The notes under the pieces are model-generated. The model was not told the origin of the DNA, searched no databases, and saw only the letters and a program-made list of their open reading frames with translations. A stretch of DNA of 64,000 bases from Kiritimatiellia bacterium. GTDB taxonomy: Bacteria; Verrucomicrobiota; Kiritimatiellia; WLWN01. This document shows positions 1-64,000 of this stretch, piece after piece. Both the position numbers and the translations under genes were made by a program. The stretch is from assembly GCA_012103575.1 (NCBI GenBank), contig WLWN01000001.1, forward strand, positions 2,670,538 to 2,734,537. Reading direction: 5' to 3'. Positions within the stretch are counted from its first letter, which is position 1, and every line of letters starts with the position of its first letter.

Positions 1-1909
1 CTTTTTTGCTATGCCTCTTGGTTTATACGCTGTATATGGAATGGTGCGTGATTATGGGTGGAGACCCCTATATGCTGGTCAGGCCATCTTTCCGATTGTA
101 CTTATCGCTGCACTGATTGCTTTTCATTCTTTGTGGAGTGGATATAACCATCAAGTAAAAGGCATTACTTCTGTAGATTCAAGTGATCCAGAAGCTAAGT
201 GGAATTTTGTAACACAATGGAGCTTACCTCCTGAAGATTTAATTGATTTTATAGCTCCAGGATATATGGGGTGGAGGAGTCACGAGTTAACGGGACCCTA
301 TTGGGGGCGCATGGGCCGTTCGGCGGGTTGGGAGGAGTCTGGCCAGGGATTTCGAAACTTTCAACTTGACACTCACTACCTAGGGGTCATACCCATACTC
401 TTCGCATTATGGGCATGCTGGGGAGGATGGCGGTATCGAAAACGGTTAACCCATGTCCGTAAGGATCTTGTCTTTTGGAGTGCTGTTGCTTTACTTACCC
501 TTCTATTATCTTTTGGTAAATATTGTTTTCTATACAAAATTTTCTACATGTTGCCTGTGGTTTCTTCGATCCGTGCTCCTGTTAAATTTCTACAAGTATT
601 TCAGTTGGCCTTAGGGGTTCTCAGCGCATATGGGTTGGAAATGGTTTCTGGCCAAATAAGAGAAAGAATAGGGTCTTTCTCTAAAGAACGGTTTTTCTTT
701 TGGAGTATGGCAGGATGCACACTTTTATTGATCTGTACCTATTTTTGGACCCGTTCTTTCTCCTCAGAAATCATTACAAATTTATCTTCTGATGGATGGG
801 TCAGTGAAGCGGGTGTCATTGTGAAGAATCGTATTCAAGCATTAGCTCATGCTGTCATAATGGCTGTGGGAATACTTGCTGGTCTATGGTTTTTCTTCTT
901 TAGTCATTTAGGAACGAAGGCGTCTTATAGACAAAAAGTGGCGTGGGTTCTTGTCTCTGTTGTTATTTTAGATCTTTTCCTATTGTCGAAACACTATGTC
1001 AAGTCAGTGAATACCCGTATGTTTCAGGAAAATGGTGTTGTTAGGACGCTTCAATCTGATCCTAAATCATTTCAGCGAGTCGCCATGACGACTCAGGCTG
1101 GGTTCTATAATCATTGGTTAACGTATCTTTTTCCCTACCACAACATTAAAACCTTTAATTTTGCACAGATGCCGCGGATGCCTGTAGACTATAAAAAATT
1201 TTTGACGGCCATGAATTCGAACGCCCTTCGAATGTGGCAATTATGTTCTGTAGAATATATCATGGGGCCCTCTCAGTTATGGCAACAGGTTCAACGTAAC
1301 CCTGGCTGGAAGGAACTATTTGAGTTGGCCTATGTGTATAATGTTTACTCAGACGGTAAAGGCGGGATTGAAGTTGTTGGAGCAACCGAAAAACAGCCTG
1401 GGCAACATTGCATCGTGAGGCAAAAGAAAGCATTACCTCGCTTTTCGTTAATAGGGACATGGGATGTTTTATCCGATGAAGATGTGTTAAAACAGCTTCC
1501 TGCAAATGAACGTAACATCCATGAAAAAGTAAGTATGGCTCCTGAAGCTGCGGATCTGCTGCCCCCTTCACCTGAAACATCTGCAGAAGGCCATATATCT
1601 ATCGAAGAATATCGGCCTGGGACTGTTACGTTGAATATTTCTGCAAAACAGCCTGTTATATTAAAGATGGCGGACAGGTATACTCCAGGATGGAAAGCTT
1701 TCCTTGATGGAAGACAGGTCCCGGTGCTACGGTGTGATTATATTTTCTCAGGAGTGTTGATAGGGCCTGGGATACATGAACTTGTGTTAAAGCATGAGAC
1801 TTCTCGCTTCCCTTTGTTGATTCAGTCTTTGGGTTTATTGTTATGTGCTATTGTTGTGGGTGGACTAGTATACAAAAAAATAGCTAAAAAGGGTGAAGTC
1901 GTCCCTTGA
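1..1909 (+). CDS. YfhO-family multispanning membrane protein, 3' part
   Basis: The reading frame is open from the first bases of the window to a TGA at 1907-1909, so the true start lies upstream; the ATG at 11 is internal. The visible 632 residues alternate hydrophobic membrane segments (for example residues about 27-43, 124-140, 155-170, 230-250, 285-300, 315-330, 605-620) with a long non-membrane stretch at about 340-600. This matches the C-terminal half of bacterial YfhO-type proteins, large inner-membrane proteins of the GT-C fold group, some of which are implicated in glycosylation of envelope polymers. The methyltransferase genes just downstream on the same strand would suit a surface-polysaccharide locus, but the MNT/HEPN pair on the other strand lies between them. 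The substrate cannot be inferred. No internal lesion is visible. Confidence 0.75.
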   Translation, partial: FFAMPLGLYAVYGMVRDYGWRPLYAGQAIFPIVLIAALIAFHSLWSGYNHQVKGITSVDSSDPEAKWNFVTQWSLPPEDLIDFIAPGYMGWRSHELTGPYWGRMGRSAGWEESGQGFRNFQLDTHYLGVIPILFALWACWGGWRYRKRLTHVRKDLVFWSAVALLTLLLSFGKYCFLYKIFYMLPVVSSIRAPVKFLQVFQLALGVLSAYGLEMVSGQIRERIGSFSKERFFFWSMAGCTLLLICTYFWTRSFSSEIITNLSSDGWVSEAGVIVKNRIQALAHAVIMAVGILAGLWFFFFSHLGTKASYRQKVAWVLVSVVILDLFLLSKHYVKSVNTRMFQENGVVRTLQSDPKSFQRVAMTTQAGFYNHWLTYLFPYHNIKTFNFAQMPRMPVDYKKFLTAMNSNALRMWQLCSVEYIMGPSQLWQQVQRNPGWKELFELAYVYNVYSDGKGGIEVVGATEKQPGQHCIVRQKKALPRFSLIGTWDVLSDEDVLKQLPANERNIHEKVSMAPEAADLLPPSPETSAEGHISIEEYRPGTVTLNISAKQPVILKMADRYTPGWKAFLDGRQVPVLRCDYIFSGVLIGPGIHELVLKHETSRFPLLIQSLGLLLCAIVVGGLVYKKIAKKGEVVP

Positions 1910-1982
1910 CAAACTACGGTGTTTTTTTGAGACGGTTAAGAATTGGGGACATATTTCCAATTAATCTTTCGCATCATTGGGG

Positions 1983-2362
1983 TCACCCATAAATTGGGGA
2001 CTCTCCTGCTGAACGGCTTCCAGAATACGTCGCGAACAGGCCTATTGCTTCAATAGCATTTTTGGGTGTAACGTGGGCTAAACCTCCATAATCGCCGGTT
2101 TCGCGTAAGTCCAGAAGATAATCAAAACCTTTCCCCAAGGTCATAGGCCATATATGGTATCGGATCAGGTCGCGATGAACTTCAGCCGGCGGTATGTTTT
2201 GAGAATTGTTGATCCCGCAGGGCAAAGTGGGCGGTTACAGGAATGAAAGGCTGTATAGTATACTCGAGATGCCGCAGAGTCTGGGTCAATATCGAGCAAC
2301 TGGAGACTCGATTGCAGGGTTGTTCCGGCGCGCGCCCATTCACTAAAGGCAAACTCCCTTAT
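1983..2362 (-). pseudogene. HEPN-domain toxin remnant, two frameshifts and lost start
   Basis: Three overlapping frames on the minus strand together give a normal HEPN protein: an N-terminal part with EWARAGTTLQSS and SRVYYTAFH, a middle part with VTAHFALRDQQFSKHTA, and a C-terminal part with EVHRDLI and RETGDYGGL. The frame changes near 2258 and again near 2215. The gene lies directly behind the MNT gene; such pairs normally overlap as ATGA. Here the overlap reads ATAA, so the MNT stop survives but the HEPN start ATG has become ATA. HEPN proteins of this type are RNase toxins inhibited by the MNT partner. This copy should be inactive unless the frameshifts are assembly errors. Confidence 0.75.
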
Positions 2363-2673
2363 GCCACCAATCCTTCGTGGAGGGCATGACGATACAGGGG
2401 GCAATCTATTTTTTCGAATTCGTTTATGTCAATAGGTTTAGCGCTTATACGACGCCCTAATTCCAGAGACAGATCATATAAGGCATCTATATTTTTCCTC
2501 AGGCTTTTTCCATAGTCCTCTACTTTTTCAAGAAGAACCAGCACATCTACGTCACTATCCGTGCGAGCATTACCACGCACTTCGGACCCATAAAGAATAA
2601 CCTTTTTCAATTGGGGACCATAGACCTCTTGTAGAAGTGGTTTTATTCTATTCAGCAACTCTTGCGTATCCAT
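2359..2673 (-). CDS. MNT-type minimal nucleotidyltransferase (antitoxin of HEPN/MNT pair)
   Basis: A 104-residue protein starting at the ATG at 2673; upstream in-frame non-ATG starts are less likely. It carries the nucleotidyltransferase signature of the pol-beta superfamily: YGSEVRGNAR followed by SDVDVLV, giving the Gly-Ser and the paired Asp residues for metal binding. Stand-alone proteins of this size are MNT antitoxins that neutralise an adjacent HEPN toxin, in characterised cases by AMPylation or oligoAMPylation. The HEPN gene follows immediately but is broken, so this antitoxin appears to have outlived its toxin. Its own frame is intact. Confidence 0.8.
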   Translation of the reverse strand: MDTQELLNRIKPLLQEVYGPQLKKVILYGSEVRGNARTDSDVDVLVLLEKVEDYGKSLRKNIDALYDLSLELGRRISAKPIDINEFEKIDCPLYRHALHEGLVA

Positions 2674-2739
2674 AAAGCCTATCCTTTCCACTAGACATTA
2701 TTTAAAAAGCTTTGACGTTGCATTTCATTCATTCCTTAA

Positions 2740-3591
2740 ATGTTATTCAATTATAGTATCGCCAACAAGCGAAAAACACGTAATATGATGAAGGCTATCT
2801 TTTTAGTTGGTTCAGATAGCAAAGCACCGAATAGAGAATGTATGATCATAAAAAAAAGTAGACGTTTAATTCGAGACTTAGCCTATAAGATGGGCTATGA
2901 GATCACCCCTAAGGTCCTCACAGATGGGAACGATTACCATGAGATCAAACCTACCTCGACTTATTCTCCATGGTATAAAGATAAATTATTTATTGAAACG
3001 TACGAAAAGATTAAACCATACACGTTAGTTGATGTCTATCGTTACTATGAGTTATGGAGCCTTGTTCAGCAATCAAGTAAGCTAAGTGGGGGCATTATTG
3101 AAATTGGTGTGTTTAGGGGTGGGTCGGGTGCCTTAATAGCAACATAAGCTAATCTTTGTCGGATTCCTGATGTTGTCTATTTATGTGATACGTTTGAAGG
3201 GATGGTCAAAGCGGGGAGTGAGGATTCTACGTTCAAAGGTGATGAACTTTCTGGAACATCAGAAGACCTCGTTCGCTCTTTAGTGTATAAGGACATGGGG
3301 CTTAAAAATGTCGAAGTTCTGAAAGGGATTTTCCCCGAGCAGACCGCTCATCATATCCAAACAAAGGAGTTTAGGTTTTGTCATATTGATGTAGATGTCT
3401 ACGAATCTGCTAAAGGAATTATTGACTGGACATGGGACAAGATGGTTGTAGGAGGTATTGTTCTCTATGATGATTATGGGTTCCTAACGTGTGATGGGAT
3501 CCGGAAATTTGTCGACCAGCAACGTGAGTTGAGTGATCGGATCTTTATTCACAATCTAAATGGGCACGCTGTGTTTGTTAAGACAAGATAG
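2740..3591 (+). pseudogene. TylF/MycF-like SAM-dependent O-methyltransferase, in-frame stop
   Basis: A class I methyltransferase of the macrocin O-methyltransferase (TylF) type. The SAM-binding motif IIEIGVFRGGSG is followed by the acidic CDTFEGM, and HIDVDVYES and VLYDDYG supply the metal-binding acidic residues typical of this family. The frame is interrupted by TAA at 3145-3147; both halves stay in the same frame, so a single substitution of a sense codon explains it. The first 30 or so codons are not family-like, and internal ATGs at 2785 or 2842 are alternative starts. It sits upstream of a second methyltransferase on the same strand, consistent with a surface-glycan or O-antigen modification locus. 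Probably inactive. Confidence 0.75.
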
Positions 3592-3615
3592 AGTATGTAG
3601 AGGCGACTGTATAGA

Positions 3616-4770
3616 ATGAGGAAAGGGATAGAAATAAATGAGCCAGATGGATTTGAGAATGTCCCATGTGTTCTGTGCGGACAAGAAAATTCACAGCTGT
3701 TGGAGACTAAAGGGCGAGACGGCTTGTCTACCTATGTAAGTATATGCCTAAATGACGGGTTGGTTTATCTGAATCCACGATGGCCAAAAGAGCGGTATGC
3801 CTCTTTTTATAAAGAAGCGTATTACAGATGCCATCGGCCTGAAGCTTTGGGCGCAAAAACTGAAAAACTTAGATATGGACCCGTTAAAGAAATGTGGGAT
3901 AGATTAAGTGAGTTTAACGGGATTCAGCCGATAAATGCCGTGTTGGATATTGGCGCAGGTATGGGGTGGAGCTTGGACTTTATTAGAGAAAGGACCTCTT
4001 CTTCTGTTTTATTGGCGGCTATTGAACCGTCTGCCCAGTGCGCGCAACACCTTGCCAACCATCTAAATATAAAGGTCCTATCCAATGATGTTGATTCTGA
4101 GTGGCACTATGCGGAGGAAGGAAAATATGATCTGATCATTATGAGGCATGTCCTTGAGCACTTCCCTAATCCCGTTGAAGCACTTAAAAAGGTCCGTTAT
4201 GCATTGAAGGAAAAAGGGATTGTTTACATGGCTGTACCGAACATGATGGCTCCAAATGAACCACTCTGAACATTATTTTTTAGAGTGGTCCATACCTATT
4301 ACTTTTCCAAGGAAACATTGTCTTTTTCGGCCTGCTTGGCGGGGCTTGAAGCGAAGGTGATGGATGAATCTAAGTCCGAACTTTGGGGCATTTTTGGGAA
4401 ATCTGAATCTGAGCGCTCCTTAAACTTTTCTTCTGTATACGACAAACAACTTAGAATAATAAGAAGAAAGCAATGTATTGAAAGATTTCTGGGCCCCCTT
4501 CTTTTTTTGACACGAAAAGCAGGAAAATTAATTCCTTTAAAGCTCCTGGATCCGTCAGTTAAACGTGGGATTTCTGTGCGAATGCTTTGGAGGCAAAAGG
4601 TTGCAAAAAAACGCAGGCGCACCCGCTGGGTGCGTCGAGGCTTTTTTGTAATTCCTTTTGGCCCAAATGGTTCGTGCAGAAAACCGCGTTTAACTGACGG
4701 ATCCAGGAAGCTCAAAGAAAAGTGCCCCTCTTGGATTAAAGATTGGTTATATGCCTATTTGGGAAGCTAA
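3616..4770 (+). pseudogene. Class I methyltransferase with N-terminal Cys motif, stop codon plus MITE insertion
   Basis: The N-terminus has a CVLCGQ zinc-ribbon-like motif, then a Rossmann methyltransferase core (VLDIGAGMGWSLDFI, about residues 112-125; MRHVLEHFPNP about 177-187) as in methyltransferases of sugar and polyketide pathways. TGA at 4267-4269 interrupts the frame; the context would suit Trp. After it the same frame continues with FFRVVHTYYFS and the rest of the C-terminal domain. A 163-bp MITE with its 5-bp duplication then adds exactly 168 bp, so the frame runs through the insert and resumes to the stop at 4770. The TGA makes this a probable pseudogene; the MITE alone would have been an in-frame insertion of 56 codons. 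Confidence 0.75.
4545..4707 (+). mobile_element. 163-bp palindromic MITE, copy 1 (inside methyltransferase)
   Basis: Ends are CCTGGATCCGTCAGTTAAAC and its reverse complement. Flanking 5-bp direct repeat AAGCT at 4540-4544 and 4708-4712. The whole element is an imperfect palindrome. The centre has GCGCACCC/GGGTGCGT as stem with an A run on one side and a T run on the other, so it can form a terminator hairpin on either strand. One frame on each strand is open from end to end. Confidence 0.9.
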
Positions 4771-4780
4771 CCCGTTTTTT

Positions 4781-5347
4781 CTATGAACAAATGGTATTTC
4801 GGAGTCTTGCAAAGGCTTTTAATAAATGAGGTTTATTTGATCTCTCCCAGGATGATAGCATTTCTTTGAGAGGCTGTTTGTCTTTCATCAAAAGACCTAA
4901 ATAAGCCAAATAATCCTGTCTCTCTCCACTACGTTCGCTCCGTTCCAAAATAACGCTGTTGTTGTTTTTATTTGGAATGACGCCGTCCCATAAGGAATGA
5001 GATGTATCGACGCTGAAAATGTCTTTTCCAATCTCAAGATGTGGACATTTTTTTTCTACAGACGACAAAATATCCGAATTAATAGTTAGCAGCCATAGCT
5101 GTTTTATGTGTTCAGGAAAAGAAGATAGATTTATTTCAAGATCCCTTATTCTAGATATGTACCAATAGAGTTTCATTTCATTGAGCCAGGACTTCATCGA
5201 ATGCAGTGGGAAGTATTCGCACCTATTTGTTTCTACGCCCTGTTCTTTTTCTTTGCCGAAATCAATTTCTGAGAGAAAGCGTTTTTCGATCCCTTGTTGT
5301 TTCTCGGCCTCTAAAATCTGTTTCTCGTTTTCTAGGCCTTGAGACAA
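4781..5347 (-). CDS. Unrecognised ORF, possible gene fragment
   Basis: A minus-strand open frame of 188 codons with no ATG at its head; the first usable start is TTG at 5347 and a stop lies about 45 bases further upstream. The product is hydrophilic, Lys/Glu-rich at the N-terminus and has several Trp residues (for example SWLNEM, LYWYIS, QLWLL). I do not recognise a family. It lies tail to tail with the MITE-interrupted methyltransferase. It may be a remnant of a longer gene whose 5' end is lost. A short segment near 4930-4960 looks like low-value repetitive sequence (SERSGER). Low confidence that it is translated. Confidence 0.3.
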   Translation of the reverse strand: MSQGLENEKQILEAEKQQGIEKRFLSEIDFGKEKEQGVETNRCEYFPLHSMKSWLNEMKLYWYISRIRDLEINLSSFPEHIKQLWLLTINSDILSSVEKKCPHLEIGKDIFSVDTSHSLWDGVIPNKNNNSVILERSERSGERQDYLAYLGLLMKDKQPLKEMLSSWERSNKPHLLKAFARLRNTICS

Positions 5348-5649
5348 AAGTAAACAGCTTTCTCCGTCACGCTATAGATAGAGGGGCTTGTCTAGGTGGT
5401 TACGTAGTTCTTGGCTCCATTGAGCGGGGTCTTTTACTCCATGCAGTGCCTATAAACGTTGGTTTTCAAGTCGTTTAGCCGGAAATGGAATGCAGAGGAT
5501 AGAGCTGTTTAGGACTCCGTGAACATAAAAAGGAACGTCCGGGATGGCTCGACTAGTGTCTTCCTGGTATCACCCTTTATGAACAAATGTGGTCTTTATC
5601 CCTAGTTTAACATTAATATTTGCTCACTTGTGACCATCACTTCTGGGGC
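5348..5649. other. Intergenic stretch without recognisable gene
   Basis: About 300 bases between the unrecognised minus-strand frame and the first IS630 element. I see no coding frame with family resemblance, no clear hairpin terminator and no repeat shared with the rest of the window. Confidence 0.4.
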
Positions 5650-5651
5650 TA

Positions 5652-6647
5652 GAGCATTTAACGATTGAAATGCCTCGCTAGAAGATCTATACTCCATGAC
5701 ATGAGGATAGCAACAGCAGAAATCCGGCGGCGTGCGATAGATGCCTACAAAATGGGCAAAGGTTCCCAGGCCGATATCGCATCTTCTTATCGTGCAGATC
5801 TTAGAACGTTTCAGCGTTGGCTCTCTCGTTTCAACGAAACCGGACAGACCGCTCCCCGACCGCGTGGGCATCGTCAGGCCCTCTACAGCGGAAAGCAGCT
5901 CAAGGCGTTGGCTCAACTGGTGGGCAAACATCCCGATGCAACGCTTGAAGAACTCAAGAATATGAGCGGCGTGAAGGGGTCGATCATGGCCGTACAGCGG
6001 GCGTTGAATCGGTTGGGCTGCCGGTATAAAAGAAACGCTTCACGCCAGCGAGCAAGACCGGGCGGATGTAAATCTCTTGAGAAAGCAGTGGATCCAAGAG
6101 GTGGCCAAACTTGATCCAAGTCGCCTTGTCTTTATTCATGAATCCGGGGCGAAAACGAATATGACTCGTCTGCGGGGCCGGGCGTTGGGCGGGAACAGGT
6201 TTTTTGCCAAAACGCCTCATGGACATTGGTGTACCACCACCTTGATTTCTTCGGTCCGCCTGGACGGAACAACAGCGGCCATGGAAGTGGAGGGGGCGAC
6301 AGAGACGGCTGTTTTTGGAGAATATATTCGCCGGGTTCTTCTCCCGGCTCTTTCACCTGAAGACATCGTCATCATGGACAATCTTCGCGTCCATCACAAT
6401 CCCAAGGTCATTGAACTCATTGAGTCATGTGGGGCCCATGTAAGATTCCTTCCACCCTACAGCCCCGATTCCAACCCCATTGAAAAAATATGGGGCAAGA
6501 TAAAGAATCGGTTGGGCAGCCTTGCAGCCCGCAGTCAGCAGGAACTATCTGAAGCGCTCACACAAGCGTCCGAAGAGGTTTCTCCCGACGAGGTAATCGG
6601 CTGGTTTTCTTCGTGCTACATCGCGACACCTCAATCGTGAAGCGCTC
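5652..6647 (+). mobile_element. IS630-family element, copy 1 (996 bp)
   Basis: Flanked by TA at 5650-5651 and 6648-6649, the expected IS630/Tc1 target duplication. Terminal inverted repeats begin GAGCATTTAACGATTGAAAT on the left and, read inward from the right, GAGCGCTTCACGATTGAGGT. It contains the two-frame transposase described separately. Confidence 0.9.
5665..6640 (+). pseudogene. IS630 transposase, frameshifted, first catalytic Asp lost
   Basis: The N-terminal frame (from 5665 or the ATG at 5701) encodes a helix-turn-helix domain with SQADIASSYR and RTFQRWLSRF. It shifts after LNRLGCRYK near 6030 into the frame of the DDE domain, which runs to 6640. The DDE domain has the motifs LVFI(D)ESGAKTNMTR, VIMDNLRVHH and SPDSNPIEKIWG. 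In this copy the first catalytic Asp is His (FIHESG), a lesion not seen in the other copies, so it should be catalytically dead even if frameshifting joined the two parts. The same frame break occurs in four other copies. Confidence 0.85.
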
Positions 6648-6650
6648 TAG

Positions 6651-7490
6651 GATTGATCGACGGCTATACACCCGGATTACAGCGGCTGATGTGCCGTTCT
6701 GAAGCGATGGATTCATCCTATCAAGAGGCTTCGATGAGCTTGCAGGTCTATGGGGGCGTTCACGTTTCGGGTCGACAATTCAAGGAATGGTGAACAAAGT
6801 GGAGCCGACTATCATAGCCTGTTCACAGCGTCGAGAACCTCAAAAAACCGGATCGATACCGGTTATGTATATTTCCTTATGATGGCACAGGAGTTCGGGT
6901 GAAATTAGCCAAAACCCAAGGCCGAAAAGGCAAAAAAAATGAGCAGGCCAAAACCCGAGAGGTTAAGCTGGGCTGCGTATTCACTCAACATGTAAGGGAT
7001 GAGAAGGGATATACCTTGCGAGACACCCAGAGCACAGCCTATGTGGCGAGCTTTAATCCTGCAAGAGAATTTGGGACCCTGATACGAGACGAGGCTCGCT
7101 TACGGGGGTTGGGCAAAGCCGAGCAAGTCGTAGTGTTGGGTGATGGGGCCGAATGGATTTGGAATGTTGCGCGCATGAATTTTGAAGGGGCCATCCACAT
7201 CTTAGATTTTTATCATGGGTGTGAACATTTCTATGATCTAAGCGGTATCCTGCTCACGAATGCTGAAACGATAAAAAACAAGGCGGAAAGATGGAAGAAA
7301 GTGATGAAAAAAAATTATTACCGAAATCCGCAAGCAGCTTGAGACAGATCCTGAAGCCGATGAAGAAGAAGCCAACAAAAGGTTAAATTATTTTGAAAAC
7401 AACGCCAAACGCATCCAGTATAAAACGTTCCGTGAGGCGGGTTGTTTTATAGGTTCTGGAGTCGTAGAGGCGGGTTGTAAAACGGTGCTG
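6651..7490 (+). pseudogene. ISKra4-family transposase remnant
   Basis: Pieces in several frames give an ISKra4-type transposase: SSYQEASMSLQVYGG and HVSGRQFKEW near 6710-6790, then DGTGV and AKTREVKLGCVFTQH (6880-6990), VVLGDGAEWIWN and ILDFYHGCEHF (7125-7235), and finally NYFENNAKRIQY and GSGVVEAGCKTV at about 7385-7485. The frame is broken by stops near 6795 and a shift near 7310. The 5' end abuts the IS630 element, and the 3' end runs directly into the truncated IS256 gene on the other strand, so both ends are rearrangement or insertion junctions. No terminal repeats were identified. Confidence 0.75.
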
Positions 7491-8161
7491 GGCCAACAAC
7501 GTCTCACGCCACTGATCGGCGGTTTCCTCTCCCCAATAAACCCGGCTGAGGATCAGTTCTTTGCGCGCATCCATACTCACGCCAATGACCATAAAGTGCA
7601 CCGCGTTATCCACGGTACCTTTTTCGTCGACCAGGTGCAGGACTTTGTCCTCGATGTACAAAAAGAGCCAGTCGACATCCAGCGCTCGATTATTAAATGT
7701 TTTGGCTTGCTCATAGAGCTCGCTGAGCAAGTTGTCCAATTGCTTCGGGAGTACCCCAGCCCCATCGCCTGCATCGTTCTTAAAGCCGATTTGAAACTTT
7801 TGGCCTCCAAGAGGATCGATTCTAATAAACTTTGATAGTCTTGAGGGATCGTCCGTTGATATTTGGGCAGTAGGGGCAGGTAGAACCCTTGACGAGTTCG
7901 GGGAATACTCACCGACACCGGAGAGGTCTCCACTCGAAGGATTCGTTCAGGGGCATGCCCATTGGCTTGATCTTCGGGTTGATCTTGTAAATGCCGTTCT
8001 CGTTGTTTGTGTAAGGCCACATCAAGGAACTGACTCATTCCCTCGACTAAGTAACTTTTTAAATCCAAGGGCTGCTCAACACTCGATCCGAGCCGATCCT
8101 CCTGATCAATTTTTTTGCTTACTTGCTTGATATGTTTTTGTATTATTTCTGCGTTATTCAT
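7490..8161 (-). pseudogene. IS256-family (Mutator-like) transposase, truncated and frameshifted
   Basis: Begins with MNNAEIIQKHIKQVSK at 8161 and continues through LVEGMSQFLDVALHKQRERH, TSPVSVSIPRTRQGFYLPLLP and LGYS to a frame change near 7745. The DDE core (VDWLFLYIEDKV, FMVIGVSMDARKEL, SRVYWGEETADQW) then continues in another frame. The gene is cut at about 7490, where the ISKra4 remnant begins, so roughly the C-terminal third including the last catalytic residue is missing. The sequence just upstream of the start (8162-8200) may contain one terminal repeat. Inactive. Confidence 0.8.
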
Positions 8162-8350
8162 AATCTTACCTTTCAGTGTTGAGGAAGGGGAGAGAGAAGT
8201 GTTTCTTTGCAGATGTTTTCTTTCTCTTCCTTCCGATTTTTGTTTGAGCCTTCTTTTTTTTTGGGGGGGGGTAAATCCCCTCCGAGGACATTGAGATCGT
8301 TCGTTCTTTGTAACTTTCTTGTCCTACACCCAATCAAAGCAAAGTGACCT

Positions 8351-8414
8351 ATGAAAAAAGCAAAAATATTAGTTATCGAGGATGAAGAAGATATTCAGGA
8401 GTTATTGACCTATA
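8351..8414 (+). pseudogene. Response-regulator receiver stub, cut after 21 codons
   Basis: ATG at 8351 opens MKKAKILVIEDEEDIQELL, the beta1 strand and acidic pocket of an OmpR/PhoB-type receiver domain. The IS1380 element starts at 8415 and ends the homology. No continuation of the gene is found to the right of the element at 10073 or elsewhere in the window, and the element lacks a target duplication, so the rest was deleted or moved. Resemblance to PhoB is based on only about 20 residues, so assignment beyond response regulator is not possible. Confidence 0.6.
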
Positions 8415-10072
8415 CCTGAATCCGTCAGATAAAATCTGACGATTTTTCATTACCTGTTGGGCTAAAGCGGGGAGCATACCCGTATTCAAACAAACAACCC
8501 CACCCCAGCAGGTGTGTATATGAAACAATATAAAATAAAGACTGGCAAGGGCGAACTCAACAGCACAAGCGGAAATCATCTTTGCGGCCTGCTGCTTGAG
8601 GATCATGCTCAACAGATTCTTCCCTCCAATTTTCAACCACGCCGCTCCGATGCGATCTCTGATCGGGAGATCCTCCTTACCCAGATCGGCTTACTTTGCA
8701 ACGGTCGAACCGATTTCAATGATATCGACCTGTACCGGGGTGATGAGATTTTTATGAATGCCTTTGGACTTAAAAAGGGGAGTTAAAAAGGTAGCCTCTG
8801 AGCCGGTGTTCCGATGTCGTTCCGACGACCTGCCCCCACCCAGAACCCATGTGGGGCTACGCAAACTCAACACCGAACTTCTTTCCTCGGGCCCCTTTGG
8901 CTAGGTAGATGTCGAAGGGCTTGATCTTGTTCCCGTCGATATCGATGTGAGCCCTTTGGATCACTCAGGCTCTTCGAAAGAAGGCGTTTCCTATACCTAT
9001 AAGGGCCATGATGGTTACGCCCCGATATTTGCCTATGTGGGCACTCAAGGCCACATGCTTGAGTGCGAACTTCGACCCGGTAAACAACATTGTCAGTCGG
9101 GAACGACCGCGTTTATTGCCCGCAGCGTTGAAACGCTCCAAACCCTGGGCCTAGGTGGAAAATGTTTGCTTCGGCTTGATAGTGGCAACGCTGCGGCCGA
9201 TAACTTCGACGCTTTTGGGGATCATTATTTTATCGTAAAGCGAAATCCTCGCCGCGAATGTCCTGAACAAATGCTGGCCCTTGCACGCCGAGTTGGAGAC
9301 AAACAAGACAGTCATGAAGGCAAGAACGTTTACACAGGCTTTTTCGATCATTTCCACCCCGGTGGTGACCAAAACCGCCCTTGTGTCCCGGTGGCCTTCG
9401 AAGTGATTGAACGCACCATCGATATCGATGGTCAGAAACTTCTGGTTCCTAAACTTGAGGTGAACACCTGGTGGACGAACCTCTCTTGTCGTGCCAAGAC
9501 GGTGCTAGATCTCTATCATGGACATGGCCCCAGCGAGCAGTACCACAGTGAACTCAAAAGCGATCTTGATGTTGAGCGATTGCCTTCGGGGAGACTCTGT
9601 GCCAATAAGATTATTCTGTTATGCGCCATGGTGGCCTTCAACCTATTGCGCGGTCTTGGCCAAGAGGTCATCAAACGGGCTGGGCTTGCCCCGCAGAAAA
9701 TCAACATCCCGCGCTGGCGAATCAAAACGGTTCTCAAAAATATCGTTTATTGCGCGGTTCGATTGGTCCGCCACGCCGGACGAATTGAACTTCACTTTGG
9801 CAAGCGTTGTCGCTGGTTTGAAGTGATACAAGACATTGCCCATTCCTTCGCATAGCCCTCCGTGCACCTTTAACAATACTCTAAGGCGACTGCCCAAGGA
9901 GGCTTACGCCCCAAAATGGCCAAATCAGAGTGAATCTAACCTGTACGCTCAAAAAATTCATCAGGATGATACTTGCCGGTCCCAATCCGCCCAAAAGCGA
10001 GCATCTCAAGGAAAAAGTTTTCAACTTTTGAGCCCCAAAACGCCTTCCGAAGCGATAGCTGACGGATTCAGG
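8415..10072 (+). mobile_element. IS1380-family element, copy A (1658 bp)
   Basis: Left end CCTGAATCCGTCAGATAAAA at 8415 and right end the complement of CCTGAATCCGTCAGCTATCG at 10072. The flanks CTATA and AACAA do not match, so this copy has lost its target duplication. The outer 14 bases differ at one position from the ends of the 163-bp MITE. Confidence 0.85.
8520..9855 (+). pseudogene. IS1380-family transposase (copy A), frameshift and in-frame stop
   Basis: Starts at the ATG at 8520 (MKQYKIKTGKGEL). The N-terminal part ends in NGRTDFNDIDLYRGDEIF. At about 8770-8790 a 13-bp repeat of TTAAAAAGG-type sequence shifts the frame. The protein continues as VASEPVFRCR up to a TAG at 8902-8904 in the motif GPFG-stop-VDVEGLD, where Lys or a similar residue is expected. 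From 8905 the DDE part is open to 9855 (PLDHSGSSKEGVSYTYKGHD, RLDSGNAAADNFD, EQYHSELKSDLDVERLPSG). Copy B at 27809-29135 carries both lesions, so they predate the duplication. Confidence 0.85.
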
Positions 10073-10156
10073 AACAAAGAAGACACGCAAAATAATATGA
10101 TCTTTTTAAAGAAATCTGTTTCATTTCCATAATGTACCCCACGCCAATATGTATAT

Positions 10157-10319
10157 CCTGGATCCGTCAGTTAAACGTGGGATTTCTGTGCGAATGCTTT
10201 GGAGGCAAAAGGTTGCAAAAAAACGCAGGCGCACCCGCTGGGTGCGTCGAGGCTTTTTTGTAATTCCTTTTGGCCCAAATGGTTCGTGCAGAAAACCGCG
10301 TTTAACTGACGGATCCAGG
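10157..10319 (+). mobile_element. 163-bp palindromic MITE, copy 2
   Basis: Identical in length and almost in sequence to copy 1, same orientation. Flanking 5-bp duplication TATAT at 10152-10156 and 10320-10324. It lies between the IS1380 element and the 3' end of the minus-strand metalloenzyme gene. Confidence 0.9.
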
Positions 10320-10474
10320 TATATGATGTGTTTTTTGGTAGTTTTACTTAAAGTACACAGCAAAAGACATCTAACGGTTTCGAGTATATATATGAAATTA
10401 GACCTATTTCAACATCAAAGCTCTCTAAAAATTCGGAACTCTTGATCTTTATCTCTCAAAAGTTCCATGCCCGA

Positions 10475-11359
10475 TCAAACTACCTTTTCTGCAACCTCGG
10501 TGATCGACGCAACATCCACCATACGTTCTGCCAACGGACCCAGCACAAGCAACGGTACTTTGTTTAAGGTGTGGGCGCCCGTAGAGAGATCTTCTATGTT
10601 TCCGTGATCGCTTGTAATCAACACACTCACATGGTCTTCTTTGTTTTCACAGGCACCCCGTATAAAAAGGTCCAATGTATTTAAGATCTCTACAGCTTGT
10701 GCAACATTTTTTCGATGACCGATCAGATCCGGCAAAAAAGATTCAAATAAAATAAGATTATACCGCAAACCTAACCGGCTTAAACGACGTCCTGCCAGAT
10801 AAGGGGAAACAAGGGAAACACCCGCCACCTCATTTTGGAAGAGATGTTTATTGGTAACGTCCCAATAGACAGCTTCTCCTCGCATCAAGTCAGGCATAAA
10901 TCGGAAAGGTAACTGCGCGGCCAATACACATAACGTCGTTGCGCTATAACTAAGAGTGCCCTGCTCAACACGTTTAAAATAATTTTCCGTATAGGCATTC
11001 GCAAAGGTGGCGGTTCCTCCCTTGTCTATAACACGTTTCAATATCGAACATTCATTGATCACCTCAATAAGCGGTTCATTCGGAAACGCGGGAAGATGAT
11101 AGCCCAAAATTTTGGCGGCATTTTGTCCTGTAAACAAACTTGTTTGCCCGGTAGCGCTTTGAGGAATACCCCGCACATCCAATGTTGCGTCAATACCTTT
11201 TAACAGCAACCTAGGTCTCCGAAGATCACGTCCCTTTAGAAGATCGCCTCCCACCTGTTCTCGTATAAAGGGCATGGAATCATGAACCAACGGGTTCTTC
11301 TCTCCAGGATCACCCAGACCGACTCCATCTAAGAAAATAAAGATAATATGTTCTTCCAT
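10475..11359 (-). CDS. Alkaline-phosphatase-superfamily metalloenzyme
   Basis: A 294-residue intact protein. The N-terminus IFIFLDGVGLGDP supplies the metal-binding Asp of the superfamily that includes cofactor-independent phosphoglycerate mutase and phosphopentomutase. GIPQSATGQTSLFTGQNA carries the Ser/Thr nucleophile region. ITSDHGNIED supplies the second metal site Asp-His, and AHTLNKVPLLVLG the last His. It is shorter than true phosphoglycerate mutases and matches proteins annotated simply as metalloenzyme or peptidase-like in several phyla; the substrate is unknown. It is one of the few undamaged genes in the first 20 kb. The A/T-rich spacer upstream (11360-11596) would hold its promoter. 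Confidence 0.7.
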   Translation of the reverse strand: MEEHIIFIFLDGVGLGDPGEKNPLVHDSMPFIREQVGGDLLKGRDLRRPRLLLKGIDATLDVRGIPQSATGQTSLFTGQNAAKILGYHLPAFPNEPLIEVINECSILKRVIDKGGTATFANAYTENYFKRVEQGTLSYSATTLCVLAAQLPFRFMPDLMRGEAVYWDVTNKHLFQNEVAGVSLVSPYLAGRRLSRLGLRYNLILFESFLPDLIGHRKNVAQAVEILNTLDLFIRGACENKEDHVSVLITSDHGNIEDLSTGAHTLNKVPLLVLGPLAERMVDVASITEVAEKVV

Positions 11360-11596
11360 ACCTCGCTCGACGTCCTTTCCTTAATTTTTCACGTTATCTA
11401 GATTCTTGAGAGTACCCAGTTCTCAGGCCATGAGACGAGCAGAAAGGTTACTTTTTTGCCGCACAGGGAGTTTGGTAAATTTTGTAGAGGGACTCTCCGG
11501 GAAATTAAAGCCTATTTATAAAACTAGTGCTTAATCATATCTAGATATTAGGATTAACTTTCCTGATCAGATACAGAAAAATCGGTAGAGTAACAA

Positions 11597-12615
11597 TACA
11601 AGTGCAAAGGTCCGCAGCATAGTTCATTCTTTGGGTATCTGACCCCCCCCAAAGGAGAACATAGAATGCCACGAACCTACGAACATTTAAACAGTTATGA
11701 ACAAGAAGTGATAGCCCAGATGCTAAAAGAAAAATATAGCTTATCTCAAATTGGCCGTCGCCTGGGCCGATCCCCCTCGACTATTTGGCGCAAATTTCGC
11801 CGTAATCGAGTCCGTGGCCGCTATTACCCAAGACCCGCAAATGGCCTGGCTCAAAGCCGATTACAGCTAGCTCGAAAGCCTCAAAAAGTGATGGGAGCTA
11901 GCAAAGAACAAGTGGAGACTCTCCTGGCGAAGTATTGGTCTCCAGAACAGATTGAAGGTCGAAGAAAGCTAGAAGGTGACCCTCCCATCAGTCGAATGAC
12001 GATCTACCGCTACTTGTACAGTCCAAGAGGGGCTGGCTACCGAAAATACCTGCGTGGCCCCGGAAAGAAAAAACGAGCGACTCGGAAAAGCCATTCACGT
12101 ATACACAACCAAACGATGATTGACCAACGCCCCGAAGAGGGTGAAAGCCGCAAGGTGGCAGGCCATTGGGAAGGTGACACTATTCAGGGCCAAACGAGAA
12201 AAGAGGCCTGTGTAGTCACTCTAGTAGATCGAGCGACTCGATATCTCTCGCCGATCTTTTACCTCGATGCAATGCCGAACCGGTCAACCGTTCCGTACCT
12301 CAGTTCGCTGATTCAGGGCTCCCCTGTAAAACGGTGACTGTAGATAATGGCATGGAGTTTGCCAGCCATGCTAAACTACAGAAAAAAATAGCAACCCCCA
12401 TTTTCTTTGCTAAAGGGAGAAACCCTTGGCAAAGAGGGACCAACGAAAATACGAATGGTTTGCTTCCCCAGTTTTTCCCGAAGAAAACCGACTTTGCTGC
12501 CCACAGCTCCGCTCAGTTGAGATGGGCTGTGGAGTTACTGAATAATAGACCAAGAAAATGCTTAGAATATAGAACGCCCAAAGAAATGATGGACAGCTTC
12601 GGTTTTGCACTTGTA
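11597..12615 (+). mobile_element. IS30-family element, copy 1
   Basis: Inverted repeats TACAAGTGCAAA at 11597-11608 and its complement at 12604-12615 bound a single IS30-type transposase gene. The right repeat overlaps the last codons of the transposase. The exact outer boundary and target duplication were not resolved. Confidence 0.65.
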
Positions 12616-12621
12616 AGTTGA
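11666..12621 (+). pseudogene. IS30-family transposase, one frameshift in an A run
   Basis: The N-terminal helix-turn-helix reads YSLSQIGRRLGRSPSTIWR. The DDE triad is visible as GHWEGDTIQG (Asp), TVDNGMEF (Asp) and RGTNENTNG (Glu). The frame breaks at GTAAAACGG near 12325-12333, where a slip of one base back (VK-TVTVDNG) restores the protein. IS30 transposases are usually a single frame, so loss of one A from the run is the simplest explanation; programmed -1 slippage is possible. A Shine-Dalgarno-like AAAGGAG precedes the ATG. Confidence 0.8.
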
Positions 12622-12716
12622 GTCTGCAGAAGTGGGGAGTTTTGAACACTCCATATCCAGTCCTTGTAAAAGTTAACATCATTATTTCCAATGCCACTCA
12701 CGCTTCGCCCCCATGC

Positions 12717-13688
12717 CTACGGCTCGGTAACCCTTTCCATGGCTGATAAGTTTTTGAATAGATTTCTTTTAGGATCAAATTCTAGGTTTCGATCATTCGG
12801 TGTTGGGTTTAGGTAATAAGAGAACACAGCATAACCGTATTTATCTAGAGTGGCTCCCCAAAACTTAAAATCACCATACATCTTTCCATAGTTAGCTTGC
12901 TTAACTTCATCATCTTCATCAAGAACCGTACGCACCCGTAAAATGTAATTTGCATCTGGTAAAACATCGTCAACGGAATCCCATTCAGATATAGCCCCTT
13001 CAATTGGCCTTTTCATTTTTCGCCATGATTTGTTTGATACATAATCTGATAGCGGTGCTTTATATGGAGAGCTCAGTCGACTCTGACCATTTGCTTTAAA
13101 CAAATTGTAGCCATCTCCTTTATTTTGAAAGTGTAAGGTTAATAAAGAGTCATGATCTCGATAGCCATTCCACTCACCGGCTACTTCCAATAAGATATCG
13201 GCAACCTCCCCCTGACCATAGGGAGATACCCAGTCAGCCTTCATCATGTCAAATCCAACAGCTTTACCAAGCACAGGAAGCTTTGCTTTTATTTCCTTAT
13301 AGGCATACATCGGCATCGGATTCCTCACTTCACGTAAAACCAAAGTCACGGATTGGTCCGAATAGACGTTCTCCTTATCCACTCGCTCAAAAGTCGTCAC
13401 TTCCTCGTACGAATCGTAATAGCCGGCTTTTTCTGCTTTTACCCGAAACTTAAAGAACGAGGATCCCGAAAACGATGTGCGCCCTTCTTCATCGGTCAGC
13501 TTCTTGAACAAATCTCCTTTGCCGGAGATACGACTGGGATAACCGACGCCTGCCTGAGCACTTTCAATAGCCTTACCTTGTTCATCCACCACCTGAACGT
13601 TTAGATTGACCCAAGGCGGCGTCTTCATCGCCCAAGTCAACGAGACCATCAGAAGAAAGCAAAAGCTCATTCCCCAAAGCTTCATCAT
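12717..13688 (-). CDS. Secreted protein with carboxypeptidase-regulatory-like domain
   Basis: A 323-residue protein with a Sec signal peptide (MMKLWGMSFCFLLMVSLTWA). Residues about 27-115 read as an Ig-like or carboxypeptidase regulatory-like beta-sandwich (VNLNVQVVDEQGKAIESAQ, TDEEGRTSFSG, FRVKAEKAGYYD). The remainder (about 120-323) has no family I recognise. The start ATG overlaps the stop of the upstream surface-protein gene as ATGA, so the two were translationally coupled and form one operon. It probably acts in the periplasm or on the surface together with that product. The frame is intact even though the upstream partner is broken. Confidence 0.65.
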   Translation of the reverse strand: MMKLWGMSFCFLLMVSLTWAMKTPPWVNLNVQVVDEQGKAIESAQAGVGYPSRISGKGDLFKKLTDEEGRTSFSGSSFFKFRVKAEKAGYYDSYEEVTTFERVDKENVYSDQSVTLVLREVRNPMPMYAYKEIKAKLPVLGKAVGFDMMKADWVSPYGQGEVADILLEVAGEWNGYRDHDSLLTLHFQNKGDGYNLFKANGQSRLSSPYKAPLSDYVSNKSWRKMKRPIEGAISEWDSVDDVLPDANYILRVRTVLDEDDEVKQANYGKMYGDFKFWGATLDKYGYAVFSYYLNPTPNDRNLEFDPKRNLFKNLSAMERVTEP

Positions 13689-16600
13689 TGTAGTTCTCCT
13701 TCTTGAATAATTTGATCATACAATTGGTAGACATACGGAAAGGCAATATTCTTCAAGTCACTGTGCAACCAATCAGAGTCAGAGCGGCTTTGTGGCCAGC
13801 CGTTCTGCAAGCTCTACATATGGATGTTTTTACCCGGTAGCAATGAGGTTATCTCGTTGGCTGCAGCAGCAAAAGAAAGTGCCGGGATAGCTTCGGCCAA
13901 CACCTTGTACTGAGTTTCATCCTGTCCGGCCTGTGTGTTGGCGTCCGTGTCGCCTAACGGAGCAAAGAGTTCCTCTCCGTCGTAACTAGCGAACCGCCCG
14001 GCCTGTCCTTGACCAGCTTCAATGAAAGGTTCAAAGAGTGCATTGGTACGAAGCTCGGCATCGGTCAATAGAACCGCTGTTACCGGGTCCGGTGGCTGGG
14101 TGCCCAGTAGAATACTACTCGTGTCATGAGCAGGATTGAACTGCCAACCGGCATGTTGGTCCGGCATGACCAAGTTATATGCAAAAAGACCAAGCGGTCC
14201 ATCCAAACCCTTAATCATTTCCTGCATGGCCCAGGCATAATCCCCGTCATCTAGGAAAACATCACCTATCAACGAAGGTACCTGCCCGTCTGCATTTCTG
14301 ACCACATCTTCACCTTCGGAATAGAAATTGTAGACATCGGTACTTGTCGCAAGAGATGCAAAACGGTCTCGCCAAGTCAGCTCACTACGATTATCCCCAG
14401 GAAATAGATTGTACCACTTACTTGCCCATAACCGATTGGTATAGTTGACCCACTCAGGATTACTCATATTGCCTTCCATGTTCACGCTGTTTTGACCGGT
14501 AAGTTGAGAGGCATCATAAGCTTCAATCGCTACCGCCGCATTGAACATGAAGTACCGGTCCGGGCTGAACCCGTTTATTGGCGATGGCTTCGGAGACCAT
14601 CATATTGCCCAGGCTGTGCGCGCCAATGGTCACCTCGCCCACCAGGAATGACAACTGACTGGCTAGGTTTTCGCTCGTGACCATTGCATTGATGACGGCC
14701 TTGTGGTAGTTGCCCCCCGTATTGCCATGCCAGGTCACCCCGGTGAACTTGGCTCGTGAACCGGATTGGTAAAGCCGTTTGAAGATTTCCGCGTGCCAAC
14801 CTCTCGCTGCGGTCTGGTCGACGTTGTACCCATGCACGAAAACGAAGTTGTCTCCTTTGTTTAGACTGTCAGGCAAATTACTGGGCTCCTGCCCAACTCT
14901 AGTGAACCGGTCCGGCACGGTCACGACTTGTTGCTCAGGTTGATCGAGGTCATCTACCAAATTTACGTGCGTAAACATATCCTCGACACCGGAGATGCTC
15001 AGTGACAGCTCGGTTTCAGAGACCTTGCTCCCATTCTCCCATACTTCCAAGATAAGAGGTGCAACAGACGATGATGGGCCAACTCCTTCGATTAACAAAG
15101 CGCCTTTATTGGGATTGATGACTATTTTATTCAAGAAAAAGGGTGTGAGATCTATGCCGATGCTGCTGAGTTGCCTTGTAAATGCTTCATGTGCATAGGA
15201 GGTAAACACCGGGCCATAGGTTTGTAATTCAGTCGTGAGAAATGCCCCGGCTTGATCCTTGGTCAGATCCGTATAGACAAATCGTAAAGCTCCATCATCT
15301 TGACGAAGTTTGTATTCGATGCCACTTCCGGGAGGCAAGATGGTAAGGGTTTCGTGAAAATCGAACCACACCGGAAAAAAGTCGAGCAGATCACTGCGCC
15401 CATCCACTTGGTTGTTGACATAATTCCCTCCGGATTGACCCGGTAAATCATTATTGCCATCGGATATATCCCCATCATCGTCGTCATCATTGATCCAGAA
15501 CCGGAATGGAGTTGAAGGGGTTGCTTGATTTTCATCGAGTGTGTTAATGGCTCGGTCATGGTTATAGTCGGGAATAAGTGTGGGGTTAATGACATGAAGA
15601 TGAACCTCATCATAGCAAAACTCCGTACCTGTGGTATCTTTGTAGGCCAGTCTCAGCATCACATCTTCTTGATAGTTAATGCCCTCGACAAAGATGCTTA
15701 CATCACCAGAGACCAACCCCACAAGGTCACCTACGGGAGATGCAAGGTCTACGGAGTAATCGCTTAATAGAGCCGTCCCCGAAGGATTGAAAACTCGAAG
15801 GGCTGAGGCCGGTGTTACGGTCAGTTCCAGGGTTCCTTCCGTCACAGAAGCGGGAAGCAAGCGTTTCAGGGTGATCTGTACGATGTCATTGTCGTTCGCG
15901 CTAATCGTCGTATCTCGATTATCCTTCTGGCCAGCAGGTCCTCCGTCATCATTATCTTCGTTTACAGATACAATCAATTCAGCAGGATCGTCTTCACTTC
16001 TTTCTGGTACTGCTGATCCTGGCGATGTTTTTGTTCCAGGCTTATGTCCTTGGATATCCGCTCTAAGTACCGAAAGATCATAGACCCTATACCTAACAGG
16101 ATGAGCGACTTGAGAAATGGGGTTGGTGCTGCCATTAACCCACATGCAGGCTCCGGAGGTAATGGTCCATGTTAGACTCACCGCATCGTCTGGTGGACTG
16201 ATCGCCTAGGGGCTAAGGGTCAATTGGTAATCTTGTCCTGGCACGAGCCAGAAGGTATGCGAGGCAGGAGTGGCCTGTAGGGTGGGATCATCCCAGAATT
16301 GGCCATCACTCAATGCAAATCTGAAGGTGTCTCGGCTTCCGTCATAGCCGGTGTTGATGATCAGAGAGGCTGTGGCAAAGGGATTGCCGGCTGGCGAAGG
16401 CATGCCTCCCGGAAATTGAGAATGCGCTGCGCTGTGTCTATTCCAATACAGATCATGCCAAGTATGGTAAGGGATCCCCCCCACCTTTGGAAATAGTATT
16501 CTTTACGGATACGTCGCATGATTGGCTCCTCCATAAGGTTGGAAAAGATGGGTTCCATGGTCTGCCCCATTGGTGGGATTTCCTCCTATTGCATATTCCA

Positions 16601-17462
16601 ACACATTTATATACCAATCATGGTCACTATCCATAAGAGCATCAGCGCTGGTGTTCGTATCAAACCCATGCGTCACTTCCCACGTGTCGGGCATGCCGTC
16701 AAAATCTGAGTCGGGTTGTGTCATCGCTGGGGAGTTTGCGTCGGTTGGATCACTGCCTGCATAATATTCGATGACGTTGATATACCCGTCGGCATCCGCA
16801 TCCAGTGAACCATCGGCGATGAGAGGATTCAGCAAGGGTTCATAAGCTTTTTCCCAGCCGTCTCCCATACGATCGTCATCGGTATCCCAATTTTTGGGAT
16901 CGGTTCCTGCCAGGACTTCATCGCTGTCAGACAGGTAATCTCCATCTCGGTCTCCGAGGACGATATCTACAAAGGGTCGGTTAGCGTCGACGATTTCAAG
17001 GGATGTGTGTGAGAGGAGCGCGTTGGTCCAGACATAGGTGTTGGTGGGGTCGTAGACCTGGCCGATGAAGGCGGTCTGGCCGATATTGCTCCCGTTAAGG
17101 TCCAAGTAGGAGAACCGGACTTGTTGGCTGGTTTGGCACAGTTGGATTTGGAAGGTGAGGTCGGTGTTGGTATCCATGGCACGACTCATGTGGTTCCATT
17201 GAATGGTGAATACGGGTTCGGTGTTGATGTTATAATTGATGTAGATTCGACTGTCTGGGGTAAAAGTTAGGTCGTCCAAGAAAGGAGCGAGTAACCCAGA
17301 GGGCGCATTGTTGGTGGTAATGATTGTTGTGGTTAATTCGGGTTGGGGTCCGAGCAGGATGCATCCATCTGTGCCGATACGGATTTCGGAGAAGGTATGC
17401 GATTCGAGGGTCCAGTCGGGATTCACGTGCGTAGAGGTCAGTCCCATGATGTTAGAGGACAC
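13685..17462 (-). pseudogene. Large secreted protein, C-terminal part: DxDxDG repeats and lipase-like region
   Basis: Consecutive minus-strand frames form one long protein. Positions 17462-16503 hold Ca-binding Asp-rich repeats (DRDGDYLSDSDEVLAGTDP, DTDDDRMGDGWE, DADADGYINVIEY, DSDFDGMPDTWE) typical of thrombospondin type 3-like repeats in secreted proteins. Positions 16484-16206 and 16181-14523 continue after two breaks. The segment FVFVHGYNVDQTAARGWHAEIFK and the GAHSLGNMM nucleophile-elbow motif suggest an alpha/beta-hydrolase fold. A frame change near 14550 leads to MFNAAVAIEAYDASQL. TAG at about 13816 precedes the last 43 codons ending in DLKNIAFPYVYQLYDQ at 13685. At least four lesions. 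It may be the 3' part of the same gene as the preceding entry upstream (17463-19854). Confidence 0.6.
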
Positions 17463-19854
17463 GTCAGTTATGTTTATGAGGATACTGGTTTGGTTGGTAG
17501 GGAAGACACCAGTTGACGGCCTTGCCAGACGGCATTGAGGAATCCGCTTTGGGTTTGGGCTAGGCGACGGGTAAGACCGACCCGTTACAGTTGATGGTGT
17601 CTATGTGAAAGGTGACCCGGGCGGGTTCGTATCCATAGACAGGGACCGAAAAGTGGCCGTTAGCATCGGTCTGGGCATAGAGTTGGCCGGAGGAAAAACT
17701 CGTCTGGTGAAGGGTGCCGGTCAGGATGTTGAGATTGTCAAACCGGCCTCCGCTATCGGCAAGCAGGGTGATCTGACTTTGTTGATGGACGGGCTGCTGA
17801 GTGTTTATATTCCTCAGTTAGACGTTGACTTGAAAGGGGCGAGTTGGTTTCGACCGGCGATATGCTCGGGGTGATGTCTGCATAGATCTGTGGAAGGCCC
17901 TGTAAGGCTGGATCGAGGGGGAATGTGTCGAGGCCGCCCACGGCATTGGAGCCATCGGTGTCTGGATGGTTCGGATCGGTGCCTGCACTAGATTCGTCGC
18001 CTTCGGAAAGACCGTCTCCATCGGTATCAGGATCATTTGGATCGGTATTGAAAATCATCTCTCGCCAATCGACCAATTGGTCCAGATCTGTATCGATATA
18101 TTCGTCTAATCCTATATCACTGGTTACTGCATCGGGTCTGTTTTCACGATCTAGATCTTGACCCACCACCAAGGTTCCAGAATCGATACAAGGGGAATTG
18201 GCCAGAAGATGATAACCATTACTGACTGCGTTGAACCATAAAGGATCTTCGCGAATGTTGCCGTGAATCCCTTCATAGGTCCCGTCGGAGATATTACATG
18301 AGTATATCTGATTAGAGGAGACTCCGGTGAGTTCAGTATTGTTTGACCATAGAATGCTGTTCATCAACAGCAGGCCTTCTAGGGTTCCAATCACGTTGAC
18401 CCCTGCGTTAGCATTGTCGACAATGACACTATGTAACAGATGCAAGGATCCTCTTTGCGGAGCCCCTGGATAGTTTTGTTCGAAATGGATACCCTTGTCA
18501 TTTCCTGAGATGACAGTATTTTCAATATAAAGTAGATCATTGGATACCAAATCTGGACGCCCGGAGAGATGTTGTCCTGTATGAAAGACGAGAAGATGCG
18601 TATGTTTGACTGGTTTACTCCCTTAACACCTCCACAGAGTCCATTGGACACAATGCGACTATTGAAGAGTGTTAATACGCCATTGTTTACAGCAATGCCT
18701 CCCAGGTTATTTCCCGCTATCGTACTATTCAAAACGCTAACCGGGTTGGTGTTATAGATACGCAATCCAAAATTACCAGTACTGGATAACAGTTCAACGT
18801 CATCAAAAAGGGTCTTGCTGTTATTGTTGACGACATTTTCCCAGTGATAGCCCACAACCTTGATGGATTGAAGGAGTATATCACCACTCTGATAGATGCT
18901 CATGCCGGTTTGATTAAAAGCATCTATGGTAAGGTCCTGTAAACCACCTGTCTGCGTTTCATAAAAAACGACAAGATTGTTGATGATTGTTTGATCTATA
19001 CCCGCTCCTTGAACGTAAACACCATCCTTCACGCGAAGCTGAGAGTATGTGCCGTGTTGATTGACAAACACATCTGAATAAATACCCGGAGCCACGATCA
19101 CATGCCCACCACCTTGACTCGTAGCTACGTCAACGCCTTGTTGAATATTCGCAAATGGTTCGTTTATGCTTCCATCATTGGTATTATTTCCGGTGACGCC
19201 ATCGACATAGAAGGTCAAGGTTGATCCGGCATCGGCTATACACGGATCGCGGTTGAAAAAAAGTTCGACACGACTATCCATCCCATCTGCATCCGGATCA
19301 GTGTCTGCGTCTTGTTCCTGCGAATCCAGACACGGATATTGGAGTTCAACACCATCATTCATTCCATCAAAGTCGGAGTCTTGGATCGTTACGTTCAGGC
19401 CCATCTGGTATTCGGCTAGATTCTTGAGTTTATCTCCATCCAGATCAAGGATGGCATCGGCCACGTTTATAGGATCAAGCCCGTGAGTCAGTTCAAAGAT
19501 ATCGTCCATGCCGTCGTTGTCGACATCTTCAACGCTGTTCATTTTTCTAACGCGATAAAGACAGGGCAGGTTATTGCTTGGAAATAGCGGGTCAAGCCAT
19601 GTTTGTATTTCGTCATAGCTCCATTCAATATCGAGCGGAGACCTAGTTTCGGTCAAAGAGGTAGCGCCCGAAATTTGGACATAGGAAGAGTTGGTTCCGT
19701 CAAAGACGAGTCTGAAACCGTCGGAACTCATAGCAGCATCAATCAGAAGATCTTCAGCAGTACCATGAAAAATCCATACGGGTATAACAAGAGCTGATGA
19801 AAGAATCCATATCTGAACTTTATGCATCATATAGAAACACCTTTTAGAGATCAT
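17463..19854 (-). pseudogene. Large secreted protein, N-terminal part: signal peptide, DxDxDG repeats, beta-helix
   Basis: The start at 19854 is followed by a signal-peptide-like segment (VQIWILSSALVIPVWIF). Asp-rich repeats (EDVDNDGMDDIFELTHGLDP, DSDFDGMNDGVE, DPDADGMDSRVE) come next. Then a right-handed beta-helix-like region begins with the typical YVDGVTGNNTNDGSINEPF and IVAPGIYSDVFV and has many short Asn-rich repeats to about 17950. The frame shifts near 18545 (to ENTVISGNDKGIHF) and again near 17755, and breaks more than once between 17755 and 17463. This kind of pectin-lyase-fold and Ca-repeat architecture is common in surface proteins of the Verrucomicrobia/Lentisphaerae group. Its ligand is unknown. 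It probably joined the region to 13685 in a single gene of about 2000 codons. Confidence 0.6.
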
Positions 19855-20026
19855 TTAGCTACAGGCTAACCCACCATGGGGAAAAACCCGACTGAGTTTT
19901 TTAACTCTGCACAAAAGTCTATAACTCATCAAGCCCCGTTTATATAAATTTTTAAGGTTATTTAGTCATATAAAATAGAGGTATACATATAGAAAAAGAG
20001 TTGTTCATCCAAATTCAGGCAGGCAT

Positions 20027-21316
20027 TCAGGAAAGCGCCTTCATTCCATTGAATGAAACATCACGAGAACGATCTGAATCCTCTAGAGGGGTCACAAGAG
20101 CGATGCTTATACGATGGCGCTTAAAAAGCTGTTTTGCCAGTTTGAGAATATGTTCAGAGGTTATCGTTTCAATCCGCTGTATAAGTTCTGACGGCTGGAT
20201 GCATTCTCCATAACTCATCATGTTTTCGCCTATCCACATCATCTGATGGGCTGTACTCTCAAGTCCAATTTGCATCTGTCCGATGGTATAATCTTTAGCG
20301 CGTTTAAGTTCACTTTTTGAAACCGGCTTTTCTTTGATTCGATTTAGTTCTTTAAAGATAAGAGCGATGGCCTTATCCGTTTGTAGTCGATCTAATCCCA
20401 CGCTTATAATGAATACACCTGTATCATCAAAGAGTTGTACACTGCTATGAATGGAATAAGCCAAGCCATATTTCTCACGTACAATTTGGAATAATCGGGA
20501 ACTCATGTTTTCGCCGAGAATAATACTCAATAGCTTTGCCGCAAAACGTCTTGGGTCTTTTCGGCCAAATAATTTGACGCCTATCGCTAAATGAGACTGT
20601 TCAATTTCTTTTGAAGCAACAGCAACACGCTTTTGCACTGTTTTGCTCGTTACCCGTGTAAAGGACGGCTTCGTTCTTTTTTTAATCGAGCCCAACCGTT
20701 TAGCCACTTGGTGAACACAGGCTGCATGATCTATTTTACCTGCAAAAGTAATGACCGTATTATTCGAAACATATTTCTTATTCTTAAAATCTAAAATCTC
20801 TTTTCTGGTAACACGACGAATATTCTCAGGCGTTCCAATCAAAGGCCGACCTAATGCATGATTCGCCCACAACAGCTCACCCAATATATCTTGAACCAAA
20901 TGATGAGGTTGATCCGCATACATGATAATTTCTTCGATAATGACACCTCGTTCTTTATCGATATCCACTTTGTCAAAACGAGCATTCAAGTACATGTCAC
21001 AAAGAATATCTAATGTGTTCCAGGCATGGTCTGAAGTGATGCGCGCATAATAGCAAGTGGATTCTTCTTGCGTAAACGCATTGAAATACCCACCTCGACC
21101 TTCAATCGCTTGTGAAATTTCCTGAGCGCTACGTTTTTTCGTCCCTTTAAAGAGCAGATGCTCAATAAAGTGACTCATGCCTGATATAGCTTTTGGCTCG
21201 TAGCGGCCCCCGACTCCAACCCAAACCCCCATAGCTACACTTTCAACGTGCGGCATAGATGCTGAAACAACACGTATTCCATTCGGCAAAGTGGTTTTAT
21301 TAACGTTTAGTTTCAT
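20027..21316 (-). CDS. M16-family zinc metallopeptidase
   Basis: A 429-residue protein with the inverted zinc motif HFIEH in MSHFIEHLLFKGT (about residues 46-58) and the distal Glu in ERGVIIEEI. GGYFNAFTQEESTCYYARI is also typical of bacterial processing-peptidase-like members. The length fits the small two-domain bacterial M16 proteins. Its start overlaps the hisA stop by 4 bases, so both are co-transcribed. The frame is intact. Likely degrades peptides in the cytoplasm or periplasm; no signal peptide is visible. Confidence 0.85.
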   Translation of the reverse strand: MKLNVNKTTLPNGIRVVSASMPHVESVAMGVWVGVGGRYEPKAISGMSHFIEHLLFKGTKKRSAQEISQAIEGRGGYFNAFTQEESTCYYARITSDHAWNTLDILCDMYLNARFDKVDIDKERGVIIEEIIMYADQPHHLVQDILGELLWANHALGRPLIGTPENIRRVTRKEILDFKNKKYVSNNTVITFAGKIDHAACVHQVAKRLGSIKKRTKPSFTRVTSKTVQKRVAVASKEIEQSHLAIGVKLFGRKDPRRFAAKLLSIILGENMSSRLFQIVREKYGLAYSIHSSVQLFDDTGVFIISVGLDRLQTDKAIALIFKELNRIKEKPVSKSELKRAKDYTIGQMQIGLESTAHQMMWIGENMMSYGECIQPSELIQRIETITSEHILKLAKQLFKRHRISIALVTPLEDSDRSRDVSFNGMKALS

Positions 21317-22053
21317 GATGGCCGTTCCTCCCTTTTCATCAGATCAGCTAAGCGTATCGTTTTTTCGTATAAGGCCTTACCTACAATCGCTCCGACCAAA
21401 TTATCTTGCTGTAAAGCTTCTAACCGTTTGATATCATCAACACTCGATACCCCCCCCGAAGCAATGACAGAACAAGAAACAGCTTCACAAAGGGCCTGAA
21501 CCGATAAAGTGTTAGTGCCTTCCATCATTCCGTCACGGGCTGTATCGGTATAGATAATCGTTTCGATGCCTATATCGTTCACTTTTTTTGCTAGTTCTAC
21601 GGCATCCAAATCTGTCGTTTCTGTCCAGCCCTTAACCTGAACCTTTCCCTGGAATGCATCAATACCCACCACAATTTTCCGACCAAATTTTTCCACCATG
21701 TGCTCCACATAATCAGACTGTAGACAAGCTTTTGTACCGATGACCACACGGTCTACGCCATGATCCAACAATATTCTAATATCTTTATCCGTCCTCAGTC
21801 CACCGCCAACTTCCATCGGTATGGACAAGACCTCCGCCATACGGCAAATCACATCACGATGTACCGGCTGCCCCTGAAAAGCGCCGTCCAGGTCAACGAC
21901 ATGTAAATAACGAGCGCCTTCCGCTTCCCAATGTTGAGCCATTTGGACAGGATCGTTAGCATACACGGTCACCTCTTCGGCACGACCTTGTTTAAGCCGA
22001 ACACATTTACCCTCTTTCAAGTCGACAGCTGGCAATATGGTAATAGAATTCAT
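21313..22053 (-). CDS. hisA: ProFAR isomerase (histidine biosynthesis)
   Basis: A 246-residue TIM-barrel protein. ILPAVDLKEGKCVRLKQG carries the N-terminal catalytic Asp of HisA. LHVVDLDGAFQG and IEVGGGLR-like VGGGLRTDKDI give the phosphate-binding loops. TDTARDGMMEGTN carries the second catalytic Asp, and VIASGGVSSVDDI the C-terminal phosphate site. HisA isomerises the ProFAR intermediate in histidine synthesis. It lies alone, outside a his operon, upstream of and coupled to the M16 peptidase gene. The frame is intact, which suggests that histidine synthesis is still selected. Confidence 0.93.
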   Translation of the reverse strand: MNSITILPAVDLKEGKCVRLKQGRAEEVTVYANDPVQMAQHWEAEGARYLHVVDLDGAFQGQPVHRDVICRMAEVLSIPMEVGGGLRTDKDIRILLDHGVDRVVIGTKACLQSDYVEHMVEKFGRKIVVGIDAFQGKVQVKGWTETTDLDAVELAKKVNDIGIETIIYTDTARDGMMEGTNTLSVQALCEAVSCSVIASGGVSSVDDIKRLEALQQDNLVGAIVGKALYEKTIRLADLMKREERPS

Positions 22054-22224
22054 TTTAGGATTAAAAATTAATGTATAAAACTGCGCAATGTCAAGCTAAC
22101 ACCCCTAACCCAAGTTTCCTCATGACACGACGAAAATCTGAAACTTCTGACTAGAAAATGGGCCGACAGCCCGTTCTTGCAAGGCGTATGTCACGATGTG
22201 ATGAAGGCATGTCGGCGAGCATGG

Positions 22225-22674
22225 CTATTTTGCCAAAAGTCCCGGCCAGTTTTTGTCCGCCTTTTTTATATTCTCTGCTTGGTTTTTTTCCCATTTCGTT
22301 TTGATTTTTTTGCTGTAATTCAAATACAACTTTTTATCGACTATCTTCCATGCTGTAGGATCGATATTCGCAGTATAAGCTTTTGATACGGCCCATGCAT
22401 AATATCCACCATATTGTGGGATGTATGTCTCAGGTGACCTTTCGAAAGCTTTAAGGTTTGCTTCATCTGAAAAGCGCCATTTCGCACCTTTATATTCATA
22501 TTCAAACTTTTTCTTCCCTTTAGTTGGTTTTCCTTCTTCAAAATAGCTAACGACATCATATCCTTTAATGGCCGTTCCACCGAATCTTGTTTTGTTAATC
22601 GGCGACAGTCCAAAGCTAACATTTGCGGATAGAAATAAACTCAACAGTAAAATTGTCAGTCTTATTTGGTTCAT
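22225..22674 (-). CDS. Secreted YHS-domain protein
   Basis: A 149-residue protein with a signal peptide (IRLTILLLSLFLSANVSFG). The YHS domain follows: KGYDVVSYFEEGKPTKG, FEYEYKGAKWRFSDEANL and YGGYYAWAVSKAY. This is the usual layout of periplasmic YHS proteins, thought to bind metal, and often found with copper or other transition-metal systems, though no such gene is adjacent. The frame is intact. Its upstream side borders the first attC-like palindrome, so it could once have been a cassette, but no good attC site follows its stop. Confidence 0.8.
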   Translation of the reverse strand: MNQIRLTILLLSLFLSANVSFGLSPINKTRFGGTAIKGYDVVSYFEEGKPTKGKKKFEYEYKGAKWRFSDEANLKAFERSPETYIPQYGGYYAWAVSKAYTANIDPTAWKIVDKKLYLNYSKKIKTKWEKNQAENIKKADKNWPGLLAK

Positions 22675-22687
22675 ATTATGGCCTTTC

Positions 22688-22774
22688 TGCTAACGCTTTA
22701 AATCAGCTTGCCGACTCATGCCCGCTTCCAAACACCAGGCGCTATTCCCGATAAGCTGAGCTTTTTTTGTTTAA
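22688..22774 (-). repeat. attC-like palindrome 1 (split by MITE)
   Basis: Read on the minus strand the segment runs from CTTAAAC (interrupted by the MITE) through TCAGCTTATCGG and CGGCAAGCTGA, which pair, to GCGTTAGCA. The 7-base ends approximate the RYYYAAC and GTTRRRY boxes of integron attC sites. It is homologous to site 3 at 24307-24393. Degenerate; supported mainly by its position in the series of five. Confidence 0.4.
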
Positions 22775-22937
22775 CCTGGATCCGTCAGTTAAACGCGGTT
22801 TTCTGCACGAACCATTTGGGCCAAAAGGAATTACAAAAAAGCCTCGACGCACCCAGCGGGTGCGCCTGCGTTTTTTTGCAACCTTTTGCCTCCAAAGCAT
22901 TCGCACAGAAATCCCACGTTTAACTGACGGATCCAGG
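22775..22937 (-). mobile_element. 163-bp palindromic MITE, copy 3
   Basis: Same element in the opposite orientation. Flanking 5-bp duplication TTTAA at 22770-22774 and 22938-22942. It is inserted in the boundary of an attC-like site; removing it restores GTTTAAGTAAGCCGC, the counterpart of GTTCAAGTAAGCCGC at 24387. Confidence 0.9.
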
Positions 22938-23057
22938 TTTAAGTAAGCCGCTACGCGGCAGTTTCTTTCCGCCGGTTTTATGGTAAGCTCCCCCCCCCGG
23001 TTACGTTCGTGCAGGAACGAATTTGCCCTTCAAGGCCAACCACGAAGGCTCAATACC

Positions 23058-23214
23058 ATGAAACCCGAAATCGATGATTGGTATATAGCAGACCTAAAGC
23101 TAAGACGCTATGCAAAAAGAAACATTCAATCCTATCAACGCGCGGTGCGGCAGATGCAAAACTTCGGCGGCAAAGCCCTGCCATTAGCGCCGGTAGACCC
23201 GCAGCTTCTTGAAC
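23058..23214 (+). pseudogene. Tyrosine recombinase N-terminal remnant (cassette copy 1)
   Basis: ATG at 23058 begins MKPEIDDWYIADLKLRRYAK, the SAM-like N-terminal domain of a tyrosine recombinase of the kind often found next to IS91-type transposases. After FGGKAL (about 23180) the sequence jumps directly to the far end of the cassette. The 620-bp middle present in copy 2 (24628-25248) is missing, so this is an internal-deletion derivative of copy 2. Non-functional. Confidence 0.7.
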
Positions 23215-23268
23215 CAGGGATTAGTCGCCGACCGCTTCGCAGTCGGAACTATCTTTATTTTGTTCGGC
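23208..23268 (-). repeat. attC-like palindrome 2, behind brnA
   Basis: On the minus strand it starts GCCGAAC 8 bases after the BrnA stop, contains CCGAC/GTCGG as a perfect inner stem with GATAGT/ACTAATC around it, and ends GTTCAAG. It is nearly identical to site 4 at 25276-25337. The end boxes match RYYYAAC and GTTRRRY only partly. Confidence 0.5.
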
Positions 23269-23275
23269 TATCATT

Positions 23276-23494
23276 CTATGAAACCCACTTAAGGTTCAGT
23301 TTTTTGTGGTTTAGAGCACAATCTCGAAGATACAAATTAATTAAATTTTGGTAGGGCATGCCAAGTTCAGTTGCTAAAGTTTTGAAGTACGTAACGGTCG
23401 ATTTATCCAAGCGCATGGTTATCGGTTGTTTTAATTTTTTGATATAGGGATTCTTCTCTCCCTCCATTTTTTCAAAATCGTAATGTTTTCTCAT
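23276..23494 (-). CDS. brnA: BrnA-type antitoxin (CopG-like)
   Basis: About 72 residues from the ATG at 23494, 3 bases after the brnT stop. ITMRLDKSTVTYFKTLATELG and PYQNLINLYLRDCA are the ribbon-helix-helix DNA-binding core of BrnA antitoxins. BrnA neutralises the BrnT RNase and represses the operon. The toxin gene upstream is frameshifted, so the antitoxin is probably orphaned. An attC-like palindrome follows the stop immediately, as expected for an integron cassette. Confidence 0.8.
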   Translation of the reverse strand: MRKHYDFEKMEGEKNPYIKKLKQPITMRLDKSTVTYFKTLATELGMPYQNLINLYLRDCALNHKKLNLKWVS

Positions 23495-23496
23495 GT

Positions 23497-23768
23497 TTAG
23501 CTCCAATAGTTCGTTTGTTCTTGTTTGTCTGCCTTTCTTGCGGAAATGATACGAATCATAGAATCACTCGCCCGGTAACAATGGCAAACGACAAAGACCC
23601 GCAGCGTGAAACTCATCCCCAATATCAAAAAACGGTCTTCATCATCAGAATGATCTGGATCAAAATACCAAACAGCATTCTCGTCGAGGAAAACTGTCTT
23701 TGCCTCCTCGAAGGAGACCTTATGTCTTTGCTTATTCATTCGTCCCACTCAAAAATCAAATCATTCAT
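23497..23768 (-). pseudogene. brnT: BrnT-type RNase toxin, frameshifted near its start
   Basis: ATG at 23768 begins MNDLIFEWDE, the conserved BrnT N-terminus, and then hits TGA. One base out of frame the protein resumes as NKQRHKVSFEEAKTVFLDE, DPDHSDDEDRFLILG and IRIISARKADKQEQTNY, the full BrnT body. A single-base indel near 23738 therefore disconnects the first 10 residues. An internal start (GTG at 23748 or ATG at 23739) could produce a shortened toxin. BrnT cleaves RNA during stress. Confidence 0.8.
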
Positions 23769-23824
23769 ATGTACAATGTACGTATTGGAGGGGTGGCTGT
23801 CAAGCTGTATGGATGAATAGATTA

Positions 23825-24063
23825 GAGCGTTTTTACTAAAACTGTAGCCGCACAAAGGAAACTAAGTTTGAGGGTGGTATTGTGACAAACCCAATGTGGG
23901 AGGCGGTTCCATCCGGCGATCTTTAAAAGGGTGAAGATCTTGAAGAAAGGTCGCGCCTCCCACACTGAGCGGTCCTCTTTCAAAGGTCGCTGAGATCTCT
24001 TTAGTTCGCTAAACGATTATGCGTTGTTACTATTTACCGGCTATAGATTTACTTGAAACGCTC
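23825..24063. mobile_element. 239-bp TA-flanked MITE with IS630-like ends
   Basis: Flanked by TA at 23823-23824 and 24064-24065. Ends GAGCGTTTTTACTAAAACTG and, inward from the right, GAGCGTTTCAAGTAAATCTA, followed on both sides by TAGCCG, so the inverted repeat is about 26 bases with a few mismatches. The first bases (GAGCG-TT) match the IS630 ends in this window. Inside, TGTGGGAGGCG and CGCCTCCCACA form a second inverted repeat. No coding capacity. Confidence 0.7.
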
Positions 24064-24114
24064 TAAGGCATAACGAGAAGGTGTTTTTGTCTATGTCGAA
24101 CGGGCGCATCTTGA

Positions 24115-24275
24115 TCGCACTACCGAAAAGTTGTAAAACGCTCTGCGTGGTCGCTGGGGGCTTATCCTCAACAAATGATGACCCCTTTACTGGAAGAGCG
24201 GATTTGTTTTACGGTCACCTTGGCCGGGTCCTATGAAGCGGCCTCAGAACTGTGCCGGAAATGGGGACTGGGATG
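24115..24275 (+). pseudogene. ISKra4-like transposase fragment
   Basis: The frame through PLLEERICFTVTLAGSYEAA and SELCRKWGLG (24180-24270) resembles the N-terminal region of ISKra4-family transposases. It is preceded by out-of-frame LRGRWG. Only about 50 codons remain. It lies in the BrnTA cassette-like unit, next to the small MITE. Confidence 0.5.
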
Positions 24276-24306
24276 ATATTTGGTAGCAGAACCCAGATGC
24301 GCCCTT

Positions 24307-24393
24307 ACCGAACGTTCTGAATCAGCTTACCGGCCCGCGACCATTTCCAAGCGCCAGGCGCTTTTCCAGGTAAGGTGAATGCGGTTGTTCAAG
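24307..24393 (-). repeat. attC-like palindrome 3
   Basis: Minus-strand order: CTTGAAC, then CTTACC pairing with GGTAAG, a perfect inner AAGCGCC/GGCGCTT hairpin, and the end box GTTCGGT. It is homologous to site 1. The outer boxes deviate from the integron consensus. Confidence 0.45.
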
Positions 24394-24504
24394 TAAGCCG
24401 CTACGCGGCAGTTTCTTTCCGCCGGTTTTATGGTAAGCTCCTCCTGGCTATGTTTGTGCAGGAACGAATTTGCCCTTCAAGGCCAACCCTGAAGGAGCAA
24501 TACC

Positions 24505-24940
24505 ATGAAAACCGAAATCGATGATCGATATATAGCAGACCTTAAGCTAAGAGGCTATGCAAAAAGAAGCATTCAATCCTATCAACGCACGGTCCGGCAG
24601 ATGCAAAACTTCGGCGGCAAAGCCCTGGAGGATATCACCGAGGAGGAACTACGCGAATAGTGGCTATACTGCAAAGAGGAATTGAAATGGGGGGCGGCCA
24701 GACAACGCATCTCCTATAGCGGGATCAAGCTCTTCTTCTCCCACACTCTCAAACGGGATTGGGAGGTACTCCGGGTGGTGAAGTTCGAGCGCGATCAGAC
24801 TTTATCGGTGGTCCTCGCGCAATTATCGCGGCCATGCCCAACGCTCAGAACCATGCGTTTTTCAGCGTGGTGTATGGCTACGAGCTCCGGCTGGACGAGG
24901 CGATGAACTTACTCTCCCCCGTTTCAATAGACACCTGATG
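24505..24940 (+). pseudogene. Tyrosine recombinase (IS91-associated type), truncated (cassette copy 2)
   Basis: ATG at 24505 with an AAGGAG ribosome-binding site begins MKTEIDDRYIADLKLRGYAK. The core-binding domain is interrupted by TAG at 24658-24660, where Tyr is expected before WLYCKEELKW, and continues with GIKLFFSHTLKRDW. A frame change near 24815 leads to AIIAAMPNAQNHAFFSVVYG, the start of the catalytic domain, which ends at about 24938. The catalytic Arg, His and Tyr boxes beyond the first are missing. The gene points opposite to the cassette-like genes around it. Confidence 0.7.
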
Positions 24941-25275
24941 AGTTTTTAATTTTTACTATTACTTTTTCTTTCTTGCCAAGTCCGCGAGAATTATATTTGC
25001 AGGGTCGAAAGCTCTGCTGAGGAGCAACTTTCCAAGGGATAAGACGACGATGCGACCATGGGTCGGGGCCAAGGATTTTTTTCCTCGGCCTTTTCCTGTC
25101 GACCTATATGAGTATCTGATACCTTAGAAACCCTTTGCGCCGTAGGCGTAATCCCGTTATTCTGGTCTCAGTGTTGCCCAAATTCTAACGGAGAAAGTCC
25201 CTCCTGGAGGGAGGTGTGAATTCGGCGCCCTATACGAAATCTCCGTTCCATTAGCGCCGGTAGACCCCGCAGCTT
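24941..25275. other. Non-coding remainder of recombinase cassette
   Basis: No family-like frame. It contains a CTCCTGGAGGGAG-type hairpin near 25200 and ends in the segment CCATTAGCGCCGGTAGACC (from 25248), which is shared with the other cassette copy at 23181. This is where the deletion junction of copy 1 maps. Confidence 0.4.
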
Positions 25276-25337
25276 CTTGAACCAGAGATTAGTCGCCGAC
25301 CGCTTCGCAGTCGGAACTAATCCTTATTTTGTTAGAT
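25276..25337 (-). repeat. attC-like palindrome 4, behind SRPBCC gene
   Basis: Minus strand: ATCTAAC (fits RYYYAAC exactly), then GATTAGT pairing perfectly with ACTAATC, an inner CCGAC/GTCGG stem with a 9-base loop, and GTTCAAG at the end. It begins 10 bases after the stop of the SRPBCC gene. The best-folded of the five sites. Confidence 0.55.
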
Positions 25338-25346
25338 TGCTTCTGG

Positions 25347-25853
25347 TTATGAAACAAGAGCTTGAGCTAACTCTTCACTTGGCGGAAGCTCGCTTCCGAT
25401 GGTTTTACCAGTAAAAGAATAGTAGGCTAAACCCGAGAGCAGCTTTTTCTGAAGTCCTTTCATCATCGGACGCATAATCACCATTCCCATTAACGCCCCA
25501 AGCGGCCCAAGCTTTACAACAAAATCCATATACATTGAAACTTCACAGGTTGTATCGGTGACCTTTTCAACACTAAATCCAGCAAACATAGTTCTCATCG
25601 GCATAGAAAGTTCACTAAGAACGACCTTGAAACTTTTATTTTCTTCGTATTCTATTATTTCTTCGTACACGCTTTTTTTATCATAAAATACGCAATGTTG
25701 TTTGGCTCCTAAACCAGAACTCTTTTCACCTATTATCGGTGATTGCTCCACACCAAAACTAAAGTTTTCAACACCGCCAAAATCATCCAATATTTCCCAG
25801 ACTTTTTTAGAAGTTGCGTTGATTCGTACTGCGGATTCAACATAATGTTCCAT
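25347..25853 (-). CDS. SRPBCC-family (polyketide cyclase/START-like) protein
   Basis: A 168-residue intact protein. VRINATSKKVWEILDDFGGVENF is the first strand-helix unit of the SRPBCC fold, and the C-terminal long helix starts near PLGALMGMVIMRPMMKGL. Such proteins bind hydrophobic ligands; the ligand is unknown here. It is transcribed in the same direction as the GNAT and BrnTA genes and is followed 10 bases later by an attC-like palindrome, which fits a gene cassette. Confidence 0.75.
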   Translation of the reverse strand: MEHYVESAVRINATSKKVWEILDDFGGVENFSFGVEQSPIIGEKSSGLGAKQHCVFYDKKSVYEEIIEYEENKSFKVVLSELSMPMRTMFAGFSVEKVTDTTCEVSMYMDFVVKLGPLGALMGMVIMRPMMKGLQKKLLSGLAYYSFTGKTIGSELPPSEELAQALVS

Positions 25854-25938
25854 GATACTCTCTCTTTTTAAAGTTCAATCAATTTAGGAGCGATTAGGGT
25901 AATGTTTCTTAAAGCAGAAAATTCTCATTATTTAGTAA

Positions 25939-26008
25939 ATCTAACGTTCGAGGTGAGTTTTTCTGGGCCGCAACGCGGTTCAGAATAAGCTCCGCCTTAT
26001 GGTTATGT
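25939..26008 (-). repeat. attC-like palindrome 5, overlapping GNAT stop
   Basis: Minus strand: ACATAAC, then AAGGCGGAG pairing imperfectly with CTCACCT, an inner TTCTG-CCGC/GCGG-CAGAA hairpin, and GTTAGAT, an exact match to the GTTRRRY core box where integrase cuts. The GNAT stop codon (26003-26005) lies within the first box, a common arrangement in cassettes. Confidence 0.5.
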
Positions 26009-26570
26009 CTTTCTTTTCTCGTCCCACTCGTTCTTCAAAAGTGCATAAATAATACTGTTTGAAAAACGGTCATAAAGCCATTCTGATTCTCGCAGAATCC
26101 CTTCTTTTGTGAAACCCAGTGTTTCAGGAATTCTTTGACTTCTTGTATTTTCTTGTGCACACCGTATCTCAATTCTATTAAGCTCCAGATCATGAAATAT
26201 GTAATCAACAAGTGCTTTGCATGACATAGATATAATGCCTTTACCTTCATATTGGTCGCCTAACCAGTACCCAATAGACATTGTTTTGTTGGCGACATCA
26301 ATTTTGTGTAAACCTAAGGACGCCAGCTAGTTCATTTTTCAGCCAAACGCCACAATGAAAACCATTGCTATCATCATTTTGTTTTTGGCCAATTCTGATA
26401 AAGATGGCCGCATCATCAATCGATTTTGTTCCATCAACCCATGGCAACCACTTCCGTAAATGTACACGACTTGAATCCACGAGTACATAAAGAGCCTGAG
26501 CGTTGTCCTCGGATAGAGGTTTAAGAGTGAGGCTGTTTCCCACATCTGTGGACTTGGTTAAGGTGTATTT
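26003..26570 (-). pseudogene. GNAT (RimL-like) acetyltransferase, frameshift and IS630 at its 5' end
   Basis: The N-terminal part reads LTLKPLSEDNAQALYVLVDS and HLRKWLPWVDGT, typical of RimL/RimJ-type ribosomal-protein N-acetyltransferases. The frame shifts at about 26310, where GVLRFTQN-stop should continue as GLHKIDVANKTMSIGYWLG. The C-terminal acetyl-CoA-binding part (GKGIISMSCKALVDYIF, RIEIRCAQENTRSQRIPE) then runs to 26003. An IS630 copy has inserted at TA 26570-26571 and removed the first codons and promoter. It is followed by an attC-like site. Confidence 0.75.
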
Positions 26571-26571
26571 A

Positions 26572-27567
26572 GAGCGCTTCACGATTGAGGTGTCGCGATG
26601 TAGCACGAAGAAAACCAGCCGATTACCTCGTCGGGAGAAACCTCTTCGAACGCTTGTGTGAGCGCTTCAGATAGTTCCTGCTGACTGCGGGCTGCAAGGC
26701 TGCCCAACCGATTCTTTATCTTGCCCCATATTTTTTCAATGGGGTTGGAATCGGGGCTGTAGGGTGGAAGGAACCTTACATGGGCCCCACATGACTCAAT
26801 GAGTTCAATGACCTTGGGATTGTGATGGACGCGAAGATTGTCCATGATGACGATATCTTCAGGTGAAAGAGTCGGGAGAAGAACCCGGCGAATATATTCT
26901 CTAAAAACAGCCGTCTCTGTCGCCCCCTCCCCCTCCATGGCCGCTGTTGTTCCGTCCAGGCGGACCGAAGAAATCAAGGTGGTGGTACACCAATGTCCAT
27001 GAGGCGTTTTGGCAAAAAGCCTGTTCCCGCCCAACGCCCGGCCCCGCAGACGAGTCATATTCGTTTTCGCCCCGGATTCATCAATAAAGACAAGGCGACT
27101 TGGATCAAGTTTGGCCACCTCTTGGATCCACTGCTTTCTCAAGAGATTTACATCCGCCCGGTCTTGCTCGCTGGCGTGAAGCGTTTCTTTTATACCGGCA
27201 GCCCAACCGATTCAACGCCCGCTGTACGGCCATGATCGACCCCTTCACGCCGCTCATGTTCTTGAGTTCTTCAAGCGTTGCATCGGGATGTTTGCCCCCC
27301 AGTTGAGCCAACGCCTTGAGCTGCTTTCCGCTGTAGAGGGCCTGACGATGCCCACGCGGTCGGGGAGCGGTCTGTCCGGTTTCGTTGAAACGAGAGAGCC
27401 CACGCTGAAACGTTCTAAGATCTACACGATAAGAAGATGCGATATCGGCCTGGGAACCTTTGCCCATTTTGTAGGCATCTATCGCACGCCGCCGGATTTC
27501 TGCTGTTGCTATACTCATGTCATGGAGTATAGATCTTCTAAAGAGGCATTTCAATCGTTAAATGCTC
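26572..27567 (-). mobile_element. IS630-family element, copy 2 (996 bp)
   Basis: Flanked by TA at 26570-26571 and 27568-27569. Inserted in the 5' end of the GNAT gene; its other end is 24 bases from IS1380 copy B. Confidence 0.9.
26579..27554 (-). pseudogene. IS630 transposase (copy 2), two frames
   Basis: The N-terminal helix-turn-helix frame (from 27554 or ATG 27518) breaks after LNRLGCRYK and the DDE frame continues to 26579. The catalytic motifs FIDESGAKTNMTR, VIMDNLRVHH and SNPIEKIWG are all present, so apart from the shared frame break this copy looks the least damaged of the two-frame set. Joining the frames needs a +1 shift at TATAAAAGAAACG. It could be functional if that shift is programmed. 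Confidence 0.8.
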
Positions 27568-27591
27568 TAGCTTTCTGTGACATAACATTAT

Positions 27592-29240
27592 CTTGAATCC
27601 GTCAGCTATCGCTTCGGAAGGCGTTTTGGGGCTCAAAGGTTGAAAATTTTTTCCTTGAGATGCTCGCTTTTAGGCGGATTGGGACCGGCAAGTATCACCC
27701 TGATGAATTTTTTGAGCGTACAGGTCAGATTCACTCTGATTTGGCCATTTTGGGGCGTAGGCCTCCTTGGGCAGTCGCCTTAGAGTATTGTTAAAGGTGC
27801 ACGGAGGGCTATGCGAAGGAATGGGCAATATCTTATATCACTTCAGACCAGCGACAACGCTTGCCAAAGTGAAGTTCAATTCGTCCGGCGTGGCGGACCA
27901 ATCGAACCGCGCAATAAACGATATTTTTGAGAACCGTTTTGATTCGCCAGCACGGGATGTTGATTTTCTGCGGGGCAAGCCCAGCCCGTTTGATGACCTC
28001 TTGGCCAAGACCGCGCAATAGGTTGAAGGCCACCATGGCGCATAACAGAATAATCTTATTGGCACAGAGTCTCCCCGAAGACAATCGCTCAACATCAAGA
28101 TCGCTTTTGAGTTCACTGTGGTACTGCTCGCTGGGGCCATGTCCATGATAGAGATCTAGCACCGTCTTGGCACAACAAGAGAGGTCCGTCCACCAGGTGT
28201 TTACCTCAAGTTTAGGAACCAGAAGTTTCTGACCATCGATATCGATGGTGCGTTCAATCACTTCGAAGGCCACCGGGACACAAGGGCGGTTTTGGTCACC
28301 ACCGGGATGGAAATGATCGAAAAAGCCTGCGTAAACGTTCTTGCCTTCACGACTGTCTTGTTTGTCTCCAACTCGGCGTGCAAGGGCCAGCATTTGTTTA
28401 GGACATTCGCGGCGAGGATTTCGCTTTACGATAAAATAATGATCCCCAAAAGCGTCGAAGTTATCGGCCGCAGCGTTGCCACTATCAAGCCGAAGCAAAC
28501 ATTTTCCACCCAGGCCCAGGGTTTGGAGCGTTTCAACGCTGCGGGCAATAAACGCGGTCGTTCCCGACTGACAATGTTGTTTACTGGGTCGAAGTTCGCA
28601 CTCAAGTATGTGGCCTTGAGTGCCCACATAGGCAAATATCGGGGCGTAGCCCTTCTAGGTGTAGGAAACGCCTTCTTTCGAAGAGCCTGAGTGATCCAAA
28701 GGGCTCACATCGATATCGACGGGAACAAGATCAAGCCCTTCGACATCTACCTAGCCAAAGGGGCCCGAGGAAAGAAGTTCGGTGTTGAGTTTGCGTAGCC
28801 CCACATGGGTTCTGGCTGGGGGCAGGTCGTCGAAACGACGTCGGAACACCAGCTCAGAGGCTACCTTTTTAACTCCCCTTTTTAAGTCCAAAGGCATTCG
28901 TAAAAATCTCATCACCCCGGTACAGGTCGATATCATTGAAATCGGTTCGACCGTTGCAAAGTAAGCCGATCTGGGTAAGGAGGATCTCCCGATCAGAGAT
29001 CGCATCGGAGCGGCGTGGTTAAAAATTGGAGGGAAGAATCCGTTGAGCATGATCCTCAAGCAGCAGGCCGCAAAGATGGTTTCCGCTTGTGCTGTTGAGT
29101 TCGCCCTTGCCAGTCTTTATTTTATATTGTTTCATATACACACTTGTTGGGGTGGGGTTGTTTGTTTGAATACGGGTATGCTCCCCGCTTTAGCCCAACA
29201 GGTAATGAAAAATCGTCAGATTTTATCTGACGGATTCAGG
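27592..29240 (-). mobile_element. IS1380-family element, copy B (1649 bp)
   Basis: Flanked by a perfect 5-bp duplication ATTAT (27587-27591 and 29241-29245). Ends CTTGAATCCGTCAG (one change from CCTG) and, on the other side, CCTGAATCCGTCAG. The duplication length equals that of the 163-bp MITE. Confidence 0.9.
27809..29135 (-). pseudogene. IS1380-family transposase (copy B), several lesions
   Basis: The same protein as copy A, starting at the ATG at 29135. It shares with copy A the 13-bp insertion frameshift after DEIF and the TAG in GPFG-stop-VDVEGLD. In addition it has a small deletion with a stop where copy A reads YTYKGHDGYAP (near 28650), and a TAA 9 codons before the normal end (after SEVI). 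The remainder (SGNAAADNFD, EQYHSELKSDLDVERL) is close to copy A. Inactive. Confidence 0.85.
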
Positions 29241-29346
29241 ATTATATTAAACGTCATCTTTTAAACTCTTATATTTTCAACTTTTGACATTTTTAACTCA
29301 AAAAAACATCTTTATTTCTTGATTTTTAACGTATAGATGATGCTTA

Positions 29347-29509
29347 CCTGGATCCGTCAGTTAAACGTGGGATTTCTGTGCGAATGCTTTGGAGGCAAAA
29401 GGTTGCAAAAAAACGCAGGCGCACCCGCTGGGTGCGTCGAGGCTTTTTTGTAATTCCTTTTGGCCCAAATGGTTCGTGCAGAAAACCGCGTTTAACTGAC
29501 GGATCCAGG
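29347..29509 (+). mobile_element. 163-bp palindromic MITE, copy 4
   Basis: Flanking 5-bp duplication GCTTA at 29342-29346 and 29510-29514. It lies between IS1380 copy B and the IS3 remnant, with no gene interrupted. Confidence 0.9.
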
Positions 29510-29574
29510 GCTTATTTTGATTAAATAATTATGGATCATATACGTCAAAATAACGATCGGGTTCCGATCCCCTT

Positions 29575-30640
29575 ACAATCCTAATCCCAAGTGGCCCAGT
29601 GAGTATAAGGCCCAACTCTATGAAGAAATAGGGTGGCTAAAAATGCAGCTAGGGTGGCTAAAAAAAAAGACTTCACTTTTCGAGGAATGAACTCTCTAAA
29701 TGGGTGGAGCCTTGGGATGATCTCTCGGTCACCGAGCAATACAAATTGCTCGGACTTCCTCGCTCCAGTTTTTACTATTCTCCGGCTATTGAGTCTGAAG
29801 AAAATATGAAAATCATGCGTATGATTACGAAAAATATCTCAACAAACCTACTAGGGGCGTACGGGGATTTAGAATCTGGTTGCAACGTACATTGGATAAA
29901 CCCATTAACATTAAACGCGTTCGACGCCTCCTGCGAATTATGGGCCTCGAAGCCATCTACCCCAAACCTAAAACGTCCACCCCCGGCGATGATCATAAAG
30001 TATATCCCTATTTACTTCGGGAGTTAACGGTTAATAAACCCAATCAAGTCTGGTATTCAGACATCACCTACATACCTATGTATAAGGGGTTTATGTACCT
30101 TGTCGCGGTAATGGACTGGCATAGCCGTTTTGTCCTTATCCTGGGCTTTGTCCAACTCGATGAGCACCGCGTTTTGCTTGGAGGCCCTTCATGGGGCCCT
30201 GGATCGCTTTGGAAAACCACAGATCTTTAATACCGATTAAGGGGCTCAATTCACCAGTACAGATTTTACCTCTAAAATCAAACATGCAGGGTCATTGATG
30301 AGCATGGATAGGATAAGGACGCGCCATTGATAACGTCTTTATCGAACGGTTATGGTGGAGCCTGAAATACGAAGATATCTATCTGCGTTGTTATCAAAAT
30401 GGCCACGATCTTTACCACGGTATCAACCATTATTTTGAGAAGTACAATTACCGCCGCTATCATCAGGGCCTCAACGGATCCAGAGGGTAGCAACCGTTCA
30501 ACACGCCGATAGCGGGAAAGTCCAACGGGTTGAAAGAAAGGTCGGCTGATGAAAGAATTCTCACAGAATGTAAAATGGGCGCAAACCACCGTAAAATGAA
30601 AAATTTAGGAAAGATTAAAATCAAAAAGCGGCTCCCTCAT
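29575..30640 (+). pseudogene. IS3-family transposase remnant (OrfA end and OrfB)
   Basis: Starts within the OrfA C-terminus (NPKWPSEYKAQLYEEIGWLK, stop at about 29690). OrfB then follows in pieces: VTEQYKLLGLPRSSFYYSP, LQRTLDKPINIKRVRRLLRI, VNKPNQVWYSDITYIPMYKG with the first catalytic Asp, LVAVMDWHSRFVL, a second Asp region near 30230 (NTD followed by a stop), and FIERLWWSLKYEDIYL with the catalytic Glu near 30340. At least five frame breaks or stops. Terminal repeats were not found. Confidence 0.75.
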
Positions 30641-30668
30641 AACATTTAACAATAAAACAAGTAAATCT

Positions 30669-31802
30669 CTACAGATAAGCATTAACATATTCAGAAAATC
30701 GCTCTGTTATTTTTTCCGTAGAGACTCCAAAATCTTCTAAGGTATAGTCGTGTTTGCCATGTCTGTTTTTAGGATTTTCAGATAGAAAGGTCTTCATGGC
30801 AGTTTCTGCATCTGGAGTGAGTTCTTCATCAAAAGAATCATACATATCGCGAATAGAGCCTATAGGCTCTTTCATAAATTCATTGTATTTGAAATCATAA
30901 ATTTTTTGATAACGGCAATGATCACGGAAAGACATCATTCTTTTAACCATCACTTCTAAATTATTTAGCCATTCTTCTCGAATGTATTGACTGCGGTCAA
31001 TATTCGTCAGTAAATCTCCACCGCCATATTTGGCTAAACTAAGCGTAGAACCCACAACTTTGACAATATCCCGGTGGGTGAAAATTAGATGAGCATCGGG
31101 ATATGTTGCCGTTAGTGCTTTCAGTGCTAGTAAATGACTTGGTGCTTTCAGTGACCAGCGTCCAGGAGCTTTAGACTGTAATATTTGCAATACCATTTTG
31201 TGGTAAGCGTAAGCTGAAGTCATGTCACATTCATGAAGCCACCTGTTGTAAGAGGGCACTTGGAATAGAAATGAAGATCTATAGCCCCTAAAATCTTGCT
31301 CAAGAAGGACCAAACATTCTGTCGAACCATTATGAGGCTCATAGTGTATTGATTTGCGATCAGGAAATTTCTTAAAAGTATTTATAATATCTTGTTTTCG
31401 TTTGAGAGCACGTGGGTCTGTATCAAAAGATCCTTTCTTTGGTGGGGGAATAGAATCTAAAGATTCCCATCTTATGAGCGGACGATTTTTGGGATCTTGT
31501 GCTAATAAATTATTCAGAATGGTGGTTCCTGAACGAAATAGACCTGTGATAATGAAAGGTCGCCGAATCGATTCGTTTCGTATTTCGGGATATTGATTGA
31601 CCCAATCGACTACTTTGAGTCGATTGACTAAATTTTCCATGCACCGTTTATGGAATACTTCTTCTCCTTGTCGGTTTATTGAAGCATCTTCGTTGATCGA
31701 ATGGACGAGTGCTTTTAATCCTTCAGACCATCCATCTTCACCAAAATCATCTAAACCCGTAAGATTTTGTGCTTCTTCAATAAAGGCTTTTGCTGTAAAC
31801 AT
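30669..31802 (-). CDS. Sulfotransferase-family protein
   Basis: A 377-residue intact protein. IITGLFRSGTTILNNLL (about residues 84-100) is the 5'-phosphosulfate-binding loop of PAPS-dependent sulfotransferases. LIFTHRDIVKVVGSTLSL (about 240-257) is the 3'-phosphate-binding segment. It would transfer sulfate from PAPS to a hydroxyl group; in the bacterial subgroup with this length the acceptors are mostly unknown lipids or glycans. It stands alone between IS remnants, and its survival in this wrecked region suggests selection. Its start at 31802 is ATG with no strong Shine-Dalgarno sequence visible. Confidence 0.8.
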   Translation of the reverse strand: MFTAKAFIEEAQNLTGLDDFGEDGWSEGLKALVHSINEDASINRQGEEVFHKRCMENLVNRLKVVDWVNQYPEIRNESIRRPFIITGLFRSGTTILNNLLAQDPKNRPLIRWESLDSIPPPKKGSFDTDPRALKRKQDIINTFKKFPDRKSIHYEPHNGSTECLVLLEQDFRGYRSSFLFQVPSYNRWLHECDMTSAYAYHKMVLQILQSKAPGRWSLKAPSHLLALKALTATYPDAHLIFTHRDIVKVVGSTLSLAKYGGGDLLTNIDRSQYIREEWLNNLEVMVKRMMSFRDHCRYQKIYDFKYNEFMKEPIGSIRDMYDSFDEELTPDAETAMKTFLSENPKNRHGKHDYTLEDFGVSTEKITERFSEYVNAYL

Positions 31803-32191
31803 TTTTCACCAAAGAATTATAGTTAGAGACCGTAAGCATAGAGATCATCATTTGATCGAAGGGATATCATGAAAGGTTGATGAATACTACCTTCTTTATC
31901 AAAAGTACGGATTAATAAAAAAGAGAAGCATTGAAGATCTGGCATAATCCCTCCTTATCCACTTATGACATATTATTTCATTTCCTATTATCCTTATTTA
32001 GGATCTTTATCAGACCCAATGCGGAGCTGACCAACTTTTCTTTGGATCGTAACAAGCTTGCTTGTGGAGGGCCAGAGAAAACGTTGCCGACAAGCGAGTT
32101 TGGACGGCACCGATGATTGCCCGAGTGATTCAGGAAGAATTTTTCCATTGCGTACCATCCTGGATATGTGCGGAAATTATTGTATTGGCTA
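31803..32191. other. Intergenic region with an IS630-like winged-helix scrap
   Basis: The first 230 bases are A/T-rich and without a gene; they would hold the sulfotransferase promoter on the minus strand. From about 32090 the plus strand reads KRVWTAPMIARVIQEEF and then, one base out of frame, IAYHPGYVRKLL. This resembles the winged-helix linker of a second kind of IS630-type transposase. It ends where IS630 copy 3 begins. Confidence 0.4.
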
Positions 32192-32963
32192 GAGCGCTTC
32201 ACGATTGAGATGTCGCGAGGTAGCACGAAGAAAACCAGCCGATTACCTCGTCGGGAGAAACCTCTTCGAACGCTTGTGTGATCGCTTTAGATAGTTCCTG
32301 CTGACTGCGGGCTGCAAGGCTGCCCAACCGATTCTTTATCTCGCCCCACATTTTTTCAATGGGGTTGGAATCGGGGCTGTAGGGTGGAAGGAATCTTACA
32401 TGGGCCCCACATGACTCAATGAGAGTTCAATGACCCTGGGATTGTGATGGACGCGAAGATTGTCCATGATGACGATGTCTTCAGGTGAAAGGGTCGGGAG
32501 AAAAACCCGGGGAATTCTTGGATCCACTGCTTTCTCAAGAGATTTACATCCGCCCGGTCCTGCTCGCTGGCGTGAAGCGTTTCTTTTATACCGGCAGCCC
32601 AACCGATTCAACGCCCGCTGTACGGCCATGATCGACCCCTTCACGCCGCTCATGTTCTTGAGTTCTTCAAGCGTTGCATCGGGATGTTTGCCCCCCAGTT
32701 GAGCCAACGCCTTGAGCTGCTTTCCGCTGTAGAGGGCCTGACGATGCCCACGCGGTCGGGGAGCGGTCTGCCCGGTTTCGTTGAAACGAGAGAGCCCACG
32801 CTGAAACGTTCTAAGATCTACACGATAAGAAGATGCGATATCGGCCTGGGAACCTTTGCCCATTTTGTAGGCATCTATCGCACGCCGCCGGATTTCTGCT
32901 GTTGCTATACTCATGTCATGGAGTATAGATCTTCTAGAGAGGCGTTTCAATCGTTAAACGTTC
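32192..32963 (-). mobile_element. IS630-family element, copy 3, internally deleted (772 bp)
   Basis: Flanked by TA at 32190-32191 and 32964-32965. The right end is mutated (ACGTTC instead of ATGCTC). About 220 bp are missing from the middle at the junction near 32513, which fuses the helix-turn-helix part directly to the second half of the DDE domain and removes the first catalytic Asp. The transposase is therefore dead. Confidence 0.85.
32396..32950 (-). pseudogene. IS630 transposase (copy 3), deletion-fused
   Basis: The frame starts with the helix-turn-helix region (SQADIASSYRVDLRTFQ) and passes the usual LNRLGCRYK break. It then crosses the 220-bp deletion into LPTLSPEDIVIMDNLRVHH and ends early after a small insertion. 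The FIDESG motif is absent. Confidence 0.75.
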
Positions 32964-33126
32964 TAAGCTTCTCAGTTCAACGTCCCAAAAAAATACTCGC
33001 CTGAGCCGAAGGCAAACAACTGGACCGTTGGCGTCAGTATACATATCCACGTTTAAAAAAAAGGCCCGTATCCAAGGAGCCGCTTTAAGATGTAGAGAAA
33101 TCGCCGCACCCGTTTTTACACTTCCA

Positions 33127-33160
33127 CCTGGATCCGTCCATTAGACGCGGTTTTCTGCAC
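33127..33160 (-). repeat. Truncated end of the 163-bp MITE
   Basis: CCTGGATCCGTC-ATTAGACGCG followed by GTTTTCTGCAC matches the first 34 bases of the MITE (orientation as copies 3 and 5) with small changes, then stops matching. A degraded sixth copy without its other end. Confidence 0.7.
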
Positions 33161-33250
33161 GTTTCGTATATTCTAAGGATTTTTAACCTGAACACTAAAA
33201 ATGGTTTGGTCCTGTCCCATATCTTCTGAATAAAAGAACCTGCAGCTGAG

Positions 33251-34463
33251 AATTGTAATATTAAATGCCCAAAAGAAGATATTGTAAAACAGGAGTGTTC
33301 CATGCCGAAATCTTCTAGATTTGAAAACTCGACAGAAGACAAAAAAAGGAGAAAGACATGGAACAAATCAAGAGTAGTATTCATCCCCGAAAAGGCAAGC
33401 ATTTGACACAGAAAGAACGGATCATGATTGAAACAATGCTCAAAAACCCAGGACGTCCTTTGGAGATAGCCAGTATCTGGGAAGGCATCGTCGAACCATA
33501 GAGCGCGAAATTAAACGTGGGGAGGTAGAGCATTTCGATACAGAGCCGCGAAAGAAGAAAGCATACAGCAGTGATCGAGCCCAGGAACTTCATGATCTAA
33601 ATGCGACGGCCAAGGGACCTGAGCTTAAGCTTGGAAAGCATCATGAAACGGCTGTGTTTATCAGCGAGCACATTCTTGTTCACAAACGCTCACCCGATGT
33701 GGTTGCTCCTTTGCTTAAACAAGAGCAGAGACCTGCAGCGGTGAGTACAAAAACGCTGTATACCTATATTGACCAAGGTCTCATCCCGGGGGTGAGCAAC
33801 GAGTCCCTATGGGAAAAACGAAAACGGATAAAACGAAAAAGACGTGCTATTAAGCGGGTTAAAAAGCAACATGCCCGAAGGACCAGTATCGAAAAACGAC
33901 CTAAGACCGTAGAAAAACGCGAGGAATTTGGGCACTGGGAATTGGATTTGATCGTCGGCGGAAAAGGAACTTCAAAACCGGTTTTAATGACGTTAGTAGA
34001 AAGAAAGACCCGAATGCTAAGGGTGAGAAAACTTTCGGATAAAACACAGGCATCGGTTCTGCAGGCCCTCAAAGCGATCGAAAGATCGATGGGAGTTGGC
34101 CCATTCAGATCGATGTTCAAGTCGATTACAGCCGATAACGGGAGCGAGTTTCTCGACGTGGAGCAGATGGAGCGTTCCGGATTTAGCAAAAAGAGACGTG
34201 TTAAACTCTATTATGCTCACCCGTATTCTTCCTGGGAACGAGGCTCCAACGAAAATGCCAACCGTATGGTTCGTCGTTTTGTCGCCAAAGGAGACAACAT
34301 CGGAAAATATACCATCGACCGTATTGGTGAGATTGAAAAGTGGATTAACAACTATCCTCGCAAGATCCTAGAATACAAACCCGCACAGGAGTGTTTCGAT
34401 TTGGAGATCGCCGCATGAACAGAAGCTCTCAGGTCCATTTTTTGCGGCATTTAATTTTACAAT
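33251..34463 (+). mobile_element. IS30-family element, copy 2 (different subgroup)
   Basis: Imperfect inverted repeats AATTGTAATATTAAATGCCC at 33251 and, inward from 34463, ATTGTAAAATTAAATGCCGC. It contains a full-length IS30-type transposase with one frame break. It abuts the IS1380 copy C gene. Confidence 0.7.
33358..34418 (+). pseudogene. IS30-family transposase (copy 2), one frameshift
   Basis: ATG at 33358 with GGAGAAAG upstream. LTQKERIMIETMLKNPGRP is followed by a frame change near 33460 and then YLGRHRRTIEREIKRGE, the helix-turn-helix. The DDE domain is open: FGHWELDLIVGG (Asp), SITADNGSEFLD (Asp), SSWERGSNENANRMVR (Glu). It ends at 34418 with NNYPRKILEYKPAQECF. Only the single indel separates it from a complete transposase. 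Confidence 0.8.
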
Positions 34464-34477
34464 CCACCCCCTTTTTT

Positions 34478-35774
34478 CTTCCATCCAAAACGCCGAGTTG
34501 AAACCGATTTTTCAGGCGGTGATTTAAGTTCAGATGGAGGCTTGGTTTTGCTCAGCGAACTCGACAGCCGTCTCAAACTGATCGAAGGCTTTGAGCGCTG
34601 GATTCCTGACCCTCGCGATCCCGCCAAAATCAAACATCCTCAAGTTGATCTCCTGCGCCAACGGATCTTCCAAATTTGCGCCGGATATGAAGATGCCAAT
34701 GATTGCGATCATCTAGGTGAAAATCCTATGTTCAAGACCGCCTGTCACCGATTGCCTCAAAGCGATGAGGCCTTAGGCAGCCAACCGACAATGACTCGCC
34801 TAGAGAATCGGGTCGATGCTTCGGCGGTGAAAACGATGCAACGTTTTTTTATGGACGGTTTTGTCGCCCAGTTTGAGACGCCCCCTCAAGACATGGTCTT
34901 GGATGTTGACGGGGTTGCAGACCCGACCCATGGCCAGCAAAGAGCTGTCTCTTTATCATGGCTACTATCGACAGCATATGTATCATCCGGTTCTCATTAG
35001 TCATGCCCAAAGCAAGTTTCCTCTGGCCCTGTAACTCCGTGCGGGAAACACCCACGCGGGAAAAGAAATCAAGGCCTTGCTTGGTTAGATCTTCTGGCGC
35101 CTTCGGCGATCGTTTCCCAAAACGAATATTATTTTGCGTGGGGATGCGGGGTTGAGTCTACCGGAAATTATCCAGGTATGCGAAAGAAGTGGTGTCGATT
35201 ATGTTTTAGGGTATAGCTGCAACCCCGTTGTGCAAAAAAAAGCGGCCTTCCTGATGGATTTAGCCCGTCTGGATTTAGAGCGAACCGGCCAGAAGGCCCG
35301 CCTGTTTGATGATGTCTATTACGCGGCAGGGTCATGGGAGGGCCCTCGTCGGTTGGTTCTTAAAGCTGAACAATGGCCTCAAGGACCGAATCTTCGTTGT
35401 CTTCTTACAAACCGGTTCGATCCTCCACGGGAACTCTACGAGAAGGTTTACGTACAACGCACCGAAGATTCCGAAAATCTGATCAAAGATCTCAAGTTGG
35501 ATATAAAGGCCGATCGCCTCAGTTGCCATGCCTTTGTCGCCAATCAATCTCGTCTCTACTTAGACCAGATCCGCTTGATCCTCATGCAAGGGTTGAGACG
35601 CTTGGCTCAGGGGACTGGGCCAAGGCCCGAAGTTCAACGCTACGGTTCAAGCTATTGAAGCAGGCGGTACGGGTTCGGAAATCGGCCCGTCGAATCTGGA
35701 TTCAGTTCGGCTCTGGGAGTCTGATCAAGGACTTATTTGCTCATGTGAGAAACGAACTGGCCTACATCACCTAA
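34478..35774 (+). pseudogene. IS1380-family transposase, copy C (divergent), several frameshifts
   Basis: A different IS1380 subgroup from copies A and B: RRVETDFSGGDLSSDGGLVL, HPQVDLLRQRIFQICAGYED, DMVLDVDGVADPTHGQQ with the first catalytic Asp. A break near 34935 leads to GYYRQHMYHPVLISHAQSKF. Another leads to ILRGDAGLSLPEII (second Asp) and QRTEDSENLIKDLKLD (Glu region), and a last frame change near 35625 to the C-terminus at 35774. The left end is lost or covered by IS30 copy 2. Confidence 0.75.
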
Positions 35775-36160
35775 TGACTATCTTCGCTTAGGCCTTATTG
35801 AATCGCCGAAAAATCTCGGCAGCAGATCGGTCTGTCAACATATCGAAACGGTGTTAAATTTTGACAAAAAAAACACCCCCTTCTTAACCTCATCAATCAG
35901 GAAAACTTCTTTCGACGATGCGAAAAACTTTCGTGGCTCGGTTTTTGAAACACGTTTCGGGCTTCGTGAATTATTCAGGTTAGAGCGCGATGTTTAAGCT
36001 CATCGGAAACGACCTCTTTAATCGATTTTAACACTTCACACCAGCTGCTTCAAAAAGTATGGGAGGTCTTCTCCCCCGATAATCTAAGGGTACAAAATCA
36101 AAGAGTCGGGATTGGAGATGATCATAGTTGTTCCAGACATGATAATCAGTCTTCTCATTA
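35775..36160. other. Non-coding stretch with probable right end of IS1380 copy C
   Basis: No coding frame with resemblance. GAATTATTCAGG at 35968-35979 could be the right terminal repeat of copy C (CCTGAATAATTC inward). The remainder up to the TA of IS630 copy 4 shows nothing recognisable. Confidence 0.35.
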
Positions 36161-37152
36161 GAGCATTTAACGATTGAAATGCCTCTTTAGAAGATCTATA
36201 CTCCATGACATGAGTATAGCAACAGCAGAAATCCGGCGGCGTGCGATAGATGCCTACAAAATGGGCAAAGGTTCCCAGGCCGATATCGCATCTTCTTATC
36301 GTGTAGATCTTAGAACGTTTCAGCGTGGGCTCTCTCGTTTCAACGAAACCGGACAGACCGCTCCCCGACCGCGTGGGCATCGTCAGGCCCTCTACAGCGG
36401 AAAGCAGCTCAAGGCGTTGGCTCAACTGGGGGGCAAACATCCCGATGCAACGCTTGAAGAACTCAAGAACATGAGCGGCATGAAGGGGTCGATCATGGCC
36501 GTACAGCGGGCGTTGAATCGGTTTCCCGGTATAAAAGAAACGCTTCACGCCAGCGGGCAAGACCGGGCGGATGTAAATCTCTTGAGAAAGCAGTGGATCC
36601 AAGAGGTGGCCAAACTTGATCCAAGTCGCCTTGTCTTTATTGATGAATCCGGGGCGAAAACGAATATGACTCGTCTGCGGGGCCGGGCGTTGGGCGGGAA
36701 CAGGCTTTTTGCCAAAACGCCTCATGGACATTGGTGTACCACCACCTTGATTTCTTCGGTCCGCCTGGACGGAACAACAGCGGCCATGGAGAGGGAGGGG
36801 GCGACAGAGACGGCTGTTTTTGGAGAATATATTCGCCGGGTTTTTCTCCCGACTCTTTCACCTGAAGATATCGTCATCATGGACAATCTTCGCGTCCATC
36901 ACAATCCCAAGGTCATTGAACTCATTGAGTCATGTGGGGCCCATGTAAGATTCCTTCCACCCTACAGCCCCGATTCCAACCCCATTGAAAAAATGTGGGG
37001 CAAGATAAAGAATCCGTTGGGCAGCCTTGCAACCCGCAGTCAGCAGGAACTATCTGAAACGATCACACAAGCGTTCGAAGAGGTTTCTCCCGACGAGGTA
37101 ATCGGCTGGTTTTCTTCGTGCTACATCGCGACACCTCAATCGTGAAGCGCTC
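36161..37152 (+). mobile_element. IS630-family element, copy 4 (992 bp, single-frame transposase)
   Basis: Flanked by TA at 36159-36160 and 37153-37154. It is 4 bp shorter than copies 1 and 2; the missing bases lie at the position of the frame break in all other copies. Confidence 0.9.
36174..37145 (+). CDS. IS630 transposase, fused single frame (copy 4)
   Basis: A 323-residue open frame (ATG at 36210 is the likely start, giving about 311 residues). The N-terminal helix-turn-helix and the DDE domain are joined without interruption as ALNRFPGIKETLHASGQD. All catalytic motifs are present (FIDESGAKTNMTR, VIMDNLRVHH, SNPIEKMWG). In every other copy the region reads LGCRYKRNAS and changes frame; here four bases are absent, which restores one frame. 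It may be the only copy that produces a complete transposase by ordinary translation. Confidence 0.8.
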   Translation: MKCLFRRSILHDMSIATAEIRRRAIDAYKMGKGSQADIASSYRVDLRTFQRGLSRFNETGQTAPRPRGHRQALYSGKQLKALAQLGGKHPDATLEELKNMSGMKGSIMAVQRALNRFPGIKETLHASGQDRADVNLLRKQWIQEVAKLDPSRLVFIDESGAKTNMTRLRGRALGGNRLFAKTPHGHWCTTTLISSVRLDGTTAAMEREGATETAVFGEYIRRVFLPTLSPEDIVIMDNLRVHHNPKVIELIESCGAHVRFLPPYSPDSNPIEKMWGKIKNPLGSLATRSQQELSETITQAFEEVSPDEVIGWFSSCYIATPQS

Positions 37153-37242
37153 TAGTTATGGGAAATTCACGAGCTTTGATTCGAGGTTACAACAATCCAT
37201 AGGGTTTTTTTCGATGCTTCCGTGAAGTAGGGAGATCGGTCA

Positions 37243-37656
37243 CTAGCCCATAACCGTGACTATAATCGTACGTGTACGCGGTTTTACATCACACTCAAGA
37301 TGAATGATTTGTTGCCAGGTGCCCAATACGAGACTTTGTCCACGAATAGGCACCGTAAGGTCTGGGCCCATCATTGTGGCCTGAAGATGAGAATGGGTAT
37401 TGCCATCATGCCATGCCTGTTCATGACCGTAAAAACGACCAGGAGGAATGAGTGTGTCGAGGATTTTGGGAAGATCTTTTTCTAAACCCGGTTCAAATTC
37501 GATCATACCTATACAGGCAGTGCTTCCAACATTAAAGACATGAACGACGCCTTGTTCAATATCAGATTCCGTCACAATGTCTTGAATCAAGTCATCTAAT
37601 CGATGCATATCTTTATGGCCATGTGTTGAAAGGGTTATTTCTTTTTGATAGAGCAT
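37243..37656 (-). CDS. yjbQ: YjbQ/UPF0047-family protein
   Basis: About 137 residues from ATG 37656, which has AGGAAAAAG upstream; an in-frame ATG at 37680 is an alternative. The family motifs are VVHVFNVGSTACIGMIEFEPG, WHDGNTHSHLQATMMGP and LVLGTWQQIIHLE. The conserved His and Asp residues suggest a metal-binding trimer. Some members show weak thiamine-phosphate synthase activity but the physiological role is unsettled. Intact; divergent from the PLP-enzyme gene next door, with only about 45 bases between starts. Confidence 0.85.
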   Translation of the reverse strand: MLYQKEITLSTHGHKDMHRLDDLIQDIVTESDIEQGVVHVFNVGSTACIGMIEFEPGLEKDLPKILDTLIPPGRFYGHEQAWHDGNTHSHLQATMMGPDLTVPIRGQSLVLGTWQQIIHLECDVKPRTRTIIVTVMG

Positions 37657-37703
37657 ATGGGTTAACTTTTTCCTTTGCATAGGTCTATATTAATGTTTAA
37701 CGT

Positions 37704-39322
37704 ATGGCTTCCGTTATGAAAATCATCAAGTCTATAAATCAAAAAATACTCAGTAAATCGATCAAAAAAGCCCGGGAACAGAAGATTATTCTTCCAACAT
37801 TTGCTCAGCAAAAAGATCCATCCAAAATCCCAACTGAAATTATTGAAAAGTTAAAAGGTGTTGGATTGTGGGAGGTCAACCCCATTAACCTTTTTCGGAT
37901 TACCTGGCATAATGAACCTGTATCACATTGGTGGCGGTTTTGGAGGAGGTAACTGGATTGAATTTCCCCCTGAACTAACAGGTGTAGAGGCAAAAATTAT
38001 TGGTATTCTAGGCAAATGGTTTCCCGTTGGCGCACATAAAGTTGGCGCTGTTTACGGGTGCCTTGTTCCTCGCTTAGTTTCAGGCAATTATGATCCCACA
38101 ACTCAGAAAGCCGTCTGGCCCTCTACCGGAAACTATTGTCGAGGCGGAGCCTATGATTGCGCACTCCTTGTTCCTCGCTTAGTTTCAGGCAATTATGATC
38201 CCACAACTCAGAAAGCCGTCTGGCCCTCTACCGGAAACTATTGTCGAGGCGGAGCCTATGATTGCGCACTCCTTGAATGTCCTGCTATTGCCATTTTACC
38301 GGAAGGCATGAGTCGAGAACGTTTTGAATGGCTTCAAGAAATTCAGACAGACGAGATTATTGCGACTCCCGGAACAGAATCTAACGTAAAAGAGATTTAT
38401 GAAAGATGTTGGGAGCTCAGACGAGAGCGAGGTGAAAAAGATCGTCATATTCAACCAATTCGAAAAATTTGGGAACTCCATTTGGCATTATCAAAATACC
38501 GGCTCCATTATAGAAGAGATCTATAACACCCATTATAAAAACGATCGGAGTCGTTTAGCAGCCTATATTACTTCGACCGGTTCAGCAGGCACCATCGCGG
38601 CAGGAGACTATCTCCGAACCCAACACCCTTCAGTTAAAGTCGTTGCTGTGGAGGCTTTGCAATGTCCTACATTATATCAGTTTGGTTTTGGTGAACACCG
38701 TATTGAAGGAATCGGAGATAAGCATATTCCTTGGATTCACAACGTCCGCAACACAGATATGGTGGCCGCGATTGATGATGAACAAACCATGCAACTGCTT
38801 CGACTTTTCAACGAGCCCGAAGGGAAAGCGTTGCTTACAGAAAAAGTATCCGAATCCATTGTGAACGGCTTGGATCAGGTTGGGATTTCAGGCATTTGTA
38901 ATCTTGTGGCCTGCATCAAAACCGCGAAATATTATGACATGGATTCTCGAGATGTACTCTTTGCGCCGATGACAGATTCCATGGAGTTGTATGGTTCACG
39001 GATGCAAGAGTTGGAAGAGAAGCATGGTCCTTATACACCAAGCCTTGCGAAAGCTCATTTTGCCCGATATCTAGAGGGTACTTCTATTGATTATTTACGT
39101 GAACTAACCTACGCCGATCGTAAAGCGTTGCATCACTTCAAATATTTTACCTGGGTAGAACAGCAAGGAAAAACATCCGAAGAACTCCGACAGCTCTGGG
39201 ACGAAGACTTTTGGGAAGAAATATTTTCACAAGAACAGGTCGATGAGTGGGACACACTGATCGAAGACTTCAACAATGCCAGCGGAGTGTTGCAAGAAAC
39301 CATAAATCATAACGACGAATGA
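37704..39322 (+). pseudogene. PLP-dependent beta-family enzyme, two frameshifts and a 105-bp duplication
   Basis: Homology runs through three frames to a protein of about 530 residues of the cysteine-synthase/threonine-synthase fold type II group. The motifs are PLP-site-like [16 protein letters not shown] (about 38005-38060), [36 protein letters not shown] (phosphate loop) and VVAVEALQCPTLYQFGFG. Frame changes lie near 37927 (an extra T in CACATTGGTGG) and 38435. Segment 38061-38165 is repeated exactly at 38166-38270, adding 35 codons in frame. A YgeY-type hydrolase gene follows, so the pair probably acted in amino-acid or diaminopropionate-like catabolism; the substrate is not known. Confidence 0.7.
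38061..38270 (+). repeat. Exact 105-bp tandem duplication, in frame
   Basis: Two perfect copies, 38061-38165 and 38166-38270, of a segment encoding [15 protein letters not shown] through GGAYDCAL. The unit is 35 codons, so the frame is kept. Identity of the copies implies a very recent event or an assembly artefact. Confidence 0.95.
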
Positions 39323-39376
39323 CGAAGAAACACTCATCGTAACCCGCAAATTTTTTACCCCCGGATATGAAAACGG

Positions 39377-39405
39377 TGTAGGCCGGGTCAGAGACCCGGC
39401 CTACA
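39377..39405. repeat. Perfect 13-bp palindrome (REP-like)
   Basis: TGTAGGCCGGGTC, a 3-base loop AGA, then the exact complement. It lies 55 bases behind the PLP-enzyme frame and 54 bases before ygeY. It has no T run, so it is more likely a dispersed extragenic palindrome or mRNA-stabilising hairpin than a terminator. Confidence 0.7.
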
Positions 39406-39458
39406 AGTAGCCGTAAACAGGCATTAGGATTTATGGCTCTATTAGGGTCTAATTTATT

Positions 39459-40649
39459 ATGAACAATACATACTACAAAACAGCAGATGATACGCGTGAC
39501 CACGTTACAAAATTTCTTCAAGCCATCGTTTCTATTCCATCCCTTAGCAGTCAGGAAGGTCCTGTTGCAGAACGCATAAAGGCTGAGATGGAGTTACTGG
39601 ATTACGATGAAGTAACAATCGATCCTATGGGCAATGTAATCGGACGTATCGGAAACGGTCCTAAAGTGATCGCGATTGACGGACATATAGATACCGTTGA
39701 CGTAGGAGATCCTTCACAATGGGATCGTGATCCGTTTAGTGGGGACGTAAAAAACGGCATTTTGTATGGGCGTGGCGCTACCGACATGAAAGGCGGGGTG
39801 GCCTTGGCCGTATATGCTGGCGGATTGCTAAAAAAGAGCGGGCTTCCAGAGAACGTTACTTTATACGTAACAGCGACGGTACAAGAAGAAGACTGTGATG
39901 GTCTGTGTTGGCAATACATCATTAAAGAAGACAAACTGGTGCCCGATGTTGTGGTGATTACCGAGCCAACGAGTTTGAGAATTTATCGAGGGCATCGTGG
40001 ACGTATGGAAATGGAAGTTTCTACTCAAGGTGTCTCTTGTCACGGCTCGGCCCCTGAACGAGGGATCAATGCCGTATACAAAATGGGGCCCATCATCTCA
40101 GAGATCGAGAAGTTAAACGAACGTCTTGACCCCCGTGAACCCTTGGGAAAAGGAACCGTTACAATTAGTCATATACGTTCTACCTCTCCAAGTTTGTGTG
40201 CTGTGGCCGATGGATGCACTATTCATCTAGATCGTCGTTTAACCATGGGTGAGACCGAAGAAACATCCGTCGCAGAGGTTCTGGCATTGCCCTTGGTCAA
40301 GGCCGCTGAAGCGAAGGTAACCGTTCTTGAGTATAACGTTCCTGCCTATACCGGTTTAGTCTATCCGACTAAAAAATACTATCCAACGTGGGAAATGCCA
40401 GAGTCCGAGATCTGTGTACAAAAAGCGCGTACGGGTTATACAAATACCTTTGATAAAGAACTGGAAGTCGGACACTGGACCTTTAGCACGAATGGTGTCG
40501 CCTCCGCAGGTATGCATGGGGTTCCTACCATCGGATTCGGTCCGGGCCACGAGCATCATGCCCATGCTCCCAACGAGATCATTGAGATTGAGCACCTCGT
40601 TTGTGCAACAGCATTCTACATGGGATTTGTGGATGAATTTTGTAAATAA
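39459..40649 (+). CDS. YgeY-family M20 metallohydrolase
   Basis: A 396-residue intact protein of the M20 di-zinc amidohydrolase superfamily. VIAIDGHIDTVDVGD carries the first His and catalytic Asp, GRGATDMKGGVALAV the bridging Asp, ATVQEEDCDGL the catalytic Glu pair, and PGHEHHAHAPNE the C-terminal His. The dimerisation domain lies between about residues 185 and 300. The subgroup is annotated as YgeY, linked by genome context (not by biochemistry) to purine or diaminopropionate catabolism and selenium-dependent enzymes. Located directly after the broken PLP enzyme, separated by a palindrome. Confidence 0.8.
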   Translation: MNNTYYKTADDTRDHVTKFLQAIVSIPSLSSQEGPVAERIKAEMELLDYDEVTIDPMGNVIGRIGNGPKVIAIDGHIDTVDVGDPSQWDRDPFSGDVKNGILYGRGATDMKGGVALAVYAGGLLKKSGLPENVTLYVTATVQEEDCDGLCWQYIIKEDKLVPDVVVITEPTSLRIYRGHRGRMEMEVSTQGVSCHGSAPERGINAVYKMGPIISEIEKLNERLDPREPLGKGTVTISHIRSTSPSLCAVADGCTIHLDRRLTMGETEETSVAEVLALPLVKAAEAKVTVLEYNVPAYTGLVYPTKKYYPTWEMPESEICVQKARTGYTNTFDKELEVGHWTFSTNGVASAGMHGVPTIGFGPGHEHHAHAPNEIIEIEHLVCATAFYMGFVDEFCK

Positions 40650-40818
40650 GTCCTATTTTAAATTATAAACGTGTCTTTTGCAGCTCTTTTTGATCCCAGA
40701 CCCCTTCTCGGGTCCCTGTTCCTATCCTGACATCGTACCCATCCATTTGTATTGTTTCGAATAAAGAATAAAAAAGCCGACAATAAATAGCGGTATGAAT
40801 CACTTATAGCCTGTGTGA

Positions 40819-41520
40819 ATGAAAAATCTCTTAGATTCAGGACTCGTTGAAAGAGCCCGTGGTGGAGATCTATACGCCCTGGACATCGTTTTGAGACGAT
40901 ATGAAAACAAAATCTTTAGTTATTTATGCCGAATGCTTGGAAACCGTCAAGATGCTGAAGATGCCACTCAGGAAACATTGATGAATGCACACCACGCGCT
41001 AAAAAAATATCGAGAGCAAGGACAGTTTAGATCTTGGATTTATCGCATAGCCTATCGAGAAGGGTTAAGAATGATACGAACAAGAAAACGTCTACCGACT
41101 AAAGAGACCGATCTTTCTAGCGTCATAGAAAAAGGACTGGAATCTATGGATACAGCGCCATGGCCAAACACTCAACTTCAGCATACAGAACGAGTCGAAG
41201 CACTCGAACAGGCCCTGAATCAATTACCTGACATTGAAAGACACGTTATCCTTTTACGTATTCAATCCGAACTGACCTTTAAAGAGATCGCAACCGTTAC
41301 CAAAAGCCCTATCAATACCGTGCTAGGCCGTATGCGCAATGGGACTTTGCGTTTAAAAAAATCATTCAGGGAGTTACAGCATGAAAGAGCCCTGCAAAAA
41401 AAAATCAGATTTTATTATATTGGAGTAATGAGCTCGAAATATCAAAAAGAATTCATGTTGAGCAACACCTCAAAACATGTCCATCTTGTCAAAACATGCT
41501 GGCTGACCTTGAACATGTAG
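40819..41520 (+). CDS. ECF-type RNA polymerase sigma factor with slipped C-terminus
   Basis: Region 2 is visible as LDIVLRRYENKIFSYLCRML and DAEDATQETLMNAHHAL, region 4 as ALNQLPDIERHVILLRIQ and LTFKEIATVTKSPINTVLGRM. These identify a group IV (extracytoplasmic function) sigma factor. The functional part ends near residue 190. The last 43 codons, to 41520, run through the anti-sigma gene in the wrong frame because of the A9 run at 41396-41404. With eight A residues the sigma gene would instead stop at TAATGA at about 41428. The sigma domains themselves are undamaged. Operon with the anti-sigma gene and a secreted acidic protein. Confidence 0.8.
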   Translation: MKNLLDSGLVERARGGDLYALDIVLRRYENKIFSYLCRMLGNRQDAEDATQETLMNAHHALKKYREQGQFRSWIYRIAYREGLRMIRTRKRLPTKETDLSSVIEKGLESMDTAPWPNTQLQHTERVEALEQALNQLPDIERHVILLRIQSELTFKEIATVTKSPINTVLGRMRNGTLRLKKSFRELQHERALQKKIRFYYIGVMSSKYQKEFMLSNTSKHVHLVKTCWLTLNM

Positions 41521-41936
41521 AAACACAGGTAAAACAAATGGCACCGCTTACGGCGGGTCGCGATTTAGTTGGACAAGCGCTAAAGCATACTGAGTCTAAA
41601 GAACGTTTCGGGTTTTTTATGGGACCTTCGTTTGTTATGGCGTTGGCGTTTATGGCATTGATTGGTGGCCTTGTGTTCTATGTCTCGTTGTTTCCTAACT
41701 CGTCCGGGGAGATAGGCCTGGCTGCAAATAACTATTGGTTCCCGAACCAAGACGTTCGCCAAAACATCGTTTTACTTCAAGACAAAATAGATGACCTAAG
41801 GACCACCTTTTCAAAAAAGCAACGGCAACTCTCTTTCAGAAAAAGACCCTTTGTAAAAACGACCGTTAAACCTATTCGGAAACGGACGAAAAGGTTGAGG
41901 GAAACCATAGAAAACATAAAAAGGAGAAACGTATGA
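41381..41936 (+). pseudogene. Zinc-finger anti-sigma factor, broken by an A9 run
   Basis: ATG at 41381 begins MKEPCKK within the sigma gene end and reaches a stop after 15 codons with nine A's. Removing one A joins it to YWSNELEISKRIHVEQHLKT and CPSCQNMLADLE, a standard ZAS motif (HxxxCxxC plus the upstream Cys). A single transmembrane helix follows (FVMALAFMALIGGLVFYVSL, about 41630-41690) with a periplasmic Arg/Lys-rich tail to 41936. It would sequester the sigma factor at the membrane. Either a genuine one-base insertion, transcriptional slippage or a sequencing error in the homopolymer. Confidence 0.75.
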
Positions 41937-42498
41937 AAACAAAGATGATGATTGGATTTTCTGTTGCAATGATCACGTGTTTGAGCCTTGTGTCATTTGG
42001 CGATGATGACGATTATGAGGATCGAGAAGAAATGTCTGAAGCACAGATTTATGCCTTTTTACAAATACATTTACCGGAAGCAACGTCTGAATTAAAAAAA
42101 CTGCGAAAAGAAGACCCCGAAGCCTATGCAGAAAAAATAGAAAATTTTGGTCAAGAAATTGAGTATTACAACGAACTCAAAAAAGAGTCCCCTGAAGTCG
42201 CAGAAAAGATTCTTGAAACAGTGCGCCTTGAAATCAAAAGTTGGCATGTAGCCCAAAAAGTTAATGAGGCCAAAACACCTGCTAAGCGGAAAGAACATAT
42301 GACTCAGCTAGAAAAAATGCTGAACAAAATCTTCGATTTCCACCTGGCCGAAGGTGAATTTGAAGTCCAGCAAGTAGAGAAAGAATTGCGCGAAATTCGG
42401 GCTATGCTTGAAAAAAGAAAAGCGTCACGCGAACGTGTCATAAAAAGCGAATCGAAGAAATGATTCGGAAAGACGAAGAAGAACTTGAGTGGTGGTAG
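41933..42498 (+). pseudogene. Secreted acidic coiled-coil protein of the sigma operon, late frameshift
   Basis: Overlaps the anti-sigma stop as ATGA and has a signal peptide (MIGFSVAMITCLSLVSFG). It is followed by an acidic DDDDYEDREE segment and a long charged, helix-rich body likely to form coiled coil. The frame stops at 42463. With one more A in the A5 run at 42442-42446 it would continue as KRIEEMIRKDEEELEWW to 42498, a more natural end. The first 170 residues are intact, so the protein may still work. Possibly a periplasmic sensor partner of the sigma/anti-sigma pair; no family name is recognised. Confidence 0.55.
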
Positions 42499-42613
42499 TA
42501 GGCTCGATACTAGATGCTTGATCACGGATGCTGGATGCTGGATATGAAAGAAACCACAAACGGGATGATTTCCAACCTCTTTAGTTAGACCTTAGTCATT
42601 ATGGTTTAGGGCT

Positions 42614-43006
42614 TCATAACAGATATGTGCGTATTTGCTCAGCTAAACTTGCCAGATCTTCATTTTTTGCGGGCTTTGTATGAGCAAAACTTAATTCGCT
42701 GATGGAACGAAAAGGGACAAGGTGAATATGTGCATGTGGGACTTCTAACCCTGCAACCATAAGGCCAACTCGTTCACAGGGTACGACCTTTTCAATGGCT
42801 TTTGCAATCGGTTTTGCAAACCCCATAATCCCTGCCAAAAGATCATCCTCTAGATCAAAGAAATAATCTGTTGCTTTTTTGGGAATAACCAAGGCGTGCC
42901 CAGGGTTGATCGGACGAATATCGAGGAAAGAGAAAAACTGATCATCCTCTATCAATTTATGGCAAGGCATTTCGCCGTGTATAATTTTGGTGAAAATTGA
43001 ACTCAT
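42614..43006 (-). CDS. HIT-family nucleotide-binding protein
   Basis: A 130-residue protein with the histidine-triad motif VPHAHIHLVP near residue 90, the N-terminal IFTKIIHGEMPCHKLIEDD and the RPINPGHALVIPKK segment typical of HIT hydrolases. Such proteins hydrolyse phosphoramidate or dinucleotide substrates. Intact. Transcribed towards the sigma operon, with about 115 bases between the ends that include two GGATGCT repeats. Confidence 0.9.
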   Translation of the reverse strand: MSSIFTKIIHGEMPCHKLIEDDQFFSFLDIRPINPGHALVIPKKATDYFFDLEDDLLAGIMGFAKPIAKAIEKVVPCERVGLMVAGLEVPHAHIHLVPFRSISELSFAHTKPAKNEDLASLAEQIRTYLL

Positions 43007-43107
43007 TTTCGTACTCCTTGTTTATGTGAAATGTATCTAGATCCTAATAAGTGGACAGGATACGGATTATTCGAATCTACGGCAAGGCGCTTTCGTCTGA
43101 GACACTA

Positions 43108-44094
43108 GAGCATTTAACGATTAAAATGCCTCTTTAGAAGATCTATACTCCATGACATGAGTATAGCAACAGCAGAAATCCGGCGGCGTGCGATAGATGC
43201 CTACAAAATGGGCAAAGGTTCCCAGGCCGATATCGCATCTTCTTATCGTGTAGATCTTAGAACGTTTCAGCCGTGGGCTCTCTCGTTTCAACGAACCGCT
43301 CCCCGACCGCATGGGCATCGTCAGGCCCTCTACAGCGGAAAGCAGCTCAAGGCGTTGGCTCAACTGGGGGGCAAACATCCCGATGCAACGCTTGAAGAAC
43401 TCAAGAACATGAGCGGCGTGAAGGGGTCGATCATGGCCGTACAGCGGGCGTTGAATCGGTTGGGCTGCCGGTATAAAAGAAACGCTTCACGCCAGCGAGC
43501 AAGGCCGGGCGGATGTAAATCTCTTGAGAAAGCAGTGGATCCAAGAGGTGGCCAAACTTGATCCAAGTCGCCTTGTCTTTATTGATGAATCCGGGGCGAA
43601 AACGAATATGACTCGTCTGCGGGGCCGGGCGTTGGGCGGGAACAGGCTTTTTGCCAAAACGCCTCATGGACATTGGTGTACCACCACCTTGATTTCTTCG
43701 GTCCGCCTGGACGGAACAACAGCGGCCATGGAGAGGGAGGGGGCGACAGACACGGCTGTTTTTGGAGAATATATTCGCCGGGTTCTTCTCCCGACTCTTT
43801 CACCTGAAGACATCGTCATCATGGACAATCTTCGCGTCCATCACAATCCCAAGGTCATTGAACTCATTGAGTCATGTGGGGCCCATGTAAGATTCCTTCC
43901 ACCCTACAGCCCCGATTCCAACCCCATTGAAAAAATGTGGGGCAAGATAAAGAATCGGTTGGGCAGCCTTGCAGCCCGCAGTCAGCAGGAACTATCTGAA
44001 GCGCTCACACAAGCGTTCGAAGAGGTTTCTCCCGCCGAGGTAATCGGCTGGTTTTCTTCGTGCTACATCGCGACACCTCAATCGTGAAGCGCTC
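43108..44094 (+). mobile_element. IS630-family element, copy 5 (987 bp)
   Basis: Flanked by TA at 43106-43107 and 44095-44096. Its right end truncates an AbiEii-like gene fragment on the other strand. Confidence 0.9.
43157..44087 (+). pseudogene. IS630 transposase (copy 5), two frames plus small deletion
   Basis: The N-terminal part carries a small indel pair in the linker, so FQRGLSRFNETGQTAPRP has become FQPWALSFQRTAPRP. The usual break after LNRLGCRYK follows, and the DDE frame runs to 44087 with FIDESGAKTNM, VIMDNLRVHH and SNPIEKMWG intact. Confidence 0.8.
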
Positions 44095-44096
44095 TA

Positions 44097-44316
44097 AAAT
44101 AAGATAACGAGCTAATTGATCTGCGTGATATAAGAAGAAGTCCCTGTTCCACAGCGCTATGCCATCTTGCTCTCGAGTCGGGATAAAACGAGGCACATTC
44201 TGTCTGGCCACAGCCCAATCAATTTCTTTAATGCGACTACGCAGGGTTTGGATGTACCAATCCGGGGTTACGCTCAACATCATAGGTCCGGTAAGAGATC
44301 GCCCTTCTTTCGCCAT
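44097..44316 (-). pseudogene. Fragment resembling AbiEii/AbiGii-type nucleotidyltransferase C-terminus
   Basis: About 73 codons from ATG 44316 (SLTGPMMLSVTPDWYIQTLR, RIKEIDWAVARQNVPRFIP, WNRDFFLYHADQL) before the IS630 right end. The pattern resembles the C-terminal part of AbiEii-like abortive-infection nucleotidyltransferases, but the evidence is thin. The upstream part is absent, so this is a scrap rather than an interrupted whole gene. Confidence 0.35.
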
Positions 44317-44388
44317 GTTTTACCGTTATTGAGCGTAGAAATAATTCAGTTTATGACAAAATGATAAAAAGACTCAAAACAGAGAAAT

Positions 44389-45551
44389 ATGAGAAGTTAT
44401 CTTGGCTACAAGAACGTCCTTCTAAAGGACTTTGGCGATTGGGCTCAAGAACACACCAAGCGCATTCGAAGTGCTTGCGATCAGACTGCGCAGTCTTTGA
44501 ATCTCGAGCGGCGCTATTTACAATCGGCTTCGATCAATAAAGAGGACCTGGCCAGACAGATAGCTCGAGAAGCAAAGATCGATTCGGGGCCGATCTGTAT
44601 GTTCAGTGTCGTTGAACCGAGTTTTTCACCCACGGTGTGCGCGAATTGAGCCACCCAGAAACTTGAATTGACCATGCGGCATCGCCGATGTGTATGGACC
44701 TATTACTACTGGAAAGACGAAGCATTAGGCTTTGGCCATTGTGATGTTTAAGCAGACCGAACAGCTCGATCGTCTATTCCCAAGTCTGGCCTACCATGGA
44801 TTGCAGACAACTGACAGTGCAAATGTATTACGGTTCCTGGGGAAGATTGATCCGCAGGCTCCCCTTGCCGGACCGAACAGAAAAGGGTCTTCGCAGTGAT
44901 CATCGACGGCGCTATGAGGGAGTTCGTGTGAAGCATTGGTCGGGGAAGAATAGCCTGAAGATATACAACAAAGCGGGTAACATCTTAGGGGTTGAAACCA
45001 CCATCAATGATCCTCGAAGCTTTAAGGTATTTCGGCAGCCTAATGATGATCCCTCACGCACCCCCTCTTGGCAAAGGATGCGTAAAGGGGTTGCAGACCT
45101 TCATCGAAGGTCTCAGGTGAGTCAACGGAGCAATGAACGCTATCTAGAATCGTTGGTCGCAGCAAAAACCGATGAGAAGGTCAAAGAGGTTTTTGACGAG
45201 GTGAGCCAACGTGTTGAATCTGAAGGCAAGACCTTTCGGGCCTTGAACCTTTTTAAATCCCATGATTATCAACTGCTCTCCTTTTTGGCCAAAGGAGAAT
45301 GGAACATCAACGGTTTTCGAAACCGTGATCTGTGCAATTCTTTGGGTGAAATCCCCGTGACAGAAAAAGAACGCAAGCGTCTTTGTGGGCGTGTCTCTAG
45401 ACAGATTCGCTTGCTTAGAGCCCATGGATTAGTCCGCAAAGTGCCCCACACACATCGCTACGTTTTAACAAAGAAAGGGATGCAGCTGTATCCTCTTGTC
45501 CGTTCTTTCGAACGGCTTGATTCAAAGACAGTTATGGATAAAGTCGCGTGA
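44389..45551 (+). pseudogene. Unrecognised conserved protein, broken in the middle
   Basis: ATG 44389 begins SYLGYKNVLLKDFGDWAQEH and runs to a TGA at 44647-44649. After about 150 bases of broken frames (RRCVWTYYYWKDEALGFGH) the protein resumes and stays open to 45551. The C-terminal part has VKHWSGKNSLKIYNKAG, VETTINDPRSFKVFR, WQRMRKGVADLHRR and a terminal winged-helix-like RRVSRQIRLLRAHGLVRK-type segment (actual start GRVSRQIRLLRAHG). I recall similar uncharacterised proteins spread across many bacteria, which suggests a mobile or defence-related family, but I cannot name a function. Inactive here. Confidence 0.5.
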
Positions 45552-45759
45552 AAGTTTGCGTAAAAAAACAAAATTATGAAAGATAGTAGTTTAAAGAATC
45601 TGGCCGAACCCTATACCTATCAATACGATTGGGAAAAGTGAAGAACGCGGTCCCTTTGAAGATCAGGTCTACATTTATCTTAACATTCGTATATACGAAT
45701 ACAGCTTTCACTAAGAGCACGCTTTACCCTTGGGGCAAAACACACTATGATCTTGGGAA

Positions 45760-47067
45760 ATGAGTGGGGCTATGATCAACGAAAAACTGGTTATTGTAGA
45801 TGGGGTTCGGACCCCGTTTTGTAAAATGGGAACGGACCTGTCTGGACTAGGCGCCGACGAATTGGGCCGGATAGCCGTAGTCGCTTTACTGTCGAAAACA
45901 GATTTAGATCCTACCATGATTGATGAAGTCATCTTTGGATGCGTGGGTCAACCAGTTGATGCCGCTAATGTTTCTCGTGTCATTGCGTTGCGTGCGGGTA
46001 TTCCTTAACACGTCCCTGCGATTACTGTTCATCGAAATTGTGCCTCGGGATGTGAGGCGATTACACAAGCCTGCCAAAAAATAAGAGCAGGCGACGGTTC
46101 TGTATTTGTGGTCGGTGGCGCAGAAAGTATGTCTCAATATCCTTTGTTGTTTAAATATTCAACCGCCCTAAAGTTTGGACAATTAGCGAAAGCAAAAACC
46201 ATCTTCCAAAAACTTTATGCGATGATGCGTTTCCGTTTATTTGATTTCCAACCTCGTATTGGATTAAAACTAGGCTTAACGGATCCGGTCTGTGGACTGA
46301 ACATGGGACATACCGCTGAGCTTATCGGCCGCGAAGCCGGGATTACACGTGAAATGCAGGATCAATTTTCCCTAGCTTCCCACCAAAAAGCGGTAGCGGG
46401 ATCCGACAAGTTAGCTGCAGAAATCACACCCGTCTATGTATCACCGACATTCAAAAAAGTGGTAAAAGAAGATAAGGGTCCGCGAGGAAATCAATCCATG
46501 GAGGCGCTGGTAAAGTTAAAACCCGTCTTTAATCGTTCTTCAGGAACAGTGACGGCGGGGAACGCTTCTCAAATTACCGATGGGGCCGTCGCGCTCCTTG
46601 TCATGAGCGAATCACGCGCCACGGAGCTAGGGTGCCAGCCCTTAGGTATTCTCAAAGGGTATAGTTATGCTGCTTGCGATCCTGCTCGTATGGGGTTAGG
46701 CCCGGTATACGCGATGGCTCGCGCGGAAACGTCTACCGGGTTGTCGATTAAAGATGCTGATATCATCGAAATCAACGAAGCCTTTGCTGCTCAAGTTTTG
46801 GCGGTTATCGAGCAGGCCCGGTCAGAAGACTTTGCAAAGCAGGAACTAGGACGGGACAAACCGCTTGGCGACATTTCTTTGGAACGCTTGAATGTAAATG
46901 GCGGGGCTATTGCTTTGGGTCATCCCGTTGGCTCTACAGGCGCCCGTTTAGTATTAACTTCCTTAAAAGAGCTTAGGCGACGCAACGCTAAATATGCGTT
47001 GGTAACTTTATGCGTTGGAGGTGGACAAGGCGCAGCTCTGTGGTTGGAGAACCCTGAACATGAATGA
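45760..47067 (+). pseudogene. fadI: Thiolase (acetyl-CoA acyltransferase), one in-frame stop
   Basis: VDGVRTPFCKMGTDLSGLGA starts the thiolase fold. HRNCASGCEAI carries the acylated Cys, GGAIALGHPVGSTGAR the catalytic His, and VTLCVGGGQGAAL the second Cys. The frame is cut by TAA at 46006-46008 between RAGIP and HVPAITVHRN; the same frame resumes, and CAA to TAA explains it. Of trifunctional-type thiolases it is closest to FadI-like enzymes, as expected from its place before a FadJ-like gene and an acyl-CoA dehydrogenase gene. It overlaps the next gene by 8 bases. Confidence 0.8.
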
Positions 47068-49181
47068 GTGTATTAAACTAGAAACGATTAAAGATGGGGT
47101 GTATCATCTCATTTTTGACAAACCTGATTCAGGGGCGAATGTCTTTGATCGGGCAACGTTAAATGACCTTAACACACATCTTGATACAGTGACCAACGAT
47201 TCTCAGGCTCGGGGCCTTGTCTTCACAAGCGCTAAACCCAGCATCTTTATAGCCGGCGCTGATATTTCGGAACTGTTATCCGAAGATATAACCGAAAACG
47301 ATCTCCGAGGTATGATTCGTTTAGGACAAAAAACATTCAATCGGATTGCAGGATTGAGCGTGCCTACGGTGGCTGCTATTCATGGCGCCTGTTTAGGAGG
47401 CGGGTACGAACTATGCCTTGCTTGCGATTATCGGATTGCTTCCGATGATCATGCTTCCCGCATTGGATTACCCGAAACCTCCTTAGGCATTCTCCCTGCA
47501 TGGGGTGGATCCACTCGCTTACCTCGAACGATTGGACTGCCTAAAGCGCTAGATGCCATTCTAGGGGGAAAACGAATGCTTGCCAAACGCGCAAAAAAAT
47601 TTGGGTTAATAGACCAGATTGTTCCTCGAGAATATTTCCTGCGTATGGCGTTAAAAAAAATAGAAACAGGTAAACCCTCGCGCCCTGTACTCAAACACCT
47701 GAACAATGGACTGGTTGCCCGCATATTGGTATCTCGGATCCGCCCTCAATTAGACCAAAAGACCCGTGGACGTTACCCTGCCATAATACGGGCATTAGAT
47801 ATTGTTAGCAAAGGCATTACGCAATCTATGAAGGCCTCTCTGCTGCTTGAAGAAGAGGCGACGGTTGAACTCGTTCAAACCCAAGCGTGCAAAAATCTTG
47901 TGCGCGTCTTTTTTCTTCAAGACCGAGCGAAAAAACTCCGAGTAGACACATCTCAAGTGCCAGAGAAGCCTTTTCCATAAAATCCAACAGACCGCTGTGG
48001 TCGGTGCAGGTGTTATGGGCGGGGGGATTGCTCAGTGGGTTAGCGCTAGAAAGCTCAACGTGGTCTTACGAGATATTGATGAAGAAAAGGTTTTGGGCGG
48101 TATGGCAACCGCAAGCAAATTGTATCAAGTAGGTGTAAAACGCCGTTTATTCTCTCAAACCGAAGCGGCGCGAGGGTTGGATCGAATTTTTCCTTCTGCA
48201 TCAGAGGTTTCCTTGAAACGTGTTGGAATCGTTATCGAAGCGGCGGTTGAGAATATGGAGATAAAAAAGCAAATATTTGATCAGCTCGAAAAGCTGGCAG
48301 ATGATGACACGATTTTGGCTACCAATACCTCAGCTCTATCCATTAGCGAAATCGCAAAATCAACTCAATATCCTGAACGAGTTATTGGTATACACTTCTT
48401 TAATCCTGTACACAGGATGCCACTCGTCGAAATTGTTGTGGGGCAAAAAACGAGCAAAGAAGTTATTAGTCGTGTTGTGCAATTCGTTCAGAAAATCGGG
48501 AAACTTCCCGTGGTTGTTAAAGATAGTCCTGGCTTTGTTGTGAATCGTATTCTTATGCCGTATCTGGTTGAGGCGGGTATTCTTTTTGAGCAGACCGGAC
48601 ATGTTCGTGATATGGATGAAAGCATGCTCGATTTCGGGATGCCCATGGGGCCCTTGAGACTGATTGATCAAGTCGGTGTCGATGTTTCTCAACATGTCGC
48701 CTCTTTTTTGAAAAAACAATATGGAGATCGAATACCGAGTCCCACCATCCTTCAAAAAATGATAGAGAAGGGATATATAGGGCAAAAATCCGGAAAAGGG
48801 TTTTATACATACAAAAAGAAAAGGCAGGATATTGAAATAAACAACGAACTTGTTCTGTGGTCAGACGCAAAGGGTGAAACAGAAGCCACGCCCGTTGAAT
48901 GGCAGCAGCGTATGGTTTTACTGATGGTGAACGAAGCCGCACGATGTCTTGAAGAAAAAGTGGCAGAGACATCCGAAGATATCGATTTTGCTATGATTAT
49001 GGGTACGGGTTTTGCGCCCTTCCGAGGTGGTCCATTACGTTACGCTGATTCCGTGGGCATATCTGAAATCGTGGATCAACTCGTTGGATTGGCAGAAAAG
49101 ATCCATTCACGTTTTGCACCGTGCAATTTGTTAAAAACAATGGCGATAGAAAAAAGAACGTTTTATGAATCGAGGAAATAA
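47060..49181 (+). pseudogene. fadJ: FadJ-like enoyl-CoA hydratase/3-hydroxyacyl-CoA dehydrogenase, one frameshift
   Basis: Start ATG 47060 inside the thiolase end. The crotonase domain has FIAGADISELL (oxyanion hole), HGACLGGGYELCLACDYRI with the catalytic Glu, and ETSLGILPAWGGSTRLPR with the second Glu. The hydratase frame ends at 47980. One base out of frame, HKIQQTAVVGAGVMGGGIAQ opens the NAD-binding Rossmann domain of 3-hydroxyacyl-CoA dehydrogenase, with IHFFNPVHRMPLVEI (catalytic His) and the C-terminal domain to 49181. The length (about 707 residues) matches FadJ/FadB. The two domains might fold separately if the second half found a start. Confidence 0.8.
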
Positions 49182-49184
49182 AAA

Positions 49185-51053
49185 ATGGCTACACATTCTG
49201 TAATTGATACATCGAAAATGTCCGAAGGGAAACGACAAGCCGTTGAATTGACTGAGGCCGCGCGCGAAGCCGAATGGCAACATTCAACCTTTGCCGGTCA
49301 ATTATTTATGGGGCATGCTCCTTGGGAATTGATTTATCCTTTTCCTGCACAATCCAAAGAAGATTACGAATCCGGAAATTCCTTTCTCGATAAATTGGAA
49401 ACCCTTCTGCGTGACAAAGTCGATCCCGATCAGATCGATGTTGATGGCGAAATTCCTCAGGAAGTTATTGACGCGCTTGCACAAATCGGGGCGTTTGGGA
49501 TCAAAGTTCCTGAGTCCTATGGGGGTCTCGGACTATCGCAAACCAACTATTGTCGAGCCGCCATTTTGTTAGGCAGTTATTGTGGAAACTTAACGGCTCT
49601 TATTTCTGCGCACCAATCTATTGGGATTCCTCAGCCTCTTCTATTGTTTGGAACGGAGACACAGAAACAACGATTTCTTCCCCGCATTGCCAAAGGTGAA
49701 ATTTCTGCTTTTGCGTTAACTGAAGTCGGCGTTGGCTCTGACCCTGCAAAAATGGAAACCAAGGCAGAGGTGTCCGAAGATGGAACCTTCTTTCGTGTTA
49801 ACGGAAAAAAACTGTGGTGTACCAACGGGACAAAGGCTGGCCTGATTGTTGTGATGGCTAAAACGGCCCCTAAAATTGTTAACGGGAAAGAAAGGCGTCA
49901 AACCACGGCTTTTATTGTCGAAACCAATACACCAGGTTTAACCATAAAACATCGTTGCCATTTTATGGGATTGCGATCGCTTTATAATGCCGTGGTAGAG
50001 TTTGACCAGGTTAAAGTCCCTCGTGAAAACATTATTCTTGAAGAAGGAAAAGGCCTGAAAATGGCCTTGACCACATTGAATACAGGCCGTCTCACGCTTC
50101 CCGCAGCCTGTGTGGGACTTGCCAAACGATGTCTTGAAGTTACGCGGAAATGGTCGGCAGAACATATACAATGGGGGTTACCCATTGGCCAACATGGTTC
50201 CATCGCAGCCAAGATTTCGATGATGGCCTCTAAGATTTTTGCCATGGAATCGATGACCCTGTTGACATCGGCTTTGGTCGATCGCAAGCAGTCTGATATC
50301 CGAATTGAAGCAGCTATGTGTAAAATGTGGTGCTCTGAAACGGCTTGGAGAATTGTTGATGAAACCATGGCTACACGAGGAGGTCGTGGATATGAAACAG
50401 CCGCTTCCCTAAAAGCCCGGGGAGAAGATCCGGTTCCTGTGGAGCGTTTTATGCGGGATTGTCGTATTAATATGATCTTTGAGGGATCCAGTGAAATCAT
50501 GCGGTTATTCATTGCCCGTGAAGCGCTTGACCCCCATCTTAAAACAGTTGGGGAAGCAATGAACCCAAAAGCATCGTTGGGCAAAAGAATACTCGCCGGA
50601 AGCAAGGCGGGTTTGTTTTATGCCGGTTGGTATCCGCGACAATGGCTGTCTGTTATCCCCCCAAGTCCTTTTGGAATGCACCCTGTTTTGTTACGTCATG
50701 CAAACTATGCGGCAAAGACGGCCCATATTCTTGCAAGAAAACTATTTCACGCAATGATAAAGCATGGACTCAAGCTTGAAAATGAACAGACCTTACTGAA
50801 CCGATATGTAGATATAGGAACCGAACTATTTGCCATAACCGCTTCTTGTTCCAGAGCCCAGTCGCTTATAGATGAGAACGTTCAAGACCAGAAAGATCTG
50901 TTATTTTTAGCTGATTATTTTTGCCGCCAGTCACGTCAGCAGATTTCAGAATATTGTCGGGGGATATCGCATAATAACGATCGGCAAGGATACCAACTCG
51001 CTCAACACGTTCTTACTGGAGGATACCAGTGGTTAGAAGAAGGTGTTGTTTGA
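49185..51053 (+). CDS. Acyl-CoA dehydrogenase
   Basis: A 622-residue protein, intact. The core is typical: GAFGIKVPESYGGLGLSQTN, AFALTEVGVGSDPAKMET (FAD/substrate loop), FRVNGKKLWCTNGTKA, MGLRSLYNAVVEFDQVKVP, and the catalytic-base region RFMRDCRINMIFEGSSEIMR. About 200 extra C-terminal residues, as in the long FadE-like class of bacteria and in VLCAD. It follows fadJ by 3 bases with GAGGAAATAAAA as ribosome-binding region, so the three genes form one beta-oxidation operon whose first two members are damaged. Confidence 0.9.
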   Translation: MATHSVIDTSKMSEGKRQAVELTEAAREAEWQHSTFAGQLFMGHAPWELIYPFPAQSKEDYESGNSFLDKLETLLRDKVDPDQIDVDGEIPQEVIDALAQIGAFGIKVPESYGGLGLSQTNYCRAAILLGSYCGNLTALISAHQSIGIPQPLLLFGTETQKQRFLPRIAKGEISAFALTEVGVGSDPAKMETKAEVSEDGTFFRVNGKKLWCTNGTKAGLIVVMAKTAPKIVNGKERRQTTAFIVETNTPGLTIKHRCHFMGLRSLYNAVVEFDQVKVPRENIILEEGKGLKMALTTLNTGRLTLPAACVGLAKRCLEVTRKWSAEHIQWGLPIGQHGSIAAKISMMASKIFAMESMTLLTSALVDRKQSDIRIEAAMCKMWCSETAWRIVDETMATRGGRGYETAASLKARGEDPVPVERFMRDCRINMIFEGSSEIMRLFIAREALDPHLKTVGEAMNPKASLGKRILAGSKAGLFYAGWYPRQWLSVIPPSPFGMHPVLLRHANYAAKTAHILARKLFHAMIKHGLKLENEQTLLNRYVDIGTELFAITASCSRAQSLIDENVQDQKDLLFLADYFCRQSRQQISEYCRGISHNNDRQGYQLAQHVLTGGYQWLEEGVV

Positions 51054-51116
51054 ACCATAGAAAAAAATATTGGCATAATAGACAAAAACTGGGTCTAAAA
51101 TTAACGTTGATCAAGG

Positions 51117-51646
51117 TATGATCATTTTCATGTGATCACGTTGATGAATGATCGCATGAATGGGGTACGTCTCAGCACGATGAATAAGCTCAAGGAGACC
51201 CAGAAAAAGGAGCTTAAAGGCAAACGGTTGATTCTGTTACGCAACGAGAAAAGCCTGTCTGAAGAAGCCGCGGATGAATTTAAAAAGTTATGCTTTGAGT
51301 GTATAAGGATCTTGGGACTACCTCTTTGATGAAGAAATATCCGCGAAACATTTACAAATTGACCGATGGTTACGACTTGGCCAGCACCGTATTCTTGCTC
51401 TGGTGCGAAAAGGCAGAGGCTGCTGGGATCCATTACTTAAAGCAGATGGCTCTAAGACCATCGGTAAGCGACTCGAAGGTCCTTCTAGCCTACTCGAAGC
51501 ACTCGAAGCTTACGAGTGAGCCTCAGGAGGGTCTTAACAACAAAATCGGCTGGCTGACCCGTCAGGCTTATGGCGATCGTAATGACAAATACCTCTATTT
51601 GAAAATCTATGATTTGCCGAACCTATTTGTCAGGAGATCCCTGTGA
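51117..51646 (+). pseudogene. ISL3-family transposase fragment
   Basis: KLKETQKKELKGKRLILLRN and LSEEAADEFKKL match the middle of ISL3 transposases. After frame changes near 51290 and 51340 the C-terminal QEGLNNKIGWLTRQAYGDRN and YLYLKIYDL follow, with the Glu region of the DDE domain. The N-terminal half including the zinc fingers is missing. Confidence 0.7.
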
Positions 51647-51927
51647 AAACCCGTTTCCATGAAGAACCCCTTTTTACGACTTTTGTAAGAGACTCGTTTG
51701 TTATCTTTTTAATTTGTTCATGGTGGAAATGAGTGCGCGGATCGCTACATCTATAGTCAATCCAGAAGGCTTTTTTAACATACGCTGAAAGGCTTCTCTT
51801 CGTTTTAAGAGTCCGAGATCGGGGGGGTATAATCCGTAGCTCCTTTTTCGAAATCTTTCCTAACGTTATCTTGACCTATCTTACAACAAACGGCTAATCT
51901 AAACTCTTTATATCGGAGGGAAATTTT
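51647..51927. other. Spacer before the aminotransferase gene
   Basis: No gene. Includes a GGGGGG run at 51820 and a clear ribosome-binding site GGAGGG at 51915-51923 serving the aminotransferase start. Confidence 0.4.
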
Positions 51928-53284
51928 ATGAAAATACCAGTATTACCATCGTTTGATCATCAACCCAAACCATACACAGGACCCACTTTTGATGAAGTCA
52001 TGGCTCTGAGAAAACAATACCTTACGCCAGCCCTCCTCACCTATTACAAAAATCCTCTTATGATTGTTCAAGGCTCTATGCAATATATATATGACGAAAA
52101 GGGGTGTCGCTATCTAGACGGATTCGGAGGTATTGTTACCGTAAGTATCGGGCATTGTCATCCCCATGTGATTAAAGCGGGGGTCGAACAACTAGAAACG
52201 TTACAACATACAACGTTACAACATACAACGACCATTTATTTGCATCCTACAGTTGCACAATACGGTGAAATGTTAGCCTCGAAACTTCCGGGAGATCTAA
52301 ACACTTGTTATTTTGTGAATTCCGGTTCCGAAGCCAATGACTTGGCCATGTTAATGGCTCGGTTATATACAGGGAATCATACGATTCTTGCCCTACGAAA
52401 TGCCTATCATGGTGGAAGTACTTCCACCATGGGCTTAACGTCACATAGCACGTGGAAAATTTAACACCCCCCACGGAGCAGGGATTCAACATGCTATGAT
52501 TCCAGATACGTATCGAGGGTTTTGGGGTGAAGACGATTTGGAAGCCGGGAAAAAATACGCGATAGACGTCAAAAATCTAATTGAATTTGGCACATCAGGA
52601 AACGTGGCAGGATTCTTTGCTGAATCGATTCAGGGTGTTGGGGGCACCATTATTTTCCCCGATGGTTATCTTAAGGATGCCTATGAACATGTTCGTGCAG
52701 CTGGTGGCCTCTGTATTGCAGACGAGGTACAGGCAGGGTTTGGCCGAACGGGCTCTCACTTCTGGGGATTTGAAACTCAAGACGTGGTTCCAGACATTGT
52801 GACCATGGCGAAAGGAATTGGAAATGGCGCACCTTTAGCCGCTGTTGTTACCACCCCCGAAATTGCCCAAACTCTGGCCACGCGTATTCATTTTAATACC
52901 TACGGCGGAAATCCTGTGTCATGTGCCATGGGGAAAGCCGTTCTTGAAGTCATTGACAAAGAAAATATTCAACACCATGCATTAGAAATCGGAAAATCCC
53001 TTTTAGATGGACTACGAGGTCTACAGAAAAGACATTCTATCATCGGTCAAGTACGAGGTAAAGGGTTGATGGTGGGTGTTGAACTGGTCAAAGATCGACA
53101 GACCAAAGAACCTGCAAGCACAGAATGCGCACAGGTTTTTGAGCGTGCAAAAGATCGGGGGTTAATCATTGGGAAAGGCGGACTTTATGGAAATATATTA
53201 CGAATAAAACCTCCCATGTGCATAAATAGCGATGATGTAAAATTTATGCTCGAGGTATTAGATCTTGCTTTTAGCGAGTTGTAA
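51928..53284 (+). pseudogene. Class III aminotransferase (AGXT2-like), frameshift in an A run
   Basis: A PLP-dependent ornithine/AGXT2-type transaminase: [33 protein letters not shown] (PLP phosphate site), [12 protein letters not shown] (Asp to pyridine N) and [16 protein letters not shown] with the Schiff-base Lys. The frame breaks at 52456-52459, where four A's stand in GTGGAAAATTTAAC; three would give [10 protein letters not shown] in frame. A 15-bp in-frame tandem repeat at 52201-52230 duplicates LQHTT. Substrates are probably alanine or beta-amino acid with glyoxylate or pyruvate. The alanine dehydrogenase gene follows 20 bases later, so an alanine/glyoxylate catabolic operon is likely. 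Confidence 0.8.
52201..52230 (+). repeat. 15-bp tandem duplication in the aminotransferase
   Basis: TTACAACATACAACG twice in direct succession; five codons added, frame kept. Confidence 0.9.
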
Positions 53285-53304
53285 ACCCAAGAACGTGTGA
53301 CATT

Positions 53305-54397
53305 ATGAAAATTGGTATTCCAAAAGAAACAAAAATTAAAGAAAATCGTGTTTCGTGTACCCCGGGAGGAGCGCGCATGCTTGTTCAGGCTGGCCACGAA
53401 GTCTCAGTTCAAACCTGGGGCGGGTTTTGATGACCAACAATATGTTGATGCGGGGGCGCGGATCGTCGATTCTCCTGCAGATGCATGGGCTGCGGAAATG
53501 GTGATTAAGGTCAAAGAACCGATTGAGTCCGAATACCTCTATCTTCGCAAAGATCTTTTGCTTTTTACGTATTTGCACTTGGCCGCTGATAAAACCCTTG
53601 CAGAAAAGCTGATCACATCTAAAACAGCTGCAATGGCCTATGAAACCGTACAAATCAGTCGTCGGTTGCCTCTCCTTGAACCCATGAGTGAGATTGCGGG
53701 TCGTATGAGTTCTGTTGTCGGCGCCTATTATTTGAGCAAGGCTCAGGGCGGCAAAGGTGTCTTACTTGGCGGCGTTCCAGGTGTATTACCGGGAACCGTA
53801 TTAGTTTTAGGCGGGGGAACCGCAGGGATTAATGCGGGCCGAGTCGCTTCTGGGATGGAGGCAGACGTAACTATTCTTGAAGTGGACCTTGAACAAATGC
53901 GGTTCCTCGACATTTCGTTCCAGGGGACGGCCCATACGCTTTATTCGAATGAACAAAATTTATTAGAAATATTACCGCAGGTTGATTTATTGATCGGTGC
54001 GGTTTTATTGCCCGGCGCCAAGGCGCCTAAATTAATTAAACGTGAATTCTTAAAAGTGATGAAATCCGGCTCTGTTTTTGTTGATATTGCCATTGACCAA
54101 GGCGGATGTGCAGAAACATCGCGGGCAACCACCCATGAAAATCCCATTTATTTTGAAGAAGATATATTGCATTATTGTGTTGCTAATATGCCGGGCGCCT
54201 ATGTCCGAACAGCAACACAGGCCTTAACCAACGCCACCTTGTCATACGCGATTAAAATAGCACATCTTGGGCTACAAACGGCCATAGAACAAGTTCCAGA
54301 ACTTCACGATGGACTCAATACCTATCTAGGTGCGGTTACGTATCAAGCCGTAGCCGAAGCCCATGGGCTTCCCTATATAGCGTACAAAGATCTTTAA
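53305..54397 (+). pseudogene. ald: Alanine dehydrogenase, one frameshift
   Basis: ATG 53305 begins MKIGIPKETKIKENRVSCTP, the hallmark N-terminus of alanine dehydrogenase. After VQT the frame changes at about 53415-53425 (one extra base in ACCTGGGGCGGG) and continues as AGFDDQQYVDAGARIV. Later motifs are YLHLAADKTLAEKL with the substrate His, VLVLGGGTAGINAG (NAD site) and DIAIDQGGCAETSR with the catalytic Asp. The protein ends at 54397 with the normal length of about 364. It deaminates alanine to pyruvate and ammonia; placed after the aminotransferase it would regenerate the keto acid. Confidence 0.85.
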
Positions 54398-54413
54398 TCG
54401 AAGAAGGCATAAC

Positions 54414-55271
54414 GTGATGAGTACAACAACTAGATTGTTTGGTGTCTTGGGCCATCCCATTGTCCATACGTTATCTCCGACTATGCATAATGCTGCGTTT
54501 AATGAACTCGGTTGGGACGCGGTTTATAAAGCACACGACGTGTTTCCTGAAAACCTGGACGCACAATTATTCTCGTTAGGTCAAGAAGGGTATGAAGGTG
54601 TTAACCTTACCATTCCGTTAAAGGAAGTAGCTTTTAAGCTCATACCTAACCTTGATGAGTCTGCTCGGTTAATGGGGGCTATAAATACAGTAAAATTCGG
54701 AACGAACGGACTTGAAGGGTATAATACAGATGGCGCGGGTTTTCTCAAAGCGTTTGAGGAAGTGTTTGGAGAATGTATACAAGGCAAGAAGGTTTTTGTA
54801 CTTGGAACTGGAGGGGCTGGGCGCGCGGTAGCGCTTACTTGCGCTCAAGCGGGTGCAGCATCCATCTCTCTTGCAAATCGTACCCTAAGAAGGGCTGAAG
54901 GGGTGGCGGGTGAAATATCTAAACATTTTCCAGGTACACCTGTTTCTATCATGTCCGCGTATGATGATCAGATCAAAAAAGCGAGCTCGTCCGATATCAT
55001 TGTTCAGGCATCGTCAATCGGAATGAAAAAAGGAGATCCTCATTTATTAAGCCCTGAAGCTTTTCGGCCAGGTCAATACGTACTAGACCTTATCTATGTA
55101 TATCCAGAAACACCCATCATGAAGGTCGCCCGTGAAGCCGATGCAGTGGTGGCGAATGGGTTAGGTATGTTATTGCATCAAGGAGCACAATCCTTCAGGA
55201 TCTGGACAGGAATAGATCCTCCACAAGGAACCATGAAGAAAGCATTGGAACAGGTCGTTTATGTCTTATGA
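54414..55271 (+). CDS. aroE: Shikimate dehydrogenase
   Basis: A 285-residue intact enzyme. FGVLGHPIVHTLSPTMHNAA binds shikimate (Ser-x-Ser is Thr-Leu-Ser here), VNLTIPLKE carries the catalytic Lys, GYNTDGAGF the Asp partner, VLGTGGAGRAVAL the NADP site and ANGLGMLLHQGA the C-terminal substrate loop. It reduces 3-dehydroshikimate in the aromatic amino-acid pathway. It is followed with a 4-base ATGA overlap by the prepilin peptidase gene, and aroK lies two genes further on. Confidence 0.92.
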   Translation: MMSTTTRLFGVLGHPIVHTLSPTMHNAAFNELGWDAVYKAHDVFPENLDAQLFSLGQEGYEGVNLTIPLKEVAFKLIPNLDESARLMGAINTVKFGTNGLEGYNTDGAGFLKAFEEVFGECIQGKKVFVLGTGGAGRAVALTCAQAGAASISLANRTLRRAEGVAGEISKHFPGTPVSIMSAYDDQIKKASSSDIIVQASSIGMKKGDPHLLSPEAFRPGQYVLDLIYVYPETPIMKVAREADAVVANGLGMLLHQGAQSFRIWTGIDPPQGTMKKALEQVVYVL

Positions 55272-56092
55272 ATATAGCTCGTGAAATATTCCCTCATGCT
55301 TCATTCCTTACCTTTCTTTTCGGGGCTTGTGTGGGGAGTTTTTTGAATGTTTGTATTTACAGAATACCTCGTGATGAATCTGTGATCTCCCCAAGGTCTC
55401 ATTGCCCACAATGCAATCACCTTATTGCCTGGTATGATAATGTTCCGGTTTTAAGCTTCTTTCTTTTGCGAAGAAAGTGTCGCTATTGTCAGATTCCGAT
55501 TTCGCCTAGATATGTAATCGTCGAAATAATAACGGCGATTGTTTTTATATTCATTGGAAGCAAATATGCTTTATCTTTCCAAACACCCATTTATTGGATG
55601 GTAGCATTTGGTCTGATTTTAGGTGCCTTTATTGATCTTGAGCATATGATTATTCCAGATCGTGTTACATGGGGGGGGATATTGATCGGTTTGGTGTGTA
55701 GCATCTTTGTCCCTGAATTACACGGGGTCCAGAATAGGTTGGATGGACTTAAAGCTTCGGCGATAGGCGCTGGACTTGGATTTGGTATGTTATGGGGAGT
55801 GGCGTGTCTCGGCCGATTCGTTTTTAAAAGAGATGCGATGGGGTTTGGTGATGTGAAGTTAATAGCAGCGATAGGCGCTTTTATGGGATGGGAAGCGGTT
55901 CTTTTTACGATTATGATTTCGTCGTTTGTTGGTTCTGGGGTTGGACTTTGCCTAATTGCTTGGGGAGGGAAGAGATTTCAAAGTAAAATTCCCTATGGAC
56001 CCTATCTTTCTTTTGCTGCTATCGTGTGGATCTTGTGGGGATGTGAATGGTGGCAATCGTATATGAACTGGCTCATTGTGCAATCATTGTAG
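55268..56092 (+). CDS. pilD: Type IV prepilin peptidase (A24)
   Basis: A 274-residue intact membrane protein. CVGSFLNVCIYRIPRDESVI is the conserved N-terminus. CPQCNHLIAWYDNVPVLSFF and CRYCQIPIS give two CxxC pairs for zinc. IDLEHMIIPD and MGFGDVKLIA carry the two catalytic Asp residues. Eight hydrophobic segments follow. It cleaves leader peptides of type IV pilins and type II secretion pseudopilins and can N-methylate the new N-terminus. No pilin genes are in the window. Confidence 0.9.
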   Translation: MNIAREIFPHASFLTFLFGACVGSFLNVCIYRIPRDESVISPRSHCPQCNHLIAWYDNVPVLSFFLLRRKCRYCQIPISPRYVIVEIITAIVFIFIGSKYALSFQTPIYWMVAFGLILGAFIDLEHMIIPDRVTWGGILIGLVCSIFVPELHGVQNRLDGLKASAIGAGLGFGMLWGVACLGRFVFKRDAMGFGDVKLIAAIGAFMGWEAVLFTIMISSFVGSGVGLCLIAWGGKRFQSKIPYGPYLSFAAIVWILWGCEWWQSYMNWLIVQSL

Positions 56093-56141
56093 TTGATCTA
56101 ATTAAAACCGAAACCAGAATGATAAAAGGAGAATAGATATT

Positions 56142-56393
56142 ATGTTAGGAACAGTAAAGTGGTTTAGTGCAAAAAAAGGATATGGGTTTCTTGTCCCGGA
56201 AGATTCAGATAAGGAAGTATTTGTTCACTACTCAGCGATTAGTGGGGACGGATTCAAAACCCTCGAAGAAGGGGATCGGGTTCAGTTTGAAATCTTTGAG
56301 GACGAAAAGGGTCCACGGGCCAAAGACGTTGTTGTATCTCAAAAAAACACATCAAACGAATCGGCGTCGGATACGCCTCCGGCTTCTCAATAA
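56142..56393 (+). CDS. csp: Cold-shock-domain protein
   Basis: An 83-residue CspA-type protein. GTVKWFSAKKGYGFLVPEDS contains RNP1 (KGYGFL), and EVFVHYSAI is RNP2. The usual Gly/Ala/Ser/Thr-rich tail follows. A strong ribosome-binding site AAAAGGAG lies 13 bases before the ATG. RNA chaperone. Intact. Confidence 0.93.
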   Translation: MLGTVKWFSAKKGYGFLVPEDSDKEVFVHYSAISGDGFKTLEEGDRVQFEIFEDEKGPRAKDVVVSQKNTSNESASDTPPASQ

Positions 56394-56407
56394 GGTTCCC
56401 GGGTTAT

Positions 56408-56923
56408 ATGGAATCCCCTAATATTATTCTGTTCGGTTTCATGGGGACGGGAAAGAGTACAGTGGGGGCTTTGGTCGCCCGACAGACGGCACGGGTTCAT
56501 TTAGATACCGATACGCTCATCGAAAAACAAGTAGGTTCTTCTATCGCGGATATTTTTTCCGCCGAAGGCGAGCTTTTTTTTCGGGACGTGGAGCGGAAAG
56601 TGATTCAAAACGTTTCTCAGAAAAAAAATCTAGTCATTACAGTGGGTGGGGGCGCTGTTCTTTATCCCGAAAATATTAACAGACTAGAAACAAACGGCGT
56701 TTTGATTTGTTTGAGAGCTTCCGTAGAGATTATCTTTAAACGGATTGGAACGGGATCCTCACGTCCGCTTTTAGAGGGGGTAAATACATGTAAAGCCATA
56801 GAAAAAATTCTTGAAAAACGGATGCCGTTATATGATGCGTTGCCTCATCAGGTAGACACGTCTGAATTAAGTCCAGCGTCTGTTGCTGAACAGGTGATTC
56901 AAATCTACTCTTGCGTTTGTTGA
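56408..56923 (+). CDS. aroK: Shikimate kinase
   Basis: A 171-residue intact kinase. GFMGTGKSTVG is the Walker A loop, LDTDTLIEKQVG the shikimate-binding Asp region, ELFFRDVERKVI contains the conserved Arg, and VTVGGGAVLYPENI the substrate-binding Gly loop. It phosphorylates shikimate at O3. Thirteen bases separate it from the csp gene, so they are probably co-transcribed. Confidence 0.92.
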   Translation: MESPNIILFGFMGTGKSTVGALVARQTARVHLDTDTLIEKQVGSSIADIFSAEGELFFRDVERKVIQNVSQKKNLVITVGGGAVLYPENINRLETNGVLICLRASVEIIFKRIGTGSSRPLLEGVNTCKAIEKILEKRMPLYDALPHQVDTSELSPASVAEQVIQIYSCVC

Positions 56924-56983
56924 CGCTTCCATTCATAAATATGGCTTTGCTTTTTTATTGTTGACCAAAGAAAGGGTTCTATT

Positions 56984-57676
56984 ATGGAAAAATCACCGAA
57001 CGCCTCTCATGTAGAAGAAAGTAACACCGAGAATCGTTTTTCAGAGCTTGGAGAATATTTAAAGCCCTTGGCCATTGGCATGGGTGTTCTTGTATTGGTG
57101 GGTGGGGGATTTTTAGGGTTTCGTTACCAAAAACAGTCGACGCATAAAAAAGCGGATGCATTATTAAGCAGCGCAACCACACGAGAGGCGTTGCAGCAAA
57201 TCGTAGAGGCGTATCCCTCGACACCCATAGGGCCCATTGCGCTATTGTCTTCTGCGACAAAATACTTTAATAGCAAGCAATATGCGTTGGCACAAAGCAC
57301 TTATAAGCGGTTTTTTTTAGAAGACTATCCCGACCATATCATGAAATATACAGCTGAATTAGGGTCCGCCTATTGTCAAGAAGCCAGCGGGCAATATCAT
57401 CAAGCACGAGAATCTTTTTTGGTGTTTGAAAAGGCTCACCCTGATCATTATCTAACACCATTAGCCGTATTTGGACAAGCGCGGTGTTTTGCACAGGCGG
57501 GACAAGGCGATGATGCCAGAGTTGTTTATGAGGATTTTATTGCAGCGAATCCTGAGGGAGACTGGGGTGATTATGCAGATCTTTCGTTAAAGTATTTAGA
57601 AATGGAGTTACGTATACCCCCGGTTCCTTTCCCGACGTTGTCCCCTACAAATAACGAAGAACAGATCGTTAATTAG
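56984..57676 (+). CDS. Membrane-anchored TPR protein
   Basis: A 230-residue protein with a short cytoplasmic N-terminus, one transmembrane helix (LAIGMGVLVLVGGGFLGF, about residues 30-47) and a periplasmic region of tetratricopeptide-like repeats (PIGPIALLSSATKYFNSKQY, AELGSAYCQEASGQYHQARE, PLAVFGQARCFAQAGQGDDA). The layout resembles YfgM-type helper proteins of the secretion machinery, but the identity is not certain. Intact; the stop codon TAG at 57674-57676 lies inside the target duplication of a MITE, which therefore starts immediately behind the gene. Confidence 0.75.
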   Translation: MEKSPNASHVEESNTENRFSELGEYLKPLAIGMGVLVLVGGGFLGFRYQKQSTHKKADALLSSATTREALQQIVEAYPSTPIGPIALLSSATKYFNSKQYALAQSTYKRFFLEDYPDHIMKYTAELGSAYCQEASGQYHQARESFLVFEKAHPDHYLTPLAVFGQARCFAQAGQGDDARVVYEDFIAANPEGDWGDYADLSLKYLEMELRIPPVPFPTLSPTNNEEQIVN

Positions 57677-57677
57677 T

Positions 57678-57840
57678 CCTGGATCCGTCAGTTAAACGCG
57701 GTGTTCTGCACGAACCATTTGGGCCAAAAGGAATTACAAAAAAGCCTCGACGCACCCAGCGGGTACGCCTGCGTTTTTTTGCAACCTTTTGCCTCCAAAG
57801 CATTCCCACAGAAATCCCACGTTTAACTGACGGATCCAGG
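57678..57840 (-). mobile_element. 163-bp palindromic MITE, copy 5
   Basis: Flanking 5-bp duplication TTAGT at 57673-57677 and 57841-57845. Three to four base changes from the other copies, one in the central stem (GGGTACGCC). It can act as transcription terminator of the aroE-csp-aroK-TPR series. Confidence 0.9.
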
Positions 57841-57845
57841 TTAGT

Positions 57846-58083
57846 GTCTAAAAACCTGTCTAAAATCTTTGCTTTTGGGCAGATTTAACTGTTTATGGTC
57901 CCAAAGATTACAAATCTTTTCGTGAACAACTTATACTTATTAACGGTTTGCTTCGTGATAGCGGGGTTGAAAATGAACTTGTCAACGAATTGTTTGAGCA
58001 ATGGAATATAAAACATCCCCATACATTGCCTTCTATATCTACAGCAATTTACCAGCTACGCCCTTTAACTTTTTTGCCTCCAT
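57846..58083 (+). pseudogene. Unrecognised coding scrap
   Basis: A frame open from about 57860 to TGA 58083 (ADLTVYGPKDYKSFREQLIL, LLRDSGVENELVNELFEQWN) looks protein-like but has no start and is not recognised. It lies between the MITE and IS5 debris. Confidence 0.35.
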
Positions 58084-58134
58084 GAAAGCTCCGTTCTTCT
58101 CCTTCACGGCTGCTTGTTACACTTCTGGTTATTT

Positions 58135-58442
58135 ATAATCAAAAGACTCGGGTGGGCTTTGTCGCCCTTTTTTTGCGTTGATTTTCGTTGAGCAACAGCA
58201 ACATCTTTTCCCAGAGTCCACGTTCTTTAAATCGACGCATGTGATCATAGACGGTTTGCCAAGGCGGAAACCCTTGAGGGACGCCATTGGCAATCGGTTT
58301 TTACTCGGTAGAAGATAGCATTCACGATTTGTCTCATATCATGCTTTCGGCGCGCGTTCCTCGAGGATCGGATCGCTCTGTGAGAACTTCAATCATCGAC
58401 CATTCTTTATCTTTTAAATCGCTCGGGTACATCCTCTACATG
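58135..58442 (-). pseudogene. IS5-family transposase N-terminal fragment
   Basis: Minus strand: MYPSDLKDKEWSMIEVLTER, then out of frame MRQIVNAIFYRVKTDCQWR and again FPPWQTVYDHMRRFKERGLW. This is the conserved N-terminal block of IS5-type transposases in three frames. The catalytic part is missing. Confidence 0.7.
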
Positions 58443-58734
58443 TACCAAATCTCTTTTTTTATTCAATGTTTTTAACCAAACAGGTTCTTAGTGAGCGGGT
58501 AAGTCCGTATTCCTTTTTGAGCCAATCGTTTACCTCTGAGGCTCTCATCCACCGACCTGTGGATATAAGCCTTCACGTAATTGATTTTGATACGTCGGAT
58601 CGGTCATGTTGATTCCAAGCAACACCATCCATACACACACAGTAGTCTTCTTGTTCATGTAGTTCCTTTGTATTTTTATCGAAGCCCAACGACTAGCCTA
58701 AGCGGGCCGACGGTAGCCGGGACGTTTGAGGCAT
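58443..58734. other. Intergenic stretch, nothing recognised
   Basis: No family-like frame or repeat found between the IS5 fragment and the ParE-like remnant. Confidence 0.3.
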
Positions 58735-58920
58735 TTATACCTTCAGTTCCTTTTGTGCGCTGTGCCAAAATCTTAAAATTTCAATAGCATGAAAATCTTC
58801 TTTGATTCGAGACGGAATACGGTAAGAGCCAAAAATTAGCTCACGAATAAACTCACTTTTGAACTCGGGAACAATCCTGCCAATTCTTGGATGACGGTCA
58901 AGAGGCTTGGCAGAACGTAT
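58735..58920 (-). pseudogene. RelE/ParE-family toxin, N-terminus missing
   Basis: Minus strand frame KPLDRHPRIGRIVPEFKSEF and IRELIFGSYRIPSRIKEDFH followed by AIEILRFWHSAQKEL, the C-terminal two thirds of a ParE-type toxin. The first third, which should follow the antitoxin stop, is absent, and no start codon is present. Inactive. Confidence 0.7.
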
Positions 58921-59101
58921 TAACTTAGCTCCAAAATCCCTTCTTCAATCATTGCTTCCACGTCTTCGACCGGTAATCCTTTGCCTTCATCCAACGATCG
59001 CATCGCCTTCTGAATCCCTGCGACAAATCGAATTTTCTCTTCAACTTCGCCTCAGGAAACTCTTGAATGGTATGTATAGCGATCTCTTTAATGCTCACAC
59101 A
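58920..59101 (-). pseudogene. Antitoxin of the ParE-like pair, frameshifted
   Basis: Minus strand: VSIKEIAIHTIQEFPE, a one-base loss near 59050, then EEKIRFVAGIQKAMRSLDEG and LPVEDVEAMIEEGI to the stop at 58920. This is the pattern of small helix-rich antitoxins encoded just before ParE-type toxins. Confidence 0.6.
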
Positions 59102-59224
59102 CCCAGTATATTGGATGAGTGGCAAATGGCAAGTCGGTTTTTTGCCCAACGATTTGGATCACCTTCAAAAAATTGCGTAGCTATCTTTTGTAAGGTGAAT
59201 CTTTTTGTTCGATAATATTTGGTA

Positions 59225-59636
59225 TGCCATATTCAGTATGGCCATCATGCCAAATATGAATCCATAGAAATTACCGTACTCTTCCCGCTCTAAAACTACC
59301 GCTTCGACAGGGTGTGTTATTTCCCTAATCTCTGACTCGGGAATCCACTTAAAATCAAAACCATAGAGATCTCGATTTCCGGTCTTAATCTGGATACGAG
59401 ATTGATCTGAACCTGGTATAAGCTCTCGCTCCATTTTTTTCGCCCATAACGAGAGTTCCATCCTTCAAGGAAATTTGGAGAATCGGGTGAGGCCAAAAGA
59501 TGCCCAGTCCGTTCACGATAATCGTTAGAATTAGGACAAGAGCAATCAACAATGTGCTCGCTAACGCTGCGCCACTTAGCCAAACCAATGGTTCGCCTTT
59601 TTTCCAATATGATTTTTCTTTTCCTAAACTCTTCAA
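59225..59636 (-). pseudogene. pstA: Phosphate ABC transporter permease PstA, 5' remnant
   Basis: Start at 59636. PLVWLSGAALASTLLIALVL is the first membrane helix, and the periplasmic insert of the long PstA type follows (ISLKDGTLVMGE). A frame change near 59450 leads to REELIPGSDQ-like LIPGSDQSRIQIKTGNRDL and DFKWIPESEIRE, ending at about 59225 in EREEYGNFYGF. The rest, containing the permease core, is replaced by toxin-antitoxin and IS debris. It follows pstC on the same strand. Confidence 0.7.
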
Positions 59637-59670
59637 TATTTAAACCCTTTACCCTTTCAACCCATTCTGT

Positions 59671-61864
59671 TTACTGAAACTGCCCATATTTTTTACGTAG
59701 ATGTTGTCGGATAAGTTCTGCGCCGGTGTTCAATACAGAGGTCATCAAAAAGAGCACCACCGCGGAAAGAAAAAGTGTGCGATAGAGGGTGCCTCCAAGT
59801 GGGGCTTCGGGTATTTCTACGGCAATATTGGCAAAGAGCGTGCGCATCCCATTAAATGGACTCCAATTCATGATGGGGGTGTTTCCGGTTGCCATAAGCA
59901 CGATCATGGTTTCACCTACGGCCCGGCCAAATCCAATCATGACTCCAGCAAACAGACTGGGGCTGGCGGAAGGCAGTACCACCCGCCAAACGGTTTTCCA
60001 GCGACCCGCTCCAAGGGCCAAGGAGGCTGCGGTAAGGCTCCGCGGAACATTGGAAAAATAATCGGGATGACCGCAAAGCCCAGGGCAAAAGGCAATGACC
60101 ACACAGTTTCGAGGGTCGTATTGTACCTGCAGATAAGTATAGAGCCAACCCTGAAGGTCGGAGTCAAAGAGTGCTCCCTCTAGTAAAGGACCAATCCCTA
60201 CAGCAAGGAGAACGCCGAGCAAGATTGCGGGAATGATCCCGGCAGACTCGAAATCTTGCTCTACGACCCGTAGAGGCTTCCATGGTCTAACCAACTGCCA
60301 ACACAAAATAGAGATCAATACACACGCAGGTAAAAAGATTATTGAAAAGGCAAAGGAGCTGAGATTTTTCTCCAGCAACGGCGCAAATCATAATGTGGCC
60401 AGAAATCCAATGATGACCGAGGGGATAGCCGCCATCATTTCGACCATTGGTTTTACCACGCTTCGTATTCGTGGATGGGCTAACTGACTCATATAAAGTG
60501 CCCCAAAAAGGGCGAGCGGTAAGGCAAAAATCATCGCGTAAAGCGTGCCCTTGATACTCCCAAAAACAAGCGGTGTGATACTCATCTTCGGCTCAAAATC
60601 ATCGCTGGCAGAAGAAGACTGCCATACATACTCAGGGGCAGAATACCCTTCGTACCATGCCTTTCCAAACAGGGTACGCCAACTTGTTTCCGGGTGCGGA
60701 TTATGGACTTTCTAAATCATGAGTTTTCCGGTTGTGTCAAGCGCCGCTAAACCATTTCCCCGCTCGGAAAGCGATACCTTCTGCCATAGGTCGTCATTTT
60801 CGATCGTGATGAGTCGTTGCTCGCTGGTCATATGGTCAAGGTGAACAGAACCCTCGTTTGTCCAACTCAATACAGATTTATCTCGTGACGTGGGCCGAAG
60901 AGCGATGATCGGAGCACTATGCGAAGAGAACGCGTGGAGCTGTCTCATTCTCTTTTTGTTGCCTGACCACTCGGTAGGGGTCAATGACCAAGTTGTGATC
61001 GCACCTTTCTGATTCCCAACCACAACTGATTCATCACCATAAACAAAAGATAGCGCCGTAATCAGGGTGTTTTCAGAAAAGGCCTTTATTTTATCAATTG
61101 ACCGATGTGACCCTAGATTAGAAAGATCCCATCCCATCAGATATCCGTCCTCGGCACCGGCAAACAATGTGTTGCCCTCACGGCTCAGGCAAAACGCGGA
61201 GAACGTAGAGAGGTTTTCCTTAATTACGCCGCGAAATATTTTGATAGAGGCGTTACCTAGGGAATCTTCTTCCATGCCTTTTTGCTGAGTCAGAAACGTA
61301 TTTTGGTCAACAAGACGAACCACGGTGTACACATCATCCTCAGAAATGCGTGCTGCCGCCTGCTTGGTAACGATATCTTTTTCTGCGGGAAATGTAGATA
61401 ATCGCTCGACGACATGGGCAATAGAACGTTTTCCTTCTGCATTAAATTGGGAATAGAATCGGACGTGGTCTAAGGTAACCACATCGTTGTCAAGGTAAGG
61501 TTCCCAGATTCCTCTATGTGTTTAATTTGGGTTGCCCCCCTGCTGGAGGCAGGATCGGTTGGGCGTCAAAAGGGGTGCCTTCTGGAAGTCGAAAAAATAC
61601 ACATTCATTTTGACGGCTCAGCCAAAAGCCCGTTTCGTGGTAATCATCGATCCCTATGGCCAAGACCATATCACCATGATCAGCATCTAAACTGAACTGA
61701 CTAATTATCTTTGCTTGTGGCTTTTGAAAAAGCGGTAGCGTTTCTTTGGCAATAAGAAGAAGAACCGCCACCACGCTAAGAATAATCATCATACCCCCGA
61801 TGGTAATAACCCATTAGGCCAAACGATCGGTTCGCTTTATTCTATGTAGATGTTTCCTATTCAT
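59671..61864 (-). pseudogene. pstC: Phosphate ABC transporter permease PstC (long form), many lesions
   Basis: Start ATG at 61864 (MNRKHLHRIKRTDRLA), TAA at 61814, then the first helix MMIILSVVAVLLLIAKETLP. A frame change near 61510 leads to a WD-like periplasmic domain (SREGNTLFAGAEDGYLMGWD, YGDESVVVGNQKGAITTWS). TAG at 60712 and TGA near 60390 interrupt the permease core (MSITPLVFGSIKGTLYAMIF). A small deletion near 60060 removes part of a loop before NVPRSLTAASLALGAGRWKT and GFGRAVGETMIVLMATGNTP, the EAA-like loop contacting PstB. It ends at 59671. The architecture matches the roughly 700-residue PstC of gammaproteobacterial type. Confidence 0.75.
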
Positions 61865-61901
61865 GATACCTGCAAAATTTAATAATGATGCAGGTATGCT
61901 A

Positions 61902-62891
61902 GAGCGCTTCACGATTAAGGTGTCGCGATGTAGCACGAAGAAAACCAGCCGATTACCTCGTCGGGAGAAACCTCTTCGAACGCTTGTGTGAGCGCTTCAG
62001 ATAGTTCCTGCGGGCTGCAAGGCTGCCCAACCGATTCTTTATCTTGCCCCACATTTTTTCAGTGGGGTTGGAATCGGGGCTGTAGGGTGGAAGGAATCTT
62101 ACATGGGCCCCACATGACTCAATGAGTTCAATGACCTTGGGATTGTGATGGACGCGAAGATTGTCCATGATGACGATGTCTTCAGGTGAAAGAGTCGGGA
62201 GAAGAACCCGGCGAATATATTCTCCAAAAACAGCCGTGTCTGTCGCCCCTTCCCCCTCCATGGCCGCTGTTGTTCCGTCCAGGCGGACCGAAGAAATCAA
62301 GGTGGTGGTACACCAATGTCCATAAGGCGTTTTGGCAAAAAGCCTGTCCCCGCCCAACGCCCGGCCCCGCAGACGAGTCATATTCGTTTTCGCCCCGGAT
62401 TCATCAATAAAGACAAGGCGACTTGGATCAAGTTTGGCCACCTCTTGGATCCACTGCTTTCTCAAGAGATTTACATCCGCCCGGTCTTGCTCGCTGGCGT
62501 GAAGCGTTTCTTTTATACCGGCAGCCCAACCGATTCAACGCCCGCTGTACGGCCATGATCGACCCCTTCACGCCGCTCATGTTCTTGAGTTCTTCAAGCG
62601 TTGCATCGGGATGTTTGCCCCCCAGTTGAGCCAACGCCTTGAGCTGCTTTCCGCTGTAGAGGGCCTGACGATGCCCACGCGGTCGGGGAGCGGTCTGTCC
62701 GGTTTCGTTGAAACGAGAGAGCCCACGCTGAAACGTTCTAAGATCTACACGATAAGAAGATGCGATATCGGCCTGGGAACCTTTGCCCATTTTGTAGGCA
62801 TCTATCGCACGCCGCCGGATTTCTGCTGTTGCTATACTCATGTCATGGAGTATAGATCTTCTAGAGAGGCATTTTCAATCGTTAAATGCTC
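61902..62891 (-). mobile_element. IS630-family element, copy 6 (990 bp)
   Basis: Flanked by TA at 61900-61901 and 62892-62893. It separates pstC from the upstream part of the pst operon. Confidence 0.9.
61953..62841 (-). pseudogene. IS630 transposase (copy 6), two frames and a C-terminal frameshift
   Basis: Usual break after LNRLGCRYK. The DDE frame has FIDESGAKTNM, VIMDNLRVHH and SNPTEKMWG. A 7-bp loss near 62010 then shifts the last 25 codons. Confidence 0.8.
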
Positions 62892-62974
62892 TAGTTTTGC
62901 ATTAGCGTGCTATTGGATTTTTGTTATAGTTGGTATGCGTAAAATATAGGTGGTAGACTTAAGTTGGCTGCATT

Positions 62975-63733
62975 ATGAAAGAGAAACAGAATATAGAATG
63001 GAAGGAGTCCTGGCGGGATGAATATCTGAATCGGTTTTTTCAGGACGGATGTGGATCTTCGTTTCCAAGACAAGGTACACGGTGATCTTTTCTCCCAAGT
63101 AACCAAGGCGCTTGACCTCCTCCTGACGAAGTACACGAGAGCTACGATTTCCTATCGCGGTGTCCAACGTATCGAGAGCGCTATCCTGTTCCGGAAGATG
63201 CGTTGCGTGAGGCATTGCACAATGCGGTGGTACACAAAAATTATTCCAGTGGCATACCCATACAAATCAGAGTTTATGCGGATAAGATCAGCCTATGGAA
63301 CCCTGGCCAGCTCCCGGCCAACTGGACGGTTGAGCGCTTGTTGCGGAAGCACGCCTCTCACCCCTTCAGCCCCGATGTGGCCAATGCATTCTTTCGTGTC
63401 GGAATGATCGAAGCATGGGGACGAGGAATAGAAAGAGTCATTGAATCCTGTCATGCCGCTGATTTTCCCCGGCCCGAAATTCGGTGTGACCATGCCAATA
63501 TGCGAGTAGAATTCCCGTTCGCGTCCGGCAGTAAGGCTAAAACGTCGGTGAAAAGTTCGGTGAAAATTCTGGAGCTGTTGAAGCTGAATAGCCAGATGAC
63601 TATACCAGAGCTTGCAGAACAGGTAGGTATTACGACTCAGGCAATCGAAAAAAACATAAAGAAACTACAGGACAATGGCTCCCTGGCAAGGGTGGGTCCG
63701 ACCAAAGGCGGCCATTGGAAAGTCATAGACTAA
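62975..63733 (+). pseudogene. AlbA_2/COG2865-type ATP-binding regulator, internal deletion
   Basis: ATG 62975 begins KEKQNIEWKESWRDEYL, the start of the Schlafen/AlbA_2 domain, and breaks after about 20 codons with most of that domain missing. It resumes as DKVHGDLFSQVTKALDLLLT and, after frame changes, EALHNAVVHKNYSSGIPIQI (GHKL ATPase-like block). GRGIERVIESCHAADFPRPE and a C-terminal winged helix (MTIPELAEQVGITTQAIEKN) then stay open to 63733. Such proteins are putative transcription regulators. It lies between pstS and pstC on the opposite strand, so it is an insertion into the former pst operon. Confidence 0.7.
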
Positions 63734-63828
63734 CGACCGAGGAATCCTCAGTCGTTGCCACATGAAAAATTAATGAACGAAAAATGGTTATGATGGATTA
63801 AAATATCTTTCTGCAAGGTCAGCTGATC

Positions 63829-64000
63829 ACTCTTCAAGTAAGGCCAGTTCCTCTTTTACAACCTTGGCTGGGAGCCATCCTTTACCACGATCTCTTGTCC
63901 TTTTTTTGAAAGGACTAATTTCAGGAACTCTTTAGTCATAGCGTCGAAAGGTTGTCCCGGTTTTTTCGCCACGTAGACATAAAGCATCCGGCCCAATGGA
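63829..64000 (-). pseudogene. pstS: Phosphate-binding protein PstS, C-terminal end, frameshifted
   Basis: The minus strand from the window edge reads [39 protein letters not shown] and, one base out of frame, [15 protein letters not shown] before TGA. This is the end of a periplasmic phosphate-binding protein. A one-base change near 63870 alters only the last 15 codons, so the protein might tolerate it. The gene continues beyond the window. Confidence 0.65.

Follow-up and report, generated by a model that had tools for sequence, protein, structure and literature searches.

The window analysed here, a stretch of 64,000 nucleotides from a Kiritimatiellia bacterium, carries a short palindromic MITE that lies in frame in a methyltransferase gene, naturally raising the question of whether its open frame is kept by selection or is an accident of sequence and phase. 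The first-pass annotation had proposed an insertion that keeps a reading frame open in the manner of the Rickettsia palindromic elements (RPEs). The element occupies positions 4545..4707 on the plus strand, where both ends could be located, and is flanked by the 5-bp target site duplication AAGCT, with its left copy at 4540..4544 and its right copy at 4708..4712. A perfect 21-bp terminal inverted repeat, CCTGGATCCGTCAGTTAAACG, forms the left end (4545..4565, plus strand), and the same 21 bases recur on the minus strand at the right end (4687..4707). The 163 bp make up a nearly complete palindrome whose RNA is predicted to form a single extended hairpin (-113.6 kcal/mol, z -15.6), and the window copy is identical to the majority consensus built from the 136 genomic copies of 163 bp. 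The element is short, bounded by terminal inverted repeats and too small for a transposase, as MITEs are. At its centre (4613..4645), a GC-rich stem that has T runs on either strand resembles a bidirectional intrinsic terminator in a consensus scan, with one match on the plus and two on the minus strand (three in the region against 1.6 expected). The arithmetic of the first-pass annotation was right, since 163 bp and the 5-bp duplication add 168 bp, or 56 codons, and so was its count of frames: of the six frames, only offset 1 on either strand passes through the whole element without a stop.

An open frame of this kind is not surprising in itself. Among random 163-mers generated with the dinucleotide transitions of the MITE, 53% had at least one open plus-strand frame and 40% were open on both strands, and for random palindromes built from the MITE arm these values were 69% and 67%. 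Because a palindrome that is open on one strand is nearly forced to be open on the other, the two open frames amount to one observation, and the open frame looks like no more than chance gives, in agreement with the earlier caution that a random 54-codon open frame is not very rare. Each insertion would add 168 bp and so always keep the downstream phase, and with one of three frames per strand stop-free, presumably by accident, about a third of genic insertions would be read through. The right phase in the earlier claim corresponds to two of the six combinations of orientation and phase (expected open fraction 1/3).

A search with the first 30 bases, allowing at most 3 mismatches, found 168 copies in the 3.14-Mb genome. 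From 158 listed copy sites, each taken with 2.5 kb of flank on either side, we obtained 149 full-length copies, and the tests below cover these 149 of the 168. Exactly 163 bp long are 136 of the 149, most copies differ from the consensus by 0-3 changes, and an exact 5-bp duplication, as the longest one, flanks 104 of the 149. No copy was found in 56 genomes of the same class, a search for the exact 30-base pattern in genome contigs gave no match, and an Rfam search returned a chance-level match only. The roughly 170 young, near-identical copies point to recent amplification of a non-autonomous MITE, which belongs to the explanation that we consider very probable as a whole. We also saw symmetrised hairpins, with both ends of the 'left' type, and an array in which several copies alternate in orientation (G000:C1:2283958-2284519, 717422-717585, 1061952-1062115 and 2200179-2200341).

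Selection for the open frame should be visible in how these copies lie in genes. We called a copy genic when the empty site, after its flanks were rejoined, fell within an ORF of 120 aa or more and had 15 or more codons to each side. The results showed that 34 of the 149 copies (23%) are genic, against about 67% of sites drawn at random from these stretches; a preference for AT-rich targets and purging from genes may both add to this avoidance. The frame runs open through the element in 5 of the 34 genic copies, with 11.3 expected for uniform sites or 11.9 for target-weighted ones; the probability of at least 5 open copies of 34 is 0.996-0.998, and that of at most 5 is 0.007-0.013. Five closed copies (L042, L064, L073, L119 and L153) represent a single insertion in a transposase-like gene that was multiplied together with the gene, and counting them once left 30 independent insertions, 5 of them open with 10 expected (P(less) 0.035, P(greater) 0.99). 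At sites at least 60 codons from both ORF ends, 2 of the 12 independent insertions are open. There is clearly no excess of open phases, and the low open count is too weak to claim selection against them. The ORF filter should itself favour open cases, since genes with closed-phase insertions decay and drop out, and some N-terminal insertions may precede the true start, as for L127, whose kinase domain starts past the insertion. Among the recognisable genes that closed copies disrupt are those for an O-methyltransferase, an FtsX-like permease and a topoisomerase VI A-like protein. Given the avoidance of genes and the closed phase of most genic copies, we see no sign of selection for the open frame. 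The genome-wide screen of the idea that the element keeps frames open therefore had two sides: in-frame copies do occur elsewhere, in an intact gene for an EndoQ-UvrD fusion and in a LicD/GT25 gene that is open throughout (below), and genic copies are mostly closed, 29 of 34 or 25 of 30 independent ones, which goes against that reading.

We also asked whether the encoded peptide bears a trace of constraint, using the 111 distinct substitutions in 127 copies near the consensus. In the open plus-strand frame they comprise 34 synonymous, 71 missense and 4 nonsense changes, against 30.5, 73.1 and 6.4 expected, and in the open minus-strand frame 37, 70 and 2, against 34.3, 72.5 and 3.2 expected; the other four frames give a similar pattern. 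No purifying selection was detectable in either open frame with this set of substitutions and copies. G:C to A:T transitions dominate the changes, accounting for 63 of the 111.

Five genic insertions nonetheless keep the frame open, and the clearest lies in a gene for an endonuclease Q-UvrD-type helicase fusion (L100/L259; L259:453-3719) of about 1,090 residues, which is open from start to stop and holds the exact 56-residue MITE insert. Seven homologues, 1,030-1,156 aa long, could be aligned across both flanks of the insert; none has it, and one carries a short unrelated stretch at this place. The insert falls between residues that match PcrA 379 and 555, a region that we take to be the accessory 2B part. 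Relatives of the fusion over the same length occur in many phyla. A second copy (L055) lies in frame in a LicD and glycosyltransferase 25 (GT25) protein that is open throughout. Two more lie in genes that are open apart from the element, one for an IS110 transposase, 31 codons from its end (L108), the other an ORF with no Pfam match (L106), and the last is at the end of a dGTPase-like gene (HD_assoc domain) that has an in-frame stop upstream (L101). In-frame insertion into an intact gene is thus a fact, at no more than the rate that luck of phase provides. For a few genes, and the EndoQ-UvrD helicase in particular, the MITE peptide might even be translated and tolerated, in that helicase at a place between helicase motifs in a 2B-like region; from the reading frames and alignments we regard this as possible and rather doubtful. 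The central hairpin, if active, would end transcription within the element, which is one more ground for doubting that such inserts are often made. If the peptide is made, the EndoQ-UvrD insert would be a present-day protein segment born from a non-coding MITE.

The spread of the copies can be related to other elements of the same genome. At 8415..10072 (plus strand) the window contains an IS1380-family insertion sequence of 1658 bp with the related ends CCTGAATCCGTCAG and a broken transposase frame (NF033539, E 7e-69), one of numerous 1.66-kb copies with these ends in the genome; one copy has the end CCTGGATCCGTCAG, identical to that of the MITE, and CCTGRATCCGTCAG is common to the MITE and the 1.66-kb elements. 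The family assignment is based on PF13701, with 136 matches, and NF033539. A second, decayed IS1380-family element (33127..35774, plus strand; NF033539, E 9e-29 and 2e-30 on two fragments) is broken by an insertion carrying an integrase-core (rve) transposase, and its left end matches the right end of the MITE over 35 bases at 91%, making it the closest candidate parent. A search for an intact or functional parent transposase with ends identical to those of the MITE found just decayed or differently ended ones. The IS1380 elements (8415-10072 and 27592-29240 in the window; L157-L165) mostly share their transposase defects, a frame-shifting 13-base insertion and a TAG, although the insertion is absent in L157 and L158 and the TAG is TAC in L163; it seems that a defective version was multiplied, presumably in trans. 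IS1380 elements make duplications of 4-5 bp, consistent with the 5 bp at the MITE, and the ends and duplications of the family are known in general, for example from ISEcp1. Spread of the MITE in trans most likely depended on a transposase of the IS1380 family that recognises the CCTGGATCCGTCAG end and would have duplicated a 5-bp AT-rich target at each site; in a closed phase, or with an active central hairpin, the MITE would then end the protein or the transcript. All this fits best with a non-autonomous MITE of the IS1380 family that has a bidirectional terminator-like hairpin at its centre, lies mostly between genes and mostly breaks those it enters.

The hairpin also suggests that the MITE could be kept as a mobile transcription terminator, its stem and T runs ending transcripts at intergenic sites, and the terminator-like signals on both strands and the intergenic bias of the copies are in keeping with such a role. 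However, a consensus match is no evidence of activity, and gaps between convergent genes, where a terminator would be most useful, hold 13% of the intergenic copies against 22% of random intergenic sites, while copies are if anything commoner between divergent genes (34% against 25%). The gene-orientation test thus gave no support to a selected terminator role, which we consider very improbable.

In the window itself, the methyltransferase does not provide the example of a preserved protein for which it had been taken. The SAM-dependent methyltransferase with its N-terminal and catalytic part (3616..4269, plus strand; PF13489, E 9e-16) is cut short by a TGA in its frame (4267-4269), which precedes the MITE by 275 bp, so the frame said to run through 3616-4770 without a stop is in fact split into ORFs 3616-4269 and 4285-4770. 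After the TGA the frame is open for 161 codons from a GTG (4285..4770, plus strand) and carries the MITE in frame, and production of this part would need a restart at the GTG or read-through of the stop. We read 3616-4770 as one broken gene and not as two genes, because collinearity with homologues from the class goes on, weakly, past the TGA. As it stands in the assembly, the premature TGA would already truncate the methyltransferase upstream of the MITE, which makes this gene unsuitable as an example. A second methyltransferase-like gene, identified by look, lies just upstream at 2740-3591 and has an in-frame TAA at 3145-3147. With the TGA of the host and this similar lesion next to it, the window MITE sits in decaying sequence, where the notion of a protein kept whole is inapplicable.

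One could still suppose that a full-length methyltransferase with the MITE insert is made, through read-through of the stop or because an error in the assembly produced the TGA. The long open stretch past the TGA and its recognisable collinearity with homologues fit this view, and frequent read-through of in-frame stops inside conserved bacterial genes has been argued for (PMC7918605). Against it, decay is common in this genome, as the TAA of the upstream neighbour and the in-frame stop of the dGTPase-like gene show, and we find a full-length product very improbable. A recoded stop codon was rejected as well: the neighbouring broken frames do not all end in the same stop codon, and no single recoding accounts for them. 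We are therefore left with the explanation that we hold with high confidence, namely that a copy of the MITE lies in an already stopped gene and that its open frame is accidental and unselected; that the gene decayed before the MITE arrived is the order we infer.

Hardly tenable is the reading in which the MITE works like an RPE, its open frame kept by selection for life inside genes and adding a tolerated peptide: one open frame per strand, a length with duplication divisible by three and five open genic insertions, at least two of them in otherwise open genes with conserved domains, speak for it, but open insertions are below chance (5/34 against 11.3), about one in two sequences of this kind would be expected to have an open frame, neither open frame has a synonymous excess, and MITE copies are depleted in ORFs, whereas nearly half of the RPEs of Rickettsia lie in genes, as in-frame translational fusions (PMC10969869).

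The likeness to RPEs is that both are palindromic (about 150 bp for the RPE, 163 bp for the MITE) and that translation can run in frame through a copy within a gene; unlike RPEs, the MITE is 23% genic, in frame in fewer genic copies than chance predicts, and free of constraint on its peptide, and the analogy drawn with RPEs as a class is unsupported. Apparently, a palindromic element easily looks 'frame-friendly', as a length in multiples of three together with one open frame often arises by chance, and selection can be told from luck only by counting across all copies; the present genome, in which about 170 young copies are near-identical and their phase is known, offers a clean negative control for RPE-like claims. 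A literature search on IS1380-derived MITEs gave nothing specific. Such MITEs are matched by the present one in being short and non-coding, with terminal inverted repeats starting CCT, a 5-bp AT-rich duplication, many near-identical copies, and IS1380-family elements nearby in the genome whose ends are related; they differ from it in that its parent with identical ends was not found intact and its body is almost all palindromic, with a terminator-like core. Also comparable are QMITE1 and QMITE2 of Coxiella, which overlap ORFs, sometimes in frame in mid-ORF (QMITE2, for example), in a pseudogene-rich genome (PMC5896051), as the MITE does here, although sizes differ and the QMITE duplications are 2-3 or 7-11 nt. 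In-frame MITE insertions are thus already known elsewhere, and the element described here is a new family of MITE.
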